From assembly GCF_013350005.1 (NCBI RefSeq), contig NZ_JABVWW010000010.1, forward strand, positions 1 to 64,000: a stretch of DNA of 64,000 nucleotides, written 5' to 3'. The notes below the pieces were generated by a model. That model was not told the DNA's origin. It saw only the letters and a list, made by a program, of their open reading frames with translations, and did not search any database. The position numbers and the translations under genes were made by a program. This DNA is from Methylocystis silviterrae (GTDB taxonomy: Bacteria > Pseudomonadota > Alphaproteobacteria > Rhizobiales > Beijerinckiaceae). Positions 1 through 64,000 of this stretch are shown here, piece after piece; position 1 is the first letter of the stretch; the number at the start of each line of letters is the position of its first letter.

Positions 1-2
1 CT

Positions 3-164
3 TCCCGGAAGGATGGCCTCGAGCCGCCTCACGCCCAACAGCCAGTCCACGAAAAGCCCGGTTATTGGAGGTGTCCATCTTTTGATCGAGAGCGTGTTGC
101 AGCCGCCGGCGGCGTCATCGACCAAGCCGCATATGGGGATCTGCTCGCGAAGGGCGAGGCTTAA
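3..164 (+). CDS. C-terminal end of an unidentified protein (partial)
   Basis: An open frame enters from the left edge and ends at TAA 162-164, giving 53 residues that close with GVIDQAAYGDLLAKGEA. The composition looks coding, with an amphipathic helical tail. I do not recognise the family, and the start lies outside the window. A GC-rich hairpin overlaps its stop, which fits a gene end. It may be unrelated to the transposase remnant that faces it on the other strand. Confidence 0.4.
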   Translation, partial: SRKDGLEPPHAQQPVHEKPGYWRCPSFDRERVAAAGGVIDQAAYGDLLAKGEA

Positions 165-177
165 AAGGTGCCTCGCC
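153..177 (+). terminator. hairpin at the end of the left-edge gene
   Basis: GGCGAGGC (153-160) and GCCTCGCC (170-177) form a perfect 8-bp stem around a 9-nt A-rich loop that contains the TAA stop. No T-run follows, so intrinsic termination is only suggested. Confidence 0.3.
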
Positions 178-291
178 TCTCGCCGGAAAATGCGTGTGGG
201 ACAAGTCCTTGAGCGCGTTGAAATCGTCGACTGCGGCGTCGCGGTCGGCGACGTCGAAGTGACGCCAGCCATTTAGAAGCCGCGAAATCAT
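166..291 (-). pseudogene. IS630-family transposase remnant
   Basis: On the minus strand, from the codon at 289-291, the frame reads a segment containing GWRHFDVADRDAAVDD followed by ALKDLSHTHFP. This resembles the stretch of IS630-type DDE transposases around the W-R-H-x-x-V-T-D-R and L-K-D-L-x-D-x-H-F-P motifs. The homology stops at about 166 where the plus-strand gene end begins, and no further DDE motif follows. Only about 42 residues of a roughly 350-residue family are left, so this is a dead fragment. The assignment rests on recalled motif similarity. Confidence 0.45.
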
Positions 292-360
292 AAAAAATAG
301 GCAGGTCTCATTCTTTGGAGACAGAGAGTTCGGCTCAGACGTCAGCCCGGCGGATCCTAT

Positions 361-2046
361 TTACCGGGAAGCTGCGTCCTGCCTTCTCCCGGTCAGAAAA
401 AAGGCTTCCATGGCGCCCTTGCCCTTGATTTCGAGGCTGTCACGCGGCGTCAAAATGAAGTCCCTGCATAGATGCTCATAGGTCGATCGTGAAACCTGGA
501 TGCGGCCTGGCAGGCTGTTCGACTCCAGCCGGCTCGCGATGTTCACCGCGTCGCCCCAGATATCGTAAATGAACTTGTGCGCGCCGATCACGCCCGCGAC
601 GACGTCGCCGGAGTTCATGCCCATCCTGATCTCGAGCGGCGCAGGCAATGTCTCGTTGAGAATTTCCAGGGTTTCGGCCATGGCCAACGCCATGTCCGCG
701 ACGGCGTGCGCGTGATCGCCCCGATTGCCGAAGAGCCCGCAGGCGACCATGTACGCGTCGCCAATCGTCTTGATCTTCTCGACGCCAAAATTGAGCGCGA
801 GCCCGTCAAACGCCGAGAAAACGCGTCCCAATACGCCAACAAGTTCGGGGGCCGGCAGCCTGGAGGAGAGCTCGGTGAAGCCGACGAAATCCGCAAACAG
901 AATCGTGACGTCGTTGACATGATCCGCGATGACCGTTTCGCCGCTCTTCAGGCGCGCGACAATCGGCGCCGGAAGAATATTGAGGAGAAGCTGCTCGGAG
1001 CGCTCTTTTTCGGTGCACAACGCTTCGAGCGCCTCGCGCTCTCGATCCCGGAGATGCTTTTTTTCCAGTGACGATCCGATGCGCGCGCGAAGAAGCACCG
1101 GATCGAAAGGCTTCGCGAGATAATCGTCGGCGCCCGCTTCGATGCATCTGACGATGGAGTCGATCTCGTTCAAGGCCGATATCACGATGACTGGAATGTC
1201 TCTCAAGTCAGGATCAGACTTGAGGATCGAAAGAACATCGAACCCGCTGATATCCGGCATCAGCAGATCGAGCAAGATGAGATCAAAGGGCGCCTGCCGC
1301 AACATTTTCAGCGAGCAAGATCCATTTTCAGCCAGCGCGACAGAGTGGCCCTGTCGTTCCAGACGGCGCTTCAGGAGCTCGCGATTGGACGCGTTGTCGT
1401 CGACCACGAGGATGCGGCTCGGCTGTACGGCGACACTGTCGGCTTCGTTTTCTGAGATCGGCTGGACAGAGGCGACGAAGCGATGTGCGACCATGGCGGA
1501 GACAGGTCCCGAGCCGACTTCGGCGTCCGCCGCCGCCTCGGTCTCGGGGAGTGAAAAATTGACCAGGCCGTCGATACGCTCAAGCAGGCGCGACGCTTCC
1601 TCCAGAAGTCGATTGAGATCCGAGACCAGCGCCCGCGCGTCGTCGACGCCCGCTGCGTCTTCGCGCAGCATTTCGCCATATCCCTTGATGGCGTTAATGG
1701 GCGTGCGCAGATTGTGCCGCAAGAGGCGACGATAGTCCTCGGAATCCTCGCCTGGCCCTTGCGTCGGCGCGCGGGACCGACTCACGAGTGACGCGATGAA
1801 ATCAATCAGCGAACGGCTCGCGGCGTGGATTTTCTCGAGGTCGTCACGAAATTCCCCGTGACCGTTCCTTTCGGCCTCGTCCAGCAAAATTTCGGCATAG
1901 CCCGCAATCGCATCTGCAGGCGCGCTCAGCTCCTGCTGCACATAAGCAAGCAGCGCGCGATCGCTCCTGTCGGCGGCCGGCCGGAAGTCATGCGACATTA
2001 TCGAATTTTCCCAGAAAGCCGGAACGCGCCAGCGCCCGCCGTCCAA
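361..2046 (-). CDS. receiver-domain adenylate/guanylate cyclase with HisKA-like N-terminus
   Basis: This 561-residue cytoplasmic signalling protein has three parts. An N-terminal region (about 20-165) carries two HisKA-like helical segments, the second reading LRHNLRTPINAIKGYGEML, where the position normally held by the phospho-His is preceded by RHN rather than SHE. A receiver domain (about 210-330) has ILVVDDN, LLDLLMPD and a late K in AKPF. A class III nucleotide cyclase domain (about 375-550) has the metal-binding motifs FADFVGFT and IGDAYM and the later YDIWGDAVNIASRLES. The Lys/Asp pattern favours ATP as substrate. No HATPase domain is present, so it is probably a response-regulator output protein making cAMP. 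An internal ATG at 1998 (MSHDF) is an equally plausible start. It lies downstream of the kinase and regulator genes on the same strand, after a 134-bp gap. Confidence 0.85.
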   Translation of the reverse strand: MDGGRWRVPAFWENSIMSHDFRPAADRSDRALLAYVQQELSAPADAIAGYAEILLDEAERNGHGEFRDDLEKIHAASRSLIDFIASLVSRSRAPTQGPGEDSEDYRRLLRHNLRTPINAIKGYGEMLREDAAGVDDARALVSDLNRLLEEASRLLERIDGLVNFSLPETEAAADAEVGSGPVSAMVAHRFVASVQPISENEADSVAVQPSRILVVDDNASNRELLKRRLERQGHSVALAENGSCSLKMLRQAPFDLILLDLLMPDISGFDVLSILKSDPDLRDIPVIVISALNEIDSIVRCIEAGADDYLAKPFDPVLLRARIGSSLEKKHLRDREREALEALCTEKERSEQLLLNILPAPIVARLKSGETVIADHVNDVTILFADFVGFTELSSRLPAPELVGVLGRVFSAFDGLALNFGVEKIKTIGDAYMVACGLFGNRGDHAHAVADMALAMAETLEILNETLPAPLEIRMGMNSGDVVAGVIGAHKFIYDIWGDAVNIASRLESNSLPGRIQVSRSTYEHLCRDFILTPRDSLEIKGKGAMEAFFLTGRRQDAASR

Positions 2047-2180
2047 GATGCGTGAACCGTGTTCCTCATAAATGTTTCAACCAGTAGGTCGCCGGAGTTC
2101 GCTCTGCGACGACGGCGAGCGGAACGCGGCCGCGCATCGCTGGAGACGGAGGCTTCGAGACGACAATTGATCAGATGAGG

Positions 2181-2573
2181 CTAAGCGCCAGATTCAATCA
2201 GCGCTGTGATCTTACCCAGAAGACGCGTGATCTCGACAGGTTTCGTGTCATAGTCGTCGCAGCCGGCTTCGATCGCCTTCTCCCGGTCCCCCGCCATCGC
2301 ATGGGCGGTGAGGGCGATGACCGGGATCTTGCGCGTCGCTTCGTTTTCTCTGACCCGGCGGGCCGCCTCCCAGCCATCAATGACCGGCAGGCTCATGTCC
2401 ATCAGGATGAGATCGGGCGATTCGGCGGCGGCCATCTCGACGCCTTGCTGGCCATCTATGGCGATCACGACTTCATAGCCATTGCGCCTGAGGCGCCGCG
2501 ACAGCATATCCCGATTCATCTCGTTATCTTCGACAAGCAAAATCTTCACCACCGACCCTGTCTCCGATGTCAA
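2181..2573 (-). CDS. single-domain response regulator (CheY/DivK-like)
   Basis: A 130-residue stand-alone receiver. The acidic pocket is VEDN near residue 16, the phospho-acceptor is Asp59 in LILMDMSLP, the Thr switch is in ALTAHA and the conserved Lys is in DTKPV. There is no output domain, so it acts by protein contact or as a phosphorelay shuttle. Its ATG overlaps the stop of the hybrid kinase gene by four bases (ATGA), indicating translational coupling. The likely partners are the upstream hybrid kinase and the downstream receiver-cyclase. Confidence 0.9.
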
Positions 2574-5341
2574 TGCGCTTGGACGGCGTCCGTCGCGCTG
2601 GGATTAAGGCACTGACGCATAATCGTCACCAGCTCCTCAAGATAGTCATGGTCCTTCGTGATGATGTCAGCTCCGAATTCTTTCAGCTTGCAAATATCCT
2701 CTTCGCTGAGATCTTTGGCCGTGACGATGATGACCGGCAAATGGTCATAGGCGCGCCGCTTACGCAATTCTCTCAAGAAACCGAAGCCATCGAGATTTGG
2801 CATCATCAGGTCGAGAAGGATCAGATCCGGCGCCGGATTTTCAGCGATCCAGTCGAGCCCATCCCGCCCGTTGATGACGGCTTCGGCCGTGTAGCCAGCG
2901 CCCGAAACGCAGCGGCAAAGAAGCTCGCGCGTCGCGGAGTCGTCCTCGAGGATGAGCACCTTAGTTTCGCTCGAGGCCCCGCAATAAAGCGTCATCAGGG
3001 CGGTCAGGCGCTGACGATCAATGGGCTTTGTCAAAAGCTCCGCCGCCCCGAGCGGAATCGCCAGAGCGCGCTCGTTGAGAATCGTCACCATGATGACGGG
3101 GATGTTCCGCAGCTCGTCATCCTCCTTGAGCTGCCTGAGCACGCTCCAGCCATCGAGCTGGGGCATCATCACATCCAGCGTGATCGCATTCGGCCTATGC
3201 TGTCTCGCCAGGGCCAGCGCTTCCAGCCCATTGCGGGCGGCGATGACGTGATAGCCCTTGTTCTCCAAAGTTCGTGTGAGCAGGTCGCGCGCCGTCGCGT
3301 CGTCGTCGACGACCAGTATCGTCGGGAGAGACCGGGACGAAGTCGGCTCGGCCGGTTTTTTCGTCGCGAGGGGCTCCTGCCGGTCCGGAAGCCTGATCGT
3401 GAAGGTCGAGCCTGCGCCCAGCGCGCTCCCAACGGAGATATCGCCACCGAGCGCCGCGCAAAAATGCTTGGTGATCGCGAGCCCCAGCCCCGTCCCTCCG
3501 AAGCGCTTCGTGGTCGAGGCGTCCGCTTGCGTGAAGGCCTGGAACAGGCGGGCAAGCTGCTCCTGCGTCATGCCGAGCCCCGTGTCCGACACGTGGAAAA
3601 CCACGGAAGCGTCGGCGTCGCGCTCGACGGTCAGAGCGACTTTTCCCTGGCTCGTGAACTTGTTTGCGTTGCTCATGAGATTGAGCAGGCACTGCTTGAC
3701 CTTCGTCTCGTCGGACAAAAAGGCGCCGATGTCGTCCGAGCAGCAGAGCTCAAGCGCATTGCCGTTCTTGTCCGCGAGGGGCTGAACGATCGAAAGGACC
3801 TCATTCACGAGAGGCCTGATCTCCACCCTCTCGATGAAGACCTCCATCTTTCCGGCTTCGATTTTGGAAAGATCGAGAATATCGTTGATCAGGCCAAGCA
3901 GGTGCCGGCCCGCGCTCTCGATCCTCTTCAGGTCCTCGATCGGCTCTGGATCGTCGTTGTCGAGCGCGTTCTCCTGCAGCATTTCGCTATAACCGATGAT
4001 GGCGTTGAGCGGTGTGCGAAGCTCATGGCTCATGTTTGCAAGAAAGGCGCTTTTTGTCTTGCTGGCTTCCTCTGCCGCCACGCGCGCGACGGACAATTCC
4101 TCGTTCGCGAGCTGAAGTTCGCGCGTGCGCGCCCGGATCTTGTCCTCCATGGAATCGTAAAGTCCGCGCAGCTCCACGGTCATGGAGCGGATCGCTCTCA
4201 GCAGGAGACCCGTTTCGTCACGGCTGCCAATCTCGAAATTTGCGTCGAGATCCCCCGCGGCGACCTTCTCGGCGACGCCGACAGCGGTCTTGATGGGCTT
4301 GGTGATCGTGCGCGCGACGCCCATGGCCAAAGCGATAATCGGTGGAATCATGAAGAACAGCAGCCAGAGCGTCGCCTCCTTTTGCGCACTGGTCAGCGCG
4401 AAGGCCTCCTTCGTGCTCTGCTGCACGACCATGCCCCATCGAAAGGAGGGAACGTAGGTCCACGAGGCGACGACGGGCCTGTTCTCGAGGTCATCGAAGA
4501 GGCCCGAGCCGTGGACGCCGGCGAGCGCCCGAGCGAGCGCAGGAAAAGCGCCGCCATCGAGAGGCGCCCTGATGCTGAAAGCCTTGGAAGCGTCGTGCCG
4601 CAGTGGGTTGACCACCACCATTTGGCTCTGATCGAAGCGGGCCGCGACCAGCACCTCTCCCGTTTCGCCGAGACCCGTATAGTCATTGATGAGGCTGTAA
4701 AGCTCCTGGTTATCGAGCTGGAAGACGACGACGCCGATCACGACGCCGTTGTCCAGAACAGGCCCCGCAATAAAGGCGGCAGGCTCTTTCAGCCCCGGAT
4801 AGATCTGAAACGCGGAAATCTCGGCCTGCAGCAATGTGCGCGCCCGATTAATCGTGTCCGAAAGCTCCGTTCCCTTGAGCGGTCCGCCGAGCGAATTTGG
4901 GTTGAAAAGGGCAGTGTCCGACTGCTCGAAAAGCGTGAAGCCTTCGGGCGAGACAATCGCGCCGTTGACATAGTTGAACGTATCGGAAAGACGCTTGAGA
5001 GTCGGTCCGTGTTTCGCGACCGCTTGGCGATAGGAGTCCGAGTCTCTCCCGCTCGTCCTTATGGCTTCGGAAAATTCCCGGGTGGCCTCGCCAATTGAGG
5101 CGCTGTGCATCAGAGATTCGACGCTTCGGATTTTTTCAAGCGTCAGAGTCTCCAGCTGCTCCACTTTCTTCTTGGCGACAACCTGCAACGACGTCTGAAT
5201 CGCCTGCTCGAGAGACTCTCGCGAAATGTCATAGGTTCGCCAAGCGAGGAGGCCGCAGGAGACGATATTGATCGCAAGGAACCAGAAGATGATCTTGGCG
5301 CCGATCGAGCGCCGGAGGAAATCGAGCCTGGGAAGCTTCAT
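2570..5341 (-). CDS. membrane hybrid sensor histidine kinase
   Basis: A 923-residue sensor kinase. A membrane helix (about 14-34) is followed by a large periplasmic sensor region (about 40-320, Cache-like in size), a second helix (about 325-345), HAMP and a coiled coil. HisKA has the phospho-acceptor His439 in [20 protein letters not shown]. The HATPase has the N box around NLMSNANKF and the G boxes DTGLGM and GGTGLGLAI. Two C-terminal receivers have acceptor Asp723 and Asp844. The gene starts three bases after the stop of the periplasmic binding-protein gene, so the binding protein is probably the ligand-presenting partner. The tandem receivers suggest a phosphorelay that ends at the next gene. 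Confidence 0.9.
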
Positions 5342-5344
5342 GGA

Positions 5345-6622
5345 TCAGTCCGCCTCTGTCGGATTCGCCCATCTGCCGCCCCATCTGTTGTACAAGGCGG
5401 TCAGAAATTCCTCCCACTCGGCTTTCGTGCGAGTCGGCGGATAGGGCACGGGACGGATCGGACGATCGATCGTCCAGACAAGCTCGATCCGGCCATCAGT
5501 TTGAATTTTACCGACAGAGAAAGACCGCCAAGTATGCTGCGTGTAAGGATCAACCGACACCAGACCTTCGGGCGCATCGAGGGTCTCGGTCAGCATGGTG
5601 CGCTTGACCCTCTGAACGTCGAAGGACTGCGCCTCCTCGACCGCCTTCGCCCATAAGATGACGCTGAAGTATGAGGTCGCAATAACGTCGCTGGTCACAC
5701 GGTTGGCGCCATATCTTTCACGAAAGGCGCGAATGAACCGCTCGTTCTCCGGTTTCTTGATCGCCTCGAAATAGCTCCAGGCGCTGTAATGGCCTTGGAG
5801 GCTCGCAATCGGTAGGCTGCGAAGCTCCTCCTCGCCGATGCTGACGGAGACAACCGGCAATTTGTTAGCGGAAAGCCCAGCGTCGGTCAGCGCCTGATAG
5901 AACGCCTTGTTGGAATCGCCCACGACCGAACTGATAATAACGTCCGGCTGCGCCAGCTTGATTTTTTGGACCGCCCGAGAGACGTTGGCGCTTCCAAAGA
6001 AAATATAGTCTTCGCCCACAAGCTCCGCGCCAAGCGCGCGGATCGTGTCCTTCATAATTTCGTTGATGCTGTGCGGCCAAACATAATCTGAGCCGATCAA
6101 ATAGAATTTTTTGCCAATGTGGTCGAGGCTCCATTTGATCGCCGGAATGACCTGCTGATTGGGCGCCGCGCCCGTATAGATAATGTTGGGAGACTGTTCG
6201 AGTCCCTCATAGGCCATAGGATAGACTAACAGCTGACCATATTTTTCGATAATGGGCGCGACCGTCTTACGGCTTGCGGAGGTCCAGCATCCGAAAATCA
6301 CGGATACGTTTTCCTGTGTGATCAGGCGCTCGGCCTCTTTCGCGAAGGTCGGCCAATCGGATTTGCCGTCGGCGATGATCGGCTGAATCTTGCGTCCCAG
6401 TAAGCCGCCCTTCGCATTGATCTCCTCAATCGCGAGCAACTCCGCGTCGACCATTGAATTCTCGCTGATCGCCATCGGCCCAGAGCGCGAGTGCAGGATG
6501 CCGACCTTGATCGGTGCGCTTTCCGCCCTGAAAAGGAGCATCGTCGCGGCGAATAGCGTCGCGGCGGCGATTGCGACCGCGATAAAGCCTTTCCACGCGC
6601 TGCGAGGACTCTCGAGGGCCAT
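5345..6622 (-). CDS. amide/urea-type periplasmic substrate-binding protein
   Basis: A 425-residue type I periplasmic binding protein of the AmiC/UrtA group (Peripla_BP_5/6). An N-terminal signal/anchor helix (about 12-32) precedes IKVGILHSRSGPMAISE, the ligand-domain opening typical of UrtA. Family signatures such as NAKGGLLGRKI and GCWTSASRKTVAPIIE follow. No ABC permease or ATPase genes lie beside it; instead it is first in an operon with a hybrid kinase. It is therefore more likely a sensory binding protein, like AmiC-type sensors, than a transporter subunit. The ligand cannot be read from the sequence; urea, short amides or branched amino acids are the family precedents. Confidence 0.8.
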   Translation of the reverse strand: MALESPRSAWKGFIAVAIAAATLFAATMLLFRAESAPIKVGILHSRSGPMAISENSMVDAELLAIEEINAKGGLLGRKIQPIIADGKSDWPTFAKEAERLITQENVSVIFGCWTSASRKTVAPIIEKYGQLLVYPMAYEGLEQSPNIIYTGAAPNQQVIPAIKWSLDHIGKKFYLIGSDYVWPHSINEIMKDTIRALGAELVGEDYIFFGSANVSRAVQKIKLAQPDVIISSVVGDSNKAFYQALTDAGLSANKLPVVSVSIGEEELRSLPIASLQGHYSAWSYFEAIKKPENERFIRAFRERYGANRVTSDVIATSYFSVILWAKAVEEAQSFDVQRVKRTMLTETLDAPEGLVSVDPYTQHTWRSFSVGKIQTDGRIELVWTIDRPIRPVPYPPTRTKAEWEEFLTALYNRWGGRWANPTEAD

Positions 6623-6881
6623 TGGCCGTATCCTGCTTCCGAGTTTGTTAAAATCGACAGGACATCGTTTTACTCGATCGCCGCCTCGCCTTCCAGGCGC
6701 GCGCCGTCAAGTTGCAGTTAATTGTATGAATGCGCTGGCTCGGACGTGTTGTTGCTGTGACCTGACCTGCCGCTGCAAAGTTCCTCCACGGGGGATGCGA
6801 GTCCGGCCATTCGAAGACGGACCTATGAAGCGCGCATGGTGTTGGCCAACGAGCGCAAGCGCTTCGGCGCTCGGCGGCTAT
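6623..6881. other. intergenic region upstream of the signalling operon
   Basis: I see no convincing gene here. It should contain the promoter of the minus-strand binding-protein/kinase operon that starts at 6622, but no clear -35/-10 pair stands out. The long overlapping plus-strand frame has biased, Arg-rich composition and is not convincing. Confidence 0.4.
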
Positions 6882-7073
6882 TCATTCTGCTTCGGCGACG
6901 CCGCTCGAAGCGGAGGTCGACAGCGCCGTCACAGAGCTGTTCGTCGTCGAGAGGCCCGTCGACAGAGAGGCGACGCCCGACTGCGCCGTGCTGACGCCCG
7001 TCGACAGAGAGGCGACGCCGCTCGAGGCGGAAGGCTCAAGAAATGGGACGAGCCGTGGCTGCTGCTTATGTTC
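6882..7073 (-). pseudogene. stalk-like repeat fragment (SGVASLSTG repeats), no start codon
   Basis: Directly after the LysE stop and in the same frame, the minus strand stays open for about 63 codons to TGA at 6882-6884. It contains near-identical repeats SGVASLSTGVSTAQ and SGVASLSTGLSTTN, then SSVTALSTSASSGVAEAE. This Ser/Thr/Ala/Gly/Val periodicity resembles the stalk or head repeats of trimeric autotransporter adhesins. At DNA level a roughly 23-bp unit is duplicated near 6955-6978 and 7007-7030. There is no start codon or ribosome site, so it is probably the end of a lost larger gene. Confidence 0.35.
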
Positions 7074-7693
7074 TCACGTCTTGGCCGCTGCGGTCGCCAC
7101 TCCTGCGGCGACAAGAACGCCACCGCTGGCGCGCTTCGTCCAGACCGCAACATCAGAGCGGGAGAGCAAGGATCGCGCTGCGGAAGCTGTCAGTGCGTAG
7201 CCTGCGTCTGTGGCGGCGACGATTAAGCAGAACGTCACCGTGAGCACCGCCGCCTGCAACGGATAACTGCCGTTCGCATCGATGAACTGGGGCACGAAGG
7301 ATACGTAAAAGATGATGGTCTTGGGGTGAAAGACGCCGACGGCGACGTTCCCGAGAAATGCGGGCGTGGAGAGATTGCGTCGGTCTTTGGTTCTGCTGAT
7401 GTGGCCCGGCTGGTTTTGAAGAAAATGTAGAGGCCGAGAACAATCAGATATAACGCGCCAACCCACTTTAGCACCGAGAACGCTAGCGCCGAGGCGGCGA
7501 GTAGCGCGCCAACGCCGACAAGCGACAACGTCATCGCAATCGCGTTACCCACCGTCATGCCAGCGACGGAGGCCAACGCAGTCTTGCGGCCCGAGCCGAG
7601 CGCGTAACCGACGATCGCAACGACGCCCGGTCCCGGGATCAACCCCATGACGACAGACGCGGCGGCGAAGGCTAACCAAACCGAAAAGGTCAT
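7074..7693 (-). pseudogene. LysE/RhtB-family amino-acid exporter, frameshifted
   Basis: From ATG 7691-7693, with GGAG upstream, the frame encodes a typical LysE N-terminus: a membrane helix, then GLIPGPGVVAIVGYALGSGR and further hydrophobic helices, to about residue 105. Homology then continues in another frame with PAFLGNVAVGVFHPKTIIFY and a C-terminal pair of helices, ending at 7074. Together they make a full-length family member of about 205 residues. The break lies near 7360-7380. It is either a true inactivating frameshift or a sequencing error. If intact, the product would export small amino acids or homoserine-like compounds. Confidence 0.7.
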
Positions 7694-7943
7694 ATTTGAC
7701 TCCAAACAAATGGAAAGCTGACATGGCGCGATTTTGAAGAATTCGATTATCGCAGGCAACACAGCCCGTCCTGGCGGCATGTCGTCGGCTCTTGGCGTCG
7801 CCGAGCGCGATTTGCTCCTGCCGTTGGCCCACCATCATCAATTCCGCCGTCAAAGTCTGGCGACATGACTGAAAGGACAAAGTCACGTTTTCCTACGCTC
7901 CACTCTATCTGCATGTTCTGGACGGGCTTGACTCGGCGAATAG

Positions 7944-7967
7944 TTCCATCATATTGGAAATATGGAA
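7944..7967 (+). promoter_or_regulatory. dyad overlapping the arsR start (probable ArsR operator)
   Basis: TTCCAT (7944-7949) and ATGGAA (7962-7967) are perfect inverted arms 12 bp apart, in an AT-rich island unlike the surrounding GC-rich DNA. The right arm contains the arsR ATG. ArsR/SmtB repressors bind such dyads near the start of their own gene, so autoregulation is likely. Binding is inferred. Confidence 0.45.
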
Positions 7968-8330
7968 AAGCACGAAGCCATAGCCGCCCTCGTTGCGCTC
8001 GGTCACGAAACTCGGCTCGATATTTTCCGGCTGCTCATGCAAGCCGGACCTAAGGGGCTTGCCGCGGGGCAAATCGGCGAGCGGCTCGCGCTCCCGCCGG
8101 CGACGCTGTCTTTCCACCTGAGCCAGCTCAAGCACGCGGAGCTCATCACCTTTCGGCGCGAAAGCCGGTCGCTGATCTACTCGGCGGCTTATCCGGTCAT
8201 GAACGCGTTGCTCGCCTACATGACCGAGAATTGCTGCCAAGGCGCAACCGCCTCATGCGAAGCCGCTACTCCTTCAACTTGCCAGCCAAAGGGAAGCCAT
8301 GAAACGTCTGCACGTGCACGTATCCGTTGA
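7962..8330 (+). CDS. arsR: ArsR/SmtB-family arsenic-responsive repressor
   Basis: A 122-residue winged-helix repressor heads the arsenic operon. The HTH segment is GLAAGQIGERLALPPATLSFHL, followed by the wing region ITFRRESRSLIYSAAY. Unlike the classic E. coli type, the binding-helix cysteines are missing. Instead a Cys pair sits after the wing (ENCC, with further Cys at about residues 97 and 105), as in ArsR variants that sense As(III) through C-terminal cysteines. The 3' end overlaps the next gene by 32 bases. Expression is probably autoregulated through the dyad at its start. Confidence 0.9.
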   Translation: MEKHEAIAALVALGHETRLDIFRLLMQAGPKGLAAGQIGERLALPPATLSFHLSQLKHAELITFRRESRSLIYSAAYPVMNALLAYMTENCCQGATASCEAATPSTCQPKGSHETSARARIR

Positions 8331-8793
8331 TGACCTTGCGGGGTCCATCCGCTTTTACAGCGCGCTTTTCGGGTCGGCGCCGACCGTCGCTAAACCCGAT
8401 TACGCGAAATGGACGCTGGATGATCCGCGCGTGAACTTCGCGATATCGTCGCGCGGCGGACAGGCTGGCGTCGATCATCTGGGGATCGAGGTCGAGACGC
8501 CCGAAGAGCTGAAAGAAGTCTATCAGCGCCTGCAACAGGCCGAACGGCCCGTGCTGGAAGAGGGCGCGACAACCTGCTGCTACGCCAAGTCGGAGAAAGC
8601 ATGGACGTCCGACCCGCAAGGGCTTTTATGGGAGTCTTTCCTGACTACCGGCGAAAGCACGATTTACGGCGGCGACGTAGCGCTTGCGGGATTCCGCGCG
8701 AGCGCCGCTAAGGGGGAGTCCTCCGCCTGCTGCGGTGAGAAGATTGCGCCTGTGATTGGGGCTGCTTGTTGTTCTGGAGCTCAGAATGACTGA
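8299..8793 (+). CDS. arsI: ArsI/CadI-type vicinal-oxygen-chelate protein (probable C-As lyase)
   Basis: A 164-residue glyoxalase/extradiol-dioxygenase-fold protein. It starts MKRLHVHVSVDD with the first metal His, followed by GVDHLGIEV (second metal His). The vicinal cysteines in GATTCCYAKSEKAW are the organoarsenical-binding pair of ArsI, the Fe(II)-dependent lyase that demethylates trivalent methylarsenic. The C-terminus carries extra Cys pairs (ACC, ACC). The closest alternative is CadI, a cadmium-induced paralogue. The operon context with arsR, arsC, arsD and arsA favours ArsI. Its start overlaps the arsR 3' end. Confidence 0.8.
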   Translation: MKRLHVHVSVDDLAGSIRFYSALFGSAPTVAKPDYAKWTLDDPRVNFAISSRGGQAGVDHLGIEVETPEELKEVYQRLQQAERPVLEEGATTCCYAKSEKAWTSDPQGLLWESFLTTGESTIYGGDVALAGFRASAAKGESSACCGEKIAPVIGAACCSGAQND

Positions 8794-8839
8794 GACCGAT
8801 TCAGGCGCAAGCCACGACCACAAAACGGACGCCTGAGCG

Positions 8840-9262
8840 ATGACCATCACCATCTATCACAACCCCGCCTGCGGCACGTCGCGCAACACGCTGGCGATGA
8901 TCCGCCAAAGCGGCGAAGAGCCGGTCGTCATCGAGTATCTGAACGACCCGCCGACGCGCGAGCGACTTGTCGAGCTGCTCAAAGCCATGGGCGTTTCAGC
9001 GCGCGAACTGCTTCGCCAGAAAGGCGCGCCCTATGATGCGCTTGGCCTTGGCGATCCAAAGTGGACGGAAGAGGAATTAATCGGCTTCATGCTCGAACAT
9101 CCGATCCTCATCAACCGTCCAATCGTCGTGACGCCGAAGGGCGCACGGCTGTGCCGTCCCTCGGAAACCGTGCTCGACATTCTGCCCAATCCCGCCATTG
9201 GCGATTTCACCAAGGAAGATGGCGAAGTCGTCATCGGCAGGGCTACCCAACCTCAATCCTGA
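8840..9262 (+). CDS. arsC: glutaredoxin-coupled arsenate reductase
   Basis: A 140-residue ArsC of the ArsC/Spx thioredoxin-fold family. The catalytic Cys lies in YHNPACGTSRNTL near residue 11, and the downstream arginines that bind arsenate are in HPILINRPIV and GARLCRPSE, the E. coli R773 type. It reduces As(V) to As(III) with glutathione and glutaredoxin in the cytoplasm, supplying substrate for ArsD/ArsA-mediated handling. It is in line with the neighbouring ars genes, with short gaps on both sides. Confidence 0.93.
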   Translation: MTITIYHNPACGTSRNTLAMIRQSGEEPVVIEYLNDPPTRERLVELLKAMGVSARELLRQKGAPYDALGLGDPKWTEEELIGFMLEHPILINRPIVVTPKGARLCRPSETVLDILPNPAIGDFTKEDGEVVIGRATQPQS

Positions 9263-9272
9263 AAGGACGAAA

Positions 9273-9629
9273 ATGACGACCATTCAAGTTTTTGATCCCG
9301 CCCTGTGTTGCAGCACCGGCGTCTGCGGCGTCGAAACCGATCAGGCGCTTGTCACCTTCGCCGCCGACGTTGATTGGGCGAAGCAGAACGGCGCACGAAT
9401 CGAGCGCTTCAATCTCGCCCAGCAACCCATGGTCTTTGCTGAAAATGCGAGCGTTAAGGGCTTTCTCGAACGTTCGGGGCAGGAAGCCCTGCCGCTGATC
9501 CTCATTGACGGCGAAATCGCGCTCGCCGGACGCTATCCGAACCGTGAGGAACTTGCGCGCTGGGCGGGTGTTAAAAAGGTCGAGGACGCAAAACAAGGCG
9601 CGTGCTGTAGCGGGTCGTCCTGCTGCTGA
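9273..9629 (+). CDS. arsD: ArsD arsenic metallochaperone
   Basis: A 118-residue ArsD. The ATG at 9273 gives the typical start MTTIQVFDPALCCSTGVCG, with vicinal Cys12/Cys13 and Cys18, the As(III)-binding triad. The C-terminus has two more clusters (ACC and SSCC) as in full-length ArsD. The chaperone passes As(III) to the ArsA ATPase, encoded nine bases downstream, and acts as a weak second repressor in the plasmid R773 system. An upstream ATG at 9198 lies inside arsC and is less likely. Confidence 0.92.
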   Translation: MTTIQVFDPALCCSTGVCGVETDQALVTFAADVDWAKQNGARIERFNLAQQPMVFAENASVKGFLERSGQEALPLILIDGEIALAGRYPNREELARWAGVKKVEDAKQGACCSGSSCC

Positions 9630-9638
9630 AAGGCCGAA

Positions 9639-11408
9639 ATGAAATTTCTTGAACAGGCTCCGCGCTTCCTCTTCTTCACGGGCAAAGGCGGCGTTGGGAA
9701 AACCTCGATCGCCTGCGCAACGGCGATAGAGCTCTCCGAAACCGGACGCCGCGTGCTGCTCGTCAGCACCGATCCGGCCTCGAATGTCGGGCAGGTGTTC
9801 GGGGTCGGCATCGGCGACAAAATCACGGCGATTGGCGCCGTACCCAACCTGTTCGCGCTGGAAATCGACCCGCAGGCCGCCGCGCAAGCCTATCGCGATC
9901 GCATCGTCGGCCCCGTGCGCGGCAAGCTGCCGGAAAGCGTGGTGAGGGGTATCGAAGAGCAGCTTTCCGGAGCCTGCACGACGGAAATCGCCGCCTTCGA
10001 CGAATTTACCGCGCTGTTGACGGACAGGGCCATTACGTCGGCATACGACCATGTCGTCTTCGACACGGCGCCGACCGGACACACCATCCGCCTGTTGCAG
10101 CTCCCCGTCGCGTGGAGCGGCTTCCTTGAGGCGGGGAAAGGCGACGCCTCCTGCCTTGGTCCGCTTGCCGGATTGGAAAAGCAGCGCGCCCAATACAGCG
10201 CCGCGGTCGCCGCTTTGGCCGACGGTCAGCGCACCCGCCTGATCCTCGTCGCCCGCGCCCAAAATTCCGCGCTGCGCGAAGCCGCGCGCACGCATGAGGA
10301 GCTGGCGGCGATCGGCCTCCATCAGCAATTCCTCGTTGTGAATGGTCTGCTGCCAAAGGAAGAGGCGGCGCTCGATGCGCTCGCCGCCGCCCTTTACGCG
10401 CGCGAGCAGGCGGCCTTAGCCACCATGCCTGACACGCTGCGCGCCTTGCCCTGCGACTATGTGCCTTTGAAGCCGTTCAATCTCGTCGGACTCGATGCGT
10501 TACGCCAGCTCCTCGTTGCGACGCCATCGCACATCGAAGCGGCGGTCGGCGAACCGCTTGAGCCGCACGCGCCCATCCTTTCGGAACTGGTGGACGGCAT
10601 CGCCGCCGATGGTCATGGCCTCGTCATGCTGATGGGCAAGGGCGGCGTCGGCAAGACGACGCTTGCGGCGGCGGTCGCCGTCGAGCTGGCGCATCGCGGA
10701 CTGCCCGTCCATCTCACCACTTCCGACCCTGCCGCGCATCTCGCCGAAACGCTGCATGGTTCGCTCGACAATCTGACCGTGAGCCGCATCGACCCGCACG
10801 CCGAAACCGAACGCTACCGGCAAGAGGTGCTGAGGACGAAGGGCGCAAAGCTCGACGCGCAGGGGCGCGCCTTGCTCGAAGAGGATTTGCGCTCGCCCTG
10901 CACGGAAGAAATCGCCGTCTTTCAGGCGTTCTCGCGCATCATCCGCGAAGCGGGCAAAAAATTCGTCGTCATGGACACCGCGCCGACCGGCCACACGCTG
11001 CTGCTCCTTGACGCGACAGGAGCCTATCACCGCGAGGTCGCACGGATGCTGGACGCCAAGGGCGCGCATTACATGACGCCGATGATGCAGCTTCAGGACG
11101 CGCGCAGAACCAAGGTTTTGCTCGTGACGCTCGCGGAAACGACGCCGGTCCTGGAAGCCGCCAACCTGCAAGCGGATTTGCGACGTGCGGGCATCGAACC
11201 TTGGGCGTGGGTCATCAATAACAGCGTCGCGGCGGCGCGTCCGCGCTCGCCCCTCTTACGCAAGCGCGCCGAGAATGAGCTGGCGGAAATGGAAAAGGTC
11301 GCGACAACCCACGCGCGCCGCTACGCCGTCGTGCCGCTGCTAAGGGACGAGCCGGTCGGGGCGCCGCGCCTTCTCGAATTGGCTGGCCATGCGACGGAAC
11401 CCGCCTGA
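9639..11408 (+). CDS. arsA: ArsA arsenite-stimulated ATPase
   Basis: A 589-residue double-domain ATPase. It has two deviant Walker A loops, FTGKGGVGKTS near residue 14 and LMGKGGVGKTT near residue 332, each followed by a DTAPTGHT signature (about residues 145 and 445). The Cys residues of SGACTTE and RSPCTEE are candidates for the As(III) site that stimulates hydrolysis. ArsA normally docks on the ArsB efflux protein, but no arsB or acr3 gene lies in this window. The pump must be elsewhere, or the operon is incomplete. It is the last gene of the ars operon. Confidence 0.95.
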   Translation: MKFLEQAPRFLFFTGKGGVGKTSIACATAIELSETGRRVLLVSTDPASNVGQVFGVGIGDKITAIGAVPNLFALEIDPQAAAQAYRDRIVGPVRGKLPESVVRGIEEQLSGACTTEIAAFDEFTALLTDRAITSAYDHVVFDTAPTGHTIRLLQLPVAWSGFLEAGKGDASCLGPLAGLEKQRAQYSAAVAALADGQRTRLILVARAQNSALREAARTHEELAAIGLHQQFLVVNGLLPKEEAALDALAAALYAREQAALATMPDTLRALPCDYVPLKPFNLVGLDALRQLLVATPSHIEAAVGEPLEPHAPILSELVDGIAADGHGLVMLMGKGGVGKTTLAAAVAVELAHRGLPVHLTTSDPAAHLAETLHGSLDNLTVSRIDPHAETERYRQEVLRTKGAKLDAQGRALLEEDLRSPCTEEIAVFQAFSRIIREAGKKFVVMDTAPTGHTLLLLDATGAYHREVARMLDAKGAHYMTPMMQLQDARRTKVLLVTLAETTPVLEAANLQADLRRAGIEPWAWVINNSVAAARPRSPLLRKRAENELAEMEKVATTHARRYAVVPLLRDEPVGAPRLLELAGHATEPA

Positions 11409-11550
11409 AACGCTCGTCATCCTGTTCGGCCTGCAAGGAACGAGCGGATCATTCGACCCTGAAAAAAGAAAAAGGCGAAGACGTCCGTTTCCGAACGATC
11501 CTCGCCCAAGGCCAGCCCCTTGGCCTAATCCGGGTGCGCGACTCTCGGCG

Positions 11551-11868
11551 TCAATTGGCGCAGGAGACGCTACGCATGTAACGGACGCGACCCCGCTCGT
11601 CAGCTTTCGGCGTGATGACGAGCGTGCAATCTTCATCCTCCACGCCGTAGGCGCGCCCCACTCGGATTGCCGGCCCGCGCGCAAGCGGACGCATGCCGAC
11701 GTCGCTAAGGCTCACGGCGGCTTGGACGCCAGTGGCGGTGGATTGAATCTTCGGATCAGACGCTGAAGGCGCGGCTGCGACAGCAGCAACCGCGCAGATG
11801 GCGACTGTGAATCCGAGAATAATCCGCGACGTGCGGCTTGCGAAAGGGCTTTCGCGCGAAACGGCCAT
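11551..11868 (-). CDS. small exported protein of unknown function
   Basis: A 105-residue protein. A hydrophobic N-terminal segment (about 16-33) ending AVAAVAAAPSA looks like a signal peptide or anchor. The mature part has two cysteines (in EDCTLV and SVSCAN) that could form a disulfide. I do not recognise the family. It stands alone between the ars operon (convergent) and the dehydrogenase/moaA pair. Confidence 0.55.
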   Translation of the reverse strand: MAVSRESPFASRTSRIILGFTVAICAVAAVAAAPSASDPKIQSTATGVQAAVSLSDVGMRPLARGPAIRVGRAYGVEDEDCTLVITPKADERGRVRYMRSVSCAN

Positions 11869-12031
11869 TTAGGGCTCCCACAGGGTCATCGGGAATTTCC
11901 CCAGATCGCTACTCGAACGATGCGAACCTGGACGCTTCCTCTTTTGCCGGGGAGAAACGCAGCGGCCCCGCTAATGGTTCCGCCGCAGTCGCGAAATTTA
12001 CGAAATTTTAAGATTTAGCCATAAATCCGCC

Positions 12032-12907
12032 CTATCGCTCCAGTCGGGCGATGAGGCTCGACGTGTCCCAGCGCCGCCCGCCCATCTTCTCCACCTCGGC
12101 GTAGAACTGGTCGACGAGCGCCGCGATCGGCAGCCGCGCGCCATTGCGCCGCGCCTCGGCAAGGCAGATCGATAGGTCCTTGCGCATCCATTCGACCGCG
12201 AACCCGAAGTCGAACTCGCCGGCGAGCATTGTTTTCGTGCGATTTTCCATCTGCCACGATTGCGCCGCGCCGTTCTTTAGGAGATCGACGACGTTCTCTG
12301 CGTCGAGTCCGGCGGCGCCGGCGAAATGCAGCGCCTCCGCCAGGCTCTGGACGAGGCCGGCAATGGCGATCTGATTGACCATCTTGGTGAGCTGCCCCGC
12401 GCCCGGCGGCCCCATCAGCCGGCACGCCCGCGCGTAGCATGCGATCACCGGCTCCGCCTTGGCGAAGCTCGACGGATCGCCGCCGCACATGACGGTGAGG
12501 GCGCCCTTCTCGGCTCCGGCCTGGCCGCCGGAAATCGGCGCGTCGATGAAGCCGAACCCGCGCTCGGCCGCCGCGGCGTGGAGTTCCCGCGCAACCTCCG
12601 CCGAAGCCGTCGTATGGTCGACGAAGATCGCGCCCGCCGACATGCCGGCGAAGGCGCCGCCGTCGCCAATCGTCACCGCGCGCAGATCGTCGTCATTGCC
12701 GACGCAGGAAAAGACGAATTCTGCGCCATTTGCTGCTTCGGCTGGCGCCGAAAACCATGCCGCGCCGGGATGGTCCGCCACGAATTTCTCGGCCTTGGCG
12801 GCGGTGCGGTTATAGACCCGCACCTTATGGCCGGCGCGATGAAGATGGCCGGCCATGGGATAGCCCATGACGCCAAGGCCGATGAAAGCGAGGGAAGAAG
12901 GCTCCAT
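12032..12907 (-). CDS. beta-hydroxyacid dehydrogenase (HIBADH/GlxR family)
   Basis: A 291-residue NAD(P)-dependent oxidoreductase. The Rossmann motif is FIGLGVMGYPMAGHL at the N-terminus. The substrate-binding signature is FIDAPISGGQAGAEKGALTVM, and the catalytic Lys is in GQLTKMVNQ near residue 170. It belongs with 3-hydroxyisobutyrate dehydrogenase and tartronate semialdehyde reductase; the exact substrate cannot be fixed. It follows moaA on the same strand after three bases, although the functions look unrelated. Confidence 0.85.
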   Translation of the reverse strand: MEPSSLAFIGLGVMGYPMAGHLHRAGHKVRVYNRTAAKAEKFVADHPGAAWFSAPAEAANGAEFVFSCVGNDDDLRAVTIGDGGAFAGMSAGAIFVDHTTASAEVARELHAAAAERGFGFIDAPISGGQAGAEKGALTVMCGGDPSSFAKAEPVIACYARACRLMGPPGAGQLTKMVNQIAIAGLVQSLAEALHFAGAAGLDAENVVDLLKNGAAQSWQMENRTKTMLAGEFDFGFAVEWMRKDLSICLAEARRNGARLPIAALVDQFYAEVEKMGGRRWDTSSLIARLER

Positions 12908-12910
12908 ATA

Positions 12911-13963
12911 TCAGCCGCCCGTCATGCTCATGTGGCGCGAGACAGCGGGAGCCGGCGCGGTTCGATCGATCACAAAATCGTGGCCCTTGGGCTTGCGCAG
13001 AATCGCGGTTTCGATCGCCTGGTGCAGCAGCGCGTCGTCGGCGCTTTCGCGCAGCGGCGCGCGAAGGTCCGCCGCGTCCTCCTGGCCGAGGCACATATAA
13101 AGCGTCCCGGTGCAGGTGACGCGCACGCGATTGCAGCTCTCACAGAAATTATGGGTGAGCGGCGTGATGAAGCCGATGCGCCCGCCGGTTTCGCGCGCGC
13201 GCATGTAACGCGCGGGGCCGCCGGTGCGATAGTCAATTTCGTCGAGCGTGAACGCTTCGCTCAGCCGATCGCGCACCTCCTGCATCGGCAGATATTGGTC
13301 GGCGCGTTCCGGCCCGTCGAGTTCGCCGAGCGGCATCACCTCGATGAAGGTCATGTCCATCCCGTTTTCGTGGGCGAAGCGCACGAGCGGGACGAATTCG
13401 TCTTCGTTCATGCCTTTCAGCGCCACGGCGTTGAGCTTCACTTTGAGGCCGGCGGCGCGGACGGCGGCGATTCCCGCCAGAACCTGCGCATGCGCGCCGG
13501 TGCGGGTCAGGGCTCTGAAGCGGTCTGGGTCGAGCGTGTCGAGAGAGACATTGACGCGCCGCACGCCGCAATCGGCGAGTTCCGCCGCGAAACGCGCAAG
13601 CTGCGAGCCGTTGGTGGTGAGCGTCAGCTCCTCCAGCGCGCCCGTGTCGAGATGGCGCGAGAGGGCGCGAAACAGCTTCATCACGTCGTGGCGCACCAGC
13701 GGCTCGCCGCCGGTGATGCGCAACCTTTTGGTTCCGCGCGAGACGAAAGCGGAGCACAGCCTGTCGAGCTCCTCGAGCGTCAGCAGGTCGCTGCGCGGCA
13801 GGAACTGCATATGTTCGGACATGCAGTAGACGCAGCGAAAATCGCATCGGTCGGTGACGGAGACGCGCAAATAGGAAATCGTCCGCCCGAAGGGGTCGAC
13901 AAGCGGCGCCGGCGCGGCGGCCGCGGGCGTCGCAATTGCAGGCCCTCTGGCGTGGGCGTTCAT
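12911..13963 (-). CDS. moaA: GTP 3',8-cyclase, molybdenum cofactor biosynthesis
   Basis: A 350-residue radical-SAM enzyme of the first step of molybdopterin synthesis. The N-terminal cluster motif is CDFRCVYC and the SAM-binding motif is ITGGEPL. The C-terminal [4Fe-4S] motif is [18 protein letters not shown]. The protein ends SMTGG, the C-terminal Gly-Gly needed for catalysis. The start at 13963 (MNAHARG) has a good GAGGTAAGG ribosome site; an upstream start at 14047 is possible. The product supports molybdoenzymes such as the sulfite-dehydrogenase-like protein at 39.5 kb. Confidence 0.95.
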
Positions 13964-14104
13964 CCTTACCTCGAACCGGCGGAAATTCGGCGTCCTCCAT
14001 ATATTGCCGGAACGGCGTCCCGTGAAGCCCACCCGCTGGGTCGCCAAGGGCTGGGATGTGCTGGGACCAGGTGCAAGGAGAGGTCAGCCGCGGAATGTGG
14101 CCTC

Positions 14105-15112
14105 TTATCGGGCGGCGCCCCAGCCGAAGTCCTTGTCTAGAAGAGCGTAGAGTTCTTCATTGTAGGGCCGGAAAAACTCGGCCAAATTCGCCCGAATGCC
14201 GTCGTCAAGCTTTCCGGGCGGACCCGGATTTTGCTCCTCGATGACGAGCGGCTCGACTTTGGGAAGACCAAGAAACGCGTAAATGTCCTTCGCGGTCGAT
14301 CGCGGATCTCGAAAAAATTCCGCCGCATCGACGATCAAGACGCGGTCTCTGCCGAATTTCTCGAACAGCAGGCGCAGAAAGGGCGCGTAGATGCTGTGGC
14401 GCAGATAGCCGGCGCGCGCGCCGGAAAATGCGTGCGGCTCCATGCCGCCGCCCCGTATCGTCGCCATTTCGGCCTCGATCAATGTTCGGAAATCCGGAAA
14501 GCCCTTCCAGTGCGGGTCCTGCATCTTGCGGCTGAAACGCTTCTGATCCCATCGCCAGTGCGAAAAGGTGCGCTCCACCGGATCACGCAGAACGCAGATG
14601 ATGCGCATGTCTGGAAACATCGACTGGGCCACAAAAATCCAGAGGGGATTGGGCATGACCGGCGTGCAGTAGCCGGTGATCGCGCCGCCGTTTCGCCGTT
14701 CCGCCGCCCTTTGCGCCGCGAGCGTCGGAAAATGCGCCATGAGTTCGCGCATCGTGTCCGTGAAGGAGATTTCCTTCGACAGCGGCAGCACGACGTGCGG
14801 ATGCTGGAAAATATAGGAGGAGAGAAAAGACGTGCCGGAGCGCACCGCGCCGATCGATGCGAATGACGGCGCCATGCGTTGGCTGGAGCCGAGGGTCCGC
14901 GCCCACACCCGCCATTTTGGCGGGTTGAAAAAGTAATAGGAGCGGAATTGACGCTTCGCCCGAAGGGGCAGGGCTTCCAAAATCCCGCTGGCGCGCGATA
15001 GCCGGTTGAAGTCCTGGTAGGGGGTCTGGATCGTTTCCAGTCGTTTCGGATCAACCGCGAGAATCGGCTCCGGCTGGGAGGGCGCGTGGAGTTCCGGCGA
15101 AAGGATGGACAT
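14105..15112 (-). CDS. mbnS: methanobactin sulfotransferase
   Basis: A 335-residue PAPS-dependent sulfotransferase. The 5'-phosphosulfate loop reads GAVRSGTSFLSSY near residue 88 and the 3'-phosphate motif is ICVLRDPVERTFSHW near residue 170. It is the last gene of the A-B-C-M-F-S order, in which MbnS sulfates a threonine of the Methylocystis methanobactin core; two threonines are available in MbnA here. It starts after AGGAG, 54 bases past the end of mbnF. The function follows from the operon and the family; generic membership alone would not give the substrate. Confidence 0.85.
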   Translation of the reverse strand: MSILSPELHAPSQPEPILAVDPKRLETIQTPYQDFNRLSRASGILEALPLRAKRQFRSYYFFNPPKWRVWARTLGSSQRMAPSFASIGAVRSGTSFLSSYIFQHPHVVLPLSKEISFTDTMRELMAHFPTLAAQRAAERRNGGAITGYCTPVMPNPLWIFVAQSMFPDMRIICVLRDPVERTFSHWRWDQKRFSRKMQDPHWKGFPDFRTLIEAEMATIRGGGMEPHAFSGARAGYLRHSIYAPFLRLLFEKFGRDRVLIVDAAEFFRDPRSTAKDIYAFLGLPKVEPLVIEEQNPGPPGKLDDGIRANLAEFFRPYNEELYALLDKDFGWGAAR

Positions 15113-15166
15113 TCGACCACTCTCCTTTGGGATGACGTTTCTTGGAGCGGGATGAGGCGGTTGCGC

Positions 15167-16813
15167 CTAGGTTGCGTCGACGAGCGTAGCCTTGAGACTG
15201 CCGCTGGATTGGCGCGTATCGAAACCGCGCACGCGCGCAAAACTCGCATCGAGCGTCGCGAGAGCGTCGGGGCTTCGGCCTCGCGAACGCCAGCAGATGA
15301 ATCCGTCTGGCCGCACGAGTAGCGCGCCTTCAGGCGAAACGCCGAGACGCGGCAGAAACAGCCCTTCGGGATCGTCGACGTCGAAGCCGAGGCGGCAGAC
15401 GCCAAGCGGCGCGCCTGAACGAAGGCCGACACGTTCCGCCGCCTCGATCCAGTCGCCGCCGTCCGGACCGGCGAAGAGCATGAAACCGCGTCCAATCAGA
15501 TCATGAGAGGAGATCGTCTCCTCGCCGCGCCGCAGCCAGACATGCGCGAGGCGCGTTCCCGGCGCGCCGCTCGGGTGAAGAGGGTCTTCGACCGCTGCGC
15601 CGTCGTCGATTTCGTCGGCGATGATCGCGTTGGAGCGATACCGATAGCCGATCGCGGTTTCGCCAAGGCCGTATTCGTCTTCCCGAATGCGCAGTTCCTG
15701 ACGATCGGGCAGGAGACGCTCAACGTAATTGGCGAAGGCTCTTGCGATCGCGATTTGCGCCACGGGCTTGCGCTCAATCTGATAGGTATCGAGCAGCGTG
15801 GGAGCGGCATGGCCCTTCACGACAAGCGCCAGCTTCCAAGCTAGGTCCGCGGCGTCCTGGATCGCGGTTTGTCCCCCCAAGCCGCCGACCGGCGGCACGA
15901 TATGCGCGGCGTCGCCGGCAAGAAACACCCGGCCAAAGGACATGCGATCGGCAAGAAGAGCGGCCATCCGCCAAGGACGAACGTCGAGAATCTTGACCGC
16001 GAGATCAGGGACGCCAAGAGATTGTCGAACCAGTTCTCGGCATCGTTCTTCGTCGAAATCGGATGCCTGATCGCGGGAGGAATCATATTCTATGTTGATC
16101 TGGCCGCGATTGGGCTCGTCGCAAGTGACGAAGGCGCCGCTGAACGCCTTGTTGCGAAAATAATAGAGAGCAAACCCGTCTCTCCGCAGGATTGCGCCGA
16201 GATCGGCCTCGAACAGCACCGACATCGCATCCGCGATCACTCCCGGGCCTTCCATCTTCACGGCGCCGGCGTCACGGATCGTTCCGCCGGCGCCGTCGGC
16301 GGCGATCATATAGTCGGCGAGAACGGTGGTTTCTCGTCCCGACGCCTCGTCGCGCAAAATCGCTTCAACGCCGTCCTCTCCTTGGGAGAAGCGCGCCAGC
16401 GCCGTCGAAAATCTGACGTCGGCGCCGTTCTCGCGGGCGAAGCGCAGCAGCACGGGCTCGACCCGGTCCTGGCCCGCGGTGCATATCTTGCTCGGCGACA
16501 CGCGAGTCGCATCGAGCGACATCTTGGTCACCAGCGTCTCAATCGCCGGACCCGTAACGGTCTCCGCAATGATCACCGTTGTATCGTTTGCGCCGGTGCG
16601 GCTTGCTGCGAACAGCGCATCCTCCAGGCCATCGACGACGCGCAGAACCTCCATGCTGCGCCGATTCAGCCCATGCGCTTTCGGCAGCCCCGACGTTGAC
16701 GCGCGTCGCTCCACGAGGATGCAAGGAACGCCGCGCCAGGCGAGGAGCGTCGCCGCGGACAGACCGGCATAGCCTGCGCCGACAATGAGAACAGGGACTC
16801 GTTCCATGCTCAT
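15167..16813 (-). CDS. mbnF: FAD-dependent monooxygenase of methanobactin tailoring
   Basis: A 548-residue PHBH/UbiH-type flavin monooxygenase. The N-terminal dinucleotide motif is VLIVGAGYAGLSAATLL, and the FAD ribityl motif is VFLAGDAAHIVPPVGGLGG near residue 285. A C-terminal thioredoxin-like extension (about 400-548) is typical of aromatic-ring hydroxylases. In Methylocystis-type operons MbnF is thought to convert an N-terminal oxazolone to the pyrazinedione-type ring. Its ATG overlaps the mbnM stop by four bases, indicating coupled translation. Confidence 0.88.
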   Translation of the reverse strand: MSMERVPVLIVGAGYAGLSAATLLAWRGVPCILVERRASTSGLPKAHGLNRRSMEVLRVVDGLEDALFAASRTGANDTTVIIAETVTGPAIETLVTKMSLDATRVSPSKICTAGQDRVEPVLLRFARENGADVRFSTALARFSQGEDGVEAILRDEASGRETTVLADYMIAADGAGGTIRDAGAVKMEGPGVIADAMSVLFEADLGAILRRDGFALYYFRNKAFSGAFVTCDEPNRGQINIEYDSSRDQASDFDEERCRELVRQSLGVPDLAVKILDVRPWRMAALLADRMSFGRVFLAGDAAHIVPPVGGLGGQTAIQDAADLAWKLALVVKGHAAPTLLDTYQIERKPVAQIAIARAFANYVERLLPDRQELRIREDEYGLGETAIGYRYRSNAIIADEIDDGAAVEDPLHPSGAPGTRLAHVWLRRGEETISSHDLIGRGFMLFAGPDGGDWIEAAERVGLRSGAPLGVCRLGFDVDDPEGLFLPRLGVSPEGALLVRPDGFICWRSRGRSPDALATLDASFARVRGFDTRQSSGSLKATLVDAT

Positions 16814-18111
16814 TGGACACGTCCTTTCAAGCGCAACGGGACGCCAGCCGGCTCCTCGGGCGCGGATCGAAGGTTAAGCCAGATCAAGAAAACGGCGAGG
16901 GCTTCAGGCCAGATCAGAGATTGATAGGCGATCTCCGGACGGTTCACGGCGAGTCCAAATAGAATGAACAGCGGCGCGATGAACCATTGCGCAAGCACAT
17001 CGACAGAGGTCAGTTCTGCGAATGAGCTCTGCGCGAGCGTCAGTCCTCGGACGATACTGCCGACGAAACGGATTGGCAGGGAGAGCGCCAAGCAGGCGAC
17101 GAATACGGACCACCAGGCTCCATGTTGGCGGTAAAGGGTCGCGCCGATCCAATCGCGCCCGAACAGCAGTATGACTGCGGCGGCCAGTGTGATTGGCGCG
17201 CCGAGCCGCACGACTGGCGCGAGCGCCGGCGTCCAGTCGCCGTGAGCTTTCGCCGGAAGGCGGATGGCGAGAAAGCGCGTCAGCGTAATCAGCGGACCAA
17301 GTACGAACAGCATGAAAGTTTGGGCGGCGGCAAATGAGTCGAGACGCTGGCCGTTGGCGCCGTTCTGCCAGGGGAGCGAAAAGAGGGCCAGCGTGAAGAG
17401 CATCGCCGCCCGCGGGGAGAGCACGCGCAACGCTTCCCAAAACGTTCCGCTTAGAAAAGAGCGGACGAACGCGATTTCCGGGACGCGTATTCTGCGCGCG
17501 CCATGCGCTTCCAGCCGACTCCACAGCCAAAGCGAAGCGATGGCCGAAACGATGCAGCTCGCGAGAAAACATCCCGCGAAACCAAAGCCGAGGGCCTGCA
17601 TGAAAAGGACGTTGGCCCCGGCTTTCACGGGAATTTCCGCGAGTTTCCATGTGAGCGCCGAGCCGCCGCGTCCGAGGGCGTGCAACAAGAATCCTTGCGT
17701 ATTCGAAAGAACGCGAAAAGGCGTGCCGGCAACGAGCCAAACGATAGGGGCGCCGATATAGGGAGCGGCCGCGGCGTCCCCCATCAGGGCGTCAAGAAAG
17801 ATCGGATAGGCGAAGAAGCCGAAAATCGCCGTCGCGACGCCCAGCGCGAGGGAGAGCGCGCAAGCCTTTTCGATTGCCTCGGCGGTCTCGCCATTCTTTT
17901 GCGCGTGGCCGAGCGCAATCGCCGCGACGGCGGCGCAAGCGATGGTGACCGCGACATCGAGCAGCGTGATGCGCATCAGAATCGCATAAGCTCCCGACGC
18001 GCGGCCGCCCAGTCTCGCGACCATGGCGAGATCGATTTGCATAATGAAGGCGGCCACGGAAGTGCTGGCGAACAGGAACCAGTATCCGCGCCACAACGGC
18101 GCGCTTGTCAT
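16810..18111 (-). CDS. mbnM: MATE-family methanobactin exporter
   Basis: A polytopic membrane protein of about 433 residues with about 12 hydrophobic helices and MATE-like organisation (for example AYAILMRITLLDVAVTI and later LGAPITLAAAVILLFGRDWI). It is placed between mbnC and mbnF and assigned as the efflux carrier that secretes apo-methanobactin. The ATG at 18111 overlaps the mbnC stop as ATGA and is preferred; an in-frame ATG at 18129 would add six residues. Confidence 0.88.
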   Translation of the reverse strand: MTSAPLWRGYWFLFASTSVAAFIMQIDLAMVARLGGRASGAYAILMRITLLDVAVTIACAAVAAIALGHAQKNGETAEAIEKACALSLALGVATAIFGFFAYPIFLDALMGDAAAAPYIGAPIVWLVAGTPFRVLSNTQGFLLHALGRGGSALTWKLAEIPVKAGANVLFMQALGFGFAGCFLASCIVSAIASLWLWSRLEAHGARRIRVPEIAFVRSFLSGTFWEALRVLSPRAAMLFTLALFSLPWQNGANGQRLDSFAAAQTFMLFVLGPLITLTRFLAIRLPAKAHGDWTPALAPVVRLGAPITLAAAVILLFGRDWIGATLYRQHGAWWSVFVACLALSLPIRFVGSIVRGLTLAQSSFAELTSVDVLAQWFIAPLFILFGLAVNRPEIAYQSLIWPEALAVFLIWLNLRSAPEEPAGVPLRLKGRVQ

Positions 18112-18689
18112 CGCGCCAAGCTCTGCCACCCCGGAAATAGGTCAAGTTCGAAGGACTGCAGCGTAAAGTAGCCAAAAATATCCGGAGGCGCCGGCAGCGG
18201 CTCTTCGGGTTCGATAAGTTCGATCTCGCGCCCCAAACGAACGCTGCGGCATTTCCAGCCGATGACAAGATTCGTCGTGTCTGCGCATCCGATGACGATT
18301 CCGCAATCTCTGCCGCGATCGAGGATAGCCCAACGCGCGGCCGACGCCGCCATGACCGACCGCAGATATTTGTCGTCGGCGAGCAACCGCTCCTTGAACG
18401 GCGATTGGCGCAGCCAAGCGTAGACCCACAGATAATAGGACCAGTCAAAGGCGAGCTTCTTCTCTCCAGCCCAGGCCATGAAGGGCCGGAAGATCGACAT
18501 CCCGTCGAGACCGGAAAGCTCCAACAATTCTGGGCAGATGTCGAAGAGCGTGTGCCAATACATGCGCAGGCTCACGTCGATCCGCACGAAGGCCTTCTGG
18601 TCCGTAGGATATTTTGCGTTCAGTTCCGGCGACATCAGCGCCGGGTAGAGATCGCGATCAGTCCGACTAGGCAGAGAGAGCAAGATCAT
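18108..18689 (-). CDS. mbnC: MbnC, partner of the methanobactin-modifying enzyme
   Basis: A 193-residue protein whose only clear relatives are MbnC proteins. Together with MbnB it forms the iron-dependent complex that converts Cys residues of MbnA to oxazolone and thioamide. The mid-region has SLRMYWHTLFDICPELLEL. The gene overlaps the end of mbnB by 23 bases and is followed by mbnM through an ATGA overlap, so B-C-M are translationally coupled. Identification rests on position and on recalled family similarity; there is no standard enzyme motif. Confidence 0.9.
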   Translation of the reverse strand: MILLSLPSRTDRDLYPALMSPELNAKYPTDQKAFVRIDVSLRMYWHTLFDICPELLELSGLDGMSIFRPFMAWAGEKKLAFDWSYYLWVYAWLRQSPFKERLLADDKYLRSVMAASAARWAILDRGRDCGIVIGCADTTNLVIGWKCRSVRLGREIELIEPEEPLPAPPDIFGYFTLQSFELDLFPGWQSLAR

Positions 18690-19494
18690 GACGCCTTTCT
18701 TCCGGTTGGCCGAACAGCTCTCGCAACAACTTCAGATCGGCGACGATATCGTCAAATTCGATCCGGTCGTCGCGCTCATAGGTCATTGTTGCGCCGGGCT
18801 TGTCGAAGACCGATCGGAAATCTCTCAGGAAGGCGAGCGTGTCGGGCGCCAGAGCCTCTGCGTGAGTGTCCAGCGAGATGAAAGGCTCGACCAGGGAATG
18901 CCTGTAGCCCGCGACATGGAAATGCCGGGCCTCGGCAATGACGTTACGCCAGGCTTCGAACGGCGTCCCGCAATTGCGATGGGCGCAAACGGCGTTGGAT
19001 GCGTCGAACAGCACGCCGGCGCCGGTTTCTTTCATCAGGCGCTCGAAGAAGGCGGGCGCCTCTCTCCCCCCGTCCATGATGGAGGGATAATTTTCAAAAT
19101 GGATGCGTTGTCCGACGATTTCCTGCCAGGCGAGGACCCTGTCGCGGACGGATTCATATTCGGTGGAATAGTCGATTTCACCCAAGTGAAAAAAAGCGCG
19201 CCCTTCATGAGTGAAGCGCAGAATGTGGTCGGAGACGTACATCGGATTCAGCACATCGATGTAGTCTCGAAGCCGCGCCGCAAAATCGACCAGCGTCGGC
19301 CGATCGGCTTCTAGAAACTTTGAATACATTATATGCAAGCCGATCGGACAATCGAACGCCTTGGACAGTTCCTCCGGATCGACGCAGAAAAAATTGTCGA
19401 TCAGAAATTCGCAGTAGTCGATATGCCGTTCCGCGAGCAGCCTCTGAACCATGTCATAGGTGTCGCCGAGCGTGAAATTGAAGCCAAGCCGCAT
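18667..19494 (-). CDS. mbnB: MbnB, DUF692-type iron oxygenase of methanobactin synthesis
   Basis: A 275-residue DUF692/TIM-barrel protein (MbnB/TglH group). Metal-ligand candidates occur in the expected places: His54 in IGLHIMYS, His90 in VSDHILRF, Glu134 in HFENYPS and Asp164/Asn167 in LFDASNAV, with more His/Asp further on. In the MbnBC complex it oxidises MbnA cysteines to oxazolone plus thioamide using O2. The ATG has a GAGG site. It is separated from mbnA by 78 bases holding a strong hairpin, which should make mbnA mRNA more abundant than mbnB mRNA. Confidence 0.95.
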   Translation of the reverse strand: MRLGFNFTLGDTYDMVQRLLAERHIDYCEFLIDNFFCVDPEELSKAFDCPIGLHIMYSKFLEADRPTLVDFAARLRDYIDVLNPMYVSDHILRFTHEGRAFFHLGEIDYSTEYESVRDRVLAWQEIVGQRIHFENYPSIMDGGREAPAFFERLMKETGAGVLFDASNAVCAHRNCGTPFEAWRNVIAEARHFHVAGYRHSLVEPFISLDTHAEALAPDTLAFLRDFRSVFDKPGATMTYERDDRIEFDDIVADLKLLRELFGQPEERRHDLALSA

Positions 19495-19529
19495 CTATTG
19501 TCGCCCTCGTCTTGCCGCGCCTGACGTCG

Positions 19530-19562
19530 CTTGCGCCGCTGGCCGGGGGCCAGCGACGCAAG
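19530..19562 (-). terminator. mbnA-mbnB intergenic hairpin (attenuator or processing stem)
   Basis: CTTGCG (19530-19535) plus CGCTGGCC (19537-19544) pair with GGCCAGCG (19548-19555) plus CGCAAG (19557-19562). The result is a 14-bp stem with one mismatch and a 3-nt loop. No T-run follows on the mbn strand, so partial termination or mRNA 3'-end protection is more likely than full termination. Its place between the precursor gene and the enzyme genes fits the need for excess precursor peptide. Confidence 0.65.
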
Positions 19563-19572
19563 CCGATCGTCC

Positions 19573-19665
19573 TTAGCCGTTCGTGGCGGCGCAGGTCGAA
19601 GCGCACATGGCGCCGGCGCGGCCGATAACATTGAGCGTAATGCGCTTGGCGATACGGATGGTCAT
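19573..19665 (-). CDS. mbnA: methanobactin precursor peptide MbnA
   Basis: A 30-codon gene. The leader contains the hallmark V-I-G-R-A-x-A before the core, and shares M-T-x-x-I-A and the L-x-V-I-G-R-A pattern with the Methylosinus trichosporium OB3b MbnA. The predicted core is MCASTCAATNG, with two cysteines for ring/thioamide formation and two threonines, one of which may be sulfated by MbnS. Methylocystis cores such as that of strain SB2 are recalled as RCASTCAATNG, so this one differs by Met for Arg at core position 1. A strong ribosome site (GGGGAGG) lies 5 bases before the ATG. The frame is also open upstream into the sigma-factor gene. Confidence 0.95.
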   Translation of the reverse strand: MTIRIAKRITLNVIGRAGAMCASTCAATNG

Positions 19666-20436
19666 AGGGGCCTCCCCTTTCGAGTTCGTCTGGAACGTCC
19701 AGACGGGCTCCGCAGAACGCGGGACCCGAATGGTATGACGAGCGAGGCCGCAAAAATCGGACAGCATGCGACGAGATTTTTTTCGAGCCGAGGGGATTGT
19801 TATTTCCGTCGCATCCCGGGCGACGGACGGCGCGTCCGATGGCGCTGCCAAAAACTCGCGCGGCGAATCCGCCGCCTCGAGAGGCGGCGCGCCCACGGGG
19901 TCGCTCGGCCGCGGAATATCGAAGGCGCGATCGAAATGCTCGAGCGCCCGACCCAGGCTGCGATTGACCGTCCTCAAGGAAACGCCGAGTTCCTGCGCGA
20001 TCTCCGAATGGCTGAAACCTAGAATCCGGCTCATCAGGAATATCTGACGACAACATCGCGGCAGCCGCGCCAGGGCCGCTTGAACATCCCGCGCCAGGCC
20101 GAATGCGTCGAGGGCCGACGTGATTTGCGTGTCTCGAGCGGGCGACTGGAACCATGCGCCGTCTTCGGCAAGCGCTCGAGCGTGCGTTCTTTGCCTTCGA
20201 AGATTGTCGATCGCGAGCGTGCACGTCATCTTCGACACATAGCCGCGCGCATTCGAAATCAGTTCGCCACGGTCGCTTTCCAGCATTTTGAGATAGGCTT
20301 CCTGGACCAGGTCTTCGGCGTCTCCCGAGCCGATCACGCGGCGCGCCCGCGTTATCAGATCGCGATGATGGCTTCTAAACAGTCGGTCGATCGTCTCATG
20401 GGACTTCTGCATCAGCGCCTCCCCGCTTGTCTCCAA
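19573..20436 (-). CDS. ECF sigma factor (MbnI-like) whose frame continues through mbnA
   Basis: Residues 1-172 form a complete ECF sigma factor. Region 2 contains HHRDLITRARRVIG and AEDLVQEAYLKML. Region 4 contains LPRCCRQIFLMSRILGFSHS and the helix-turn-helix EIAQELGVSLRTVNRSLG. Such proteins usually end shortly after this point. Here no stop follows: about 85 low-complexity residues lead in frame into the MbnA sequence (residues 258-287), ending at the mbnA stop. In other mbn operons a FecI-like sigma factor (MbnI) with an anti-sigma MbnR controls transcription; no MbnR is seen here. The start may be 20436 or the ATG at 20412. Whether the fusion is made is unknown, because mbnA also has its own ribosome site. 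Confidence 0.8.
   Translation of the reverse strand: METSGEALMQKSHETIDRLFRSHHRDLITRARRVIGSGDAEDLVQEAYLKMLESDRGELISNARGYVSKMTCTLAIDNLRRQRTHARALAEDGAWFQSPARDTQITSALDAFGLARDVQAALARLPRCCRQIFLMSRILGFSHSEIAQELGVSLRTVNRSLGRALEHFDRAFDIPRPSDPVGAPPLEAADSPREFLAAPSDAPSVARDATEITIPSARKKSRRMLSDFCGLARHTIRVPRSAEPVWTFQTNSKGEAPMTIRIAKRITLNVIGRAGAMCASTCAATNG
19687..19705. promoter_or_regulatory. perfect inverted repeat upstream of mbnA
   Basis: CGTCTGGA (19687-19694) and TCCAGACG (19698-19705) are exact 8-bp arms with a 3-bp centre, 22-40 bases before the mbnA ATG. It could be an operator or an mRNA hairpin close to the mbnA ribosome site. It lies in the linker-coding part of the sigma-factor frame. Confidence 0.5.
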
Positions 20437-20550
20437 GCGCGCCGATTATCCAAAACGCATCACGCCGAGCGGCCCCAGGGGCGTCGGCGATGCGTGGTTT
20501 CTATCCGCGGACGTCATTGCTTCCGAACGCGCGGATGTACGGCCGTGTCT

Positions 20551-20886
20551 TTAGACGGGGGAGGCGCGCGCCGGCGGCGTTGCCGACAGCGTTCGGGAAA
20601 CGGGAAGGATCGGAAGCGCGAGAACGCTGATTCGCGCCGTTGGAAAGGACAGGCGCGCAACCTGGTCATAGACGCAGAAGATCTGCGGCTGAGCGTCGCA
20701 GCACGCGATACAGTCCGAGCAAGAGCCGTCGTGTTCGCCCGGCGCGTGAGGCGTCGCGGGAATCACATCGCTTTTGCAGACTACGGCCCGGAACGACAAA
20801 GAATGAGATTGAGCGCGCGCGGCGACAGTCGAAACGCCAGCGACTTGCAGCAATATCGCAACGAAAAGAATGAGCCGAACGAGCAT
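20551..20886 (-). CDS. small exported Cys-rich protein (DUF2946-like)
   Basis: A 111-residue protein. A signal-peptide-like start (MLVRLILFVAILLQVAGVST, then ARA) is followed by a short mature chain with a His/Asp/Cys cluster GEHDGSCSDCIACCDAQ and a hydrophobic C-terminal segment. This resembles small DUF2946-type proteins often found beside copper genes, but the match is recalled and not certain. It is upstream of, and on the same strand as, the sigma-factor gene. Its cysteine cluster suggests periplasmic metal binding or sensing. Confidence 0.5.
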   Translation of the reverse strand: MLVRLILFVAILLQVAGVSTVAARAQSHSLSFRAVVCKSDVIPATPHAPGEHDGSCSDCIACCDAQPQIFCVYDQVARLSFPTARISVLALPILPVSRTLSATPPARASPV

Positions 20887-21317
20887 GGATTGCCGCCAAC
20901 CATTGCCTACGGTGCGCGGATCATAGGCGCGAAGCAATCGGGCGGCAATACGAAAACTTCCTATACGACGCGCGCATGGCGGAACGATAGGGGTCCGATA
21001 AGGCGGAGACGCTGTGACAAATGGCAACGGTCGGCGGCCCTGCTGCGCTGTCTCCAGCCGCCACAAAATCTTTCGTACGGACAAAAGACTCTGTGCGAGA
21101 GACTCTGCAGACTCTGTGCGAGAGACTCTGCGCCGGCGGTCGCGCCGCCATTTGGAGTGATGTCGGAATGCACGGCGTTCTTCGCCGCCGGCCAAATTGA
21201 AAGACAAAGCGAAATTGCAAAGACCAAGTGTGGCTGCAGCGCAACAGTTCAAAATATTGCAAAAGTTAGGCGCTAACCGTCGTTGACAAGTTAATCCTCG
21301 TGCACTCAGAATTCCTT
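20887..21317. other. divergent control region between the mbn and mbnPH sides
   Basis: About 430 bp between two divergent small-protein genes. I see no gene with convincing composition. It holds a 23-bp tandem repeat at 21086-21131. A TTGACA at 21283-21288 could be a -35 element for the rightward genes, but no good -10 follows at the right distance. The promoters of both divergent transcription units should be here. Confidence 0.5.
21086..21131 (+). repeat. 23-bp tandem direct repeat, two copies
   Basis: The unit AGACTCTGTGCGAGAGACTC, followed by TGC, occurs at 21086-21108 and again at 21109-21131, directly adjoining. Each unit itself contains AGACTCTG twice, so the octamer appears four times in about 46 bp. 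Its place in a divergent promoter region suggests protein-binding sites, though simple slippage duplication is possible. Confidence 0.8.
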
Positions 21318-21731
21318 ATGCGGCCAGACAAGAAACAAATGCGGCGATTCATGCGTCCGATTGTGGCGGCCGCCGTCGCTTGTCTGCTGTTTCAGCAAGC
21401 TTTGGGTCTTATTTTTTCTCACGGCCGCTACGGCGGCGATTTCGGCGCGTTCCTAAGCTCTCCCGTAGCGATGGCGAACGAGCTTTGCGCCGACCAAGCC
21501 AATGGCGACGGCAAGGCCCCGCATGTTCAGCACATGCACTGCATGGCTTGCTTTCTAAGCGACCGAAACGACGACCTCGGAGCAAAGGTTCTCCTGTCCG
21601 CCGTCGTTCTCGTGCTGGCGCCCTTGTCTGAAACTCCTCCTCTGTGGCCGGAAGAGCGCGATATCGCGCCGCCGACCACCCAGTGGCCTAGAAACAGGCT
21701 TTCTCGCGCACCCCCGTCGCTTCTCTCCTAA
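21318..21731 (+). CDS. small membrane/exported protein with HxHCxxC motif (DUF2946-like)
   Basis: A protein of about 137 residues. It has a positively charged start, then a hydrophobic helix (VAAAVACLLFQQALGLIF), a mid segment HVQHMHCMACFLSDRN that carries His, Met and Cys suited to copper, and a second hydrophobic segment (VLLSAVVLVLAPL). The plan matches the leftward small gene at 20.6-20.9 kb, so the two may be diverged paralogues. A GTG at 21300 and an ATG at 21339 are alternative starts. It precedes mbnP by about 160 bp on the same strand. Confidence 0.5.
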   Translation: MRPDKKQMRRFMRPIVAAAVACLLFQQALGLIFSHGRYGGDFGAFLSSPVAMANELCADQANGDGKAPHVQHMHCMACFLSDRNDDLGAKVLLSAVVLVLAPLSETPPLWPEERDIAPPTTQWPRNRLSRAPPSLLS

Positions 21732-21889
21732 GAGAGCGCGTTAACGGCCGGCTGCCGGGTCCTCGACCCCACTCGCCAAATCCCTCGCGTTTGATTTTCG
21801 CGCGCGTCTCTGACGCGCGACGCCGACACGCGTCGCGAACGCGTGCAGCCAAGAAACATCTCAAAAATCGTGCTGACAGGAGAGGAATC

Positions 21890-22969
21890 ATGCGCGCATT
21901 CACTCGAATTACGGCTGTCGTCGCCGGCCTCGCAGCCGTTGGCGGCGCGCAGGCGGCGGCTAAGGTCGACGGCGGCGAAAGGCAGCAGATCGCGATACGC
22001 TTTGCGCTTGCGGCGGGCGATCAGCCGGTCGAATGCGGCCGCGACATCGCAGGGCTCGGAACCGGCGGGCAGCCGGCGCAGCTCCACGACGCCAGGTTCT
22101 ACATCGCCGCGCCGGCGCTGATCGACGCCGCCGGCCATGAAGTTCCCATCGAGCTGGAACAGAACGACTGGCAATACGCCAACCTCGCCCTCCTCGATTT
22201 CGAAAACAAGACCGGCAAATGCGTCGGCAGCGCCGATGTCAACGACACGATCAAGGGATCGGCGCCTCGCGGCCGCTACAAAGGGTTCAGCTTCGTCATT
22301 GGCGTTCCCAGCGTCGTCAAGGACAAGGACGGCAAGGACGTCATTCTCAACCACTCGAATTTCGCCACCGCGCCCGCGCCGCTCGATCTTCAGTCGATGA
22401 CCTGGAATTGGCAGGCTGGCCGCAAATTCATAAAGATCGAAGTCGATCCAGAGGGCGGTGTGACCCGCCCGCCGCTCAAGCCGAAAAGCCCGGCGGACGC
22501 AGCGAATGGCGCCGGCGCGCAAGGCGACAAGTCCGGCGACAAGTCCGACGGCGGCGCGCCGGCGATGGCCGACGCGCCCAAGGCGGCGCCGCTGCGCGTC
22601 AACTCGGATGGGACGATCACAGTCTCGACCTGGATGCTGCACCTTGGTTCGACGGGCTGTCGCGGCGACGCGACGAAAGGCGAGATCACCTCCTGCGCCA
22701 ATCCAAATCGCGTTCCCGTGAAACTCGCGTCCTTCGATTCGGGGCGGCAGCGCGTCGTGCTCGATCTGAAGCAGCTCTTCGCCGGCATCGATCTTGGGAA
22801 AGACCAGGGGTTCTCCACCGGCTGCATGAGCGGTCCGGCCGATCCTGAATGCGCGCCGATGTTCGAAAATCTCGGGCTTCGGCTCAAGGAGACCGCGCCC
22901 GACGCCAATGACGCCGGCCAGTCTTCCGGCGCGTCGACGAAGATTTTCCGCGTGGAGGCCACGAAATGA
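21890..22969 (+). CDS. mbnP: MbnP-family periplasmic copper-binding protein
   Basis: A 359-residue secreted protein with a signal peptide (to about residue 23, ending GGAQAAA). It matches MbnP-family proteins, including the segment SMTWNWQAGRKFIKIEV (Trp172, Trp174), the region where a Trp is oxidised to kynurenine in characterised MbnP. Six Cys (49, 111, 257, 269, 312, 321) probably form disulfides. Residues about 195-235 are a Lys/Asp/Gly/Ala-rich low-complexity insert. The ATG follows AGGAGAGG. It is translationally coupled to mbnH (ATGA). Its role would be copper binding in the periplasm, perhaps during methanobactin-copper release. Confidence 0.88.
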   Translation: MRAFTRITAVVAGLAAVGGAQAAAKVDGGERQQIAIRFALAAGDQPVECGRDIAGLGTGGQPAQLHDARFYIAAPALIDAAGHEVPIELEQNDWQYANLALLDFENKTGKCVGSADVNDTIKGSAPRGRYKGFSFVIGVPSVVKDKDGKDVILNHSNFATAPAPLDLQSMTWNWQAGRKFIKIEVDPEGGVTRPPLKPKSPADAANGAGAQGDKSGDKSDGGAPAMADAPKAAPLRVNSDGTITVSTWMLHLGSTGCRGDATKGEITSCANPNRVPVKLASFDSGRQRVVLDLKQLFAGIDLGKDQGFSTGCMSGPADPECAPMFENLGLRLKETAPDANDAGQSSGASTKIFRVEATK

Positions 22970-24144
22970 AGCGCGAAACTCTCGTCCTCCTCTTCGTCGC
23001 AACTCTGATCGCGGGCGGCGCGCAAGGCGACACAATCCCGAGCGCGGAATCGTGGCGCTGGACCTTGCCCGAGTTCATGCCGCCGCCACGGGTTCCAGCT
23101 GACAATGGAATGTCGGAGGCGCGTTTTCAGCTCGGACGCAAGCTCTTCTACGACCCGCGTCTGTCGGGAAACGGCAAGGAGAGTTGCGCCTCCTGCCATG
23201 AGCAGCGCCTGGCGTTCACCGATGGTCGCCCGGTCGCCGTCGGAGCCACGGGCCAGCATACGCCGCGCAATTCGCCCAGCATCGCCAACGCCGCCTGGCG
23301 CGCCACGCTCACCTGGGCGAATCCGGCGATGGTGACCCTGGAAAGGCAGATGGAAGGCCCGCTGTTTGGCGAAGAGCCGATCGAGATGGGCGTCAATGAC
23401 AAGAACCGCAAAGAGATCCTCGCGCGCTTTGCGGGCGACGCGGATTATCGTCGCGACTTCGCGGCGGCGTTTCCCGGCGAGGCGGATCCAATCAGCTTCG
23501 GCAACGTCATCAAGGCGATCTCCGCCTTTGAGCGCGGCGTCGTCTCGGCGTCCTCGAAATATGATCTCTATCTTGAAGGCAAAGCGACGCTCTCTCCTGA
23601 AGAGACGCGCGGCAAGGATCTCTTCTTCGGCGAGAAGGCGGAATGCCATCACTGCCATGGCAGCGTGAATTTCGACGATCAGTTCTATCACGCCAAAACG
23701 CGCGAGATCGAGACGCCGTTTCACAACACCGGCCTCTATGATCTCGACGGAAAGGGCGCCTATCCGGAGCCCAATCGCGGCGTTTTCGAGAACACGCATA
23801 ATCCCGCCGAGATGGGGGCGTTTCGCGCTCCCAGCCTGCGCAATATCGCTGTCACCGCGCCTTATATGCACGACGGCAGCGTCGCGACGCTCGAGGACGT
23901 GATCGATATTTACGCGTCTGGCGGCCGCAATGTCACGAGCGGTCCATTCAAGGGCGACGGCCGGTACAATCCGAACAAAAGCGCGCTGATCGTGCCCATC
24001 GATCTGTCGGCTCAGGAAAAGAGCGATCTGATCGCCTTTCTGAAAACGCTGACCGACGACTCCCTGCTGACATCTCCCCGCTTCGCCGACCCGTGGAAAC
24101 CGGCGTCGACGGCAAGCGGATCCACGCGTGCGCCTGCCCAATGA
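22966..24144 (+). CDS. mbnH: MbnH, MauG-like diheme cytochrome c peroxidase
   Basis: A 392-residue periplasmic diheme protein with a signal peptide (to about residue 21). The two haem-binding motifs are CASCH (74-78) and CHHCH (227-231), the bacterial cytochrome c peroxidase/MauG arrangement. MbnH activates MbnP by oxidising a tryptophan to kynurenine through a high-valent iron state. The gene overlaps mbnP by four bases. A C-terminal segment MHDGSVATLEDVIDIYASGG is family-typical. Confidence 0.9.
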   Translation: MKRETLVLLFVATLIAGGAQGDTIPSAESWRWTLPEFMPPPRVPADNGMSEARFQLGRKLFYDPRLSGNGKESCASCHEQRLAFTDGRPVAVGATGQHTPRNSPSIANAAWRATLTWANPAMVTLERQMEGPLFGEEPIEMGVNDKNRKEILARFAGDADYRRDFAAAFPGEADPISFGNVIKAISAFERGVVSASSKYDLYLEGKATLSPEETRGKDLFFGEKAECHHCHGSVNFDDQFYHAKTREIETPFHNTGLYDLDGKGAYPEPNRGVFENTHNPAEMGAFRAPSLRNIAVTAPYMHDGSVATLEDVIDIYASGGRNVTSGPFKGDGRYNPNKSALIVPIDLSAQEKSDLIAFLKTLTDDSLLTSPRFADPWKPASTASGSTRAPAQ

Positions 24145-24175
24145 GTTTCAACCCCGAATTAGGAAAGAAAAGAAG

Positions 24176-26581
24176 ATGACGTCCCGGTCGAAATTGATGC
24201 ATGGCGCAGCGCTCGGCGCTCTCGCCGTCTTGTCCGCCGCCTCCGTCGCGCACGCGCAGCAGGCGCTTCCGCAGATCACGATCGGCGCCGCGCCGGTCAG
24301 GCCTCCCGCCGTCCGGGAATCGACGGCGGGCGAGGAAGGAATCGCGCCGGGCTTTAGCGCCGCCCGCGCGAAACTGCCGATCTATCGGGACCCGCCGGGG
24401 CAGACGGTGACGATCGTCAACACCAAGTTCCTCAAGCCGACGCCTCTAGCGGATGTCCGGAGGGTGTTGGAATACAGCCCCGGCGTCTCCATACAGCAAG
24501 GCAATAATGCGCGCGATCTGTTTATTTCGATTCGCGGCTCGGGCAATCGGGCTGGTGTCGGGTTTCCAACTGGCATCCGCAACATCATGCTGTACGAAGA
24601 CGGGTTCCCGATCACGACGGCCGACGGCAATAGCCGCACCGACCTGCTTGATCCGCATTCCTTTGCCGCCGTCGACGTCTATCGCGGACCTTCGTCGGCG
24701 CTCTTCGGCAATTACGCCTATGCGGGCGCGATCAATTTCCGCAGCTTTTCCGGGGCCGAAATCGACGGCGTCCACACCGGTTCGGAATTTGGCAGCTTCG
24801 GCTATGTCAACAATTATGTCCGTGTCGGCAAGGCGGTGAAGGACAGCACGCTCGGCGCCTTCGATCTGTCGTTTTTCGCCTCCGACGCTAACAGCACCGG
24901 CTATACCCGCAACTCTTTCTCAGGCAAACAAGCCAAGCTTCTCGGCAGATGGGACGTGACCCCTACCGATCGTGTCATCGTGAAATATATCGCCAACAAC
25001 TTGAGATCGGAGTTCATCAACCGAGAAAATCTCAATGTGTTCTACCTCAATCCATTTCAACAAAATTATGGCTGCTCCATCGCCGTCCCCCTGAACCTCA
25101 ACTTATGCAACAATCTGAATGTGCCGAAGAATGGCATATCGGGCGCGACCACTCGCCAAAGCGTCTGGCAGCTTGGCACTCATCAACACTCTCTCAGACA
25201 GATCGCCGGCGTTCAGTTCGAGCATGACTTCAACAACGCCACCACCTGGCGATCGCAATTTACTTATGATTATCTCGATAACATCAGTGGAGCTTGGCCG
25301 CCGCCGATATTTGGCCCCACCGGCCAGGGCGGCCCGGTCGCCTTAAGGGGTCCAACGGTGGGCATCACCGCGCAGACCGACATTACCAGTCACATTCCGA
25401 TCTTTGGATTTCCGGCGACACATTTTCTCCAGTTCTTCTATAACAACGCCAAAACCACCAATCCGCTCTTTAATCAGATCGCGAATACGTGGTACAGCGG
25501 CGCAATCGGCGCGCAGGTCGGCAAGTTCGACTACTATACTTCAAACATTGGTCTGCGCGCGCGTGAAGAGATTGCGCTCGCTCCGGGCCTGACTGGCGTC
25601 GTGGGGTTCAGCGCCAACTGGAATCGCGTCTGGGGCGTCAATACCGCCTATAACTACCCGGCCAATCTGGCGCCCAGATTTCCTACTCAAGTCGCCGTCG
25701 ACAATGATTATTGGAACACGGCGCCGGAAGCGTCGCTCACTTATCGCTATAGCCCCGAGTGGCAAGTGCGGGCGCGCTATGCGGCGGGCTACAGCACGCC
25801 GACATTCGTGTTTCTCACCACTACCCGAAACGGAGTCGGACAAAATCCCCTAAAGGCCCAGACCAACATGGGCGTCGATCTCGGGATCGACTGGACGCCG
25901 CGCCCCGATCTCACCGTCAGCGTAACCGGCTTCAACGAATGGCATCGCAACGAGATTCTGACGTTGAGCAATGGGCTCGTCAGCTATTCGCAAAATATTC
26001 CCTCCAGTCTCCACCGCGGCGTCGAACTCAACGCCGATTGGCGGCCCTTCGACGGATGGCGGCTGATCGCGGCCTATACGTTCAACGATCAGTTCTTCAC
26101 CAATTACTGGGACGATCTCGGTTCGGTCGCGGGGCGAGCCGTCTTATATAATCGCTCCGGCAACAGGATTCCCAACGTGCCGCCGCATACTGTGACGATG
26201 CGCGTCGGATACGACCAGCCATACGGCGACCTTTCGGGTCTCGGCGCTTACGCCGAATATGTTTTCAAGAGCAATTATACGATCGACAACGCGAATTTCA
26301 CCACTCTGCCGAGCTACAGCCTGTTCAATCTTAACGCGCACTATAATCACGACTTAGACAACTTCTATGTCAAAAATATCGAGCTCTTTTTCGAGGTCTC
26401 GAATATTTTCAATCGGACCTACGTCGGTGGCGCATTCGTTGTCGCCAACTCGCTCCTCCCGGGCACCGCGACACAAACGCCGCTGGTCTGGCCGACAGGC
26501 GGCCTGGTGACGGCGCAAGGCGCCGGCATCATCGCCGGCCAGCCGCGCGCTTTCACGGGAGGCGTCAAACTCAAGTTCTGA
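24176..26581 (+). CDS. TonB-dependent outer-membrane receptor
   Basis: An 801-residue outer-membrane receptor. The signal peptide ends at about AHA (residue 24). The plug domain begins near VTIVNTKFLKPTPLADVRRV and contains the DLFISIRGSGNR motif. A 22-strand barrel ends in the C-terminal KLKF. There is no N-terminal signalling (STN) domain, unlike the sigma-linked MbnT of Methylosinus. It directly follows mbnH (31 bases), so it probably imports a copper chelate, possibly copper-methanobactin, or another metal complex. ATG 24176 is chosen because it leads straight into a signal peptide. Confidence 0.85.
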   Translation: MTSRSKLMHGAALGALAVLSAASVAHAQQALPQITIGAAPVRPPAVRESTAGEEGIAPGFSAARAKLPIYRDPPGQTVTIVNTKFLKPTPLADVRRVLEYSPGVSIQQGNNARDLFISIRGSGNRAGVGFPTGIRNIMLYEDGFPITTADGNSRTDLLDPHSFAAVDVYRGPSSALFGNYAYAGAINFRSFSGAEIDGVHTGSEFGSFGYVNNYVRVGKAVKDSTLGAFDLSFFASDANSTGYTRNSFSGKQAKLLGRWDVTPTDRVIVKYIANNLRSEFINRENLNVFYLNPFQQNYGCSIAVPLNLNLCNNLNVPKNGISGATTRQSVWQLGTHQHSLRQIAGVQFEHDFNNATTWRSQFTYDYLDNISGAWPPPIFGPTGQGGPVALRGPTVGITAQTDITSHIPIFGFPATHFLQFFYNNAKTTNPLFNQIANTWYSGAIGAQVGKFDYYTSNIGLRAREEIALAPGLTGVVGFSANWNRVWGVNTAYNYPANLAPRFPTQVAVDNDYWNTAPEASLTYRYSPEWQVRARYAAGYSTPTFVFLTTTRNGVGQNPLKAQTNMGVDLGIDWTPRPDLTVSVTGFNEWHRNEILTLSNGLVSYSQNIPSSLHRGVELNADWRPFDGWRLIAAYTFNDQFFTNYWDDLGSVAGRAVLYNRSGNRIPNVPPHTVTMRVGYDQPYGDLSGLGAYAEYVFKSNYTIDNANFTTLPSYSLFNLNAHYNHDLDNFYVKNIELFFEVSNIFNRTYVGGAFVVANSLLPGTATQTPLVWPTGGLVTAQGAGIIAGQPRAFTGGVKLKF

Positions 26582-26787
26582 TTCGATCGGGCGTCGCCCC
26601 TCTTTGGGGCGGCGCCCGCCAGACAAGCGCCATTCAGCGAAGCTTCGAGAACGCTCACCACCGCGACATCTTTTTTGAACCAGTAATGCGCCGCGCGATG
26701 CGGCGACAACGATCAGCAGTTCGTAAAATTGGAGACTGCCCGAGCCGAATAGCTTCAGTACGCCAATTTGGCGAAGGAGGCGATGCA

Positions 26788-28653
26788 ATGCTTAGCGTTG
26801 GGCAAGCAATTGGACGCATGATCGCCGCTGCGGGTTTTGCGGCGCTCCTCCACGCCGTCGCGGTCTTGTTGCCCGCTTGGGCTCTTGCCGATAAGCTTTC
26901 GAGCGCTCCCGTCACGCATGGTCTCGCGCTCTATGGCGAACCTGCGTTGCCGAAGGATTTCGCTCATTTTCCCTATGCAAATCCCGACGCGCCAAAAGGC
27001 GGCGCGCTGCGGCTCGGTCGGCGCGGGGGATTCGAAAGTCTCAATCCGTTCAACGCCAGATTCGGGGTCGCGCCGCAGCTCATCATCGACAATGTGCTGC
27101 AAAGCCTGATGACCCGATCGCAGGACGAACCCTATTCGCTTTATCCGCTGATCGCTCAATCTATCGAAATCGACGACGCCCGCGAGCACGTCACATTTCA
27201 CCTCGACCCTCGCGCGCGCTTTTCCGACAAGACGCCGATTCTCGCGTCTGACGTTCTATTCTCCTTCGAATTGCTCAAGTCGAAAGGTCGGCCGAATCAT
27301 CGCGTGATTTTCGCTTCGGTGACATCGGCCGTGGCGCTCAACGACCATACCGTGCGTTTCGATCTGACCGGCGTGAAGGATCGCGAAGCGCCGCTCATTC
27401 TCGCCGCCATGCCGGTTCTCTCGAAGAGGGCGACCAATGTGGAGCGCTTCGACGAGCTCGATATGACGATCCCGCTCGGCTCTGGCCCTTATGTGATTTC
27501 AGAGTCCAAAGCAGGTTCGCGTCTGGTTTTGCGCCGCGACCCCGACTACTGGGCCCGCGACATACCGAGCCAACGGGGACTCTATAATTTCGACGAGATC
27601 GACCTCGACTATTATCGCGACGGCGCGGCGCTGTTTGAGGCGTTGAAGGCGGGGCTGATCGATTATCGCGAGGAGACGAGCGCCGCGCGTTGGTCGACGG
27701 GCTATGATTTCCCCGCCGTTCGCAGCGGCGCCGTTGTGAAAGAAGCGCTGCGGCCCGGCCGTCCGACGGGAATGGAAGGCTTCGTCTTCAATCTGCGCAA
27801 AGCCATCTTTCGCGACGTGCGGCTGCGCGAAGCCATCGCCATGATGTATGATTTCGAGTGGATCAACGCCAATTTCTACGGCAGACTCTATACGCGCACG
27901 GAGAGTTACTTCGGCGAGTCGGACTATGCCTCGACGGGGCGTCCTGCGAGCGCCGCCGAGCGCGGCTTTCTTGCGAATTTTCCGGGCGTCGTTCGCGACG
28001 ACATTCTCGAGGGGCGTTGGCGACCCGTTCAGCACGACGGTTCGGGGCGCGATCGCACGGTCGCGAAGCGCGCGCAGACGCTTCTCGGCGCCGCCGGCTA
28101 TGTTCTCGTCGACGGGCGTCTTGAGAAGAATGGCGCTCCCGTCGTATTCGAGATCATGATTCGCGATCGCGACGAAGAGCGGCTTGCGCTCAATTTCGCC
28201 GCCTCGTTGAAGCGCATCGGCATCGAAGCCAATCCGCGCTTATATGACGAAGTCCAGTACCAGCGCCGGCGGCAGCGCTTCGAATATGACATGATGATAG
28301 GGCAATGGCTGGCGTCCGCTGTGCCTGGTCAGGAACAGTTGAACCGGTGGACGACGGAAAGTCTCAATCGGAAAAATTCGGTTAATCTCGCCGGCGCCGC
28401 CTCGCCGGCGCTCGACGCCGCGATCGACAATCTGCTCGCGTCGCGCACCAGCGAGGACAGCATTTGGGCGGCTCGCGCGCTCGATCGCATATTGCTCTCC
28501 GGATTCTATTTCGTGCCTCTGCAGCACGTGAACGCCATCTGGTGCGCGCATCGCGCCGCGATCCGCCATCCTGCGCACACGCCGCTTTTTCCGATGTTTC
28601 CCTTCGGCTTCACTTTGGAGAGCTGGTGGAGCGAGAAAGCCGATGTCCGCTGA
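26788..28653 (+). CDS. YejA-like oligopeptide-binding protein
   Basis: A 621-residue extracellular solute-binding protein of family 5. A signal peptide (about 1-34, ending ALA) is followed by the SBP_5 core with AHFPYANPDAPKGGALRLG and FESLNPFN, typical of YejA (microcin C/peptide uptake), and FNLRKAIFRDVRLREAI. A strong ribosome site (AAGGAGG) precedes the chosen ATG. No yejBEF permease genes are adjacent, so it is an orphan or serves a distant transporter. A link to the neighbouring copper locus is possible but unproven. Confidence 0.85.
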   Translation: MLSVGQAIGRMIAAAGFAALLHAVAVLLPAWALADKLSSAPVTHGLALYGEPALPKDFAHFPYANPDAPKGGALRLGRRGGFESLNPFNARFGVAPQLIIDNVLQSLMTRSQDEPYSLYPLIAQSIEIDDAREHVTFHLDPRARFSDKTPILASDVLFSFELLKSKGRPNHRVIFASVTSAVALNDHTVRFDLTGVKDREAPLILAAMPVLSKRATNVERFDELDMTIPLGSGPYVISESKAGSRLVLRRDPDYWARDIPSQRGLYNFDEIDLDYYRDGAALFEALKAGLIDYREETSAARWSTGYDFPAVRSGAVVKEALRPGRPTGMEGFVFNLRKAIFRDVRLREAIAMMYDFEWINANFYGRLYTRTESYFGESDYASTGRPASAAERGFLANFPGVVRDDILEGRWRPVQHDGSGRDRTVAKRAQTLLGAAGYVLVDGRLEKNGAPVVFEIMIRDRDEERLALNFAASLKRIGIEANPRLYDEVQYQRRRQRFEYDMMIGQWLASAVPGQEQLNRWTTESLNRKNSVNLAGAASPALDAAIDNLLASRTSEDSIWAARALDRILLSGFYFVPLQHVNAIWCAHRAAIRHPAHTPLFPMFPFGFTLESWWSEKADVR

Positions 28654-28764
28654 GTTCGGTTGGCGCCTTTCGCCGGAAGGCGATAGATATGATTGGCGGC
28701 GGCTGGAGGCGGCGCGCCGCGGCGACTTGAACCCGCCTTGCGTGAACAATGGCTGGAGAGCCTC

Positions 28765-29139
28765 ATGGGGCAGGAGCCCTGGCCAACTGAACTGCGCCTC
28801 TCGGAAGGCGGGCGGATGCTGAACGTCTCCTTCGACGATGGCGCGCAATTCGCGCTCAGCGCCGAGCTTTTGCGCACGCAGAGTCCGAGCGCGGAAGTGC
28901 AGGGCCATTCTGCGAAGGAGCGCAAGACTATTGGCGGCAAGCGCAATGTCGCGATCATCGCTGTCGCGCCGGTCGGCAATTACGCCGTGCGGCTCGACTT
29001 CGACGACATGCATCGCACCGGAATCTACACGTGGCGGTATCTGCGCGAGCTTGGCGAGACGGCGTCGGCGCGGTTCTCGTTCTATCTCGAAGAGCTTGCA
29101 GCGAAGGGGCTCGATCGCGACCGGCCTGGAGAAAAATAA
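28765..29139 (+). CDS. DUF971 protein (gamma-butyrobetaine hydroxylase N-domain-like)
   Basis: A 124-residue protein of the DUF971 family. It shows PTELRLSEGGRMLNVSFDDG near the start and GNYAVRLDFDDMHRTGIYTWRYLREL, the most conserved part of the family, near the end. The fold matches the small N-terminal domain of gamma-butyrobetaine hydroxylases. Bacterial stand-alone members are often linked to iron-sulfur proteins, with no settled function. The ATG at 28765 has a GGAGAG site; an upstream frame to 28693 is less likely. Confidence 0.8.
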   Translation: MGQEPWPTELRLSEGGRMLNVSFDDGAQFALSAELLRTQSPSAEVQGHSAKERKTIGGKRNVAIIAVAPVGNYAVRLDFDDMHRTGIYTWRYLRELGETASARFSFYLEELAAKGLDRDRPGEK

Positions 29140-29212
29140 GTCTTAAAAAATAGTCCAGCAAAATGAATCGGCCGACGCGCGCGCCGGCCGTTCAAATACT
29201 CGCTGCAGGAAC

Positions 29213-29836
29213 TTACCGCGTCACGACCACGCGGGTGCCGACCTTGACGCGGTTGTAGAGGTCGACCACGTCATCATTGGTCATCCGGATGCAGCCCGAC
29301 GACACGGCCTGGCCGATGGTCCAGGGCTCGTTGGAGCCGTGGATGCGGTACAGCGTGCCGGAGAGATACATGGCGCGCGCGCCGAGCGGATTGTTGAGGC
29401 CGCCCTCCATATGCCGCGGCAGGTCGGGGCGGCGGCGCAGCATTTGCGCCGGCGGCGTCCAGTCCGGCCACTCGCGCTTATGGGCGATGTAACGCGTGCC
29501 GGCCCATTCGAATCCCGGTCGGCCGACTCCGACGCCGTAGCGGATCGCTTGGCCATTGCCGAGCACATAATAGAGTCGACGCTCATTGGTGGCGATGATC
29601 ACCGTGCCGGGCGCATATCTGGCGTCGAAGGCGACGGTCTCGCGCGGAACGGCGACCGCCTGCGGACGCCCGTCGCTGGTTTGCGGGGCGAAGGAGCCGC
29701 CGCCGAATAGCGCGGTGAAAGGGTCGACGACCGGCGCCGGGGCCGGCTGCGGCGCAGGGCTGCGCGCGGATACTGGAGACGAAAGGGCGCCGAGCGCGCC
29801 GAATGCGCAAATCAGTGCAAAAGCGAGACGCCGCAT
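29213..29836 (-). CDS. L,D-transpeptidase (YkuD family)
   Basis: A 207-residue exported enzyme. A signal peptide (about 1-24) and a Pro/Ala-rich linker precede the YkuD domain. The catalytic motif is HGSNEPWTIGQAVSSGCIRM, with the active-site Cys near residue 181 and the conserved His 16 residues before it. Such enzymes make 3-3 peptidoglycan cross-links or attach outer-membrane proteins to the wall in the periplasm. It is a stand-alone gene. Confidence 0.92.
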   Translation of the reverse strand: MRRLAFALICAFGALGALSSPVSARSPAPQPAPAPVVDPFTALFGGGSFAPQTSDGRPQAVAVPRETVAFDARYAPGTVIIATNERRLYYVLGNGQAIRYGVGVGRPGFEWAGTRYIAHKREWPDWTPPAQMLRRRPDLPRHMEGGLNNPLGARAMYLSGTLYRIHGSNEPWTIGQAVSSGCIRMTNDDVVDLYNRVKVGTRVVVTR

Positions 29837-30040
29837 GGTTTTCCCTTGTCCAAGTGTGGTCAGACGTCGCGCCGAGCCGAATTCGCGACGCAGACGCGCT
29901 GATGATTAGTCCCGCAGGCCGCTCGCGCAAGCAAGCGGGCCGACGCGCGAAACTCAGGACGAGCCGCGTTTCTTCCGGGAGAGTGGCAGACTTGCAACAC
30001 TGCCGCCGCGCGCCGACGGATTATCAACAAAGAGCGTTAA

Positions 30041-31627
30041 TCAGAATTTAAGCGTCGTCGCCTGTTTCACGCCGGGCAGGCTTTTCAGGGCGGTGAGCGC
30101 CTGCTGCGGCAGTTCGCCGTCGATCGCGACGAGCGCGACGGCGCCGCCGCCGGGCCTGTCGCGGCCTAGCGCGAACGTGGCGATATTGACCTCGGCTTCG
30201 CCGAGCACGCCGGCGAATCTGCCAATGAATCCAGGCCTGTCCTCATTCGTCAGATAGATCATCGACGGCGCGAATTCGGCGTCGACGCCAATGTCGCCGA
30301 TGCCGATAATACGCGGCTTGCCGTCGTGGAAAACCGTTCCCGAAACGCAAATTTCGCCCTGCGCGGTATGCGCGCTGAGCGTGACAAGAGATTCATAATC
30401 GCCTTGCGCCTCGCGAGTGATTTCCTCAATCGCCAGGCCGCGCTCCTTGGCGAGGATCGGCGCCGACACCGGATTGACGTCTTCGAGAATCGGTCGAAGC
30501 AGCCCCGAAATCGCAGCCGCCGTAATCGGCCGGGTCTTCTGCAACGCGACGGCCCCTTCGTAGACGATCGACAATGTGTCGACGCCGGCGACGGCGACCT
30601 GACCCACGAAGAGACCGAGCTTTTCGGCGAGTTCGACGAAAGGCTTCAGCCGCGGCGCCTCTTCGGCGCTGATCGAGGGGAAATTCACCGCGTTGGCGAT
30701 CGCGCCTCTGGTGAGATAATCCGCCATCTGCTCGGCGATCTGCAGCGCGACCTTTTCCTGCGCCTCGCTCGTCGAAGCGCCGAGGTGCGGCGTGCAGACG
30801 ACGTGCGGATGGCCGAACAATGGGTTTTCGGTCGCCGGCTCCTGCGCGAACACGTCGAAGGCGGCGCCGGCGACATGGCCGTCGTCGAGGGCCTTGCGCA
30901 GCGCCTCTTCGTCGACCAGCCCGCCGCGCGCGCAATTGATGATGCGCACGCCCTTGCACGTCTTGGCGAGGTTTTCCGCCGAGAGGATATTCTTCGTCTG
31001 CGGCGTGAGCGGCGTATGCAACGTGATGAAATCGGCTCTCGCCAAGAGCTCGTCGAGGTCTACTTTTTCGGCGCCAAGCTCTTCGGCGCGCTCTTGGGTG
31101 AGATAAGGATCGAAGGCGATCACGCGCATCTTCAGGCCGAGCGCGCGTTCGGCGACATTCGCGCCGACATTGCCGCAGCCGACGACGCCAAGCGTCTTGC
31201 CGGTGATCTCGACGCCCATGAAGCGGTTCTTTTCCCATTTGCCGGCCTGGGTCGAGGCGTCGGCGGCGGGAATTTCGCGGGCCAAGGCGAACATCAGCGC
31301 GATGGCGTGTTCGGCGGTGGTGATGGAATTGCCGAAGGGCGTGTTCATGACGATGACGCCGCGCGCGGTGGCGGCGGCGACATCGACATTGTCGACGCCA
31401 ATGCCGGCGCGGCCGACGACCTTGAGCCGCGGCGCGCGCGCAAAGATGTCGGCGGTCACCTTCGTCGCCGAACGGATCGCGAGTCCGTCATAGTCGGCGA
31501 TCGCGGCGGCAAGCTTGTCCTTGTCCTTTCCCAGCGTCGGTTCGAAATCGACCTCCAATCCGCGCAGGCGGAAAATCTGTGCGGCGGCCGGCGAAAGAGA
31601 ATCCGAGATGAGAACGCGCGGCGGCAT
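30041..31627 (-). CDS. serA: D-3-phosphoglycerate dehydrogenase
   Basis: An enzyme of about 528 residues, the long form of SerA. An N-terminal substrate domain starts PPRVLISDSLSP. The NAD-binding domain has GVVGCGNVGANVAERA. An intervening ASB-like domain (about 320-450) and a C-terminal ACT domain (about 455-528) complete it. It catalyses the first step of serine synthesis; in serine-cycle methylotrophs, serine and glycine supply matters for assimilation too. The ATG at 31627 is preferred; the longer frame would use TTG at 31642. A vapBC pair separates it from serC, its usual partner. Confidence 0.95.
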   Translation of the reverse strand: MPPRVLISDSLSPAAAQIFRLRGLEVDFEPTLGKDKDKLAAAIADYDGLAIRSATKVTADIFARAPRLKVVGRAGIGVDNVDVAAATARGVIVMNTPFGNSITTAEHAIALMFALAREIPAADASTQAGKWEKNRFMGVEITGKTLGVVGCGNVGANVAERALGLKMRVIAFDPYLTQERAEELGAEKVDLDELLARADFITLHTPLTPQTKNILSAENLAKTCKGVRIINCARGGLVDEEALRKALDDGHVAGAAFDVFAQEPATENPLFGHPHVVCTPHLGASTSEAQEKVALQIAEQMADYLTRGAIANAVNFPSISAEEAPRLKPFVELAEKLGLFVGQVAVAGVDTLSIVYEGAVALQKTRPITAAAISGLLRPILEDVNPVSAPILAKERGLAIEEITREAQGDYESLVTLSAHTAQGEICVSGTVFHDGKPRIIGIGDIGVDAEFAPSMIYLTNEDRPGFIGRFAGVLGEAEVNIATFALGRDRPGGGAVALVAIDGELPQQALTALKSLPGVKQATTLKF

Positions 31628-31756
31628 GGGATCATCCTGCAAAGAAAGGAATGAGCGGCATTGGGCGTCTCAATGTGGAAGCGCGCTTGCGCTGAACGCA
31701 ATCTAGATTTTTGGCGGCGACCGGAAGAAGCGCTGGAAAACGATCAAAAAATTTGG

Positions 31757-31775
31757 TATCTATCATACGTAGATA
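31757..31775. promoter_or_regulatory. inverted repeat upstream of vapB (probable TA operator)
   Basis: TATCTA (31757-31762) and TAGATA (31770-31775) are inverted arms 7 bp apart. TATCATA also appears as a direct repeat at 31761-31767 and 31774-31780. The AT-rich block lies 15-33 bp before the antitoxin ATG, where VapBC complexes usually bind to repress their own promoter. Confidence 0.5.
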
Positions 31776-31789
31776 TCATAAGAGGCCGC

Positions 31790-32047
31790 ATGACCGCCAC
31801 CGCGAAATTGTTCCAACACGGCCGCAGCCAAGCTGTACGGCTTCCGAAGGAATTTCGGATGCCGGGCACGGAAGTGCGCGTCAGCAAAGTCGGCAATAAA
31901 GTCATTCTGGAGCCGATCGAGGTCCCGGCGTTCGACGTCGATGCGTGGCGCGCGAGATTGAACGCCATGGGTGCGGAAGACTTCTTGCCGGCCGGGCTGC
32001 CGGAAGATTCGCCGCTAGCGCCCGATGAGTCGATCTCGTTCGATTGA
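31790..32047 (+). CDS. vapB: VapB-type antitoxin (AbrB/SpoVT fold)
   Basis: An 85-residue antitoxin. The N-terminal swapped-hairpin DNA-binding domain reads AKLFQHGRSQAVRLPKEFRM with GTEVRVSKVGNKVILEP. The C-terminal tail (about 50-85), rich in acidic and hydrophobic residues, would wrap the toxin. The downstream PIN toxin gene starts nine bases after its stop. It probably represses its own promoter through the upstream inverted repeat. The in-frame upstream extension to 31661 crosses the operator and is rejected. Confidence 0.9.
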   Translation: MTATAKLFQHGRSQAVRLPKEFRMPGTEVRVSKVGNKVILEPIEVPAFDVDAWRARLNAMGAEDFLPAGLPEDSPLAPDESISFD

Positions 32048-32056
32048 CCCGCGTCG

Positions 32057-32467
32057 ATGTTTTGCCTCGACACCAATGTCGTTATTTTCGCTCTAAACAA
32101 GAGAAAGCCGCAGATTGGCGAAAGACTTGATGCGGAACTTAGAGCTGGAACGCCTCTGATCGTTCCAGCTCTCGTCATTTTCGAACTCGCCTACGGCATC
32201 GCAAAGAGCCAACGTCCCGAACAAGCGCGCGCGCTCTTGGACGAGTTTCTTTCTGCTGGCTTTGATCTCCCGGCCTTCGACGGCGAAGATGCGCGCGAAG
32301 CCGGCGACATCAGAGCCTTCCTGGAGGAGCGCGGAACGCCTATCGGGCCGTTCGACTATTTGATCGCCGCGCAGGCGCGACGACGACGGGCCGTTCTCGT
32401 GACGACGAACCGTCGCGAATTCGAGCGCATTCCAAACCTTGTTGTGACCGACTGGAGCGATCGGTAG
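32057..32467 (+). CDS. vapC: VapC PIN-domain ribonuclease toxin
   Basis: A 136-residue PIN-domain toxin. The acidic active-site residues are in place: Asp5 in FCLDTNV, a Glu near 43 in VIFELAYG and an Asp near 99 in GPFDYLIAAQA. The family-typical ending is VTTNRREFERIPNLVVTDW. VapC toxins cut tRNA or rRNA when freed from VapB. The gene ends 11 bases from the convergent serC stop. Confidence 0.92.
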   Translation: MFCLDTNVVIFALNKRKPQIGERLDAELRAGTPLIVPALVIFELAYGIAKSQRPEQARALLDEFLSAGFDLPAFDGEDAREAGDIRAFLEERGTPIGPFDYLIAAQARRRRAVLVTTNRREFERIPNLVVTDWSDR

Positions 32468-32477
32468 GGCCTGCCTT

Positions 32478-33659
32478 TCACCCTGCTTGTGCGGCGTCGG
32501 CGCAAGCCTGCGCATAGGCCCAATCGAGCCACTGCGTCAGCAGCGCTACATCGGCGGTTTCCACCGTCGCGCCGCACCAGATGCGGAAGCCCGGCGGCGC
32601 GTCGCGATAGGCGCCAAAATCATAGCCCGCGCCTTCCTGTTCAATCATCGCCACCATCTTCTTGGCGAGCGCCGCCTGCGCTTCGGCGTCTGTCGCGGCG
32701 CTCTCTGCGGCGAAGATGAGACAGACGCTGGTGTTGGAGCGGGTCGCCGGATCCTTGGCGAGGAAGTCGATCCAGGGCGTCGTTTCAACCCAGTCGCCGA
32801 CCGCCTGCGCATTGGCGTTCGAGCGCGCAAACAGCGCCTCAAGCCCGCCGATCGATTGCGCCCAGGACAGGGCGTCGAGATAATCTTCGACGGCGAGGAG
32901 CGAGGGCGTGTTGATCGTCTCGCCCTGGAAAATCCCTTCGTTCAGCTTGCCTTTTTTGGTCAGCCGGAAAATTTTGGGCATCGGCCAGGGCGGCGCGTAG
33001 CTCTCGAGCCGCTCGACGGCGCGCGGCGAGAGAATCAGCATGCCATGCGCGGCCTCGCCGCCGAGAACTTTTTGCCAGCTGTAGGTCGTCACATCGAGCT
33101 TGGCGAAGTCGAGCGGTTGCGCGAAGGCCGCCGACGTCGCGTCGCAAATCGTCAGGCCCTTGCGATCCGCCGGGATGAAATCCGCGTTGGGCGCGCGCAC
33201 GCCCGACGTCGTGCCGTTCCAGGCGAAGACGACGTCATTGTCGAAGTCGATCTGCGACAGATCGGGCAATTCGCCATAGGGCGCGGCGAGGCTTCGCGCT
33301 CGTTCGATCTTCAACTGATTCAGGACGTCATTGACCCAGTCTTTCGAGAAGCTCTCCCAAGCGACGACATCGACGCCCCTGGGGCCGAGCAGCGACCAGA
33401 GCGCGATCTCCACGGCGCCGGTATCGGACGCCGGCACGATGCCGATGCGATAATCGGCAGGAACGCGCAGCGTCTTCCGCGTCAGCGCGATGGCCTGCGC
33501 CAGTTTCTCTTTGCCGGCCTTCGAACGGTGGGAGCGTCCGAGCGCCGCCCCGGCGAGATTTGTCAGCGCCCACCCCGGGCGCTTGGCGCAAGGGCCGGAG
33601 GAAAAGCAGGGATTGGCCGGCTTGGCGTCGGGTTTCGCCATTTTGTCGGCGGCGGCCAT
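32478..33659 (-). CDS. serC: phosphoserine aminotransferase
   Basis: A 393-residue PLP enzyme of the alphaproteobacterial/archaeal-type SerC group. The N-terminus reads [15 protein letters not shown]. The PLP-binding region has [17 protein letters not shown], with the Schiff-base Lys near residue 199, and [13 protein letters not shown]. It converts 3-phosphohydroxypyruvate to phosphoserine, the step after SerA. It is on the same strand as serA but separated by the inserted toxin-antitoxin module. Confidence 0.95.
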
Positions 33660-33811
33660 GATGCAGCCCTCTCGATGCGGCGCAGCGCCGCCGCCGCCCG
33701 GCTACGCGCTGCCCAGCCGACCGTCAAGGAGGGAGCCATCAGGTTGGCGCGATTTTCTCGTACCAATTGCGCGGCGTCGCTTGAAGAAACGCCGGGGATG
33801 AGGGGAGAGCG

Positions 33812-34129
33812 GTGATGTCGGAGAATAATGACGCGCGTAATGAAGAAGAATGCCGGTATTTTCTCTCCTATTCCGGGGTTCGCTTGCCATTGAAGCTCCT
33901 GGGGCCGCTTGAGGCGAGCGAGCTTAAGAACCGCAACACTTATTTTCGTGCGACTTATGATGCTGAGGGCAAGATCGTCAGTTGCGAGAAGCTCGTCTAT
34001 GGCGAAGTGGAGCTGCGCCACGATTATTCCTATGGCGCCGACGGCGCGCTGGCGCGCGCCCGCATCGCCATGGGCGAAGACGTTTCCGAGGTCGACTGCG
34101 GCGCTGACGGCGCCCCGCTGCGCAGTTGA
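33812..34129 (+). CDS. conserved small protein, function unknown
   Basis: A 105-residue soluble protein. It starts with an Asn/Glu-rich stretch and then CRYFLSYSGVRLPLKLLGPL, followed by beta-rich repeats (AEGKIVSCEKLVYGEVELRH, YGADGALARARI). It may belong to a small uncharacterised family (I recall DUF6156), but I am not sure. There is no signal peptide or catalytic motif. It is divergent from serC and convergent with bolA. Confidence 0.6.
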   Translation: MMSENNDARNEEECRYFLSYSGVRLPLKLLGPLEASELKNRNTYFRATYDAEGKIVSCEKLVYGEVELRHDYSYGADGALARARIAMGEDVSEVDCGADGAPLRS

Positions 34130-34134
34130 CCGCC

Positions 34135-34431
34135 TTAAACGGGCGCGGCTTCGTGCGGAGTTTTGGCGCTGATCGCCAGGGCGTGGACGCGGTCGGCCAA
34201 CTCGTCGGAGAGAAGCGCATTGACGAGACGGTGCCGCTCGATCAAGCTCTTGCCCTCGAAAGCCGCGCTCACCACCTCCACTCTGAAGTGGGTTTCGCCG
34301 TCGGGATGGTGATGCCCATGTCCCGCGTGGCTGTGCGATTCGTCGATCACGTTGAGCGCCGCTGGCGCGAGGGCTTGGGTGAGTTTCTGTGCGATGCGCG
34401 TCTTGACGACGCCTTTACCCTGATCCGTCAT
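34135..34431 (-). CDS. bolA: BolA-family protein
   Basis: A 98-residue BolA. The fold signature is HFRVEVVSAAFEGKSLIERHRLVNAL, with conserved His residues, followed by DELADRVHALAISAKTP. The insert SHSHAGHGHHHPDGE is unusually His-rich and could hold a metal or iron-sulfur cluster with a monothiol glutaredoxin partner. BolA proteins act in iron handling and stress responses. The ATG at 34431 is preceded by GGAGATAAAC; an upstream frame exists but overlaps the divergent gene. Confidence 0.9.
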   Translation of the reverse strand: MTDQGKGVVKTRIAQKLTQALAPAALNVIDESHSHAGHGHHHPDGETHFRVEVVSAAFEGKSLIERHRLVNALLSDELADRVHALAISAKTPHEAAPV

Positions 34432-34517
34432 GTTTATCTCCGGTTCGACCGCCGATTTAGCACATTGGCGCTTGGTTGCGCTTGCGGCGCGCTGCGGCGC
34501 CATCATAATGGAATGAA

Positions 34518-35114
34518 ATGGACCTGAATTCGCCCCTCTTCGATCGCATCCGAGCGCAGCGCCAGCCGCGCGAAACTCGGCGCGAGACCGTGACACGGTG
34601 CGATTCTCCCGGCTGTGAGGCGGAGGGCGTCCACCGCGCGCCAATGGGCCGGCTGCGTGAGGGGCAGTATCTCTGCTTCTGCCTCGAACATGTCCGGGAA
34701 TACAACGCCACATACAATTATTTCAATGGCATGGATGACGCTTCAGTCGCCCGTTACATGAAGGACGCGACGGTCGGGCACCGGCCGACATGGTCCATGG
34801 GGACGAAACGCGGACGGGCGGGTTTTCGCGAGGACACGATGACGGCGGCCGATCCGCTTGGCGTCTATCGCCAGCGCTTTCGCCGTCCCCAGCCCGCCGA
34901 GCGCCGCGGTCCGCAGCATTCGCCCGTGACGATCAGGGCGTTCGTCGCCATGGGGCTTGAGGAGACGGCCGACGCCGTGACGATCCGCGCGCGCTACAAG
35001 GAGCTGGTCAAGCGTCACCATCCCGACGCCAATGGCGGCGACCGCTCGCGCGAGGAAAAATTGCGGGAAATCATCCATGCCTATAAGACGCTGAGGGCCG
35101 CCCGGCTGGTCTGA
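34518..35114 (+). CDS. J-domain (DnaJ-like) protein
   Basis: A 198-residue protein with a C-terminal J domain (about 135-198) carrying the HPD motif in [17 protein letters not shown]. The N-terminal part has a Cys pair ([10 protein letters not shown]) with another Cys/His set (LCFCLEH), which may bind zinc. The likely role is to stimulate an Hsp70. It lies 88 bp before cobS on the same strand, as in many alphaproteobacteria. Confidence 0.88.
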
Positions 35115-35202
35115 GCGCTCGTCGCGCGCGGCGCATTTTCCACGCCGGCGCAGACATCTTCGGCGCAATCATGCGGGGACGTCCGCGCAAGGAGGACGCA
35201 TT

Positions 35203-36201
35203 TTGGTCGCTGTAGAATACGCCGCAACGGGCCTCGAGAGCACGCCGGACATGAAGATCTCGGTGCGCCAGGTGTTCGGAATCGACTCCGATATGGAGGT
35301 TCCCGCCTTTTCCGAGCGCAACGAACATGTGCCGGACCTCGACCCGGACTACCTCTTCGATCGGCAGACGACGCTCGCCATTCTCGCCGGCTTCGCCAAG
35401 AATCGGCGCGTGATGGTGACCGGCTATCACGGCACGGGAAAGTCGACGCATATCGAGCAGGTGGCGGCGCGGCTCAACTGGCCTTTCGTCCGCGTCAATC
35501 TCGACAGCCACATCTCGCGCATCGACCTCGTCGGCAAGGACGCCATCGTCCTGAAGGACGGCAAGCAGGTCACCGAGTTTCGCGACGGCATTCTGCCTTG
35601 GGCGGTGCAGCACTGCGTGGCTTTGTGTTTCGACGAATATGACGCCGGGCGGCCGGACGTAATGTTCGTGATCCAGCGCGTGCTTGAAGTCTCCGGCCGC
35701 CTGACGCTACTCGACCAGAACCGCGTCATCCGGCCGCATCCGGCGTTCCGGCTGTTCGCGACCGCCAACACCGTGGGGCTCGGCGACACATCGGGCCTCT
35801 ACCACGGCACGCAGCAGATCAACCAGGCGCAGATGGACCGCTGGTCGATCGTCGCGACGCTGAATTACCTGCCGCATGACGCGGAGACCAATATCGTGCT
35901 CGCCAAGGCGAAATCCTATGGCGCGACGAAGGAAGGCCGCGACGTCGCCAATAAAATGGTGCGGGTCGCCGACCTCACCCGCAACGCCTTCATGGCCGGC
36001 GATCTCTCGACGGTGATGAGCCCGCGCACGGTGATCACCTGGGCGGAGAACGCCGAGATTTTCGGAGACATCGGCTTCGCCTTCCGGATGACCTTTTTGA
36101 ACAAATGCGACGAGCTCGAGCGCCCGCTCGTCGCTGAATTCTATCAGCGCTGCTTCGGCAAGGAGCTGCCGGAAAGCGCCGTGAACGTGGTGATGACATA
36201 G
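35203..36201 (+). CDS. cobS: cobaltochelatase subunit CobS (AAA+ ATPase)
   Basis: A 332-residue AAA+ protein. Walker A is [13 protein letters not shown] near residue 74, Walker B is LCFDEYDAG, and sensor residues lie in [13 protein letters not shown]. With CobT and CobN it inserts cobalt into hydrogenobyrinate diamide in aerobic vitamin B12 synthesis. Translation appears to start at TTG 35203, because an AAGGAGG site sits 7 bases before it and no ATG fits better. The TAG stop shares its last base with a repeat element. Confidence 0.95.
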
Positions 36202-36312
36202 AGCAGGTTCCGAAAAAGTTAACAGACTTTTTCGATGAGAACCTGCTCCAACATTTTGATTTTGAGCGATTCCTTCCCGATCACATGAGTCCATGTGATC
36301 GGGAAGCGCTCT
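36201..36312. repeat. bipartite palindromic intergenic element, copy 1
   Basis: Two hairpins in tandem. GAGCAGGTTC with GAAAAAGT pairs with ACTTTTTC and GAACCTGCTC (36201-36246). CTTCCCGATCACAT pairs with ATGTGATCGGGAAG (36273-36307). A near-identical element lies at 41066-41172. It begins inside the cobS stop codon. It is probably a dispersed REP-like element; the first hairpin may also terminate cobS transcription. Confidence 0.85.
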
Positions 36313-36417
36313 AGGCGCTGTGGGGATTGCCGAGCGAACAGGGCGCCAAGGAGCGCGGCGGAATGAAAATTGCTCGCGCGAGGGCGTTCTGTGAACGCCA
36401 ACTGACGCGAGTCTCCG

Positions 36418-36645
36418 ATGCCGCTTTACGCCTATGTCTGTGACGCCTGTTCCGCCGAATTCGAACTCTTGGTGCGCGCGTCGGAAACCCCGCTCTGTCC
36501 CTCCTGCGGGAGCGAGAAACTGCAGCAGCAGGTGTCGCGCATCAGCAAGGAAATCAAATATCCGGCGATCGCGAAATCATGGCGCCGGCGGGCCGCGGCG
36601 GAAGGCGACCTTTCCAATTTCAGCAAGCAGGAACGCAAAGTGTGA
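36418..36645 (+). CDS. FmdB-family zinc-ribbon protein
   Basis: A 75-residue protein that begins MPLYAYVCDACSAEFE and has a second Cys pair in PLCPSCGS, the CxxC...CxxC zinc ribbon of the FmdB/putative regulatory family. The C-terminal half is basic. FmdB was named from a methylamine/formamide operon; its molecular role is unsettled. It is a single gene with no operon partner. Confidence 0.85.
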   Translation: MPLYAYVCDACSAEFELLVRASETPLCPSCGSEKLQQQVSRISKEIKYPAIAKSWRRRAAAEGDLSNFSKQERKV

Positions 36646-37002
36646 GGCCGCGCCCCTGGCGATCGGATTGCGCCGCCTTTCGGCCGTCGACCCGAAGCCA
36701 ACGCTTCGCCCGCGCAAATGACGCTTTTGGCACATGCGTCAATTGGTCCACATTCGCCAATGATTTCGCATCCCCTAAGCGCTTTTTCGCCTGCCTACAC
36801 TAGGGTTTTGAAGTTCTCTCTAAATCATGAGTAGCAAAAAATACTGTTTCGATTCGCTGCTCCTGGGCGGTCTTTACGTTCAAACTGACTTGCAAAGCCC
36901 GTTTTTACGCTTAAATATAAGAAATAGGCTGCAGTTTTTCTGGGCATTCCTGCCGGCGGCTTATGTAATTTCTTCGCAGGCATGTCCATGTAAAGAGACA
37001 AA
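36646..37002. other. intergenic region before a small membrane protein gene
   Basis: I see no convincing gene in this 357-bp stretch. It is more AT-rich towards its right end (around 36890-36935), where the promoter of the small gene at 37003 is likely. A 59-codon open frame from ATG 36827 exists but has no ribosome site and unusual codon use. Confidence 0.4.
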
Positions 37003-37119
37003 ATGAGCATGAACACCGCAGCCTCTTCGCGTTTAAAGGGCATGATTTGGGTTGTCGGCGCCATTGCCGCGATTATGACCGTGGTCCTGGTCGCGCCGAT
37101 GATTTCGCACCTCGGCTGA
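37003..37119 (+). CDS. small single-helix membrane protein
   Basis: A 38-codon gene with a short polar start (MSMNTAASSRLKG) and one membrane helix (MIWVVGAIAAIMTVVLVAPMI). A purine-rich site (AAAGAGACAAA) precedes the ATG. A strong intrinsic terminator follows 13 bases after the stop, which supports a real, monocistronic transcript. No family is recognised. Confidence 0.6.
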   Translation: MSMNTAASSRLKGMIWVVGAIAAIMTVVLVAPMISHLG

Positions 37120-37132
37120 TAATCTCGACTGA

Positions 37133-37165
37133 AAAAAGCCGCGCGGCCAGGCTGCGCGGCTTTTT
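37133..37165 (+). terminator. intrinsic terminator of the small membrane protein gene
   Basis: GCCGCGC (37138-37144) and GCGCGGC (37154-37160) form a stem flanked by AAAAA on the left and TTTTT on the right, around a 9-nt loop. It ends the short gene at 37003-37119. It is symmetrical, so it could also act on the other strand. Confidence 0.85.
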
Positions 37166-37274
37166 CGCGTACATGTCGACTTGGCGCCCTATCGACTGCC
37201 TGCCTATCGACTTGCCCGGCCGCTGACGCCGGCCGACTTGCGGCTTCGCCCTCCGTCGCGCATATAGTCGCTTC

Positions 37275-39200
37275 ATGCCTCCCGGGCCGACAAACCGACG
37301 GCCTGCCTCGCCCAAAGAGGCGCCGCAGGAGCCGTTCAAGCGCGCCGTCGCCGGCGCCATGCGCGCCATGGCGCGCTCGCCAGCGCTCGAGGTGAATTTT
37401 GCTCCGGAGCGACCCTCGCTGATCGCGGGCGCCGACGGGGCGAAGGCGCGGCTGACGGAGCCGCCGCGTAAGCTGAATGTAAAGGACGCCGCGATTCTGC
37501 GCGGTCAGGCGGATTCCCTGGCGCTGCGCCTCGCCTGTCACGACGACGCGCTGCATCGCCGCTATTCGCCCGAACCGGTGGCGGCGCGCGCCGCCTTTGA
37601 CGCCCTGGAGCAGGCGCGCTGCGAATCGATCGGCGCGATGCGGATGCCCGGCGTCGCCGCGAATATCAGCGCCATGCTTGACGATCGCTATCAGCGCAGC
37701 CACGCCGATGAAATCTCAGGCCGCGACGACGCGCCGCTCGAAGACGCGCTGGCGCTGCTCGCGCGCCAACGCCTGACCGGACTCAATCCGCCGCAGCACG
37801 CGCAGAAAATCGTCGAGCTGTGGCGCGACACCGTCGAAGAGCGCGCCGGCGCAGATCTCGACCGACTGTCCGGGGCGGTGGAAGACCAGAAGCTTTTCGC
37901 CCAGATTGTGCGCGAGCTGCTTTCGCATCTTGATATGGCGAGCGGCGAAGCGCCGGACGAGACGAAGTCCGACGAGGAAAGCGAGGACGCGCCGCAAAAT
38001 CCCGACCAGAGCGAGAGCGACGATCGCGACGACGAAGAGTCGAAAAGCGCCGCCGAGATGGATACGGCGCTCGCGGCCGAAGACGCCGAGCAGGAAGGCG
38101 AAAGCGACTCCGCGGAAGCGCCCTATGGCGAGACCGAGCGAGAGGCCGACGCCGGAGACGCCGAAGAGGCCGCCGAGGCGCGTCATCCGTCGACGAACGC
38201 CGCCGAGCGCGCCGGCGCCGATTATCACGCCTACACCACCCGCTTCGACGAGATCATTCGCGCCGAGGAGCTCTGCGACGTCGAGGAGCTGGACCGGCTG
38301 CGGGCCTATCTGGACAAGCAGCTGCTGCATCTCTCCTCGGTCGTCGGACGGCTGGCGAATCGGCTGCAGCGCCGGCTGATGGCGCAGCAGAGCCGTTCCT
38401 GGGAGTTCGATCTCGAGGAAGGCATGCTCGACCCCGCGCGACTGCCGCGGATCATCATCGACCCCCAGCAGCCGCTCTCTTTCAAACGCGAAAAGGACAT
38501 GGACTTTCGCGACACGGTGGTGACGCTGCTTCTGGACAATTCCGGCTCGATGCGCGGGCGCCCGATCACGGTCGCGGCCACTTGCGCCGACATTCTGGCG
38601 CGCACGCTGGAGCGCTGCGGCGTCAAGGTCGAGATCCTCGGCTTCACCACCCGCGCCTGGAAGGGCGGCCAGTCTCGTGAGGCCTGGATCGCCGAAGGGA
38701 AGGCGGCCAATCCCGGTCGCCTCAACGACATCCGCCACATCATCTATAAGGCCGCCGACGCGCCCTGGCGCCGCGCCAGACGCAACCTCGGCCTGATGAT
38801 GCGGGAAGGGCTGTTGAAGGAGAATATCGACGGCGAGGCCCTGGATTGGGCGCATCGTCGTCTGCTCGCGCGCACAGAGCAGCGGCGCATCCTGATGATG
38901 ATCTCGGACGGCGCGCCGGTCGATGATTCGACGCTTTCGGTTAACGCGGGCAACTATCTGGAGCGGCACCTGCGCCAAATCATTCACGAGATCGAGAGCA
39001 AGTCGCCGGTCGAACTCATCGCCATCGGCATCGGCCATGACGTCACCCGCTACTACCGCCGCGCGGTGACGATCGTCGACGCCGAGGAGTTGGGCGGCGC
39101 CATGACAGAAAAATTGGCCGAGCTGTTCAGCGAAAGCGCCGCGCCCGCGCCGCCGCCGACCCAGCGCCGCTCCCGCGCGCCGGTCGTCGCGCGCCGGTGA
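37275..39200 (+). CDS. cobT: cobaltochelatase subunit CobT
   Basis: A 641-residue CobT. An N-terminal helical region (to about 215) is followed by a long acidic low-complexity stretch (about 220-310, Glu/Asp/Ala/Ser) and a C-terminal von Willebrand A domain (about 410-625). The MIDAS motif is [13 protein letters not shown]. It forms a chaperone-like complex with CobS that drives CobN in aerobic cobalamin synthesis. It lies about 1 kb from cobS, separated by fmdB and a small gene, instead of directly adjoining it. Confidence 0.95.
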
Positions 39201-39327
39201 CACAGCCGACGCTTCAGCTTTTTTAACGATATTGCAACGATTCGCCGTCTCGCGCGTTTCTCTGCGGGTGCGTCTTTTGCTGAGCCAAACGGCAGGGGCG
39301 CCCGTGTGGACTTGTAAGGGGATCGTG

Positions 39328-39468
39328 ATGGCGTTCATCAACTGGCAGGACAAGGCGGCTCCGAGAGAGGCGAGCGAAACGGAGCGGTTTCTGTGCGTTA
39401 CGGGCGTTTTCGCGCTTGCGACGCTGCCGTTCGCGCTATGCGCGGCGCTGACGATCTGGGGTTCGTGA
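39328..39468 (+). CDS. small membrane protein, unknown
   Basis: A 46-residue protein. A polar start (MAFINWQDKAAPREASETER) is followed by one long hydrophobic segment (VTGVFALATLPFALCAALTIW). The ATG at 39328 follows a GGGGATCGTG stretch with only moderate ribosome-site quality; a longer in-frame extension to 39232 is less likely. It lies between cobT and the sulfite-dehydrogenase-like gene. No family is recognised. Confidence 0.45.
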   Translation: MAFINWQDKAAPREASETERFLCVTGVFALATLPFALCAALTIWGS

Positions 39469-39518
39469 CGGTCTAGCCGCGCGGTCGCTGCAAAGCGCCG
39501 GCGCGAGCGGCTTGAACG

Positions 39519-40736
39519 ATGCCCCGAGCCACGAGCAGGCGATCATTTTTGCGCGGCGCAAGCCTTGGGCTCGCAGCTCTGTCCACGCTAGATGGACGGC
39601 GCGCGTTCTCGGCGGAAAGCGCTCGGCTGAGGTTCGCTAATGGCGAGCGGCCTCTCGTGCGCTACCCTGGGAAACGTGCGCTGATCGAGCAGACCGTCAG
39701 GCCGCCTCAGCTCGAAACCCCTTTCTCCGTTTACGATGAAGGCGTGTTGACGCCGAACGACGCCTTTTTCGTGCGCTATCACCTCGCCGGCGTCCCGCTC
39801 AGCATTGATCCAAAAGCCTTTCGCCTCGAGGTGCGGGGCCATGTCGAGACGCCGCTGTCGCTTTCGCTCGAAGAACTCAAGCGCGACTTCGAACCAATTG
39901 AGATTGTCGCCGTGAACCAATGTTCCGGCAACAGCCGCGGCTTCGTCGAGCCGCGCGTCGGCGGCGGACAATTTGGCCATGGCGCGATGGGCAACGCTCG
40001 CTGGCGCGGGGTGTCGCTCAAAACGCTGCTCGAAAAGGCCGGACCGAAGCCGGGGGCTCAGTCCGTCGCCTTCAACGGGCTCGACTCGCCAGTGGCGCCG
40101 GAGACGCCGGATTTCATGAAGGCGCTCGACCTCGGCCACGCCGGCGATGGCGAAGTGATGCTCGCTTACGCCATGAATGGCGAAGACCTGCCATGGCTCA
40201 ACGGCTTCCCGCTGCGGCTGGTGGTTCCCGGCTGTTACGGCACCTATTGGGTGAAGCATCTCAACGATATCGAAGTGCTCGACAGCGATTTTAGCGGCTT
40301 CTGGATGTCGAGCGCCTATCGCATCCCCGATAATGACTGCGTCTGCGTCACGCCCGGCGCGCCGAAGGGGGCGACGCGGCCGATCAAGCGGCTCAATGTC
40401 CGCAGTTTCATAACGCGGCCGGCCGAAGACGCGAAAGTCGCGGCGCATGTCGCATTCGAGGTCAGGGGCATCGCCTTCGATGGCGGCCAGGGCATTGAAG
40501 CCGTGCTGCTCTCAGCCGACAACGGCGCGAGCTGGGCCGCGGCTCGGCTTGGCGAGGATCTCGGCCGCTATTCCTTCCGCGAATGGCGGACCGAACTGAC
40601 CCTGCGGCCCGGCGTGCATCAATTGAAATCCCGCGCCGTCAATCGCGACGGCCAGTCGCAGCCCTTGGCGCCCTTATGGAACCATGCCGGCTATATGCGG
40701 AACGTGGTGGAGACAATTCGGATAGAGGCGATCTAG
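39519..40736 (+). CDS. periplasmic sulfite-oxidase-family molybdoenzyme
   Basis: A 405-residue molybdopterin enzyme (SorA/SoxC/sulfite oxidase family). A twin-arginine signal (SRRSFLRGASLGLAAL) directs export. The Mo-binding Cys is in VNQCSGNSRGF near residue 134. A C-terminal Mo-co dimerisation domain (about 290-405) is present. A c-type cytochrome gene follows seven bases downstream, as in sorAB sulfite dehydrogenases, so electrons probably pass to cytochrome c. Related enzymes act on sulfite or other sulfur compounds, so the substrate is inferred. Confidence 0.85.
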   Translation: MPRATSRRSFLRGASLGLAALSTLDGRRAFSAESARLRFANGERPLVRYPGKRALIEQTVRPPQLETPFSVYDEGVLTPNDAFFVRYHLAGVPLSIDPKAFRLEVRGHVETPLSLSLEELKRDFEPIEIVAVNQCSGNSRGFVEPRVGGGQFGHGAMGNARWRGVSLKTLLEKAGPKPGAQSVAFNGLDSPVAPETPDFMKALDLGHAGDGEVMLAYAMNGEDLPWLNGFPLRLVVPGCYGTYWVKHLNDIEVLDSDFSGFWMSSAYRIPDNDCVCVTPGAPKGATRPIKRLNVRSFITRPAEDAKVAAHVAFEVRGIAFDGGQGIEAVLLSADNGASWAAARLGEDLGRYSFREWRTELTLRPGVHQLKSRAVNRDGQSQPLAPLWNHAGYMRNVVETIRIEAI

Positions 40737-40743
40737 CGGAGAC

Positions 40744-41055
40744 ATGCAGCGCTTTCGCAAAACGCTCATCCTGGTGGCGACGGCGGCGTCTCTCGCGCCG
40801 GCGCTTGGCGCCGCCGAGACGCTGACCTATTCGCTGCCGGAAGAAACCGCGACGCTGCGCCCCGGGCTGGGCCAGGAGACCGCGCAGAGCAATTGCGCCG
40901 CCTGCCACTCCGTCGACTATATCGAGCGCCAGCCGCCGAAGATGGGCCGGGCGTTCTGGGAGGGCGTCGTCAAGAAGATGATCGCGTCCTACCATGCGCA
41001 GATCGACGAACCCGACGCCGCCGCGATCGTCGATTATCTCGCCGCGACCTATTGA
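40744..41055 (+). CDS. small c-type cytochrome (SorB-like)
   Basis: A 103-residue exported monohaem cytochrome. A signal peptide ends near GAAE (residue 25). The haem site is CAACH (about 56-60) and a distal Met is probably in PKMGRAFW. It is directly downstream of the sulfite-dehydrogenase-like gene with a GGAG site, so it is likely the electron acceptor subunit. Confidence 0.85.
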   Translation: MQRFRKTLILVATAASLAPALGAAETLTYSLPEETATLRPGLGQETAQSNCAACHSVDYIERQPPKMGRAFWEGVVKKMIASYHAQIDEPDAAAIVDYLAATY

Positions 41056-41065
41056 GCGCCGCCTT

Positions 41066-41172
41066 GAGCAGGTTCCGAAAAAGTTGACAGACTTTTTCGA
41101 TGAGAACCTGCTCCAATGATTTTGAGCGATTCCTTATCGATCACATTGTTCGATGTGATCGGGAAGCGCTCT
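41066..41172. repeat. bipartite palindromic intergenic element, copy 2
   Basis: This has the same two-hairpin architecture as 36201-36312. GAGCAGGTTC with GAAAAAGT faces ACTTTTTC and GAACCTGCTC, then GATCACAT pairs with ATGTGATC. It differs by a handful of substitutions and a short deletion between the hairpins. Its right end (GCGCTCTA) supplies the TAG stop of the leftward SoxYZ-like gene, just as copy 1 touches the cobS stop. Confidence 0.85.
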
Positions 41173-41956
41173 ATGACGCGTCGCCGATCGGCCATTCGCC
41201 TTTGTAGACGCCGCCCTTGTTGTCATGGGCCTCGACGCGGATCGTCTTCGCGCCGTTCGGCGCATAGGTGAAGCGGAAGGTCGGGTCTTCCGAGAGCGAG
41301 ATGCCGCCTTCCATCTTGAAGATCGGCGCGTCGCCCTGAAAGACTTCGACAGAGTCGATGAAATGCGCCGGCAGATAGGCGCGCGAGACCGGGTCCATCT
41401 GCATCCCCGAGGCGTTCGGGTGGCGGATCATGATCTGCGCCTCGCGCTTTGCCGGATCGGCGCTCTTGAACTCGCGATATTTCATCTTGCCGAGATTGGC
41501 GACCGCCTCGTCCTCGTCCTTGACCGCGGGCGCCGAACAGCCGCCCGAGGCTTTGACGAATTTCGCGTCGGCGCGAAGCTTGCCGTCGCGCGTCTCGGCG
41601 ACCGCGTGGACATTGGAATAGGAATTGACCCGCACGCGGGTTTCGATGAAGCCGACGCCGGATTTGTCGCCGAGCGTGAAGGCCGCGGCCACCGGCATCG
41701 GGTTCTGGTCGATGACCAGCGTCGCCACCTTGATTTGCGTCGGGTCGGCGAAGCGCATGGTCATCGGCACGATCGCCGCGTCCTCCGCCCGCGCCGGCGC
41801 TTCAAGCGCGATGACGCCGTCGGCTGCCGCGATCGGGCGGCTGTGAAAGATGTCGACGACGAGCTCCGGCCAGGGATCGGGGGCGGTTTGGGCGAGGGCC
41901 GCGGTCGAAAGGAGAGCGAAGAGGGCGCCGGCGGCGGAACGGGCTGCTGTGTTCAT
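41171..41956 (-). CDS. quinoprotein dehydrogenase-associated SoxYZ-like carrier
   Basis: A protein of about 261 residues. A signal peptide (ending ALAQ near residue 23) is followed by a SoxY-like domain and a SoxZ-like domain (about 165-260, with AQIMIRHPNASGMQMDP, the SoxZ opening). A Cys in KASGGCSAP corresponds to the SoxY swinging-arm position. Such fused SoxYZ-like proteins accompany PQQ alcohol dehydrogenase clusters. With the metallo-hydrolase gene next to it, it may carry a sulfur species or another intermediate for XoxF function. The chosen start is 41956 (AGGAG 9-10 bases upstream); 41965 is the alternative. Confidence 0.8.
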   Translation of the reverse strand: MNTAARSAAGALFALLSTAALAQTAPDPWPELVVDIFHSRPIAAADGVIALEAPARAEDAAIVPMTMRFADPTQIKVATLVIDQNPMPVAAAFTLGDKSGVGFIETRVRVNSYSNVHAVAETRDGKLRADAKFVKASGGCSAPAVKDEDEAVANLGKMKYREFKSADPAKREAQIMIRHPNASGMQMDPVSRAYLPAHFIDSVEVFQGDAPIFKMEGGISLSEDPTFRFTYAPNGAKTIRVEAHDNKGGVYKGEWPIGDAS

Positions 41957-41979
41957 ATCCGGCATTCTCCTAACAACTT

Positions 41980-42062
41980 CGTCATTGCGAGCGCAGCGAA
42001 GCAATCCATCGAAAGGCGCCTCGGCTCTGGATTGCTTCGTCGTTGCGCTCCTCGCAATGACG
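41980..42062. repeat. long inverted repeat, REP-like
   Basis: CGTCATTGCGAG at 41980 and CTCGCAATGACG ending 42062 are exact outer arms. Inner arms CGAAGCAATCCA and TGGATTGCTTCG also pair. The 83-bp imperfect palindrome lies between two leftward genes. This kind of element is common in alphaproteobacterial intergenic DNA, by recollection. Confidence 0.8.
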
Positions 42063-42130
42063 GCAAGAGCGCTGATCTCCTGGCAAGAATAAGCGCGAAC
42101 CCCGCTCGCGGTCACGTGACAAAGTCATGC

Positions 42131-43054
42131 TCACGGCCCCTCCCACTCCAACTCGGCGAATCCCGCCGTGGCGTTGCGGGCGTTGTAATCGTCGAACAGC
42201 CGCCATTTCTCCCGCTCCTCGGCGCCGGCTTCCTTGGCCGCCGCCGCGACGCCCTCGCCCTTCTTGATCGCGGCCCGGAGATCGGCGGTCAGCCGCATCA
42301 GATAGGCGCGTTGGTCCTCGAGCGCCTTGGGCCAGGGCGCGGGGAGGGGGCCATGCCCGGCGACGACCTGCGTCGCCTTGATCGCCGCGAGCCTGTCGGC
42401 GACGTCGAGGAAGCCGAGCAGGCTCCCGTCCACGACCGGCACATGCTGCAAAAAGAGCAGATCGCCGGAAAAGAGCACGCCGCTCTTTGGATCGAGAATG
42501 GTGAGGTCGCATCCGCTATGCGCCGTGCGCCACGCCTGCAGGACGATCTTGCGATGGCCGAGATCGAGCGTCATCGTTTGGTCGACGGTCATCGTCGGGG
42601 GCACGATCGTCACGCCGTCGAGCGCGTCGCCCATCTGCGCGCGGAAGGCCGAAAGATAGTGCGGCCCACGCGCCGCCAGCGCGCGCGGCAGATTCTTGTG
42701 CCCAACGAATATCGCGCCGGTCTCGACGAAGGCGCCATTGCCGAAAATATGATCGGGATGGGCGTGGGTGTTGATGACGTAGCGAATGGGCTTTTGCGTC
42801 TTTTCGCGCAGCGCGGCGAGGAAGGCGCGGCCTTCGATCAGGCTGCCGCCCGTATCGATCACCGCGACCGCTTCGCCCCCGACGAAGGCGCCGAGATTGG
42901 CGATGTCGCCCAAATTTTCCCGGGTCATGAGGGAAGTTTCGCCCTGATGCGCGTAAACGCCGGGGGCGATTTCGCTTAAGGAAAAGGCGCGGGCGGGGTT
43001 TCCGGCGACGAGCGGCGCGAGCGCCGCGACAAGCGCCAGCATGCGACGCAACAT
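42131..43054 (-). CDS. metallo-beta-lactamase-fold hydrolase of the quinoprotein cluster
   Basis: A 307-residue exported MBL-fold protein. A signal peptide (MLRRMLALVAALAPLVAG) precedes the domain that starts SEIAPGVYAHQGE. Zinc ligands lie in NTHAHPDHIFGN, in the AHSGCD region and in LFSGDLLF and VAGHGP. Members next to PQQ dehydrogenases and SoxYZ-like carriers are called quinoprotein relay metallohydrolases; their substrate is not known. The start at 43054 gives a clean signal peptide; 43150 would add 32 residues. It is divergent from xoxF. Confidence 0.85.
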   Translation of the reverse strand: MLRRMLALVAALAPLVAGNPARAFSLSEIAPGVYAHQGETSLMTRENLGDIANLGAFVGGEAVAVIDTGGSLIEGRAFLAALREKTQKPIRYVINTHAHPDHIFGNGAFVETGAIFVGHKNLPRALAARGPHYLSAFRAQMGDALDGVTIVPPTMTVDQTMTLDLGHRKIVLQAWRTAHSGCDLTILDPKSGVLFSGDLLFLQHVPVVDGSLLGFLDVADRLAAIKATQVVAGHGPLPAPWPKALEDQRAYLMRLTADLRAAIKKGEGVAAAAKEAGAEEREKWRLFDDYNARNATAGFAELEWEGP

Positions 43055-43345
43055 ATTGTTCGCCTTGGCTGTTTCGCGGGCTAGCCGATGCGCTGCATCG
43101 CACGGCCGCGCCATTGTTTTTTGCGATTGCGATTCAAGAGCTAGCGACATATTATCCCGCCGTTTCCGAGTTAAAAGATGTCTTCCGGACGGGAACCGGG
43201 AGCTTCTCGCCGCTGGCGGACGTTTTGTCCCGCCAGCTTGAGACATAAACGGAAATCGCCTTCCCAATGTCGAGGCGCCTAGGAGGCACGACGTCGGCGG
43301 CGGCGCATAAAAATGCGCCCCGGGCGTCGTCAGGAGGAAAAGCTC

Positions 43346-45154
43346 ATGCATAAACTGTTGTTGTCGACTTCGGTGGCCGTACTCGCGCTCGCCGGCGCGG
43401 CGAAGGCTGACGATTTGCAGACCCTGCAGAAGGATCCCAAGCAGTGGGTGATGCCGACGGGCGATTACGCCAATTTGCGGCATTCCGCTCTTAAGCAGAT
43501 CACGACCGAGAACGTCGGCAAGCTCGCGCCGGCGTGGCAGTTCTCCACCGGCGTTCTGCGCGGCCATGAAGGCGCGCCGCTCGTCATCGGCGACGTCATG
43601 TATCTGCATACGCCGTTCCCCAACAATGTTTATGCGCTCGACCTGAAGGATCCGGACCACAAGATCCTCTGGAAGTATGAGCCCAAGCAAGATCCGTCGG
43701 TCGTGCCGGTGATGTGCTGCGACACGGTGAACCGCGGCCTCGCCTATGGCGACGGCAAGATTTTCCTGGCGCAGGCCGACACCACGCTCGTCGCGCTCGA
43801 CGCCAAGACCGGCAAGCTCCTTTGGTCGGTCAAGAACGGCGATCCTTCCAAGGGCCAGACCTCGACCGCGGCCCCGCATGTCTTCAAGGACAAGGTGTTC
43901 GTGGGCATCGCCGGCGGCGAATTCGGCGTGCGCGGCCACATCACGGCCTATGACGTGAAGACGGGCCAGCAGGTGTGGCGCGGCTATTCGATGGGCCCCG
44001 ACGCCGACACGCTCATCGAGCCAGGCAAGACCACCCATCTCGGCAAGCCGGTCGAGAAGGACTCGGGCATCACGACCTGGGAAGGCGATCAGTGGAAGAT
44101 CGGCGGCGGCACCACCTGGGGCTGGTACAGCTATGATCCGGACCTGAATCTCGTCTACTACGGCTCGGGCAACCCCTCGACCTGGAACCCCGCGCAGCGT
44201 CCGGGCGACAACCGCTGGTCGATGACGATCTGGGCGCGCGACCTCGACACGGGCAAGGTGAAGTGGCTCTACCAGATGACGCCCCACGACGAGTGGGACT
44301 ATGACGGCATCAACGAGATGATCCTCGCCGACCAGAACATCGGCGGCAAGGCCGTCAAGACGCTGGTGCACTTCGACCGTAACGGCTTCGCCTATACGCT
44401 TGACCGCACCAACGGCGATCTGCTCGTCGCCGAAAAATACGATCCGGCGGTGAACTGGGCGAGCAAGGTCGACATGGACAAGTCGTCCAAGACCTATGGC
44501 CGTCCGCTGGTCGTCGACAAATATTCGACGCAGCACAACGGCGAAGACGTCAACACGCAATATGTCTGCCCGGCGGCGCTTGGCTCCAAGGACCAGCAGC
44601 CGGCGAGCTACGACGCGACGACGGGACTGTTCCTGGTTCCGACCAACCACGTCTGTATGGACTATGAGCCGTTCCGCGTGAGCTATACGGCGGGCCAGCC
44701 CTACGTCGGCGCGACGCTGGAAATGTTCCCGGCGGGCAAGGACAAGGGCGAGACCCACACCGGCAACTTCATCGCCTGGGACGCCAAGACCGGCAAGATC
44801 GTCTGGTCTAACAAGGAGCAGTTCTCGGTCTGGGGCGGCGCGACGTCGACGGACGGCGGCGTCACCTTCTACGGCACGCTCGAGGGCTATCTGAAGGCCG
44901 TCGACACGAAGACCGGCAAGGAACTCTATAAATACAAGACTCCGTCGGGAATCATCGGCAACGTCACCACCTATGAGTCCGGCGGCAAGCAGTATGTCGC
45001 GGTGCTCTCGGGCGTTGGCGGCTGGGCCGGCATCGGTCTGGCGGCTGGTCTCTCGAAGAGCAACGAGGGCCTCGGCGCCGTGGGTAACTATGCGTCGCTG
45101 GCCAACTATACGGCTCTCGGCGGCGTGCTGACTGTCTTCGCTCTGCCGAACTAA
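43346..45154 (+). CDS. xoxF: lanthanide-dependent methanol dehydrogenase XoxF
   Basis: A 602-residue periplasmic PQQ enzyme with a signal peptide (ending AAKA near residue 21) and an eight-bladed propeller with repeated Trp-docking motifs. Vicinal Cys124-Cys125 form the PQQ-contacting disulfide. The catalytic Asp318 is followed by Asp320 (DEWDYDG); this second Asp marks lanthanide coordination and is Ala in calcium-dependent MxaF. It oxidises methanol, and possibly formaldehyde, passing electrons to XoxG. An AGGAGG site lies 8 bases before the ATG. It is followed by xoxG and xoxJ. Confidence 0.97.
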
Positions 45155-45260
45155 GCGGGACGCGAAGCAAATAAAAGCCGGCGCTCGGCGCACCGTCAAG
45201 GTGCCGCCGAGCGTCGGCGTTTACACTGTGTGGGAAGAGAAGAGACCAAGGAGAGAGGTA

Positions 45261-45770
45261 ATGAGATCGTCGCTTGCCGGAGCGTTAGCTCTGGGCGTCA
45301 TCATGTGCGTGGGAAGCTCCGCCATGGCCGAGGCGCCGGGAGACCCCAAGGCCGTCAAATCGACCGACGGCAAATATTTCGACGCCAAAGGCGACCCCAC
45401 CTACAACGTCGGTCCTGACGGCAAGGTGGACTGGTACACCTTCTCCGGCTATCGCCGCTACCACGCGGAATGCCACGTCTGCCACGGCCCCAACGGCGGC
45501 GGCTCAACCTATGCGCCGGCGCTTAAGGATTCGGTGAAGCGGTTCGACTACGCGGAGTTCGCCGGCATCGTCATCGGCGGGCGCCAGAACGGCAACAGCG
45601 TCATGCCCGCTTTCGCCGAAAACAAGAACGCCTCCTGCTATATCGACGATCTCTATGTCTATCTGCGCGCGCTCTCGACCGGCGCCATCGAGCCCGGCCG
45701 TCCGGCGAAGAAGGAAGATCGCCCGGAAGCCTTCGCCAAGGCGGAGACCGAGTGCATGAGTCAGAAATAA
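45261..45770 (+). CDS. xoxG: XoxG cytochrome c, electron acceptor of XoxF
   Basis: A 169-residue periplasmic monohaem cytochrome c_L-type protein. A signal peptide ends AMAEA near residue 25. The haem motif is CHVCH (71-75) and the distal Met is probably in NSVMPAFAE. The C-terminal tail KAETECM is typical of the group. It takes electrons from XoxF. Ribosome site AAGGAG, starting about 107 bases after xoxF. Confidence 0.93.
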   Translation: MRSSLAGALALGVIMCVGSSAMAEAPGDPKAVKSTDGKYFDAKGDPTYNVGPDGKVDWYTFSGYRRYHAECHVCHGPNGGGSTYAPALKDSVKRFDYAEFAGIVIGGRQNGNSVMPAFAENKNASCYIDDLYVYLRALSTGAIEPGRPAKKEDRPEAFAKAETECMSQK

Positions 45771-45788
45771 GAGCGTCATTACGATCGC

Positions 45789-46688
45789 ATGATCCGCTTC
45801 ACTCATCGGCGCGGTTTTTCCGCGCTGCTATCGACGGGCTGGGCCGCCGCAATCCTCTCTGTGGCGGCCCCCGCCTCGGCGCAGCATATGGGGCCCGACT
45901 TCGGCGCGAAGGGCGACGACAATCAGGGTTCGATCGAACTCGTCGATCCCAAGACGCTGCGTGTGTGCGCGGATCCGAGCAATCTTCCCTTTTCAAACGA
46001 CAAGGGCGAAGGCTTCGAGAACAAGATCGGCGAATTCCTCGCCAAGAAGCTCGGCAAGGATCTCGCCTATACCTATTATCCGGGCGCCACCGGCTTTGTG
46101 CGCAATACGCTCAACGCGCATCTTTGCGACGTCATCCTCGGCATGCCGCAGGGCAATGACCTCGTGCAGACCACCAATCCCTATTACCGGACGACCTACG
46201 CCATCGTGACCCGCGCGGGCTCGGAGCTTGACGGCCTAAAGACGCTCGACGATCTCCGTCTGAAGGAAAAGCCGCATCGCATCGGCCTTGTCGCCAACAC
46301 GCCGCCCGGCAATGTTCTGGCGATGAATGGTCTGATGGCGTCGGTGAAGCCCTATGCGCTAATGGTCGACACGCGCGTCGAATCTTCCGGCGCGGCGATG
46401 ATGCATGATCTCGAAAAGGGCGAGATCGACGTCGCGCTGCTGTGGGGACCGATCGCCGGCTACTACGCCCAACATTCGAGCGTGAAGCTCAATGTCACCC
46501 CTCTGCCGGAGACGCCCGGGGCCCGCGCGGCCTTCCGCATCGGCTTCGGGGTTCGCCATTCCGATCAGAACTGGAAGCGCGAACTCAATATGCTGATCGC
46601 TCAATACAAGATCGAGCTGGAGCGCATTCTTCGCGATTATGGAGTCCCGTTGCTCGATGAGTCGGGACATGCGATCACGGCGCCGTGA
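45789..46688 (+). CDS. xoxJ: XoxJ periplasmic binding protein
   Basis: A 299-residue solute-binding-protein-like (family 3) protein. After a signal peptide (ending ASAQ near residue 34) the domain begins LRVCADPSNLPFSNDKGEGF, typical of XoxJ/MoxJ. XoxJ is proposed to help activate or load XoxF; no small-molecule ligand is established. It overlaps the next gene by four bases (ATGA). Confidence 0.92.
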   Translation: MIRFTHRRGFSALLSTGWAAAILSVAAPASAQHMGPDFGAKGDDNQGSIELVDPKTLRVCADPSNLPFSNDKGEGFENKIGEFLAKKLGKDLAYTYYPGATGFVRNTLNAHLCDVILGMPQGNDLVQTTNPYYRTTYAIVTRAGSELDGLKTLDDLRLKEKPHRIGLVANTPPGNVLAMNGLMASVKPYALMVDTRVESSGAAMMHDLEKGEIDVALLWGPIAGYYAQHSSVKLNVTPLPETPGARAAFRIGFGVRHSDQNWKRELNMLIAQYKIELERILRDYGVPLLDESGHAITAP

Positions 46689-47254
46689 TGAATCTGGCGA
46701 ATCATTTGGCTCGCGGCGTTCGCGCGCTCTGCGCGGCGTTCGCGTTTTGCGCCGCGCCGGCTTTCGCCCAAGCGCCGCCGGAGCCGGAAACCTATCGCCT
46801 GGACAATTATCATGCGCCGACGCCCGCGACGCTCAAGGGCGCGACGGTGCTCGACACGCCCCAGGCGTTTGAACTGTGGAGCGGCAAGAAAGCGGTTTTC
46901 ATCGACGCGCTTTCGCGGCCGCCAAAGCCGGAAGGCCTGCCAAAGAATGCGGTGTGGCGGGATCCTAAGCGCTTCGACATTCCCGGCAGCATTTGGCTTC
47001 CCGACACCGGGTTTGGAGAACTCTCCGAACCGATGGCGCGCTATTTCGAGCATGGCGTGGCGCGCGCGAGCGGCGGCGACAAGTCGAAGCCGCTCGTCTT
47101 CTATTGCCGCACCAATTGTTGGGCGTCCTGGAACGCCGCGAAACGCGCGCTCACCCTCGGCTATACGCATGTGCTGTGGTATCCGCCCGGAGCCGACGCC
47201 TGGGAGCAGGCTGGTCATCCGCTCGAGGAGCGCCAGCCCGAGCCGCGCGAGTAG
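46685..47254 (+). CDS. PQQ-catabolism-associated CXXXCW rhodanese-like protein
   Basis: A 189-residue exported rhodanese-fold protein with a signal peptide (ending AFAQA near residue 30). The signature FYCRTNCWASWNAAKRAL carries the two Cys and Trp that name the PQQ-associated family. These proteins accompany quinoprotein dehydrogenases and may handle sulfur or redox maturation. It is translationally coupled to xoxJ. Confidence 0.88.
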   Translation: MMNLANHLARGVRALCAAFAFCAAPAFAQAPPEPETYRLDNYHAPTPATLKGATVLDTPQAFELWSGKKAVFIDALSRPPKPEGLPKNAVWRDPKRFDIPGSIWLPDTGFGELSEPMARYFEHGVARASGGDKSKPLVFYCRTNCWASWNAAKRALTLGYTHVLWYPPGADAWEQAGHPLEERQPEPRE

Positions 47255-47278
47255 GGCGCGATTTCAATTAAGGCTGGG

Positions 47279-47395
47279 CGGTCATTCCCGACGCTTCGCC
47301 TGAGCGAAGCGATCGGGAATCCAGAGTAATGCCAGCGATTCTCTGATCGCTTCTGGATTCCCGGTCAGGCCGTGGGCCTGCCGGGGATGGCACGC
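47279..47395. repeat. palindromic intergenic repeat with CATTCCCGACGCTTCGC arms
   Basis: CATTCCCGACGCTTCGC followed by GCGAAGCGATCGGGAAT forms one long imperfect hairpin. A CCAGAG/CTTCTGGATTCCCGGTC half-site follows, then a GGCCTGCCGGGG tail. It lies between convergent genes. This is a different family from the two other repeat types in the window and probably a mobile REP-like element. Confidence 0.7.
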
Positions 47396-47423
47396 AAACC
47401 AGCGGATCAATGGGGTCCGCCGC

Positions 47424-48044
47424 TCACTCCATCGCCTGCTGGATTGCGCGCGCGAGCACGCCGAAACGCTGCTCGATCAGCGCCGGGCTCTCGCACACAT
47501 AGCCGACCATGCGCCGCTGCTCCTCGAAGAGCCGCAGCCGCCACTGCACGGCTTCGCTTGCCTTTTTGATCGCTTCGGAGTCCGGCGGCTTTTGATCCTG
47601 CAGTTCCCGCAGAGTCTGCGTCTCCTTGCGCGCGGTCTCCGCCATGGCTTTCAGGCGCCGGCCAAAGCGGTCGAGGCCGTTGACCAGGTCGCGCCGCTCG
47701 TCATTCATGCGCTCATAGACGCCGGCGAACAGCGTCGTCAGCCGCTCCTTGTGCTTGTCGCCCGCCGACTTGGCGAATTGCGCGACAAGCCGCTCGGCTT
47801 CGTCCATCGGCGTGCGTCGCTGCGCGAGGCGCGTGACGAGATCGGCGATCGTCGCATCATCGCGCCAATGTTTCACGGCGTCGTCGAGCGGCGGACCGGC
47901 CCAGACGCCGCCGACCGCGAGCTCGGGCACGCGCACCTGTCGGCACGGCCAATCCGGCTGGCTTTGTTGGGGCGGCGCCTGCGCCGCCGCGGGGTCGGCG
48001 AAGACGAGCAAAAAAAGAGCGAGAAGCAGGCTGCGATGAATCAT
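47424..48044 (-). CDS. exported helical protein, unknown function
   Basis: A 206-residue protein. The signal peptide (MIHRSLLLALFLLVFADPAAA) is followed by a mostly helical mature chain rich in Arg, Glu and Gln. Two Cys (in DWPCRQV and GYVCESP) may pair. I do not recognise the family. It is divergent from the HisA-like gene and next to C1 genes, so a methylotroph-specific role is possible. Confidence 0.65.
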   Translation of the reverse strand: MIHRSLLLALFLLVFADPAAAQAPPQQSQPDWPCRQVRVPELAVGGVWAGPPLDDAVKHWRDDATIADLVTRLAQRRTPMDEAERLVAQFAKSAGDKHKERLTTLFAGVYERMNDERRDLVNGLDRFGRRLKAMAETARKETQTLRELQDQKPPDSEAIKKASEAVQWRLRLFEEQRRMVGYVCESPALIEQRFGVLARAIQQAME

Positions 48045-48089
48045 GAGGTTCGCCGGACGTCGCAGGATCGCGACGCGCTATAATGCCCC

Positions 48090-48797
48090 ATGCAGATCAT
48101 CCCCGTCATCGATATTCGCAGCGGCGCGGTCATGCGCGCCCGCGCCGGCGCCCGCGACAGCTACAAGCCAATCTCTACGCCGCTTGCGTCGACGAGCGCG
48201 CCGGCCGATGTCGTCGCCGGTTTTCTGACGCTTCATCCATTCGAGAGAATCTATATCGCCGATCTCGACGCGATCCAGGGAAACGGCGACAACCGCCGCG
48301 AGATTGGCGCGTTGACCGAGCGATTTCCATCGCTTCGCTTTATGGTCGACGCCGGCGCCAAGTCTTGCGACTGGCGCGGCGCAGCGCGCGTCGATTGTGT
48401 GATCGGCAGCGAATCCTTGCGCGACAGCGAAGCCCTGCATGCTGCGAAGCATGATCCCGATGTCATTCTCTCGCTCGATTTTCGCGACGACGTTTTTTTG
48501 GGTCCCGATGCGCTCGACGAATGCCCCAAGCTGTGGCCGAGCCAGGTCATCGTCATGACGCTGACGCGCGTCGGCGTCAGCGCGGGTCCCGACTTCGCGC
48601 GCGTCTCGCAGTTCGTGGCGCGTGCGGGCGACCGGCGGGTCTTTGCGGCCGGCGGCGTTCGCGACGCGGACGATCTTGAACGGCTTGAGGCGATCGGCGC
48701 CGCAGGCGCGCTTGTCGCCACGGCGTTGCATGACGGCGCTCTGACCAGCGCCGACCTCGATCTATTCACATCGGCGCACAAAAAAAGGGAGCCCTGA
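48090..48797 (+). CDS. HisA/HisF-family barrel protein of the C1 cofactor cluster
   Basis: A 235-residue TIM-barrel protein. The HisA-like start is MQIIPVIDIRSGAVMRARAG and the first catalytic region is IYIADLDAIQG. A C-terminal phosphate-binding GG loop appears in FAAGGVRDADD. It is shorter and more diverged than true HisA and sits next to fae and mch genes. It is therefore more likely a methanopterin/methanofuran biosynthesis homologue than a histidine enzyme; no other his gene is present. Its stop codon lies inside the terminator of the convergent fae-like gene. Confidence 0.7.
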   Translation: MQIIPVIDIRSGAVMRARAGARDSYKPISTPLASTSAPADVVAGFLTLHPFERIYIADLDAIQGNGDNRREIGALTERFPSLRFMVDAGAKSCDWRGAARVDCVIGSESLRDSEALHAAKHDPDVILSLDFRDDVFLGPDALDECPKLWPSQVIVMTLTRVGVSAGPDFARVSQFVARAGDRRVFAAGGVRDADDLERLEAIGAAGALVATALHDGALTSADLDLFTSAHKKREP

Positions 48798-48804
48798 GGC
48801 TCCC
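48781..48804 (-). terminator. intrinsic terminator of the fae-like gene
   Basis: GGGAGCC (48787-48793) and GGCTCCC (48798-48804) make a 7-bp stem with a CTGA loop. On the minus strand it is followed by a run of T (the A-run before 48787), so it terminates the leftward fae transcript. The loop holds the TGA stop of the rightward HisA-like gene. Confidence 0.85.
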
Positions 48805-48827
48805 CTTGAAAAGCGAATCGCCAAAAC

Positions 48828-49397
48828 TCAGTTGGCGGCGAAAGGATGTTTCGCGGTGACGCGGGCCGACAACACGCTGCGCGCGCTCGGATCGCCTTTC
48901 ATCGCGCGGGCGATGGCTTCCTTCGTCGCAGAGTAATTGAAGTCCTGAATCTTCTGATCGTCGTTGGCTTCCCAGTGGATGAACACGCCGACGCAGATGA
49001 AGAGGTCGTCCGCCTGGCTCATCGGAATGACGCCCTCGGCGACGCTGTCGGCGACCGCCTTGGCGACGCCATACTGCGCCGGGCCGAACATCTGAACGGC
49101 CTGCTTGGCGTTCTTGATGGTCACCTTGTTGAACATCATCGTATAGGGCTTCACCAACAGGTTCGGCGCGACGACCGCGAGCAGCGTCGTGAAGCCGTCC
49201 TTGTTGTTGACGAGGCCGTTGGCGAAGGCCTTCTCGGCGGCGGAGCCGCGCGGACCCATGATCAGGTCGATATGCGCGACCTCATTGCCATCGCCGACGA
49301 GCGATTCGCCGACGCTGGTCTTGGCGCTGCTCGACGTGAAGCCGGACGACGGCTTCGGAAAGAGCGCGCCCAGTATTTTCTCAAAGAACGAAGCCAT
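48828..49397 (-). CDS. formaldehyde-activating enzyme paralogue with N-terminal extension
   Basis: A 189-residue Fae-domain protein. The domain (about 29-189) keeps the catalytic His in [15 protein letters not shown] and closely follows the neighbouring Fae. Before it lies an extra 28-residue segment ([20 protein letters not shown] and a Ser-rich linker) absent from the other copy. The helix-like leader resembles short targeting or docking peptides. It probably still condenses formaldehyde with H4MPT. It lies downstream of fae on the same strand, 261 bp away. Confidence 0.9.
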
Positions 49398-49615
49398 GAT
49401 CCCATCCCTTCCGGTGCGTTCGCGTCCCTGCGGCGCCTCTGATTTGCGCGCGCGGAATGCCCCTATCGCTGGTTGCGCCCTCCCTCGGGGAAGACGAAAT
49501 TTCTGCTGGCGGCCGCCCCCGCGCGCCAGACTTTAGAACTCTGCCGGCGTCATTGTTTTGCAGCGTCGATGCTTGGCCGCTTGAGCGGCGGCGTCGGTCG
49601 GCTGCGAGCGCGGCG

Positions 49616-49638
49616 GCGGGGAGCGTTCGGCTCCCCGC
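49616..49638 (-). terminator. hairpin downstream of fae
   Basis: GCGGGGAGC (49616-49624) and GCTCCCCGC (49630-49638) form a 9-bp stem around GTTCG, 20 bases after the fae stop. No T-run follows, so it may cap or attenuate the transcript before the second fae-like gene. Confidence 0.6.
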
Positions 49639-49658
49639 TGCGCATGTTCCTACGCGGT

Positions 49659-50168
49659 TCAGTTCGGCGCGAAGGGGTGCTTGGCTTCGTTGCGCTTGGC
49701 GACGACTTCCGAAGCCTTCGGCTCGCCCTTGACGGCGCGCGCGATCGCTTCCTTCGTCGCGGTATAATTGTAGTCTTGGATCTTCTTGTCGTCCGAAGCG
49801 TCCCAGTGAATGAACACGCCGACCGCAATGAAGATGTCGTCGGCCTCATCCATCGGGATCACGCCCTCGGCGACCGAATCCGCAACGGCCTTGGCGACGC
49901 CATGCTGCGCCGGGCCGAACATCTGCACCGCCTGCTTGGCGCCCTTGATCGTCACCTTGTTGAAGAGGATCGTGTTGGGCTTGCACAGCAGGTTCGGCGC
50001 GACGACCGCGAGCAGCGTCGTGAAGCCGTCCTTGTTGTTGACGAGCGCGTTGGCGAAGGCGAGCTCGGCCGCCGAACCGCGCGGACCCATGATCAGGTCG
50101 ATATGCGCAACTTCATTGCCGTCGCCGACCAGCGACTCGCCGACCAGCATCTTGTTGATTAAAGCCAT
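49659..50168 (-). CDS. fae: formaldehyde-activating enzyme
   Basis: A 169-residue Fae. The catalytic base His22 is in [18 protein letters not shown], and [17 protein letters not shown] and [19 protein letters not shown] are family-typical. It condenses formaldehyde with tetrahydromethanopterin in the cytoplasm, the entry step of the H4MPT oxidation route from methanol. A good ribosome site (GGGAGG) precedes the ATG. It lies 137 bp downstream of the cofactor-synthesis genes. Confidence 0.97.
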
Positions 50169-50305
50169 GTGTTCCTCCCAGAATTCCTCATGATCGCGCG
50201 CGCCATTCGGCCCCGAGCGACTCTATCCCCTCTTCGGCGCCGAGCGAAAAAGCCCGATCCGACCGGTGGTCAGATAGCCGCGAGTCCATCCCGCGCGCGG
50301 CGGAC

Positions 50306-51178
50306 TCAACCATTTTTGCGCGGCCTTGCCAAGATGGCCGCCAGATAATCGGCGAAAAGAACCGCGACGGTCAGATCGGCGCTTGTGCCGGGATTCAACC
50401 CACGCTGTTTCAGCGCGCGATCGAAGTCCAACGCCAGTTCGAACGCCGTCTCGCGGCCTTTGGCGTTCTTGAGACTCTTTTCAAAACGCGTCGCCTCGCC
50501 GCGGACCGCCTCGGCGGCGGCCCCATGTTTGCGCGCAATATGGCTATCCGGAAAAGCGGCGAGAAAGGCCGCATAGACGGCGAGCGTTCCGAGCGCCGCA
50601 TCGGCGCTTCGCGTGCGCGCCTCCCCGAGCGTCGTAAGGCCAAGGTCGAAAATATCGGCGAAGCCATTGGCGTATTGCCAGGCGATACGGTCGCGGTCGG
50701 CGGCGGCGCGCATCGCTTCGAGAAGAGTCGTTTGCGCCGGCGCATGGACGTCGTGCTGCGGCGCATCTCCAAGTCCCGCCGGCCGCGCATGGGCGATGGC
50801 GCGAAACGCGGCGTCGGCGTCGATTATGTCGAGGCCCTGCAGGACGCGCTCCGTCTCCCGACGCAGATCGGCGCTTTGCGCGGTCGTCGCGGCTTGCGCC
50901 AGCGGCGCGCAGAGCAGGACGATGCCGAGATTGGTGTTTTGCCCGACGCGCGCCCGCGTCGCTTCGATCGCGCCGGCGATGCGGGCGCCGACGGTCGATC
51001 GCTCCGCGCCGATGAAGGGGGCGGCGGCCTCGGCGCTGGCGAGGAAATCCGCCGTGGTCATGCCATGGCCGTCGGCGAAAACATGAACATTGCCGGGCTT
51101 GGGCGCTTGCAGCTCCGCCTCGCAGGCGGCGACGAAGGCGGTCGCGATCTCTTGCGGGTCGGCTGCGAAATTCGCCAC
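50306..51178 (-). CDS. CitG-like triphosphoribosyl-dephospho-CoA synthase family protein
   Basis: A 290-residue mostly helical protein of the CitG/MdcB superfamily. Signatures are APKPGNVHVFADGHGMT near residue 27, VGQNTNLGIVLLCAPLA near residue 98, and GLNPGTSADLTVAVLFADYL near the end. In methylotrophs a member of this family always accompanies H4MPT/methanofuran genes and is thought to act in cofactor assembly, not in citrate lyase maturation; no citrate lyase gene is present. It starts at GTG one base after the previous gene's stop, indicating coupling. Confidence 0.8.
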   Translation of the reverse strand: MANFAADPQEIATAFVAACEAELQAPKPGNVHVFADGHGMTTADFLASAEAAAPFIGAERSTVGARIAGAIEATRARVGQNTNLGIVLLCAPLAQAATTAQSADLRRETERVLQGLDIIDADAAFRAIAHARPAGLGDAPQHDVHAPAQTTLLEAMRAAADRDRIAWQYANGFADIFDLGLTTLGEARTRSADAALGTLAVYAAFLAAFPDSHIARKHGAAAEAVRGEATRFEKSLKNAKGRETAFELALDFDRALKQRGLNPGTSADLTVAVLFADYLAAILARPRKNG

Positions 51179-51179
51179 G

Positions 51180-52139
51180 TCAGCCGCGAAGTCGCGCGCG
51201 CGTCATTTGCGCAAGCGCGTCGGCGGTGACTCTGTCGGCGATCGAGAAAGGCGTCACCCGTTGCAGTCCGCTCCAGCCCGCCATGCTGTTGACTTCAAGA
51301 ATAAGCGGCGCGCCGCGGTCGTCATTGATGATGTCGACGCCCGCGAAGTCGACGCCGAGCGCCTCTGCGGCGGCGAGCGCGATCTCCGCCTCCCGCGCCG
51401 ACGGCTCGACGGCGAGCGGCTTCGCGCCCTGCCGTACATTGGTGATCCAATGGCTCGAGCGCCGGCGCATGGCGGCGATGGTTTCGCCGCCTGAAACGAG
51501 AATGCGCATATCTTCGAAGGGCGGCCGCGCCGGGCCGACGAAGCGCTGGAGATAGAACACGCCGCGCGCGTCCTGAAGCGACGGCAGATCGCTTTCGCGC
51601 TCGATCAATCGCAGCCCCCAGCCCTGCGCCCCGAAGAGCGGCTTCAACACAAGTGGGCCCTTGGCGCATTCGCGCCGCGCAATGGCGCGCGCCTGCGCGA
51701 GAGTCTGCGCCGCAAAGGTCTGCGGCGCCGGCAGTCCGGCCTGCGCCAGAAGAAAGCTCGCCATGGATTTATCGGTGCAGCGTTCGATCGCGCGCGCGCT
51801 GTTGACGACAGGGACGCCGAGCGCCTCCAGGGCGTGCAGGACCCCGAGCCGCATGGTGATCGCTTCGAGCGACCCGTCGCCGATGGCGCGAACGATAGCG
51901 AGATCAGGGAGATCGTGAAATCCAGGGATGATGAGGCCCTGGGCGCGGCCCGTCTCGATCTTGCAGGCGGAGAGCCGCACCGCGACGGGCGTTGCGCCCT
52001 GCCTGCGCAAGGCGCGGAGCGTGCGGATCACATGCCAGTCGAGCTTGTCGGTGAAGACCGCCACGCGCGGCGGCGGCCCTCTATCGTCGCTCAGAGGAGC
52101 AGTGGGATCGGATCTATCGAGCAGGTCGAACGCAGTCAA
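51180..52139 (-). CDS. RimK/MptN-type ATP-grasp ligase
   Basis: A 319-residue ATP-grasp enzyme. Motifs are GLPAPQTFAA, then the nucleotide-binding lysine in GPLVLKPLFGAQGWG, FYLQRFV and the metal-binding LILEVNSMAGWSGLQ near the C-terminus. The family adds glutamate to cofactors; in methylotroph clusters it is the candidate for glutamylating methanopterin or methanofuran. The reported start is TTG at 52139, with no better codon nearby, so the first 20-25 residues are uncertain. It is 15 bases downstream of mch. Confidence 0.8.
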   Translation of the reverse strand: MTAFDLLDRSDPTAPLSDDRGPPPRVAVFTDKLDWHVIRTLRALRRQGATPVAVRLSACKIETGRAQGLIIPGFHDLPDLAIVRAIGDGSLEAITMRLGVLHALEALGVPVVNSARAIERCTDKSMASFLLAQAGLPAPQTFAAQTLAQARAIARRECAKGPLVLKPLFGAQGWGLRLIERESDLPSLQDARGVFYLQRFVGPARPPFEDMRILVSGGETIAAMRRRSSHWITNVRQGAKPLAVEPSAREAEIALAAAEALGVDFAGVDIINDDRGAPLILEVNSMAGWSGLQRVTPFSIADRVTADALAQMTRARLRG

Positions 52140-52154
52140 ACAACGCCCCGGCGA

Positions 52155-53135
52155 TCACCCGCCAAACGATTTATCGAGCAGCGCCAGATTGATCTCGCCG
52201 GCGCGGAAGGTTTCACCCGTCTCGACCGCCGTCACCAGCGCTTCGGCCGGCGAAAACAGGCTGCCGTCGATCTTATAGAAGTCGCCCTTATACGCCTTGA
52301 AGATTTCGGCGAACGGCTGGCCATAATCGCGCGACGTGTCGCTCGGCAGCTTCTCGGCGAGCTCCTTGGCGGCGGCGGCCGAGCCCTTCACGAAAAGATG
52401 GGCGCGCCCGGCGTATATGATCGCGTCATTGGTCCGGCCCATCGCCTGCACGAAGTCGGGGTGGGGCGGCGAGAGCGGCGCCGTCGCGACGCCGTCGATA
52501 ATGTCGTCGAGCGGAAAATGCAGCTCATGCGCCTTGTGCAACGCGACTTCGAGCACCCGGCCGACCACCTGAACGCCGCCGGCGAGCGACTGCGTCGGCG
52601 CATAAATGAAGGCGACCTTGTCCGGCGTCACGCCCGAGCGCGCGGCGACCTTCTCGACGACTTCCTTGGGCGGCGGAGAGCCGCTTTCGAGGACGATGGT
52701 GACGCGGTCGGCGAGATCGCGATACGACAGCTCATCGAAGAGCTTTTCGGCGCGCGCCTGGGCGCGGCCTGGGCCCGACCCGAGAGCGAAGAATTTTTCG
52801 TGGCTCAGGCTCCAGCCGGCGTATTGGCTGGCGAGGCAGGCGACGACGGGATCGGCGCTGGCCACGGTCAGCCAAAACGGCCATTTGGGCGCGGCCGGCG
52901 CGTGGGAAAGGGTGACGCTGCCAAGTCCGCCCATGCAAATCTCGGTCAGCAGCAGGCCGGCCTCAATGCCGCCCGGCGCCTTGGCGCCGGCGTCGATCAG
53001 CAATTCGCCGAGACTGCCGCGCTCGACGGCGATCCGATATTTCGCCGCGCCGGCGACGAGACGGTCGACCAGCGCGCCCGCGAGCGCGTTGACGCTTTCG
53101 GTCGTGCGGCCGCTGATGTTCAGGCTTCCGCTCAC
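52155..53135 (-). CDS. mch: methenyl-H4MPT cyclohydrolase
   Basis: A 326-residue Mch. It opens with [21 protein letters not shown] and contains [25 protein letters not shown] and [23 protein letters not shown], all highly family-specific. It hydrolyses methenyl-H4MPT to formyl-H4MPT in the formaldehyde oxidation pathway. The best start is GTG 53135 with a GAAGGGAAGGG site; upstream residues in the frame look non-native. It heads the run mch, ATP-grasp, CitG-like, fae, fae-like. Confidence 0.96.
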
Positions 53136-53477
53136 GTGTGGCCCTTCCCTTCTTTCGCTCTGTGGCGCTGTCCACCCTTGCCCGGCCATTCTAAGCATGC
53201 GCCTGCAGCCGGTTCGAGCCCTGAACTTATAGAGCTTTTCCGCCGAAACGAAAGCCGGGCCGCGTCGCAGCACGTCGCGGACGCGAACCGCTTGGCGATG
53301 GATTGGCCATGAAGTTTGAGGTCGAAGTCACAAAACTTCAATCTTTGTGGGTTTATTAAGGCAACCAATCGGCGGCTGAAGCGTTGAGCATCGCTTGTGT
53401 GTTTCCGCACATCAAGCAGGCGGGTTTTGTACGAAAAATGACCAGAACGATAATTTTTACGCTGGAAGGAAAATCAG
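53136..53477. other. intergenic promoter region upstream of mch
   Basis: About 340 bp between mch (leftward) and a small membrane protein gene (rightward). No gene is supported. The right half is AT-richer and should contain both promoters. No clear operator or riboswitch was seen. Confidence 0.4.
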
Positions 53478-53639
53478 ATGGACGTGCAGCCGACTGAACG
53501 CAACGTTGCCGAGCATACGGCTGGACATCTTGCGTTGACCGACGTGCTTTACGTCGCGCTCGCGATAGCGGTCATTCTCTTCGGCAATATGGCGCTCGTC
53601 CGCGCTATGGACGTCGCGCTGGATACTTTGGTTCGCTGA
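53478..53639 (+). CDS. small single-helix membrane protein
   Basis: A 53-residue protein. A polar N-terminus (MDVQPTERNVAEHTAGHLAL) is followed by one membrane helix (VLYVALAIAVILFGNMALV) and a short tail. A purine-rich site (GGAAGGAAAATCAG) precedes the ATG. The gene is too short for generic predictors but has good codon use. The function is unknown; it may be an accessory of an inner-membrane complex. Confidence 0.55.
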   Translation: MDVQPTERNVAEHTAGHLALTDVLYVALAIAVILFGNMALVRAMDVALDTLVR

Positions 53640-53964
53640 TCCTTGCTGCTTCGTCGGTCTTTGAAAGACCACTTGGCGCGGGCTTTTTTGCGTTTTAGGG
53701 CTCTGCGACAGCAAAGCCAGTGAGCTAGAATTTTGACTGCGCTGAATTGCAGTGACGCCATAGAACAGGCTCCCATCCTTTCGTAGGCCTTCTCCCGGGC
53801 TGCAACATCTCGAAAGAATTCAACGGCCAGGCCCAAACTCCTGACCCGAGTTCGCAGTGGCGCATTCTGCACCGTTTTTGGCAGAACTGGCGTGCTGCGC
53901 CGAAACGCGTTGAAACACAGGATCGCGCCACGCTAGTTCCCGTCTTTCATCTGCGGAGGTTGCG
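53640..53964. other. intergenic region with a possible terminator
   Basis: No gene is supported. A GGTCTTT/AAAGACC hairpin lies at 53656-53670, and a GGGCTTTTTTG T-run ends near 53690; together they may terminate the small gene to the left. The rest has no recognisable feature. Confidence 0.4.
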
Positions 53965-54243
53965 ATGGTCAAAGCGTCACAACAACACGCCAGAAGCCAG
54001 TGGATCAATGTTGACGCCTTGTATGCGGCGGGCGTCTTGATCTGGATCGTCGTCGTCTGGGCATGCGCCTATTACGTCGCAAGTGATGCGATCGCCGATG
54101 AATCGGCGGGCGTGGGCGGCAACAGCTTTCTCCTCGCCGCCAGTCTCGCGACGGCGGGATTGATTACGGCTTTTTCCCTTAGAGAGCTTTTTGTCGCCTA
54201 CAAGCGTTTGGGCGGCAAAGAGGCGCGCAACCAGCGGGAGTAA
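53965..54243 (+). CDS. two-helix membrane protein, unknown
   Basis: A 92-residue membrane protein with two hydrophobic helices (LYAAGVLIWIVVVWACAYYV, about 19-38, and SFLLAASLATAGLITAFSL, about 54-72) and a basic C-terminal tail (YKRLGGKEARNQRE). An SD-like GGAGG stretch lies upstream. It is followed four bases later by the monooxygenase-like gene, so the two probably form an operon. No family is recognised. Confidence 0.6.
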   Translation: MVKASQQHARSQWINVDALYAAGVLIWIVVVWACAYYVASDAIADESAGVGGNSFLLAASLATAGLITAFSLRELFVAYKRLGGKEARNQRE

Positions 54244-54247
54244 GGCG

Positions 54248-54580
54248 ATGACCAAGGTTGGATTGTTTGTGACGCTGGAGGCGCAACCCGGAAAAGAAAT
54301 GCAGCTGGCGCAGTTTTTGATCGGCGCTTTGGAACTGGTCGAGGCCGAGCCCGACACGACCGCTTGGTTTGCGGTTCGCACAGGGCCCTCCACCTTCGCC
54401 ATCTTCGACGTTTTTCCCGACGAAGAGGGCCGCGCGGCGCATCTTTCCGGCGAAGTCGCGAAAGCGTTGATGGCGAAAGCGCCGGAGCTCCTTGCCAAAC
54501 CGCCGTCGATCGAGAAGATAGATGTTCTCGCAGATAAACTCCAGGCTGCCCCTGAACTCGTCCGCGGTAACTGCCGCTGA
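54248..54580 (+). CDS. antibiotic biosynthesis monooxygenase-fold (ABM) protein
   Basis: A 110-residue ferredoxin-like-fold protein with MTKVGLFVTLEAQPGKEMQL at the start, TTAWFAVRTGPSTFAIFDVF in the middle and EEGRAAHLSGEVAKAL after it, typical of ABM/YgiN-type dimers. These small cofactor-free proteins oxidise quinone-like or other aromatic compounds, or act in stress. The start at 54248 is chosen just after the upstream stop. An AraC-type regulator gene follows after 47 bp. Confidence 0.75.
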   Translation: MTKVGLFVTLEAQPGKEMQLAQFLIGALELVEAEPDTTAWFAVRTGPSTFAIFDVFPDEEGRAAHLSGEVAKALMAKAPELLAKPPSIEKIDVLADKLQAAPELVRGNCR

Positions 54581-54627
54581 GGAGGGACGGGCCGCTGGCG
54601 CAGCTTCGGGCTGCAACGGGCTCGACC

Positions 54628-55602
54628 ATGGAAGTGATCGTCCTCGGTTACGACGGCTGCCTCGGCGCCGGTTTGATCGGCGCCGTGGACATGCTGAAGT
54701 TAAGTTGGCTTACGATTTCCAAGGACGAAAATCGCGAGCCGATCAGCGTCTCCACCGCAAGTTTTGATGGACAGCCAATCCAGGACAGTAGCGGTCGTCG
54801 ACTGGAAGTGGACAGGAGCATTACAGCGATCCCAGCGAGCGCCGTCATTGTTCCTGGCTACCTTTGTGACGACGGTGATCGCTTCCTCGGCACAGCGTCG
54901 ATCGACGCTGCGGCCGCATGGTTGCGGCGCCAACATGCGCTCGGCGCACTGGTATGCGGCTCGTGCAGCGGCGTATTTTTGCTTGGCGAAGCGGGCCTCC
55001 TCGATGGTCGACGCTGCACGACAACCTGGTGGCGACACGATGAATTGAGAGATCGGTATCCACGCGCCGACGCTCTGTGGGGCGCTTCACTGATCGAGGA
55101 CAATCGAGTCGTCACGGCTGGAGGCCCTATGTCGTGGATAGACCTTTGTCTTCATGTAATACGTTCGCTTTATGGCGTTTCCGCCGCCAAGATCGCCGCC
55201 GACTTCACGGTCGTCGACACTGTTCCGTCAACGCAATTTAACTACGTTCCACTTGGTCATTTGGCTGCGTCCGACCCGTTTCTATTGAAGGCTGAACACA
55301 TTATTCGGCAGGCGGGCGACGCTCCGTTGACCGTGCTAGGCCTCGCGCGTGCGCTCGGCACTTCGGTTCGAACCCTGCACCGCTATCTCCAGCGCGCATC
55401 AGGCGAGACGCCGAAGCACTTCATCGAACGGATTCGTTTCGAAGCCACGAGAACCCTGCTCGAAACGACGGCACACACCGTGAAGCGCTTGGCGGCGAGC
55501 GCTGGCTATGCTGACGAAGCCAGTTTTCGTCGCGCGTTTTCTCGATATTCAGGTATGACCCCCGGCGCCTACCGGAGATGGGTCCAAGCGCGCCAAAAAT
55601 AA
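54628..55602 (+). CDS. GlxA-like AraC-family transcriptional regulator
   Basis: A 324-residue regulator. The DJ-1/PfpI-like N-terminal domain (about 1-190) keeps the nucleophile elbow around LVCGSCSGVFLLGEAGLL with its Cys, and the C-terminal AraC domain has two helix-turn-helix units (TVLGLARALGTSVRTLHRYL and KRLAASAGYADEASFRRAF). GlxA-type proteins usually regulate nitrogen-compound or aldehyde metabolism. It follows the ABM gene on the same strand and lies 212 bp before pmoC, so a role in either is possible but unproven. Confidence 0.88.
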   Translation: MEVIVLGYDGCLGAGLIGAVDMLKLSWLTISKDENREPISVSTASFDGQPIQDSSGRRLEVDRSITAIPASAVIVPGYLCDDGDRFLGTASIDAAAAWLRRQHALGALVCGSCSGVFLLGEAGLLDGRRCTTTWWRHDELRDRYPRADALWGASLIEDNRVVTAGGPMSWIDLCLHVIRSLYGVSAAKIAADFTVVDTVPSTQFNYVPLGHLAASDPFLLKAEHIIRQAGDAPLTVLGLARALGTSVRTLHRYLQRASGETPKHFIERIRFEATRTLLETTAHTVKRLAASAGYADEASFRRAFSRYSGMTPGAYRRWVQARQK

Positions 55603-55814
55603 TTGGCGCATCACTTAAGCGCTCGGGCGCAGCATCACTGCAAAACGCCCGCCTTGCGTCCAGGTCGGAGCCTCCCTGTGAAACAGCGCTGTCGCTGTCC
55701 GATATAGCCCGACCAATGTCTAATCCGGCGCGCTGCGCTGCGCCGCTTTGCGCGCAATCCTGAAGGCCGCCGAAAAATTATCGTCGTTTTTCGGTCGAAC
55801 TGAAGGAGAGAAAA

Positions 55815-56588
55815 ATGAGCGTAACCACGCAATCGGCAGCAGGCGCCCTTGATCGCGCCGAGCCGATCGTCGAATTGAAGGGAATGTGGATCGGGCTTGC
55901 GGTGCTCAACGGCTTCTATCTCGTCGTGCGCATCTACGAGCAGATTTACGGCTGGCGGGCCGGGCTCGATTCATTCGCGCCAGAGTTTCAAACCTACTGG
56001 ATGAGTATCTTGTGGACCGAAATTCCGCTTGAACTCATCTCGGGCATCGGCCTCGCCGGCTGGCTCTGGAAGACGCGCGTTCGCGAGATGTCGACGGTCA
56101 CGCCGCGGCAGGAAATGAAGGCCATCGTTGATAATGCCGCATGGCTCGTGGTCTATGCGGCGGCGATCTATTGGGGCGCGTCCTTCTTCACGGAGCAGGA
56201 CGGCACCTGGCACATGACGGTGATTCGCGACACGGACTTCACCCCGTCGCACATCATCGAGTTCTATATGAGCTACCCGATCTACTCGGTGATCGCGGTT
56301 GGCGGCTTCTTCTATGCGAAGACGCGTCTTCCGTATTTCTCCAAGGGCTATTCGATTGCCTATCTGATCGTCTCGATCGGACCCTTCATGATCATCCCGA
56401 ACGTCGGCCTGAATGAGTGGGGCCACACGTTCTGGTTCATGGAAGAACTGTTCGTTGCGCCGCTGCATTGGGGCTTCGTGTTCTTCGGCTGGATGGCGCT
56501 CGGCGTGTTCGGAGTCGTGATCCAGCTCCTGCTGAACATCCATCGCGTCATCGGCAAGGACGGCGTCGAGCTGTTGACGGGCGCGTAA
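55815..56588 (+). CDS. pmoC: particulate methane monooxygenase subunit C
   Basis: A 257-residue integral membrane PmoC (AmoC/PmoC family) with about six helices. The copper-site residues of the subunit are conserved: Asp129, His133 and His146 (in EQDGTWH and DTDFTPSH). SKGYSIAYLIVSIGPFMIIPN and NEWGHTFWFMEEL are strongly typical. No pmoA or pmoB is present nearby, so it is one of the extra pmoC copies seen in Methylocystis. A strong AAGGAGAG site precedes the ATG. A PmoD-like gene lies 200 bp downstream on the same strand. Confidence 0.95.
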   Translation: MSVTTQSAAGALDRAEPIVELKGMWIGLAVLNGFYLVVRIYEQIYGWRAGLDSFAPEFQTYWMSILWTEIPLELISGIGLAGWLWKTRVREMSTVTPRQEMKAIVDNAAWLVVYAAAIYWGASFFTEQDGTWHMTVIRDTDFTPSHIIEFYMSYPIYSVIAVGGFFYAKTRLPYFSKGYSIAYLIVSIGPFMIIPNVGLNEWGHTFWFMEELFVAPLHWGFVFFGWMALGVFGVVIQLLLNIHRVIGKDGVELLTGA

Positions 56589-56788
56589 GGCTCAAGATGC
56601 TCGCGCCGCGACGGCGTTCGGACCTCCTGACGAACGACGGCGCGGCGCGGGAGGAATGCGAAAATCTCCCAGGATCGAACTCATTTCGTCGCCTCTCGTC
56701 GTCATTGGCGGCGGGGGGCGATGGACGGCAGGCCCAAAAATGCGGCATTCTCGATTTTCGAAACACGCTGTCGAAGCTGGGCGGAAAC

Positions 56789-57385
56789 ATGTTCAGAATT
56801 AGGCTGTTCTTCATTCTCCTGGCGGCGATCGGCTTGATCGCCGGCGCGGACGCGCAAGCGGTGCGCAGGGATTCCGCCAAGGCGTTCCAGAAAGTTCGGG
56901 AATGCTCGGCCCAGATGGGGCCGGACGTCATTACCTTCAGCTTCTACCAGCCGACGCAATCTAGAAGCCAGTTCTGCGAGGACATTCCCGAAACGGGTCC
57001 GACGACGATGGTGATCGACACGTTGCAGGACGAGTTGCGGGACATGACGGTGGAAATCCGCATCGTCGAGGCGGATCCGAAGGGGGACGAAGACGCGGCG
57101 CCGAACGAAGCCTATCTCCCCCCCGCGCAGTTCCGGAGCGGGGTCATCCAGCTCGAACACGACTTTAAGCGAAAGGGAGACTTCGTCGCCCTGGTGCGGG
57201 CGCGGAGCCCGGATGGCCGCAAGGAATACAACGCACGTTTCGCCTTCTCGGTCGGCCAAGAGTTTCTGCGCGATTGGACCGCAGTCGCCATCGCCACCGG
57301 CGTGGCGCTTGCTCTCGGCGCAGGCTGGTACGCACACTCCCTCCGCAGGAAAGCATCCGAGAAGACCAAGCTCGGGAAAGCGTGA
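56789..57385 (+). CDS. PmoD-like periplasmic protein with C-terminal membrane helix
   Basis: A 198-residue protein. The signal peptide (MFRIRLFFILLAAIGLIAGA) is followed by a periplasmic domain with Cys39, Met43 and Cys63 (ECSAQMG and FCEDIPETG). A C-terminal helix (VAIATGVALALGAGWYAHSL) and basic tail complete it. Signal plus single Cys-rich domain plus tail anchor is the plan of PmoD/AmoD, the copper-binding accessory of membrane monooxygenases. Its position after pmoC supports this. The exact Cu-site ligands are inferred. An upstream frame to 56417 overlaps pmoC and is rejected. Confidence 0.65.
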   Translation: MFRIRLFFILLAAIGLIAGADAQAVRRDSAKAFQKVRECSAQMGPDVITFSFYQPTQSRSQFCEDIPETGPTTMVIDTLQDELRDMTVEIRIVEADPKGDEDAAPNEAYLPPAQFRSGVIQLEHDFKRKGDFVALVRARSPDGRKEYNARFAFSVGQEFLRDWTAVAIATGVALALGAGWYAHSLRRKASEKTKLGKA

Positions 57386-57427
57386 TGGCGCCTCATTCGC
57401 TGCACTGAACCGGCTTCCGTCGCATCT

Positions 57428-58261
57428 TTATGGCGGCGGCTTATCTGGCGTCTCAAAAGACAAATCCGCCCCCGCCGCCACGGGCGTCGCGCCTGCCGCC
57501 AGGGCGTCGCCGAGACGGTCGAGACGGATCAAGGCGAGACCCTCTTCATGAAGGCGCGAGCCGGTGACGCCGATTTCAACGTCGCCGGCGCGGATCGTTT
57601 CGCCCGGCGCGGGCGCGCCGCCTTCCGCGCGATATTTCGTGACCCGTTTGCGCACCAGGCCGCGGTGCTTCATCCGCGACACCACTTCCTGCCCGACATA
57701 GCAGCCCTTCTTGAAATCGAGCCCCGCGAGCAGATCCATATTGGCTTCGTGAGGAAAGGTTGCGCCATAGTCGAAATCGACGCCGCCAAGCGGCACGCCG
57801 GCATGGATGCGCCGGGCCTCGTAGGCGCTCCGCCCGTCTGCCGTCGGTATCTTGCCTTTTGCCGCGATGGCGCGGAATCCGAGCGGGCCGCGCGGATCGG
57901 CGGCGATGGCGACCGCCTCGACGTTCGGCGCTTCGGTCGAGTCGGGAAAGGCGATCGCGTCGAGGTCGCCGCTGCGGTTCGTCACCGTCACTTTCGAACG
58001 CAGCTTGTAAATATTCAGACGTTTTTCGAGATCGGCGGAAAGGGCGAGCGGACAATCGAGCAGATAGCCTCCTTCGCCCGCGGCAAAGACCAGAAAATCG
58101 AACAAGATCTTGCCCTGTGGCGTCAGCAGCGCGGCGAAGCGCGCCTCGTCCGGCTTGAGCGAGGCGACGTCGTTGGTCACCAGATTATGCAGGAACTTGC
58201 CCGCGTCTTCGCCCGCAATCTCGATGATTGCGCGGTCATCGAGCAGAATCGCCGTCGTCAT
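57428..58261 (-). CDS. ygfZ: YgfZ/GcvT-fold folate-binding protein
   Basis: A 277-residue member of the YgfZ/IBA57 family. The hallmark KGCYVGQEVVSRMKHRG lies near residue 200, and the N-terminus LLDDRAIIEIAGEDAGKFLHN is family-typical. YgfZ helps assemble or repair [4Fe-4S] clusters in a tetrahydrofolate-dependent way. It is divergent from the dihydroorotase-like gene, and their starts are only about 100 bp apart. Confidence 0.9.
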   Translation of the reverse strand: MTTAILLDDRAIIEIAGEDAGKFLHNLVTNDVASLKPDEARFAALLTPQGKILFDFLVFAAGEGGYLLDCPLALSADLEKRLNIYKLRSKVTVTNRSGDLDAIAFPDSTEAPNVEAVAIAADPRGPLGFRAIAAKGKIPTADGRSAYEARRIHAGVPLGGVDFDYGATFPHEANMDLLAGLDFKKGCYVGQEVVSRMKHRGLVRKRVTKYRAEGGAPAPGETIRAGDVEIGVTGSRLHEEGLALIRLDRLGDALAAGATPVAAGADLSFETPDKPPP

Positions 58262-58365
58262 GTTTCTCTTCCGCCTCCGCCGCCAGCTGCTTGAGTCTCG
58301 CGCGCCTTTGGCGCATTAGCAACAAAACTCCACCCCGCGACGACATCGCAAGTGAGGCGCCACTC

Positions 58366-59691
58366 ATGCCGCAGGTTTTCGACGTCATCCTCTCCGGCGG
58401 CGCGCTCGTCAATCAGGACGGGGAGGGCGCGCGCGACGTCGGCGTCCGCGACGGCAAGATCGCCGAGATCGGCGATCTGTCTCGCGCCTCGGCCGGTGAG
58501 ACGATCGACTGTCGCGGCCTGCATATTCTGCCCGGCGTCATCGACACGCAGGTGCATTTCCGCGAGCCCGGCGCGCCGCATAAGGAAGACCTTGAATCTG
58601 GATCGCGCGGCGCGGTTCTGGGCGGCGTCGTCGGCGTTTTCGACATGCCCAACACCAATCCGCTGACGACGGGCGAAGCGGAGCTCGCCGACAAGGTGGC
58701 GCGCGCGAGCGGGCGCATGCATTGCGATTTCGCCTTCTGGGTCGGCGGCACGCATGAGAACGCTCGTGACCTGGGCGAATTGGAGCGGCTTCCCGGCGCG
58801 GCGGGGATCAAAGTGTTCATGGGCTCCTCGACCGGCTCGCTGCTCATCGCCGATGACGCCGGCGTCGCCGACGTGCTGTCGCATATCCGCCGGCGCGCCG
58901 CCTTTCACAGCGAAGACGAAGACCGGCTGAATCTGCGCAAGTCCCTGCGCATCATCGGCGACCCGTCGTCGCATCCGGTCTGGCGCGACGTCGAAACCGC
59001 GGTGCGCGCGACGCGGCGGCTGATGCACATCGCGCGCGAGAAGGGCGCGCTCGTGCATGTGCTGCATGTGACGACGCAAGAAGAGATCGCGCTGCTCGCC
59101 GAACATAAGGACATCGCCAGCGTCGAAGTGACGCCGCATCATCTGACGATGGACGACAGCGATTATGCGCGCATCGGGACGCTCGCGCAGATGAATCCGC
59201 CGGTGCGGGAGGCGCGCCATCGCGAAGCCCTCTGGCGCGGCGTGGCGCAGGGCGTCGTCGACGTGCTGGGCTCCGACCATGCGCCTCATACGCTGGAAGA
59301 GAAGGCCAAGGCTTACCCCAACAGCCCGTCAGGGATGACAGGCGTGCAGACCCTCGTTCCGATGCTGCTCGATCACGTCAACGCCGGCCGATTGACCCTG
59401 CAGCGTTTCGTCGACCTGACGAGCGCGGGTCCGGCGCGGCTTTTCGGCATCGCCGGCAAGGGGCGCGTCGCCGTCGGCTATGACGCGGATCTCACCATCG
59501 TCGACATGAAGCGGCGCGAGACGATCCGCAACTCCTGGATCGCCTCGCGCGTCGGCTGGACGCCCTATGATGGCAAAGAAGTCGTCGGCTGGCCGGTCGG
59601 GACGTTCGTGCGCGGCGCCAAGGTCATGTGGGAAGGCGAACTCGTAACGCCGTCGCAAGGCGCGCCGATGCGCTTCTGGAACGCTCTCTAA
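58366..59691 (+). CDS. dihydroorotase-like amidohydrolase
   Basis: A 441-residue amidohydrolase of the class I dihydroorotase/allantoinase group. The metal-binding entry motif reads GVIDTQVHFREPG, so the usual first His of HxH is Gln (QVH). The carboxylated-Lys motif (GIKVFMGSSTG), VLHVTT, PHHLT and LGSDHAPHT are present. Annotated as PyrC in many Rhizobiales, it may be a true dihydroorotase with changed metal coordination or a pyrimidine/hydantoin-type paralogue. ATG 58366 is chosen because upstream residues are non-native. Confidence 0.8.
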   Translation: MPQVFDVILSGGALVNQDGEGARDVGVRDGKIAEIGDLSRASAGETIDCRGLHILPGVIDTQVHFREPGAPHKEDLESGSRGAVLGGVVGVFDMPNTNPLTTGEAELADKVARASGRMHCDFAFWVGGTHENARDLGELERLPGAAGIKVFMGSSTGSLLIADDAGVADVLSHIRRRAAFHSEDEDRLNLRKSLRIIGDPSSHPVWRDVETAVRATRRLMHIAREKGALVHVLHVTTQEEIALLAEHKDIASVEVTPHHLTMDDSDYARIGTLAQMNPPVREARHREALWRGVAQGVVDVLGSDHAPHTLEEKAKAYPNSPSGMTGVQTLVPMLLDHVNAGRLTLQRFVDLTSAGPARLFGIAGKGRVAVGYDADLTIVDMKRRETIRNSWIASRVGWTPYDGKEVVGWPVGTFVRGAKVMWEGELVTPSQGAPMRFWNAL

Positions 59692-59785
59692 GCTCCTTTT
59701 GCAAAGTTTGGGCGCACGCCCGGAACATTGAGAACTCGCGCGCGGTTAGTCGCTCATCCCAATTGCGCGCAAAAGGAGATGAGCC

Positions 59786-60097
59786 ATGCCGCAGGGAGAC
59801 AAGTCGGCCTATACCGACAAGCAGAAACGCAAGGCCGAGCACATCGAGGAAGGCTACGAGAAGCGCGGCGTGCCCGAAAAGGAAGCCGAGCGCCGCGCCT
59901 GGGCGACCGTCAACAAGGACGACGGCGGCGGCAAGAAATCGGGGTCCGGCCGCGGCGCCAAGACGGGCAATCCGGCGGCGCACAAGGGCGGCAAGATCGG
60001 CGGCGAAGCTTCCGCGTCGCGTCCCGCTTCGGAACGCTCGGCATCCGCCAAGAAGGCCGCCGAAACGCGCAAACGCGATGAACGGCGCGCCAGCTAG
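59786..60097 (+). CDS. small basic protein with Lys/Gly/Ala-rich tail
   Basis: A 103-residue very polar protein. A helical start (YTDKQKRKAEHIEEGYEKR, VPEKEAERRAW) is followed by a disordered Gly/Lys/Ser/Ala tail (GGGKKSGSGRGAKTGNP). Similar proteins are annotated as plasmid-stabilisation or stress proteins without proof. A good AAAAGGAG site precedes the ATG. It probably forms an operon with the next small gene. Confidence 0.65.
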   Translation: MPQGDKSAYTDKQKRKAEHIEEGYEKRGVPEKEAERRAWATVNKDDGGGKKSGSGRGAKTGNPAAHKGGKIGGEASASRPASERSASAKKAAETRKRDERRAS

Positions 60098-60135
60098 CGC
60101 GAAGCCATCGCTGCGGAAAGCGACAGGAGAACGCG

Positions 60136-60363
60136 ATGACCGCGCAGAAAGACGTACAGCCGACGAATGAAGGCGAAGGCAGCCGCACCGCCGCTAAAGA
60201 ATATAACGAGGCGACGAGGAAATTCGTCGAAAGCGGCAAGGTCGACAAGGCGGCGAAAGACGCCGAGCGGGCGATCGAAGGCGACGAGGCGGAAGAATTG
60301 AAACGCGCCGAAGATGAAGGCCGCGCGCACGCCGCGCCGCATGAACAGGAGCGCGAAATCTAA
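60136..60363 (+). CDS. small acidic hydrophilic protein, unknown
   Basis: A 75-residue protein rich in Glu, Ala and Lys (for example AAKEYNEATRKFVESGKVDK and KRAEDEGRAHAAPHEQER). It looks largely helical or disordered with no membrane segment. A purine-rich site (GACAGGAGAACG) lies before the ATG. It follows the basic small protein by 38 bp and is probably co-expressed. No family is recognised. Confidence 0.55.
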   Translation: MTAQKDVQPTNEGEGSRTAAKEYNEATRKFVESGKVDKAAKDAERAIEGDEAEELKRAEDEGRAHAAPHEQEREI

Positions 60364-60466
60364 CTTGATGTTTGCAGCCGGCGGTCGCGCTCAACCTGCC
60401 GAACGGCTCTCCAAATCCCGGCGCGGCGATTGCCGCCGCGTCGTCTTGCAACGCTTCGGCGAACTT

Positions 60467-60979
60467 CTAGTCTTCGCTCCAGAAGTAGTGCCAAACGCCG
60501 TCCGACCCGATGCCGATGCGCGTCGCGCGCGGCTTCCCTTCGGCATTGGAGCGTATAAGATCGGCGAAACGCACGCAGCGCCACCTATCGCGCGCCTCGT
60601 CCTCATTGGCCGCTGCCTGTGCGCGGCGCGCAAAGGCCGGCCATTCGTAGAGCGTCGTCGGTCCGCGGACGATCTTGACGAATGGCTGCGCAAAAATCGC
60701 GCGGATGAGCGAAATCGTCTCGTGGCCCTTGCGATCGAAGGAAAGCGCCTTCAAAATCTCGACGGGATCGGTTCCGGCCTTGAAGGCGCCGCTCTTGGCG
60801 AACAGCGGGCGCGTCTCGTTCCAGTCGATCGGAATGCGGAGCGCCTCGACCTCCCCGGTCTCGGTCGCGGCGAGAATTTTGTCGCGGATCTTGGCGACGG
60901 GCGCGGGCAGAAGCGCGAGATCGCCGATCGGGGGAGAAATGACGTCGCCGATGACGTCACCCTTGGGTTTGCGGATCAT
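60467..60979 (-). CDS. conserved soluble protein, unknown
   Basis: A protein of about 170 residues. It starts with MIRKPKGDVIGDVISPPIGD; later segments include EALRIPIDWNETRPLFA and FVKIVRGPTTLYEWPAFARR, and the end is GIGSDGVWHYFWSED. There is no signal peptide or known catalytic motif. The ATG at 60979 is chosen; the frame extends upstream but only to a TTG at 61048 without a ribosome site. It is divergent from the large DUF4175 gene. Confidence 0.6.
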   Translation of the reverse strand: MIRKPKGDVIGDVISPPIGDLALLPAPVAKIRDKILAATETGEVEALRIPIDWNETRPLFAKSGAFKAGTDPVEILKALSFDRKGHETISLIRAIFAQPFVKIVRGPTTLYEWPAFARRAQAAANEDEARDRWRCVRFADLIRSNAEGKPRATRIGIGSDGVWHYFWSED

Positions 60980-61104
60980 TCCGCAATGATAGCGCGCGCC
61001 GGCCTTGATGCGCCAATGCGCTGAATTTGACCATTTTCCTACGGCCAAGATTGTCTGCCCGTAATGAAACCGCCATTGTCATCGGCGCGTCTCTCGGAGA
61101 GTAA

Positions 61105-63573
61105 ATGGACGAGCTTCAGCACCAAAATGCGCCCTCGGGGAAAAAGGCCTCGCCGCGTCTCGAGGGGATGCTGCGCCAGTCGGCGCTGGCGATTCTCGCC
61201 GAGCGCATCTGGCGGGCCGGCTTGGCGCTCGCCACGATTGTCCTCGTCTTCCTGGCGCTCTCCTGGCTGGGACTTTGGCAGGCCGCGCCGCTCGAGGCGC
61301 GCGTCGGCGGCGTGGCGCTCTTCGGCTTCGCCGCGCTCTATGTCGTCGCCCGAGAGTCGGCGCGCGGTTGGCCGCATCGCGCCGCCGCGCTCGAACGGCT
61401 GGACCGCGGCGCAGACGCCGCGCTGCGTCCTGCGTCTTCACTCGAGGATCGGCTCGCCAGCCAAAACGCCGACGCGGGCGTCGAGGCGCTCTGGGCGTTG
61501 CATCGCCAGCGCCTGGAGACGGCGCTGGCGCAGACGCCTATCGAGGCGCCGCATCCGCGCGTCCCACAGCGCGACCCCTACGCGCTGCGCGCGCTGGCGC
61601 TCGTCGCGGCGGTTGCCGCCGGATTCACGGCAGGCGATGAAAAGCGCGCGCGCCTCGGCGCCGCGTTTGACTGGCGCGCTGCCGCGAGCTTCGGGAGTGC
61701 CGCGCGCGTCGACGCCTGGCTCGAACCGCCGGCCTACACCGGCCGTCCGCCGATCGTGCTCGCAAAGGAGGGCGACGCGCCCGTCGAGGCGCCGGTCAAT
61801 TCGACGATGCGCATCCGTCCCCCAGACTCTGGCGTATCCGTCTCCGGCGGACTGGTCGCCGCGCAGGCCGCCGTCGAGGACTCGCAAAAGAGCGCGTCGA
61901 AAGAGCAGGCGTTCAAACTCTCTGGCGCGGCGCACGTCTCGCTTTCCGACGGCCGGCGTTTCGATCTCGCGGCGATCCCAGACAAGCCGCCGAGCATCGC
62001 TCTGACGGAAAAGCCGCGCAACAATGTTCGGGGCTCGATGACGCTCGCGTTCCGCGCCACGGACGATTACGGCGTCGTCGGCGCCGAAGCGGTCTTTAGC
62101 GGCCCGCCCAGCGCGCGACGCGCGCTCTACGAGCCGCCGCGTCTTGCGCTCGCTTTGCCGCCCGGCGGAGGCGGCCAGGGCGAGGCCAAGGCGACAATTG
62201 ATCTCGCCGACAGTCCTTTCGGCGGCGCGAAGCTCGCGATGCGCCTCGTCGCCAAGGACGCCGCGGACAATGAAGGCGCTTCTGAATCGGTTGAAGTGAC
62301 TCTGCCGCAGCGCCGCTTCGTCAAGCCGCTCGCGCGCGCGCTCGCCGAACAGAGGCGCATCCTCGCGCTCGATCCGGATTCGCGCTCAAGCGTCCGCGCG
62401 GCGCTCGAGGCGCTGTCGATCGCGCCCGAAGCCTTCGATACGCCTGCCGCCGTCCATCTCGGCCTCCGCGAGGCGCGCCGCGGTCTCGAGGGTCCGCGCA
62501 GCGACGACGAATTGCGCGGCGTCTGTGAAATGCTGTGGGCGATGGCGCTCGGCCTGGAGGAGGGCGACACCTCGCAAGCGGAGCGCGAACTGCGCGCGGC
62601 GGAGCGCGAATTGAAGGATGCGATCGCGCGCGGCGACAGTGAGCAGGACATCGCCAATCGCGCCGAGGAGCTTCGCGCCGCGCTCGATAAATTCCTCCAG
62701 CAGCTCGGCAGCCGATTGCCGCCCCCGGGAGCGCCGCTCCAAGAGGCGGAAGGCGGCGCCGACACCGTCACCCCCGACGAGTTGCAGCAGATGCTGGACG
62801 AAATGAACAGAGCCATGAAGGCGGGCGACATGGCGCAAGCGCAAAGGCTTCTGGAGGAACTCCAGGACATTCTCGAAAATGTGCAGACGGCGCAGGGCGC
62901 GGGCCAGCGTCGCGGGCGCGGACGCGAAATGGCGCGCGCGCTCAACGAACTCGATCAGTTGTCGCGCGAAGAGCAGCAATTGCGCGACGACACCTTCCAG
63001 GGGATGAACGCGCCGAGCGATATGGAATCGCGCGGCGCGCGCGGCCATCGTCAGAAGGGCCAGCCGCAGAACGAGGAGCTCAGCGCCGAGCGCCAGCGCC
63101 AGCAGGCGCTTCGCGAGCGGCTTGAGCGCCAGCAGGACGCGCTGCGCGAGGGCGGCGTCGAAGCCGCCGAAGAGCTCGACGACGCGCGCCGCGCGATGAA
63201 GGAGGCGGAGGACGCGCTCGGCAAGGCCGGCGAAGGCGGCGCCAGGGCGGTCGACGCGCAAGGGCGCGCCGTGCAGGCGTTGCGTAAAGGCGCCGACAGG
63301 CTGGCGCAGCAAATGCGCGGCGATGGCGACCAAAACGCTGAAGAAGAGGGCGGGAGCCCGGGCAGGCGCGGGCGCCGCGGCAAGGGCCGCGATCCGCTCG
63401 GGCGCGCGTCGGGCGACGGCAATCGTCCCGACGCCTATGGGAAATATGATCCGCTCGGCCTGCCGCCGGCGCAGCGCGCCCATCGCGTGCAGGAAGAGCT
63501 GCGCCGCAGGCTCGGTCAGCCTGAGCGCCCGCAGGAAGAGCTCGATTATCTGCAGCGCCTGCTGCGGCGATAA
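61105..63573 (+). CDS. large TIGR02302/DUF4175 membrane-anchored protein
   Basis: An 822-residue protein. Two membrane helices lie near the N-terminus (about 38-60 and 68-82), then a domain of about 500 residues including Ig-like strands (AYTGRPPIVL, FRATDDYGVVGAEAVF). A C-terminal half of about 250 residues is long-helical and charge-rich, with many Gln/Glu/Arg coiled-coil stretches (ERQRQQALRERLERQQDALR). The pattern matches the alphaproteobacterial TIGR02302 family, function unknown. It is followed by a small two-helix gene. Confidence 0.85.
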   Translation: MDELQHQNAPSGKKASPRLEGMLRQSALAILAERIWRAGLALATIVLVFLALSWLGLWQAAPLEARVGGVALFGFAALYVVARESARGWPHRAAALERLDRGADAALRPASSLEDRLASQNADAGVEALWALHRQRLETALAQTPIEAPHPRVPQRDPYALRALALVAAVAAGFTAGDEKRARLGAAFDWRAAASFGSAARVDAWLEPPAYTGRPPIVLAKEGDAPVEAPVNSTMRIRPPDSGVSVSGGLVAAQAAVEDSQKSASKEQAFKLSGAAHVSLSDGRRFDLAAIPDKPPSIALTEKPRNNVRGSMTLAFRATDDYGVVGAEAVFSGPPSARRALYEPPRLALALPPGGGGQGEAKATIDLADSPFGGAKLAMRLVAKDAADNEGASESVEVTLPQRRFVKPLARALAEQRRILALDPDSRSSVRAALEALSIAPEAFDTPAAVHLGLREARRGLEGPRSDDELRGVCEMLWAMALGLEEGDTSQAERELRAAERELKDAIARGDSEQDIANRAEELRAALDKFLQQLGSRLPPPGAPLQEAEGGADTVTPDELQQMLDEMNRAMKAGDMAQAQRLLEELQDILENVQTAQGAGQRRGRGREMARALNELDQLSREEQQLRDDTFQGMNAPSDMESRGARGHRQKGQPQNEELSAERQRQQALRERLERQQDALREGGVEAAEELDDARRAMKEAEDALGKAGEGGARAVDAQGRAVQALRKGADRLAQQMRGDGDQNAEEEGGSPGRRGRRGKGRDPLGRASGDGNRPDAYGKYDPLGLPPAQRAHRVQEELRRRLGQPERPQEELDYLQRLLRR

Positions 63574-63633
63574 ACGCCTTGCCGGCGGGCGCGCGCTTCT
63601 CTACAGCGCAGCGGGTAGGGAGACGCGCCGCTC

Positions 63634-63834
63634 ATGCCAAGTTCTTCAAATCTATTGGTCGTCGTCGCCGTCGCGGCGGTGATTCTTGTCGTCGTCGCCG
63701 GCTTCATCAATATGTTTCGCGGCGGCGAGGGCGCGCCCGCCCGCTCGCAGAAGCTGATGCGCTGGCGCGTCGGCCTGCAATTGCTGGCGCTTCTCATCGT
63801 GCTCGGCGTGCTTTACGCGAGAGGCCGCTGGTAA
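63634..63834 (+). CDS. small twin-transmembrane (HIG1-type) protein
   Basis: A 66-residue membrane protein with two helices (LLVVVAVAAVILVVVAGFI and RVGLQLLALLIVLGVLYARG) joined by a short loop with GGEGAPARSQKLMRWRV. The arrangement resembles HIG1-type respiratory-accessory proteins. A GGTAGGGAGA site precedes the ATG. Confidence 0.75.
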   Translation: MPSSSNLLVVVAVAAVILVVVAGFINMFRGGEGAPARSQKLMRWRVGLQLLALLIVLGVLYARGRW

Positions 63835-63843
63835 GCGGCCGCT

Positions 63844-64000
63844 TCACTTGGCTACGCGCTTCTCCAGCCATTCGACGATGAGCGGATCGTCGACCGCGCC
63901 CGTCACCGTCACGACGCCGCCGTCAGGCGCGACGAGCGCCGTAAAGGGCAATTCTCCGCGCCAGGCGCTGTCCGCTTCGAAATAAAGCTTTTCGACAAAA
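63844..64000 (-). CDS. thioredoxin-like (TlpA-type) protein, C-terminal part
   Basis: The minus strand reads in from the right edge and stops at TGA 63844-63846. The visible 51 residues include ADSAWRGELPFTALVAPDGG, then VTVTGAVDDPLIVEWLEK. Loss of the cis-Pro-type ELPFT and the following strand pattern fit the C-terminal half of a TlpA/thioredoxin-fold protein. The catalytic Cys pair lies outside the window. Confidence 0.5.
   Translation of the reverse strand, partial: FVEKLYFEADSAWRGELPFTALVAPDGGVVTVTGAVDDPLIVEWLEKRVAK

Follow-up and report, generated by a model that had tools for sequence, protein, structure and literature searches.

The fused frame and the methanobactin operon

The window, a stretch of 64,000 nucleotides from Methylocystis silviterrae (assembly GCF_013350005.1, contig NZ_JABVWW010000010.1, positions 1 to 64,000), carries on its minus strand an operon for methanobactin, the copper-acquiring peptide of methane-oxidising bacteria. 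As the initial annotation had pointed out, minus-strand 19573-20436 forms one continuous frame: the ORF listing gives a single open reading frame with a TTG start, 287 codons (287 aa) long, with a complete MbnA at its 3' end. The sigma factor gene has no stop codon of its own, and its primary product is therefore always sigma-linker-MbnA. The fused frame comprises the following features.

19573-20436, minus strand: whole open frame sigma-linker-MbnA, 287 codons from the TTG, stop included (ORF listing, Pfam, NCBIfam)
20418-20424, minus strand: sigma ribosome site GGGGAGG, 5 nt upstream of the ATG (sequence)
20410-20412, minus strand: ATG, sigma start of choice (codon 9; 279 aa), kept in 16/16 aligned frames (sequence)
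19915-20412, minus strand: ECF sigma domain, residues 9-174 of 287 (Pfam; dN/dS)
19786-19914, minus strand: proximal linker, variable in sequence and length, frame open (codon alignment, simulation)
19666-19785, minus strand: distal linker, conserved as DNA, with promoter-like element, leader and mbnA ribosome site inside (synonymous divergence, dN/dS, alignments)
19671-19677, minus strand: mbnA ribosome site GGGGAGG (sequence)
19573-19665, minus strand: mbnA, methanobactin precursor, 30 aa plus stop, beginning at 19665 (PF25751, TIGR04071)

The ATG at codon 9 is a likelier sigma start than the TTG, because the GGGGAGG motif lies 5 nt upstream of it. Within the 287-aa frame, sigma region 2 comprises residues 19-83 (PF04542) and region 4 residues 116-167 (PF08281); with both regions present and a TIGR02937 match of 77.2 bits (cut-off 42.9), the protein belongs to the ECF sigma factors. 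The MbnA part was recognised by the Pfam family Methanobactin (PF25751, residues 258-284, 49 bits, cut-off 27) and by TIGR04071 (51.5 bits, cut-off 24), and no other Pfam family was found in the tail at E 0.001. AlphaFold2 gave no confident structure for residues 166-279 of the 279-aa form. This would fit a tether, but the model was used solely for tail disorder and, with an alignment of 18 rows and a mean pLDDT of 54.7, says little. The strong ribosome site of mbnA noticed by the initial annotation was found at 19671-19677, and the suggestion of two possible products, free MbnA and the fusion, agrees with this separate site and the continuous frame.

The genes mbnB and mbnC directly follow mbnA and both score above their cut-offs, which identifies a methanobactin operon. 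The neighbouring genes are:

18667-19494, minus strand: mbnB (TIGR04159, 450.2 bits, cut-off 325)
18108-18689, minus strand: mbnC (TIGR04160, 291.6 bits, cut-off 185)
16810-18129, minus strand: mbnM, exporter (NF045578)
15167-16813, minus strand: mbnF, monooxygenase (NF045577)
14105-15112, minus strand: sulfotransferase, mbnS by position (PF13469, PF00685)
24128-26581, plus strand: TonB-dependent receptor (Pfam: Plug and barrel only)

Two small secreted-looking Cys/His proteins are encoded between the sigma gene and mbnP (20551-20886, minus strand, and 21300-21731, plus strand). The latter matches DUF2946 at 26.2 bits, the former is similar to it by eye alone. Upstream of the DUF2946 gene, at about 21090-21135, two copies of the direct repeat gactctgtgcgagagactctgc were seen by eye.

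The initial annotation knew of no described case of such a fusion in mbn operons. This does not hold, since Kenney and Rosenzweig noted fusions in Methylocystis SC2 and M. rosea already in 2013, leaving their cleavage as a question (PMC3621798), and NCBIfam contains the model NF040705, "methanobactin precursor domain-containing sigma factor". The window protein matches this model over its full length (1-272 of 272; 538.3 bits, cut-off 350) and has the same architecture and protein plan as the fusions of SC2 and M. rosea. The fusion is thus not new. New is the anatomy of the linker, a probable promoter and leader at DNA level, which the initial annotation had missed; relative to NF040705 and the accessible text of PMC3621798, the probable nested promoter, the leader and the analysis of the frame are additions of the present work.

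Occurrence of the fusion

MbnA was present in 22 of the 39 Methylocystis genomes and the intact fused frame in 16. In two genomes (G151 and G177) a more distant sigma factor is fused to MbnA as well; their frames measure 316 and 314 codons from stop to stop, and the fusions show 43-44% identity overall to the window protein. A genome (G215) with the same signature as locus L013 of strain H62 exhibits a frameshift in sigma region 4. In the census, 19 genomes contained such a sigma gene in front of mbnA. The frame was open in 18 of them; the single break lay in sigma region 4 and none in the linker. A scan of the named genomes yielded 14 loci, i.e. 12 intact frames, the frameshift in L013 and one locus (L015) at a contig end. 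The fusion is therefore genuine and conserved across a large part of the genus Methylocystis, and it already has a name.

The stop codon after region 4, which the initial annotation had looked to in related genomes as evidence against the fusion, is absent from all 16 aligned frames as well as from both divergent fusions. A sequencing or assembly error that removed a stop codon was considered as a trivial explanation and rejected: nothing was found in its favour and it is contradicted by 15 further distinct open frames, including two with 95% identity (G190, G201), so that its probability is negligible.

In L013 (4001-4546; signature shared by G215 and L058/L060) the sigma gene is shifted in region 4, and the linker, the promoter-like element and mbnA are open. 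Since mbnB, mbnC, mbnM and mbnF of this locus stay open despite the frameshift, the sigma factor may be dispensable.

Three Methylocystis genomes (G199, G202, G213) carry MbnA in short frames, and a search with the fused protein found nothing in them at E 1e-20. Unfused MbnA genes of other types were seen at L083 (G213) and at L064 and L086, both in G202. Near the MbnA gene of G213, an ORF on the minus strand resembles FecR on inspection by eye.

Among 397 genomes sampled from the family, 30 showed an MbnA match, 22 of them Methylocystis. The MbnA frames of the other eight are at most 172 aa long (172 aa in G078), and among the frames listed from this sample no fusion was found outside Methylocystis. 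In a sample of 397 genomes of the order, which is thin, MbnA was found only in the genome under study; the equally thin sample of 398 genomes of the phylum gave one further match, below the cut-off and in a 61-aa frame, and no fusion. Plasmid records yielded 1501 matches, mostly to the sigma part. Two M. iwaonis plasmids carry the fusion, annotated under the NF040705 name, and a third long plasmid match is a sigma gene together with a FecR gene. Six phage records showed partial sigma matches, none of them with 80% coverage. The gene after mbnP is annotated as MbnM in the M. iwaonis plasmid NZ_AP027143.1 (L111, 10046-11230) and as MbnH at the same place in NZ_CP143315.1, a disagreement which is probably a naming slip.

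The linker: nested promoter-like element, probable leader and open frame

The evolution of the linker was followed in a codon alignment of 16 distinct nucleotide frames, each joining the sigma start to the MbnA pattern without a stop. For dN/dS and for the simulation, L013 (frameshift), L015 (24 residues, contig end), the divergent pair G151/G177 and identical copies were set aside; L013 and the divergent pair were joined in for the leader and cysteine counts.

In the sigma part, dN/dS is 0.11 for region 2 and 0.16 for region 4, with 85/62/256 changes at the three codon positions, indicating that it evolves as a protein; the corresponding changes in mbnA are 14/9/42. In the proximal linker, dN/dS is 0.69 at a synonymous divergence of 0.43, and the changes (98/80/108) have no codon periodicity, which argues that no particular peptide is selected. 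The distal linker (28/32/48) has the same dN/dS of 0.69 and a synonymous divergence of 0.152, with 0.088 in its core, compared to 0.31-0.36 in the sigma parts. These low values together with the dN/dS indicate that it is conserved mainly as DNA. The peptide LSDFCGLARHTIRVPRSAEPVW was considered as a conserved linker peptide and rejected in favour of conserved DNA, as conservation extends to its synonymous sites and the element takes another phase in G151/G177. The distal linker contains:

19732-19762, minus strand: promoter-like element GTCCGA-N16-CGTC-N-TACC (TGTCCGA with one more upstream base), with putative -35 and -10 roles by comparison with the ECF41 motif
19705-19727, minus strand: predicted leader hairpin 1 (folding)
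19688-19704, minus strand: predicted leader hairpin 2, alternatively a DNA palindrome (folding)
19750-19752, minus strand: codon of the sole linker Cys, residue 229 (Cys count)

The ECF41 promoter is TGTCACA-n16-CGTC, and CGTC is typical of many ECF promoters (PMC3426412). The element has the same letters at its putative -10 motif and the same spacing, and its putative -35 motif TGTCCGA agrees in 5/7 letters. Its distance to the ATG of mbnA is constant in 17/17 main-clade sequences. In G151 and G177 the spacing within the element is kept, it lies 98 instead of 97 nt before the ATG, and it stands in another frame phase; the element thus appears to be kept as DNA. GTCCGA-N16-CGTC-N-TACC in its exact form was counted once per genome in all 19 genomes that have such a sigma gene before mbnA (one of these frameshifted) and in none of the 20 other Methylocystis genomes, including three with MbnA but no such frame. 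The reversed pattern, used as control, is present in 1/39 genomes. This co-occurrence of element and sigma factor is partly trivial, because the element sits within the locus. If the sigma factor reads the element, the lack of a second copy leaves it a single target. One copy per genome also rules out an exact element ahead of the sigma gene itself. A wider regulon was looked for and rejected: besides the exact site, two sites of the own genome differ from the element at 2 positions and 12 at 3 positions, compared to 19 for the reversed control, and a looser search of the window gave 73 matches, fewer than the shuffles (mean 94.4).

Both hairpins are part of the minimum-energy fold in 13 of the 16 leaders; hairpin 2 is lost in L007 and L009, and hairpin 1 is changed in L010. 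The leader of G151 folds into two hairpins, too, with different stem letters. Compared to shuffles, three of the four leaders tested (out of 19) had z scores of about -2.2 and the fourth, L011, -1.2. In the main clade, 0/15 pairs were changed on both sides, so that one-sided changes make up the support for the hairpins, and the shuffle control was uninformative. As a known RNA family, only RT-15 appeared in the leader; it was rejected at 21.6 bits against a gathering score of 82. With the element, two predicted hairpins at fixed spacing and the mbnA ribosome site, the distal linker is probably a nested mbnA promoter and leader, and free MbnA is probably made from its own promoter inside the sigma frame.

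The linker contains one cysteine in 19/19 sequences, at position -29 (16 sequences) or -30 (3 sequences) from MbnA. L010 has lost this Cys codon, and Cys stands at the adjacent residue instead. As a control, a frame-1 cysteine at -33 is kept in 17/17 main-clade sequences and absent from both divergent ones. The constancy of the linker cysteine is suggestive but a post hoc observation.

The aligned linkers are 62, 73, 78, 79, 81, 82 or 83 codons long, all in frame. Frame 0 is open in 16/16, the other two forward frames in 9/16 each (stop in 7/16); an open linker this long would be nothing unusual in one GC-rich genome taken alone. The neutral evolution of the proximal linker was simulated in 5000 runs, in which changes of the inferred number and kind were put randomly along the tree. 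None of the 16 frames was broken in 1.9% of the runs on the sigma tree and in 4.0% on the linker tree, the mean number of broken tips being 5.6 and 5.0, respectively; the 16 input frames had been preselected as intact. For the same reason, the census with 18 of 19 frames open is the unbiased count. The linkers of G151 and G177 differ by 3 synonymous and 5 non-synonymous codons, too few to judge. Altogether, these results moderately support selection that keeps the linker open. Openness as such does not show a task for the tail, since unbroken translation into mbnA would suffice equally.

The simplest alternative is that the stop codon was lost once without any use, the tail being tolerated, the frame open by chance and the distal linker kept only as promoter and leader of mbnA. 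A proximal linker without codon periodicity and with a dN/dS of 0.69, constraint at DNA level in the distal part, other linker frames that are often open (9/16 each), a tail without predicted structure and a strain that keeps the operon with a broken sigma factor are all consistent with it. It is weakened, however, by the chance of 0.019-0.040 for all frames to be open, by length changes that are all in frame, by a divergent pair that stays open with its promoter element in another phase and by the absence of any break within the linker in 19 genomes. We regard this explanation as possible but rather doubtful. Alternatively, ribosomes running from sigma into mbnA might spare the long message early termination, with the tail as a by-product. 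This would fit openness that is selected without selection on the sequence, and mbnB, mbnC, mbnM and mbnF do lie downstream on the same strand. However, such coverage would matter only for a read-through message, because mbnA apparently has a promoter and a ribosome site to itself, and we consider it unlikely.

The fusion might also be a pro-protein that is cut into sigma factor and MbnA, the latter contributing to methanobactin. MbnA has to be cut from its leader anyway, and cleavage was raised as a question by Kenney and Rosenzweig (PMC3621798). The ribosome site and promoter-like element belonging to mbnA itself speak against this, as does the drifting proximal linker, in which no conserved cleavage motif is evident. 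Such a role is very improbable.

Missing partners and a possible feedback loop

In Methylosinus, an ECF sigma factor at the mbn locus is part of the FecIRA-type system MbnI/MbnR/MbnT (PMC9601215, PMC3621798). The locus studied here shares the ECF sigma factor, but differs in that there is no adjacent FecR-type partner, the receptor has no reported signalling domain and MbnA is fused to the sigma factor. FecI models reach about 55 bits, far below their cut-off, so that kinship to FecI is weak, and other ECF models score higher. No FecR-type anti-sigma factor was found beside the fused sigma gene, nor did Pfam report an N-terminal signalling domain in the receptor at 24128-26581; two features of FecIRA-type signalling are thus absent here. 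One FecR-domain protein, with a signal-peptide-like start, is encoded in the genome on another contig (C6), and no sigma ORF was recognised beside it in its 3.3-kb stretch.

ECF factors without an anti-sigma factor may have a regulatory tail, which is predicted for at least 26 groups (PMC8999054). This applies e.g. for CorE, which senses copper through its tail (PMC8999054) and would be a precedent for the suggestion of the initial annotation that the sigma factor might sense its own product or copper by way of a modified tail. With CorE/CorE2 of Myxococcus xanthus (former ECF44; PMC8999054) our protein shares a Cys in a C-terminal extension and the copper setting, whereas a RiPP precursor forms its tail, which has a single Cys in the linker and two in MbnA. 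Neither of the CorE hallmarks, a CXC between regions 2 and 4 and a Cys-rich C-terminal domain, is present in the translation. ECF41 (PMC3426412) likewise has a C-terminal extension, one neighbouring target and a promoter that agrees in part with the element found here; its extension is unrelated, however, and the putative target of our protein is situated within the frame of the sigma factor itself. Pfam found no C-terminal domain of the ECF41 type, which places the protein outside that group. IutY of Pseudomonas putida (PMC8999054) is also an ECF sigma factor of metal starvation with a C-terminal fusion partner, but a membrane anti-sigma factor there and a soluble peptide precursor here.

Based on the sequence comparisons, we propose a nested locus with two products. 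The sigma factor is always made as sigma-linker-MbnA, and the nested ECF-type promoter, two-hairpin leader and ribosome site would give rise to an mbnA-B-C-M-F-S message and free MbnA. The orphan fused sigma factor would read this nested promoter, of which the genome contains no second exact copy. Taken together, a two-product locus with the sigma factor driving the nested mbnA promoter seems to us rather more credible than doubtful.

A regulatory role of the tail is a more tentative proposal. The flexible tail ending in MbnA might replace the missing FecR-type anti-sigma factor. The MbnA leader attaches to MbnC as a beta strand (PMC8888699), and accumulated MbnBC could therefore dock on the tail and hold or modify the sigma factor, resulting in a feedback loop. 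The supply of copper or iron might be felt via the state of the tail. This MbnBC feedback is suggested by the examples of CorE and of IutY, which is fused to its anti-sigma factor, together with the binding of the MbnA leader by MbnC. On its own, the coupling of the sigma factor to MbnBC by the MbnA tail is conceivable but in our estimate rather improbable. The same holds for the wider idea, which we put forward as speculative, that a RiPP precursor acts as the sensor part of the sigma factor controlling it, either with MbnBC as anti-sigma factor or with copper bound by the modified tail and the linker Cys, and that this sigma factor makes the free precursor by activating a promoter within its own gene. 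In a search of the methanobactin literature, covering few subscription journals, we found no paper testing regulation of the sigma factor by the MbnA tail and no expression data for the fusion.

The anatomy of the fusion suggests a self-contained control loop at a Methylocystis locus from which parts of the Methylosinus FecIRA scheme are absent. Even if the tail has no function, the nested promoter matters for the construction of mutants. Deletion of the sigma gene would also remove the probable mbnA promoter, and clean tests therefore need a stop or point change ahead of this promoter. If the tail does regulate the sigma factor, the precursor of a natural product would be the sensor of its own gene cluster.
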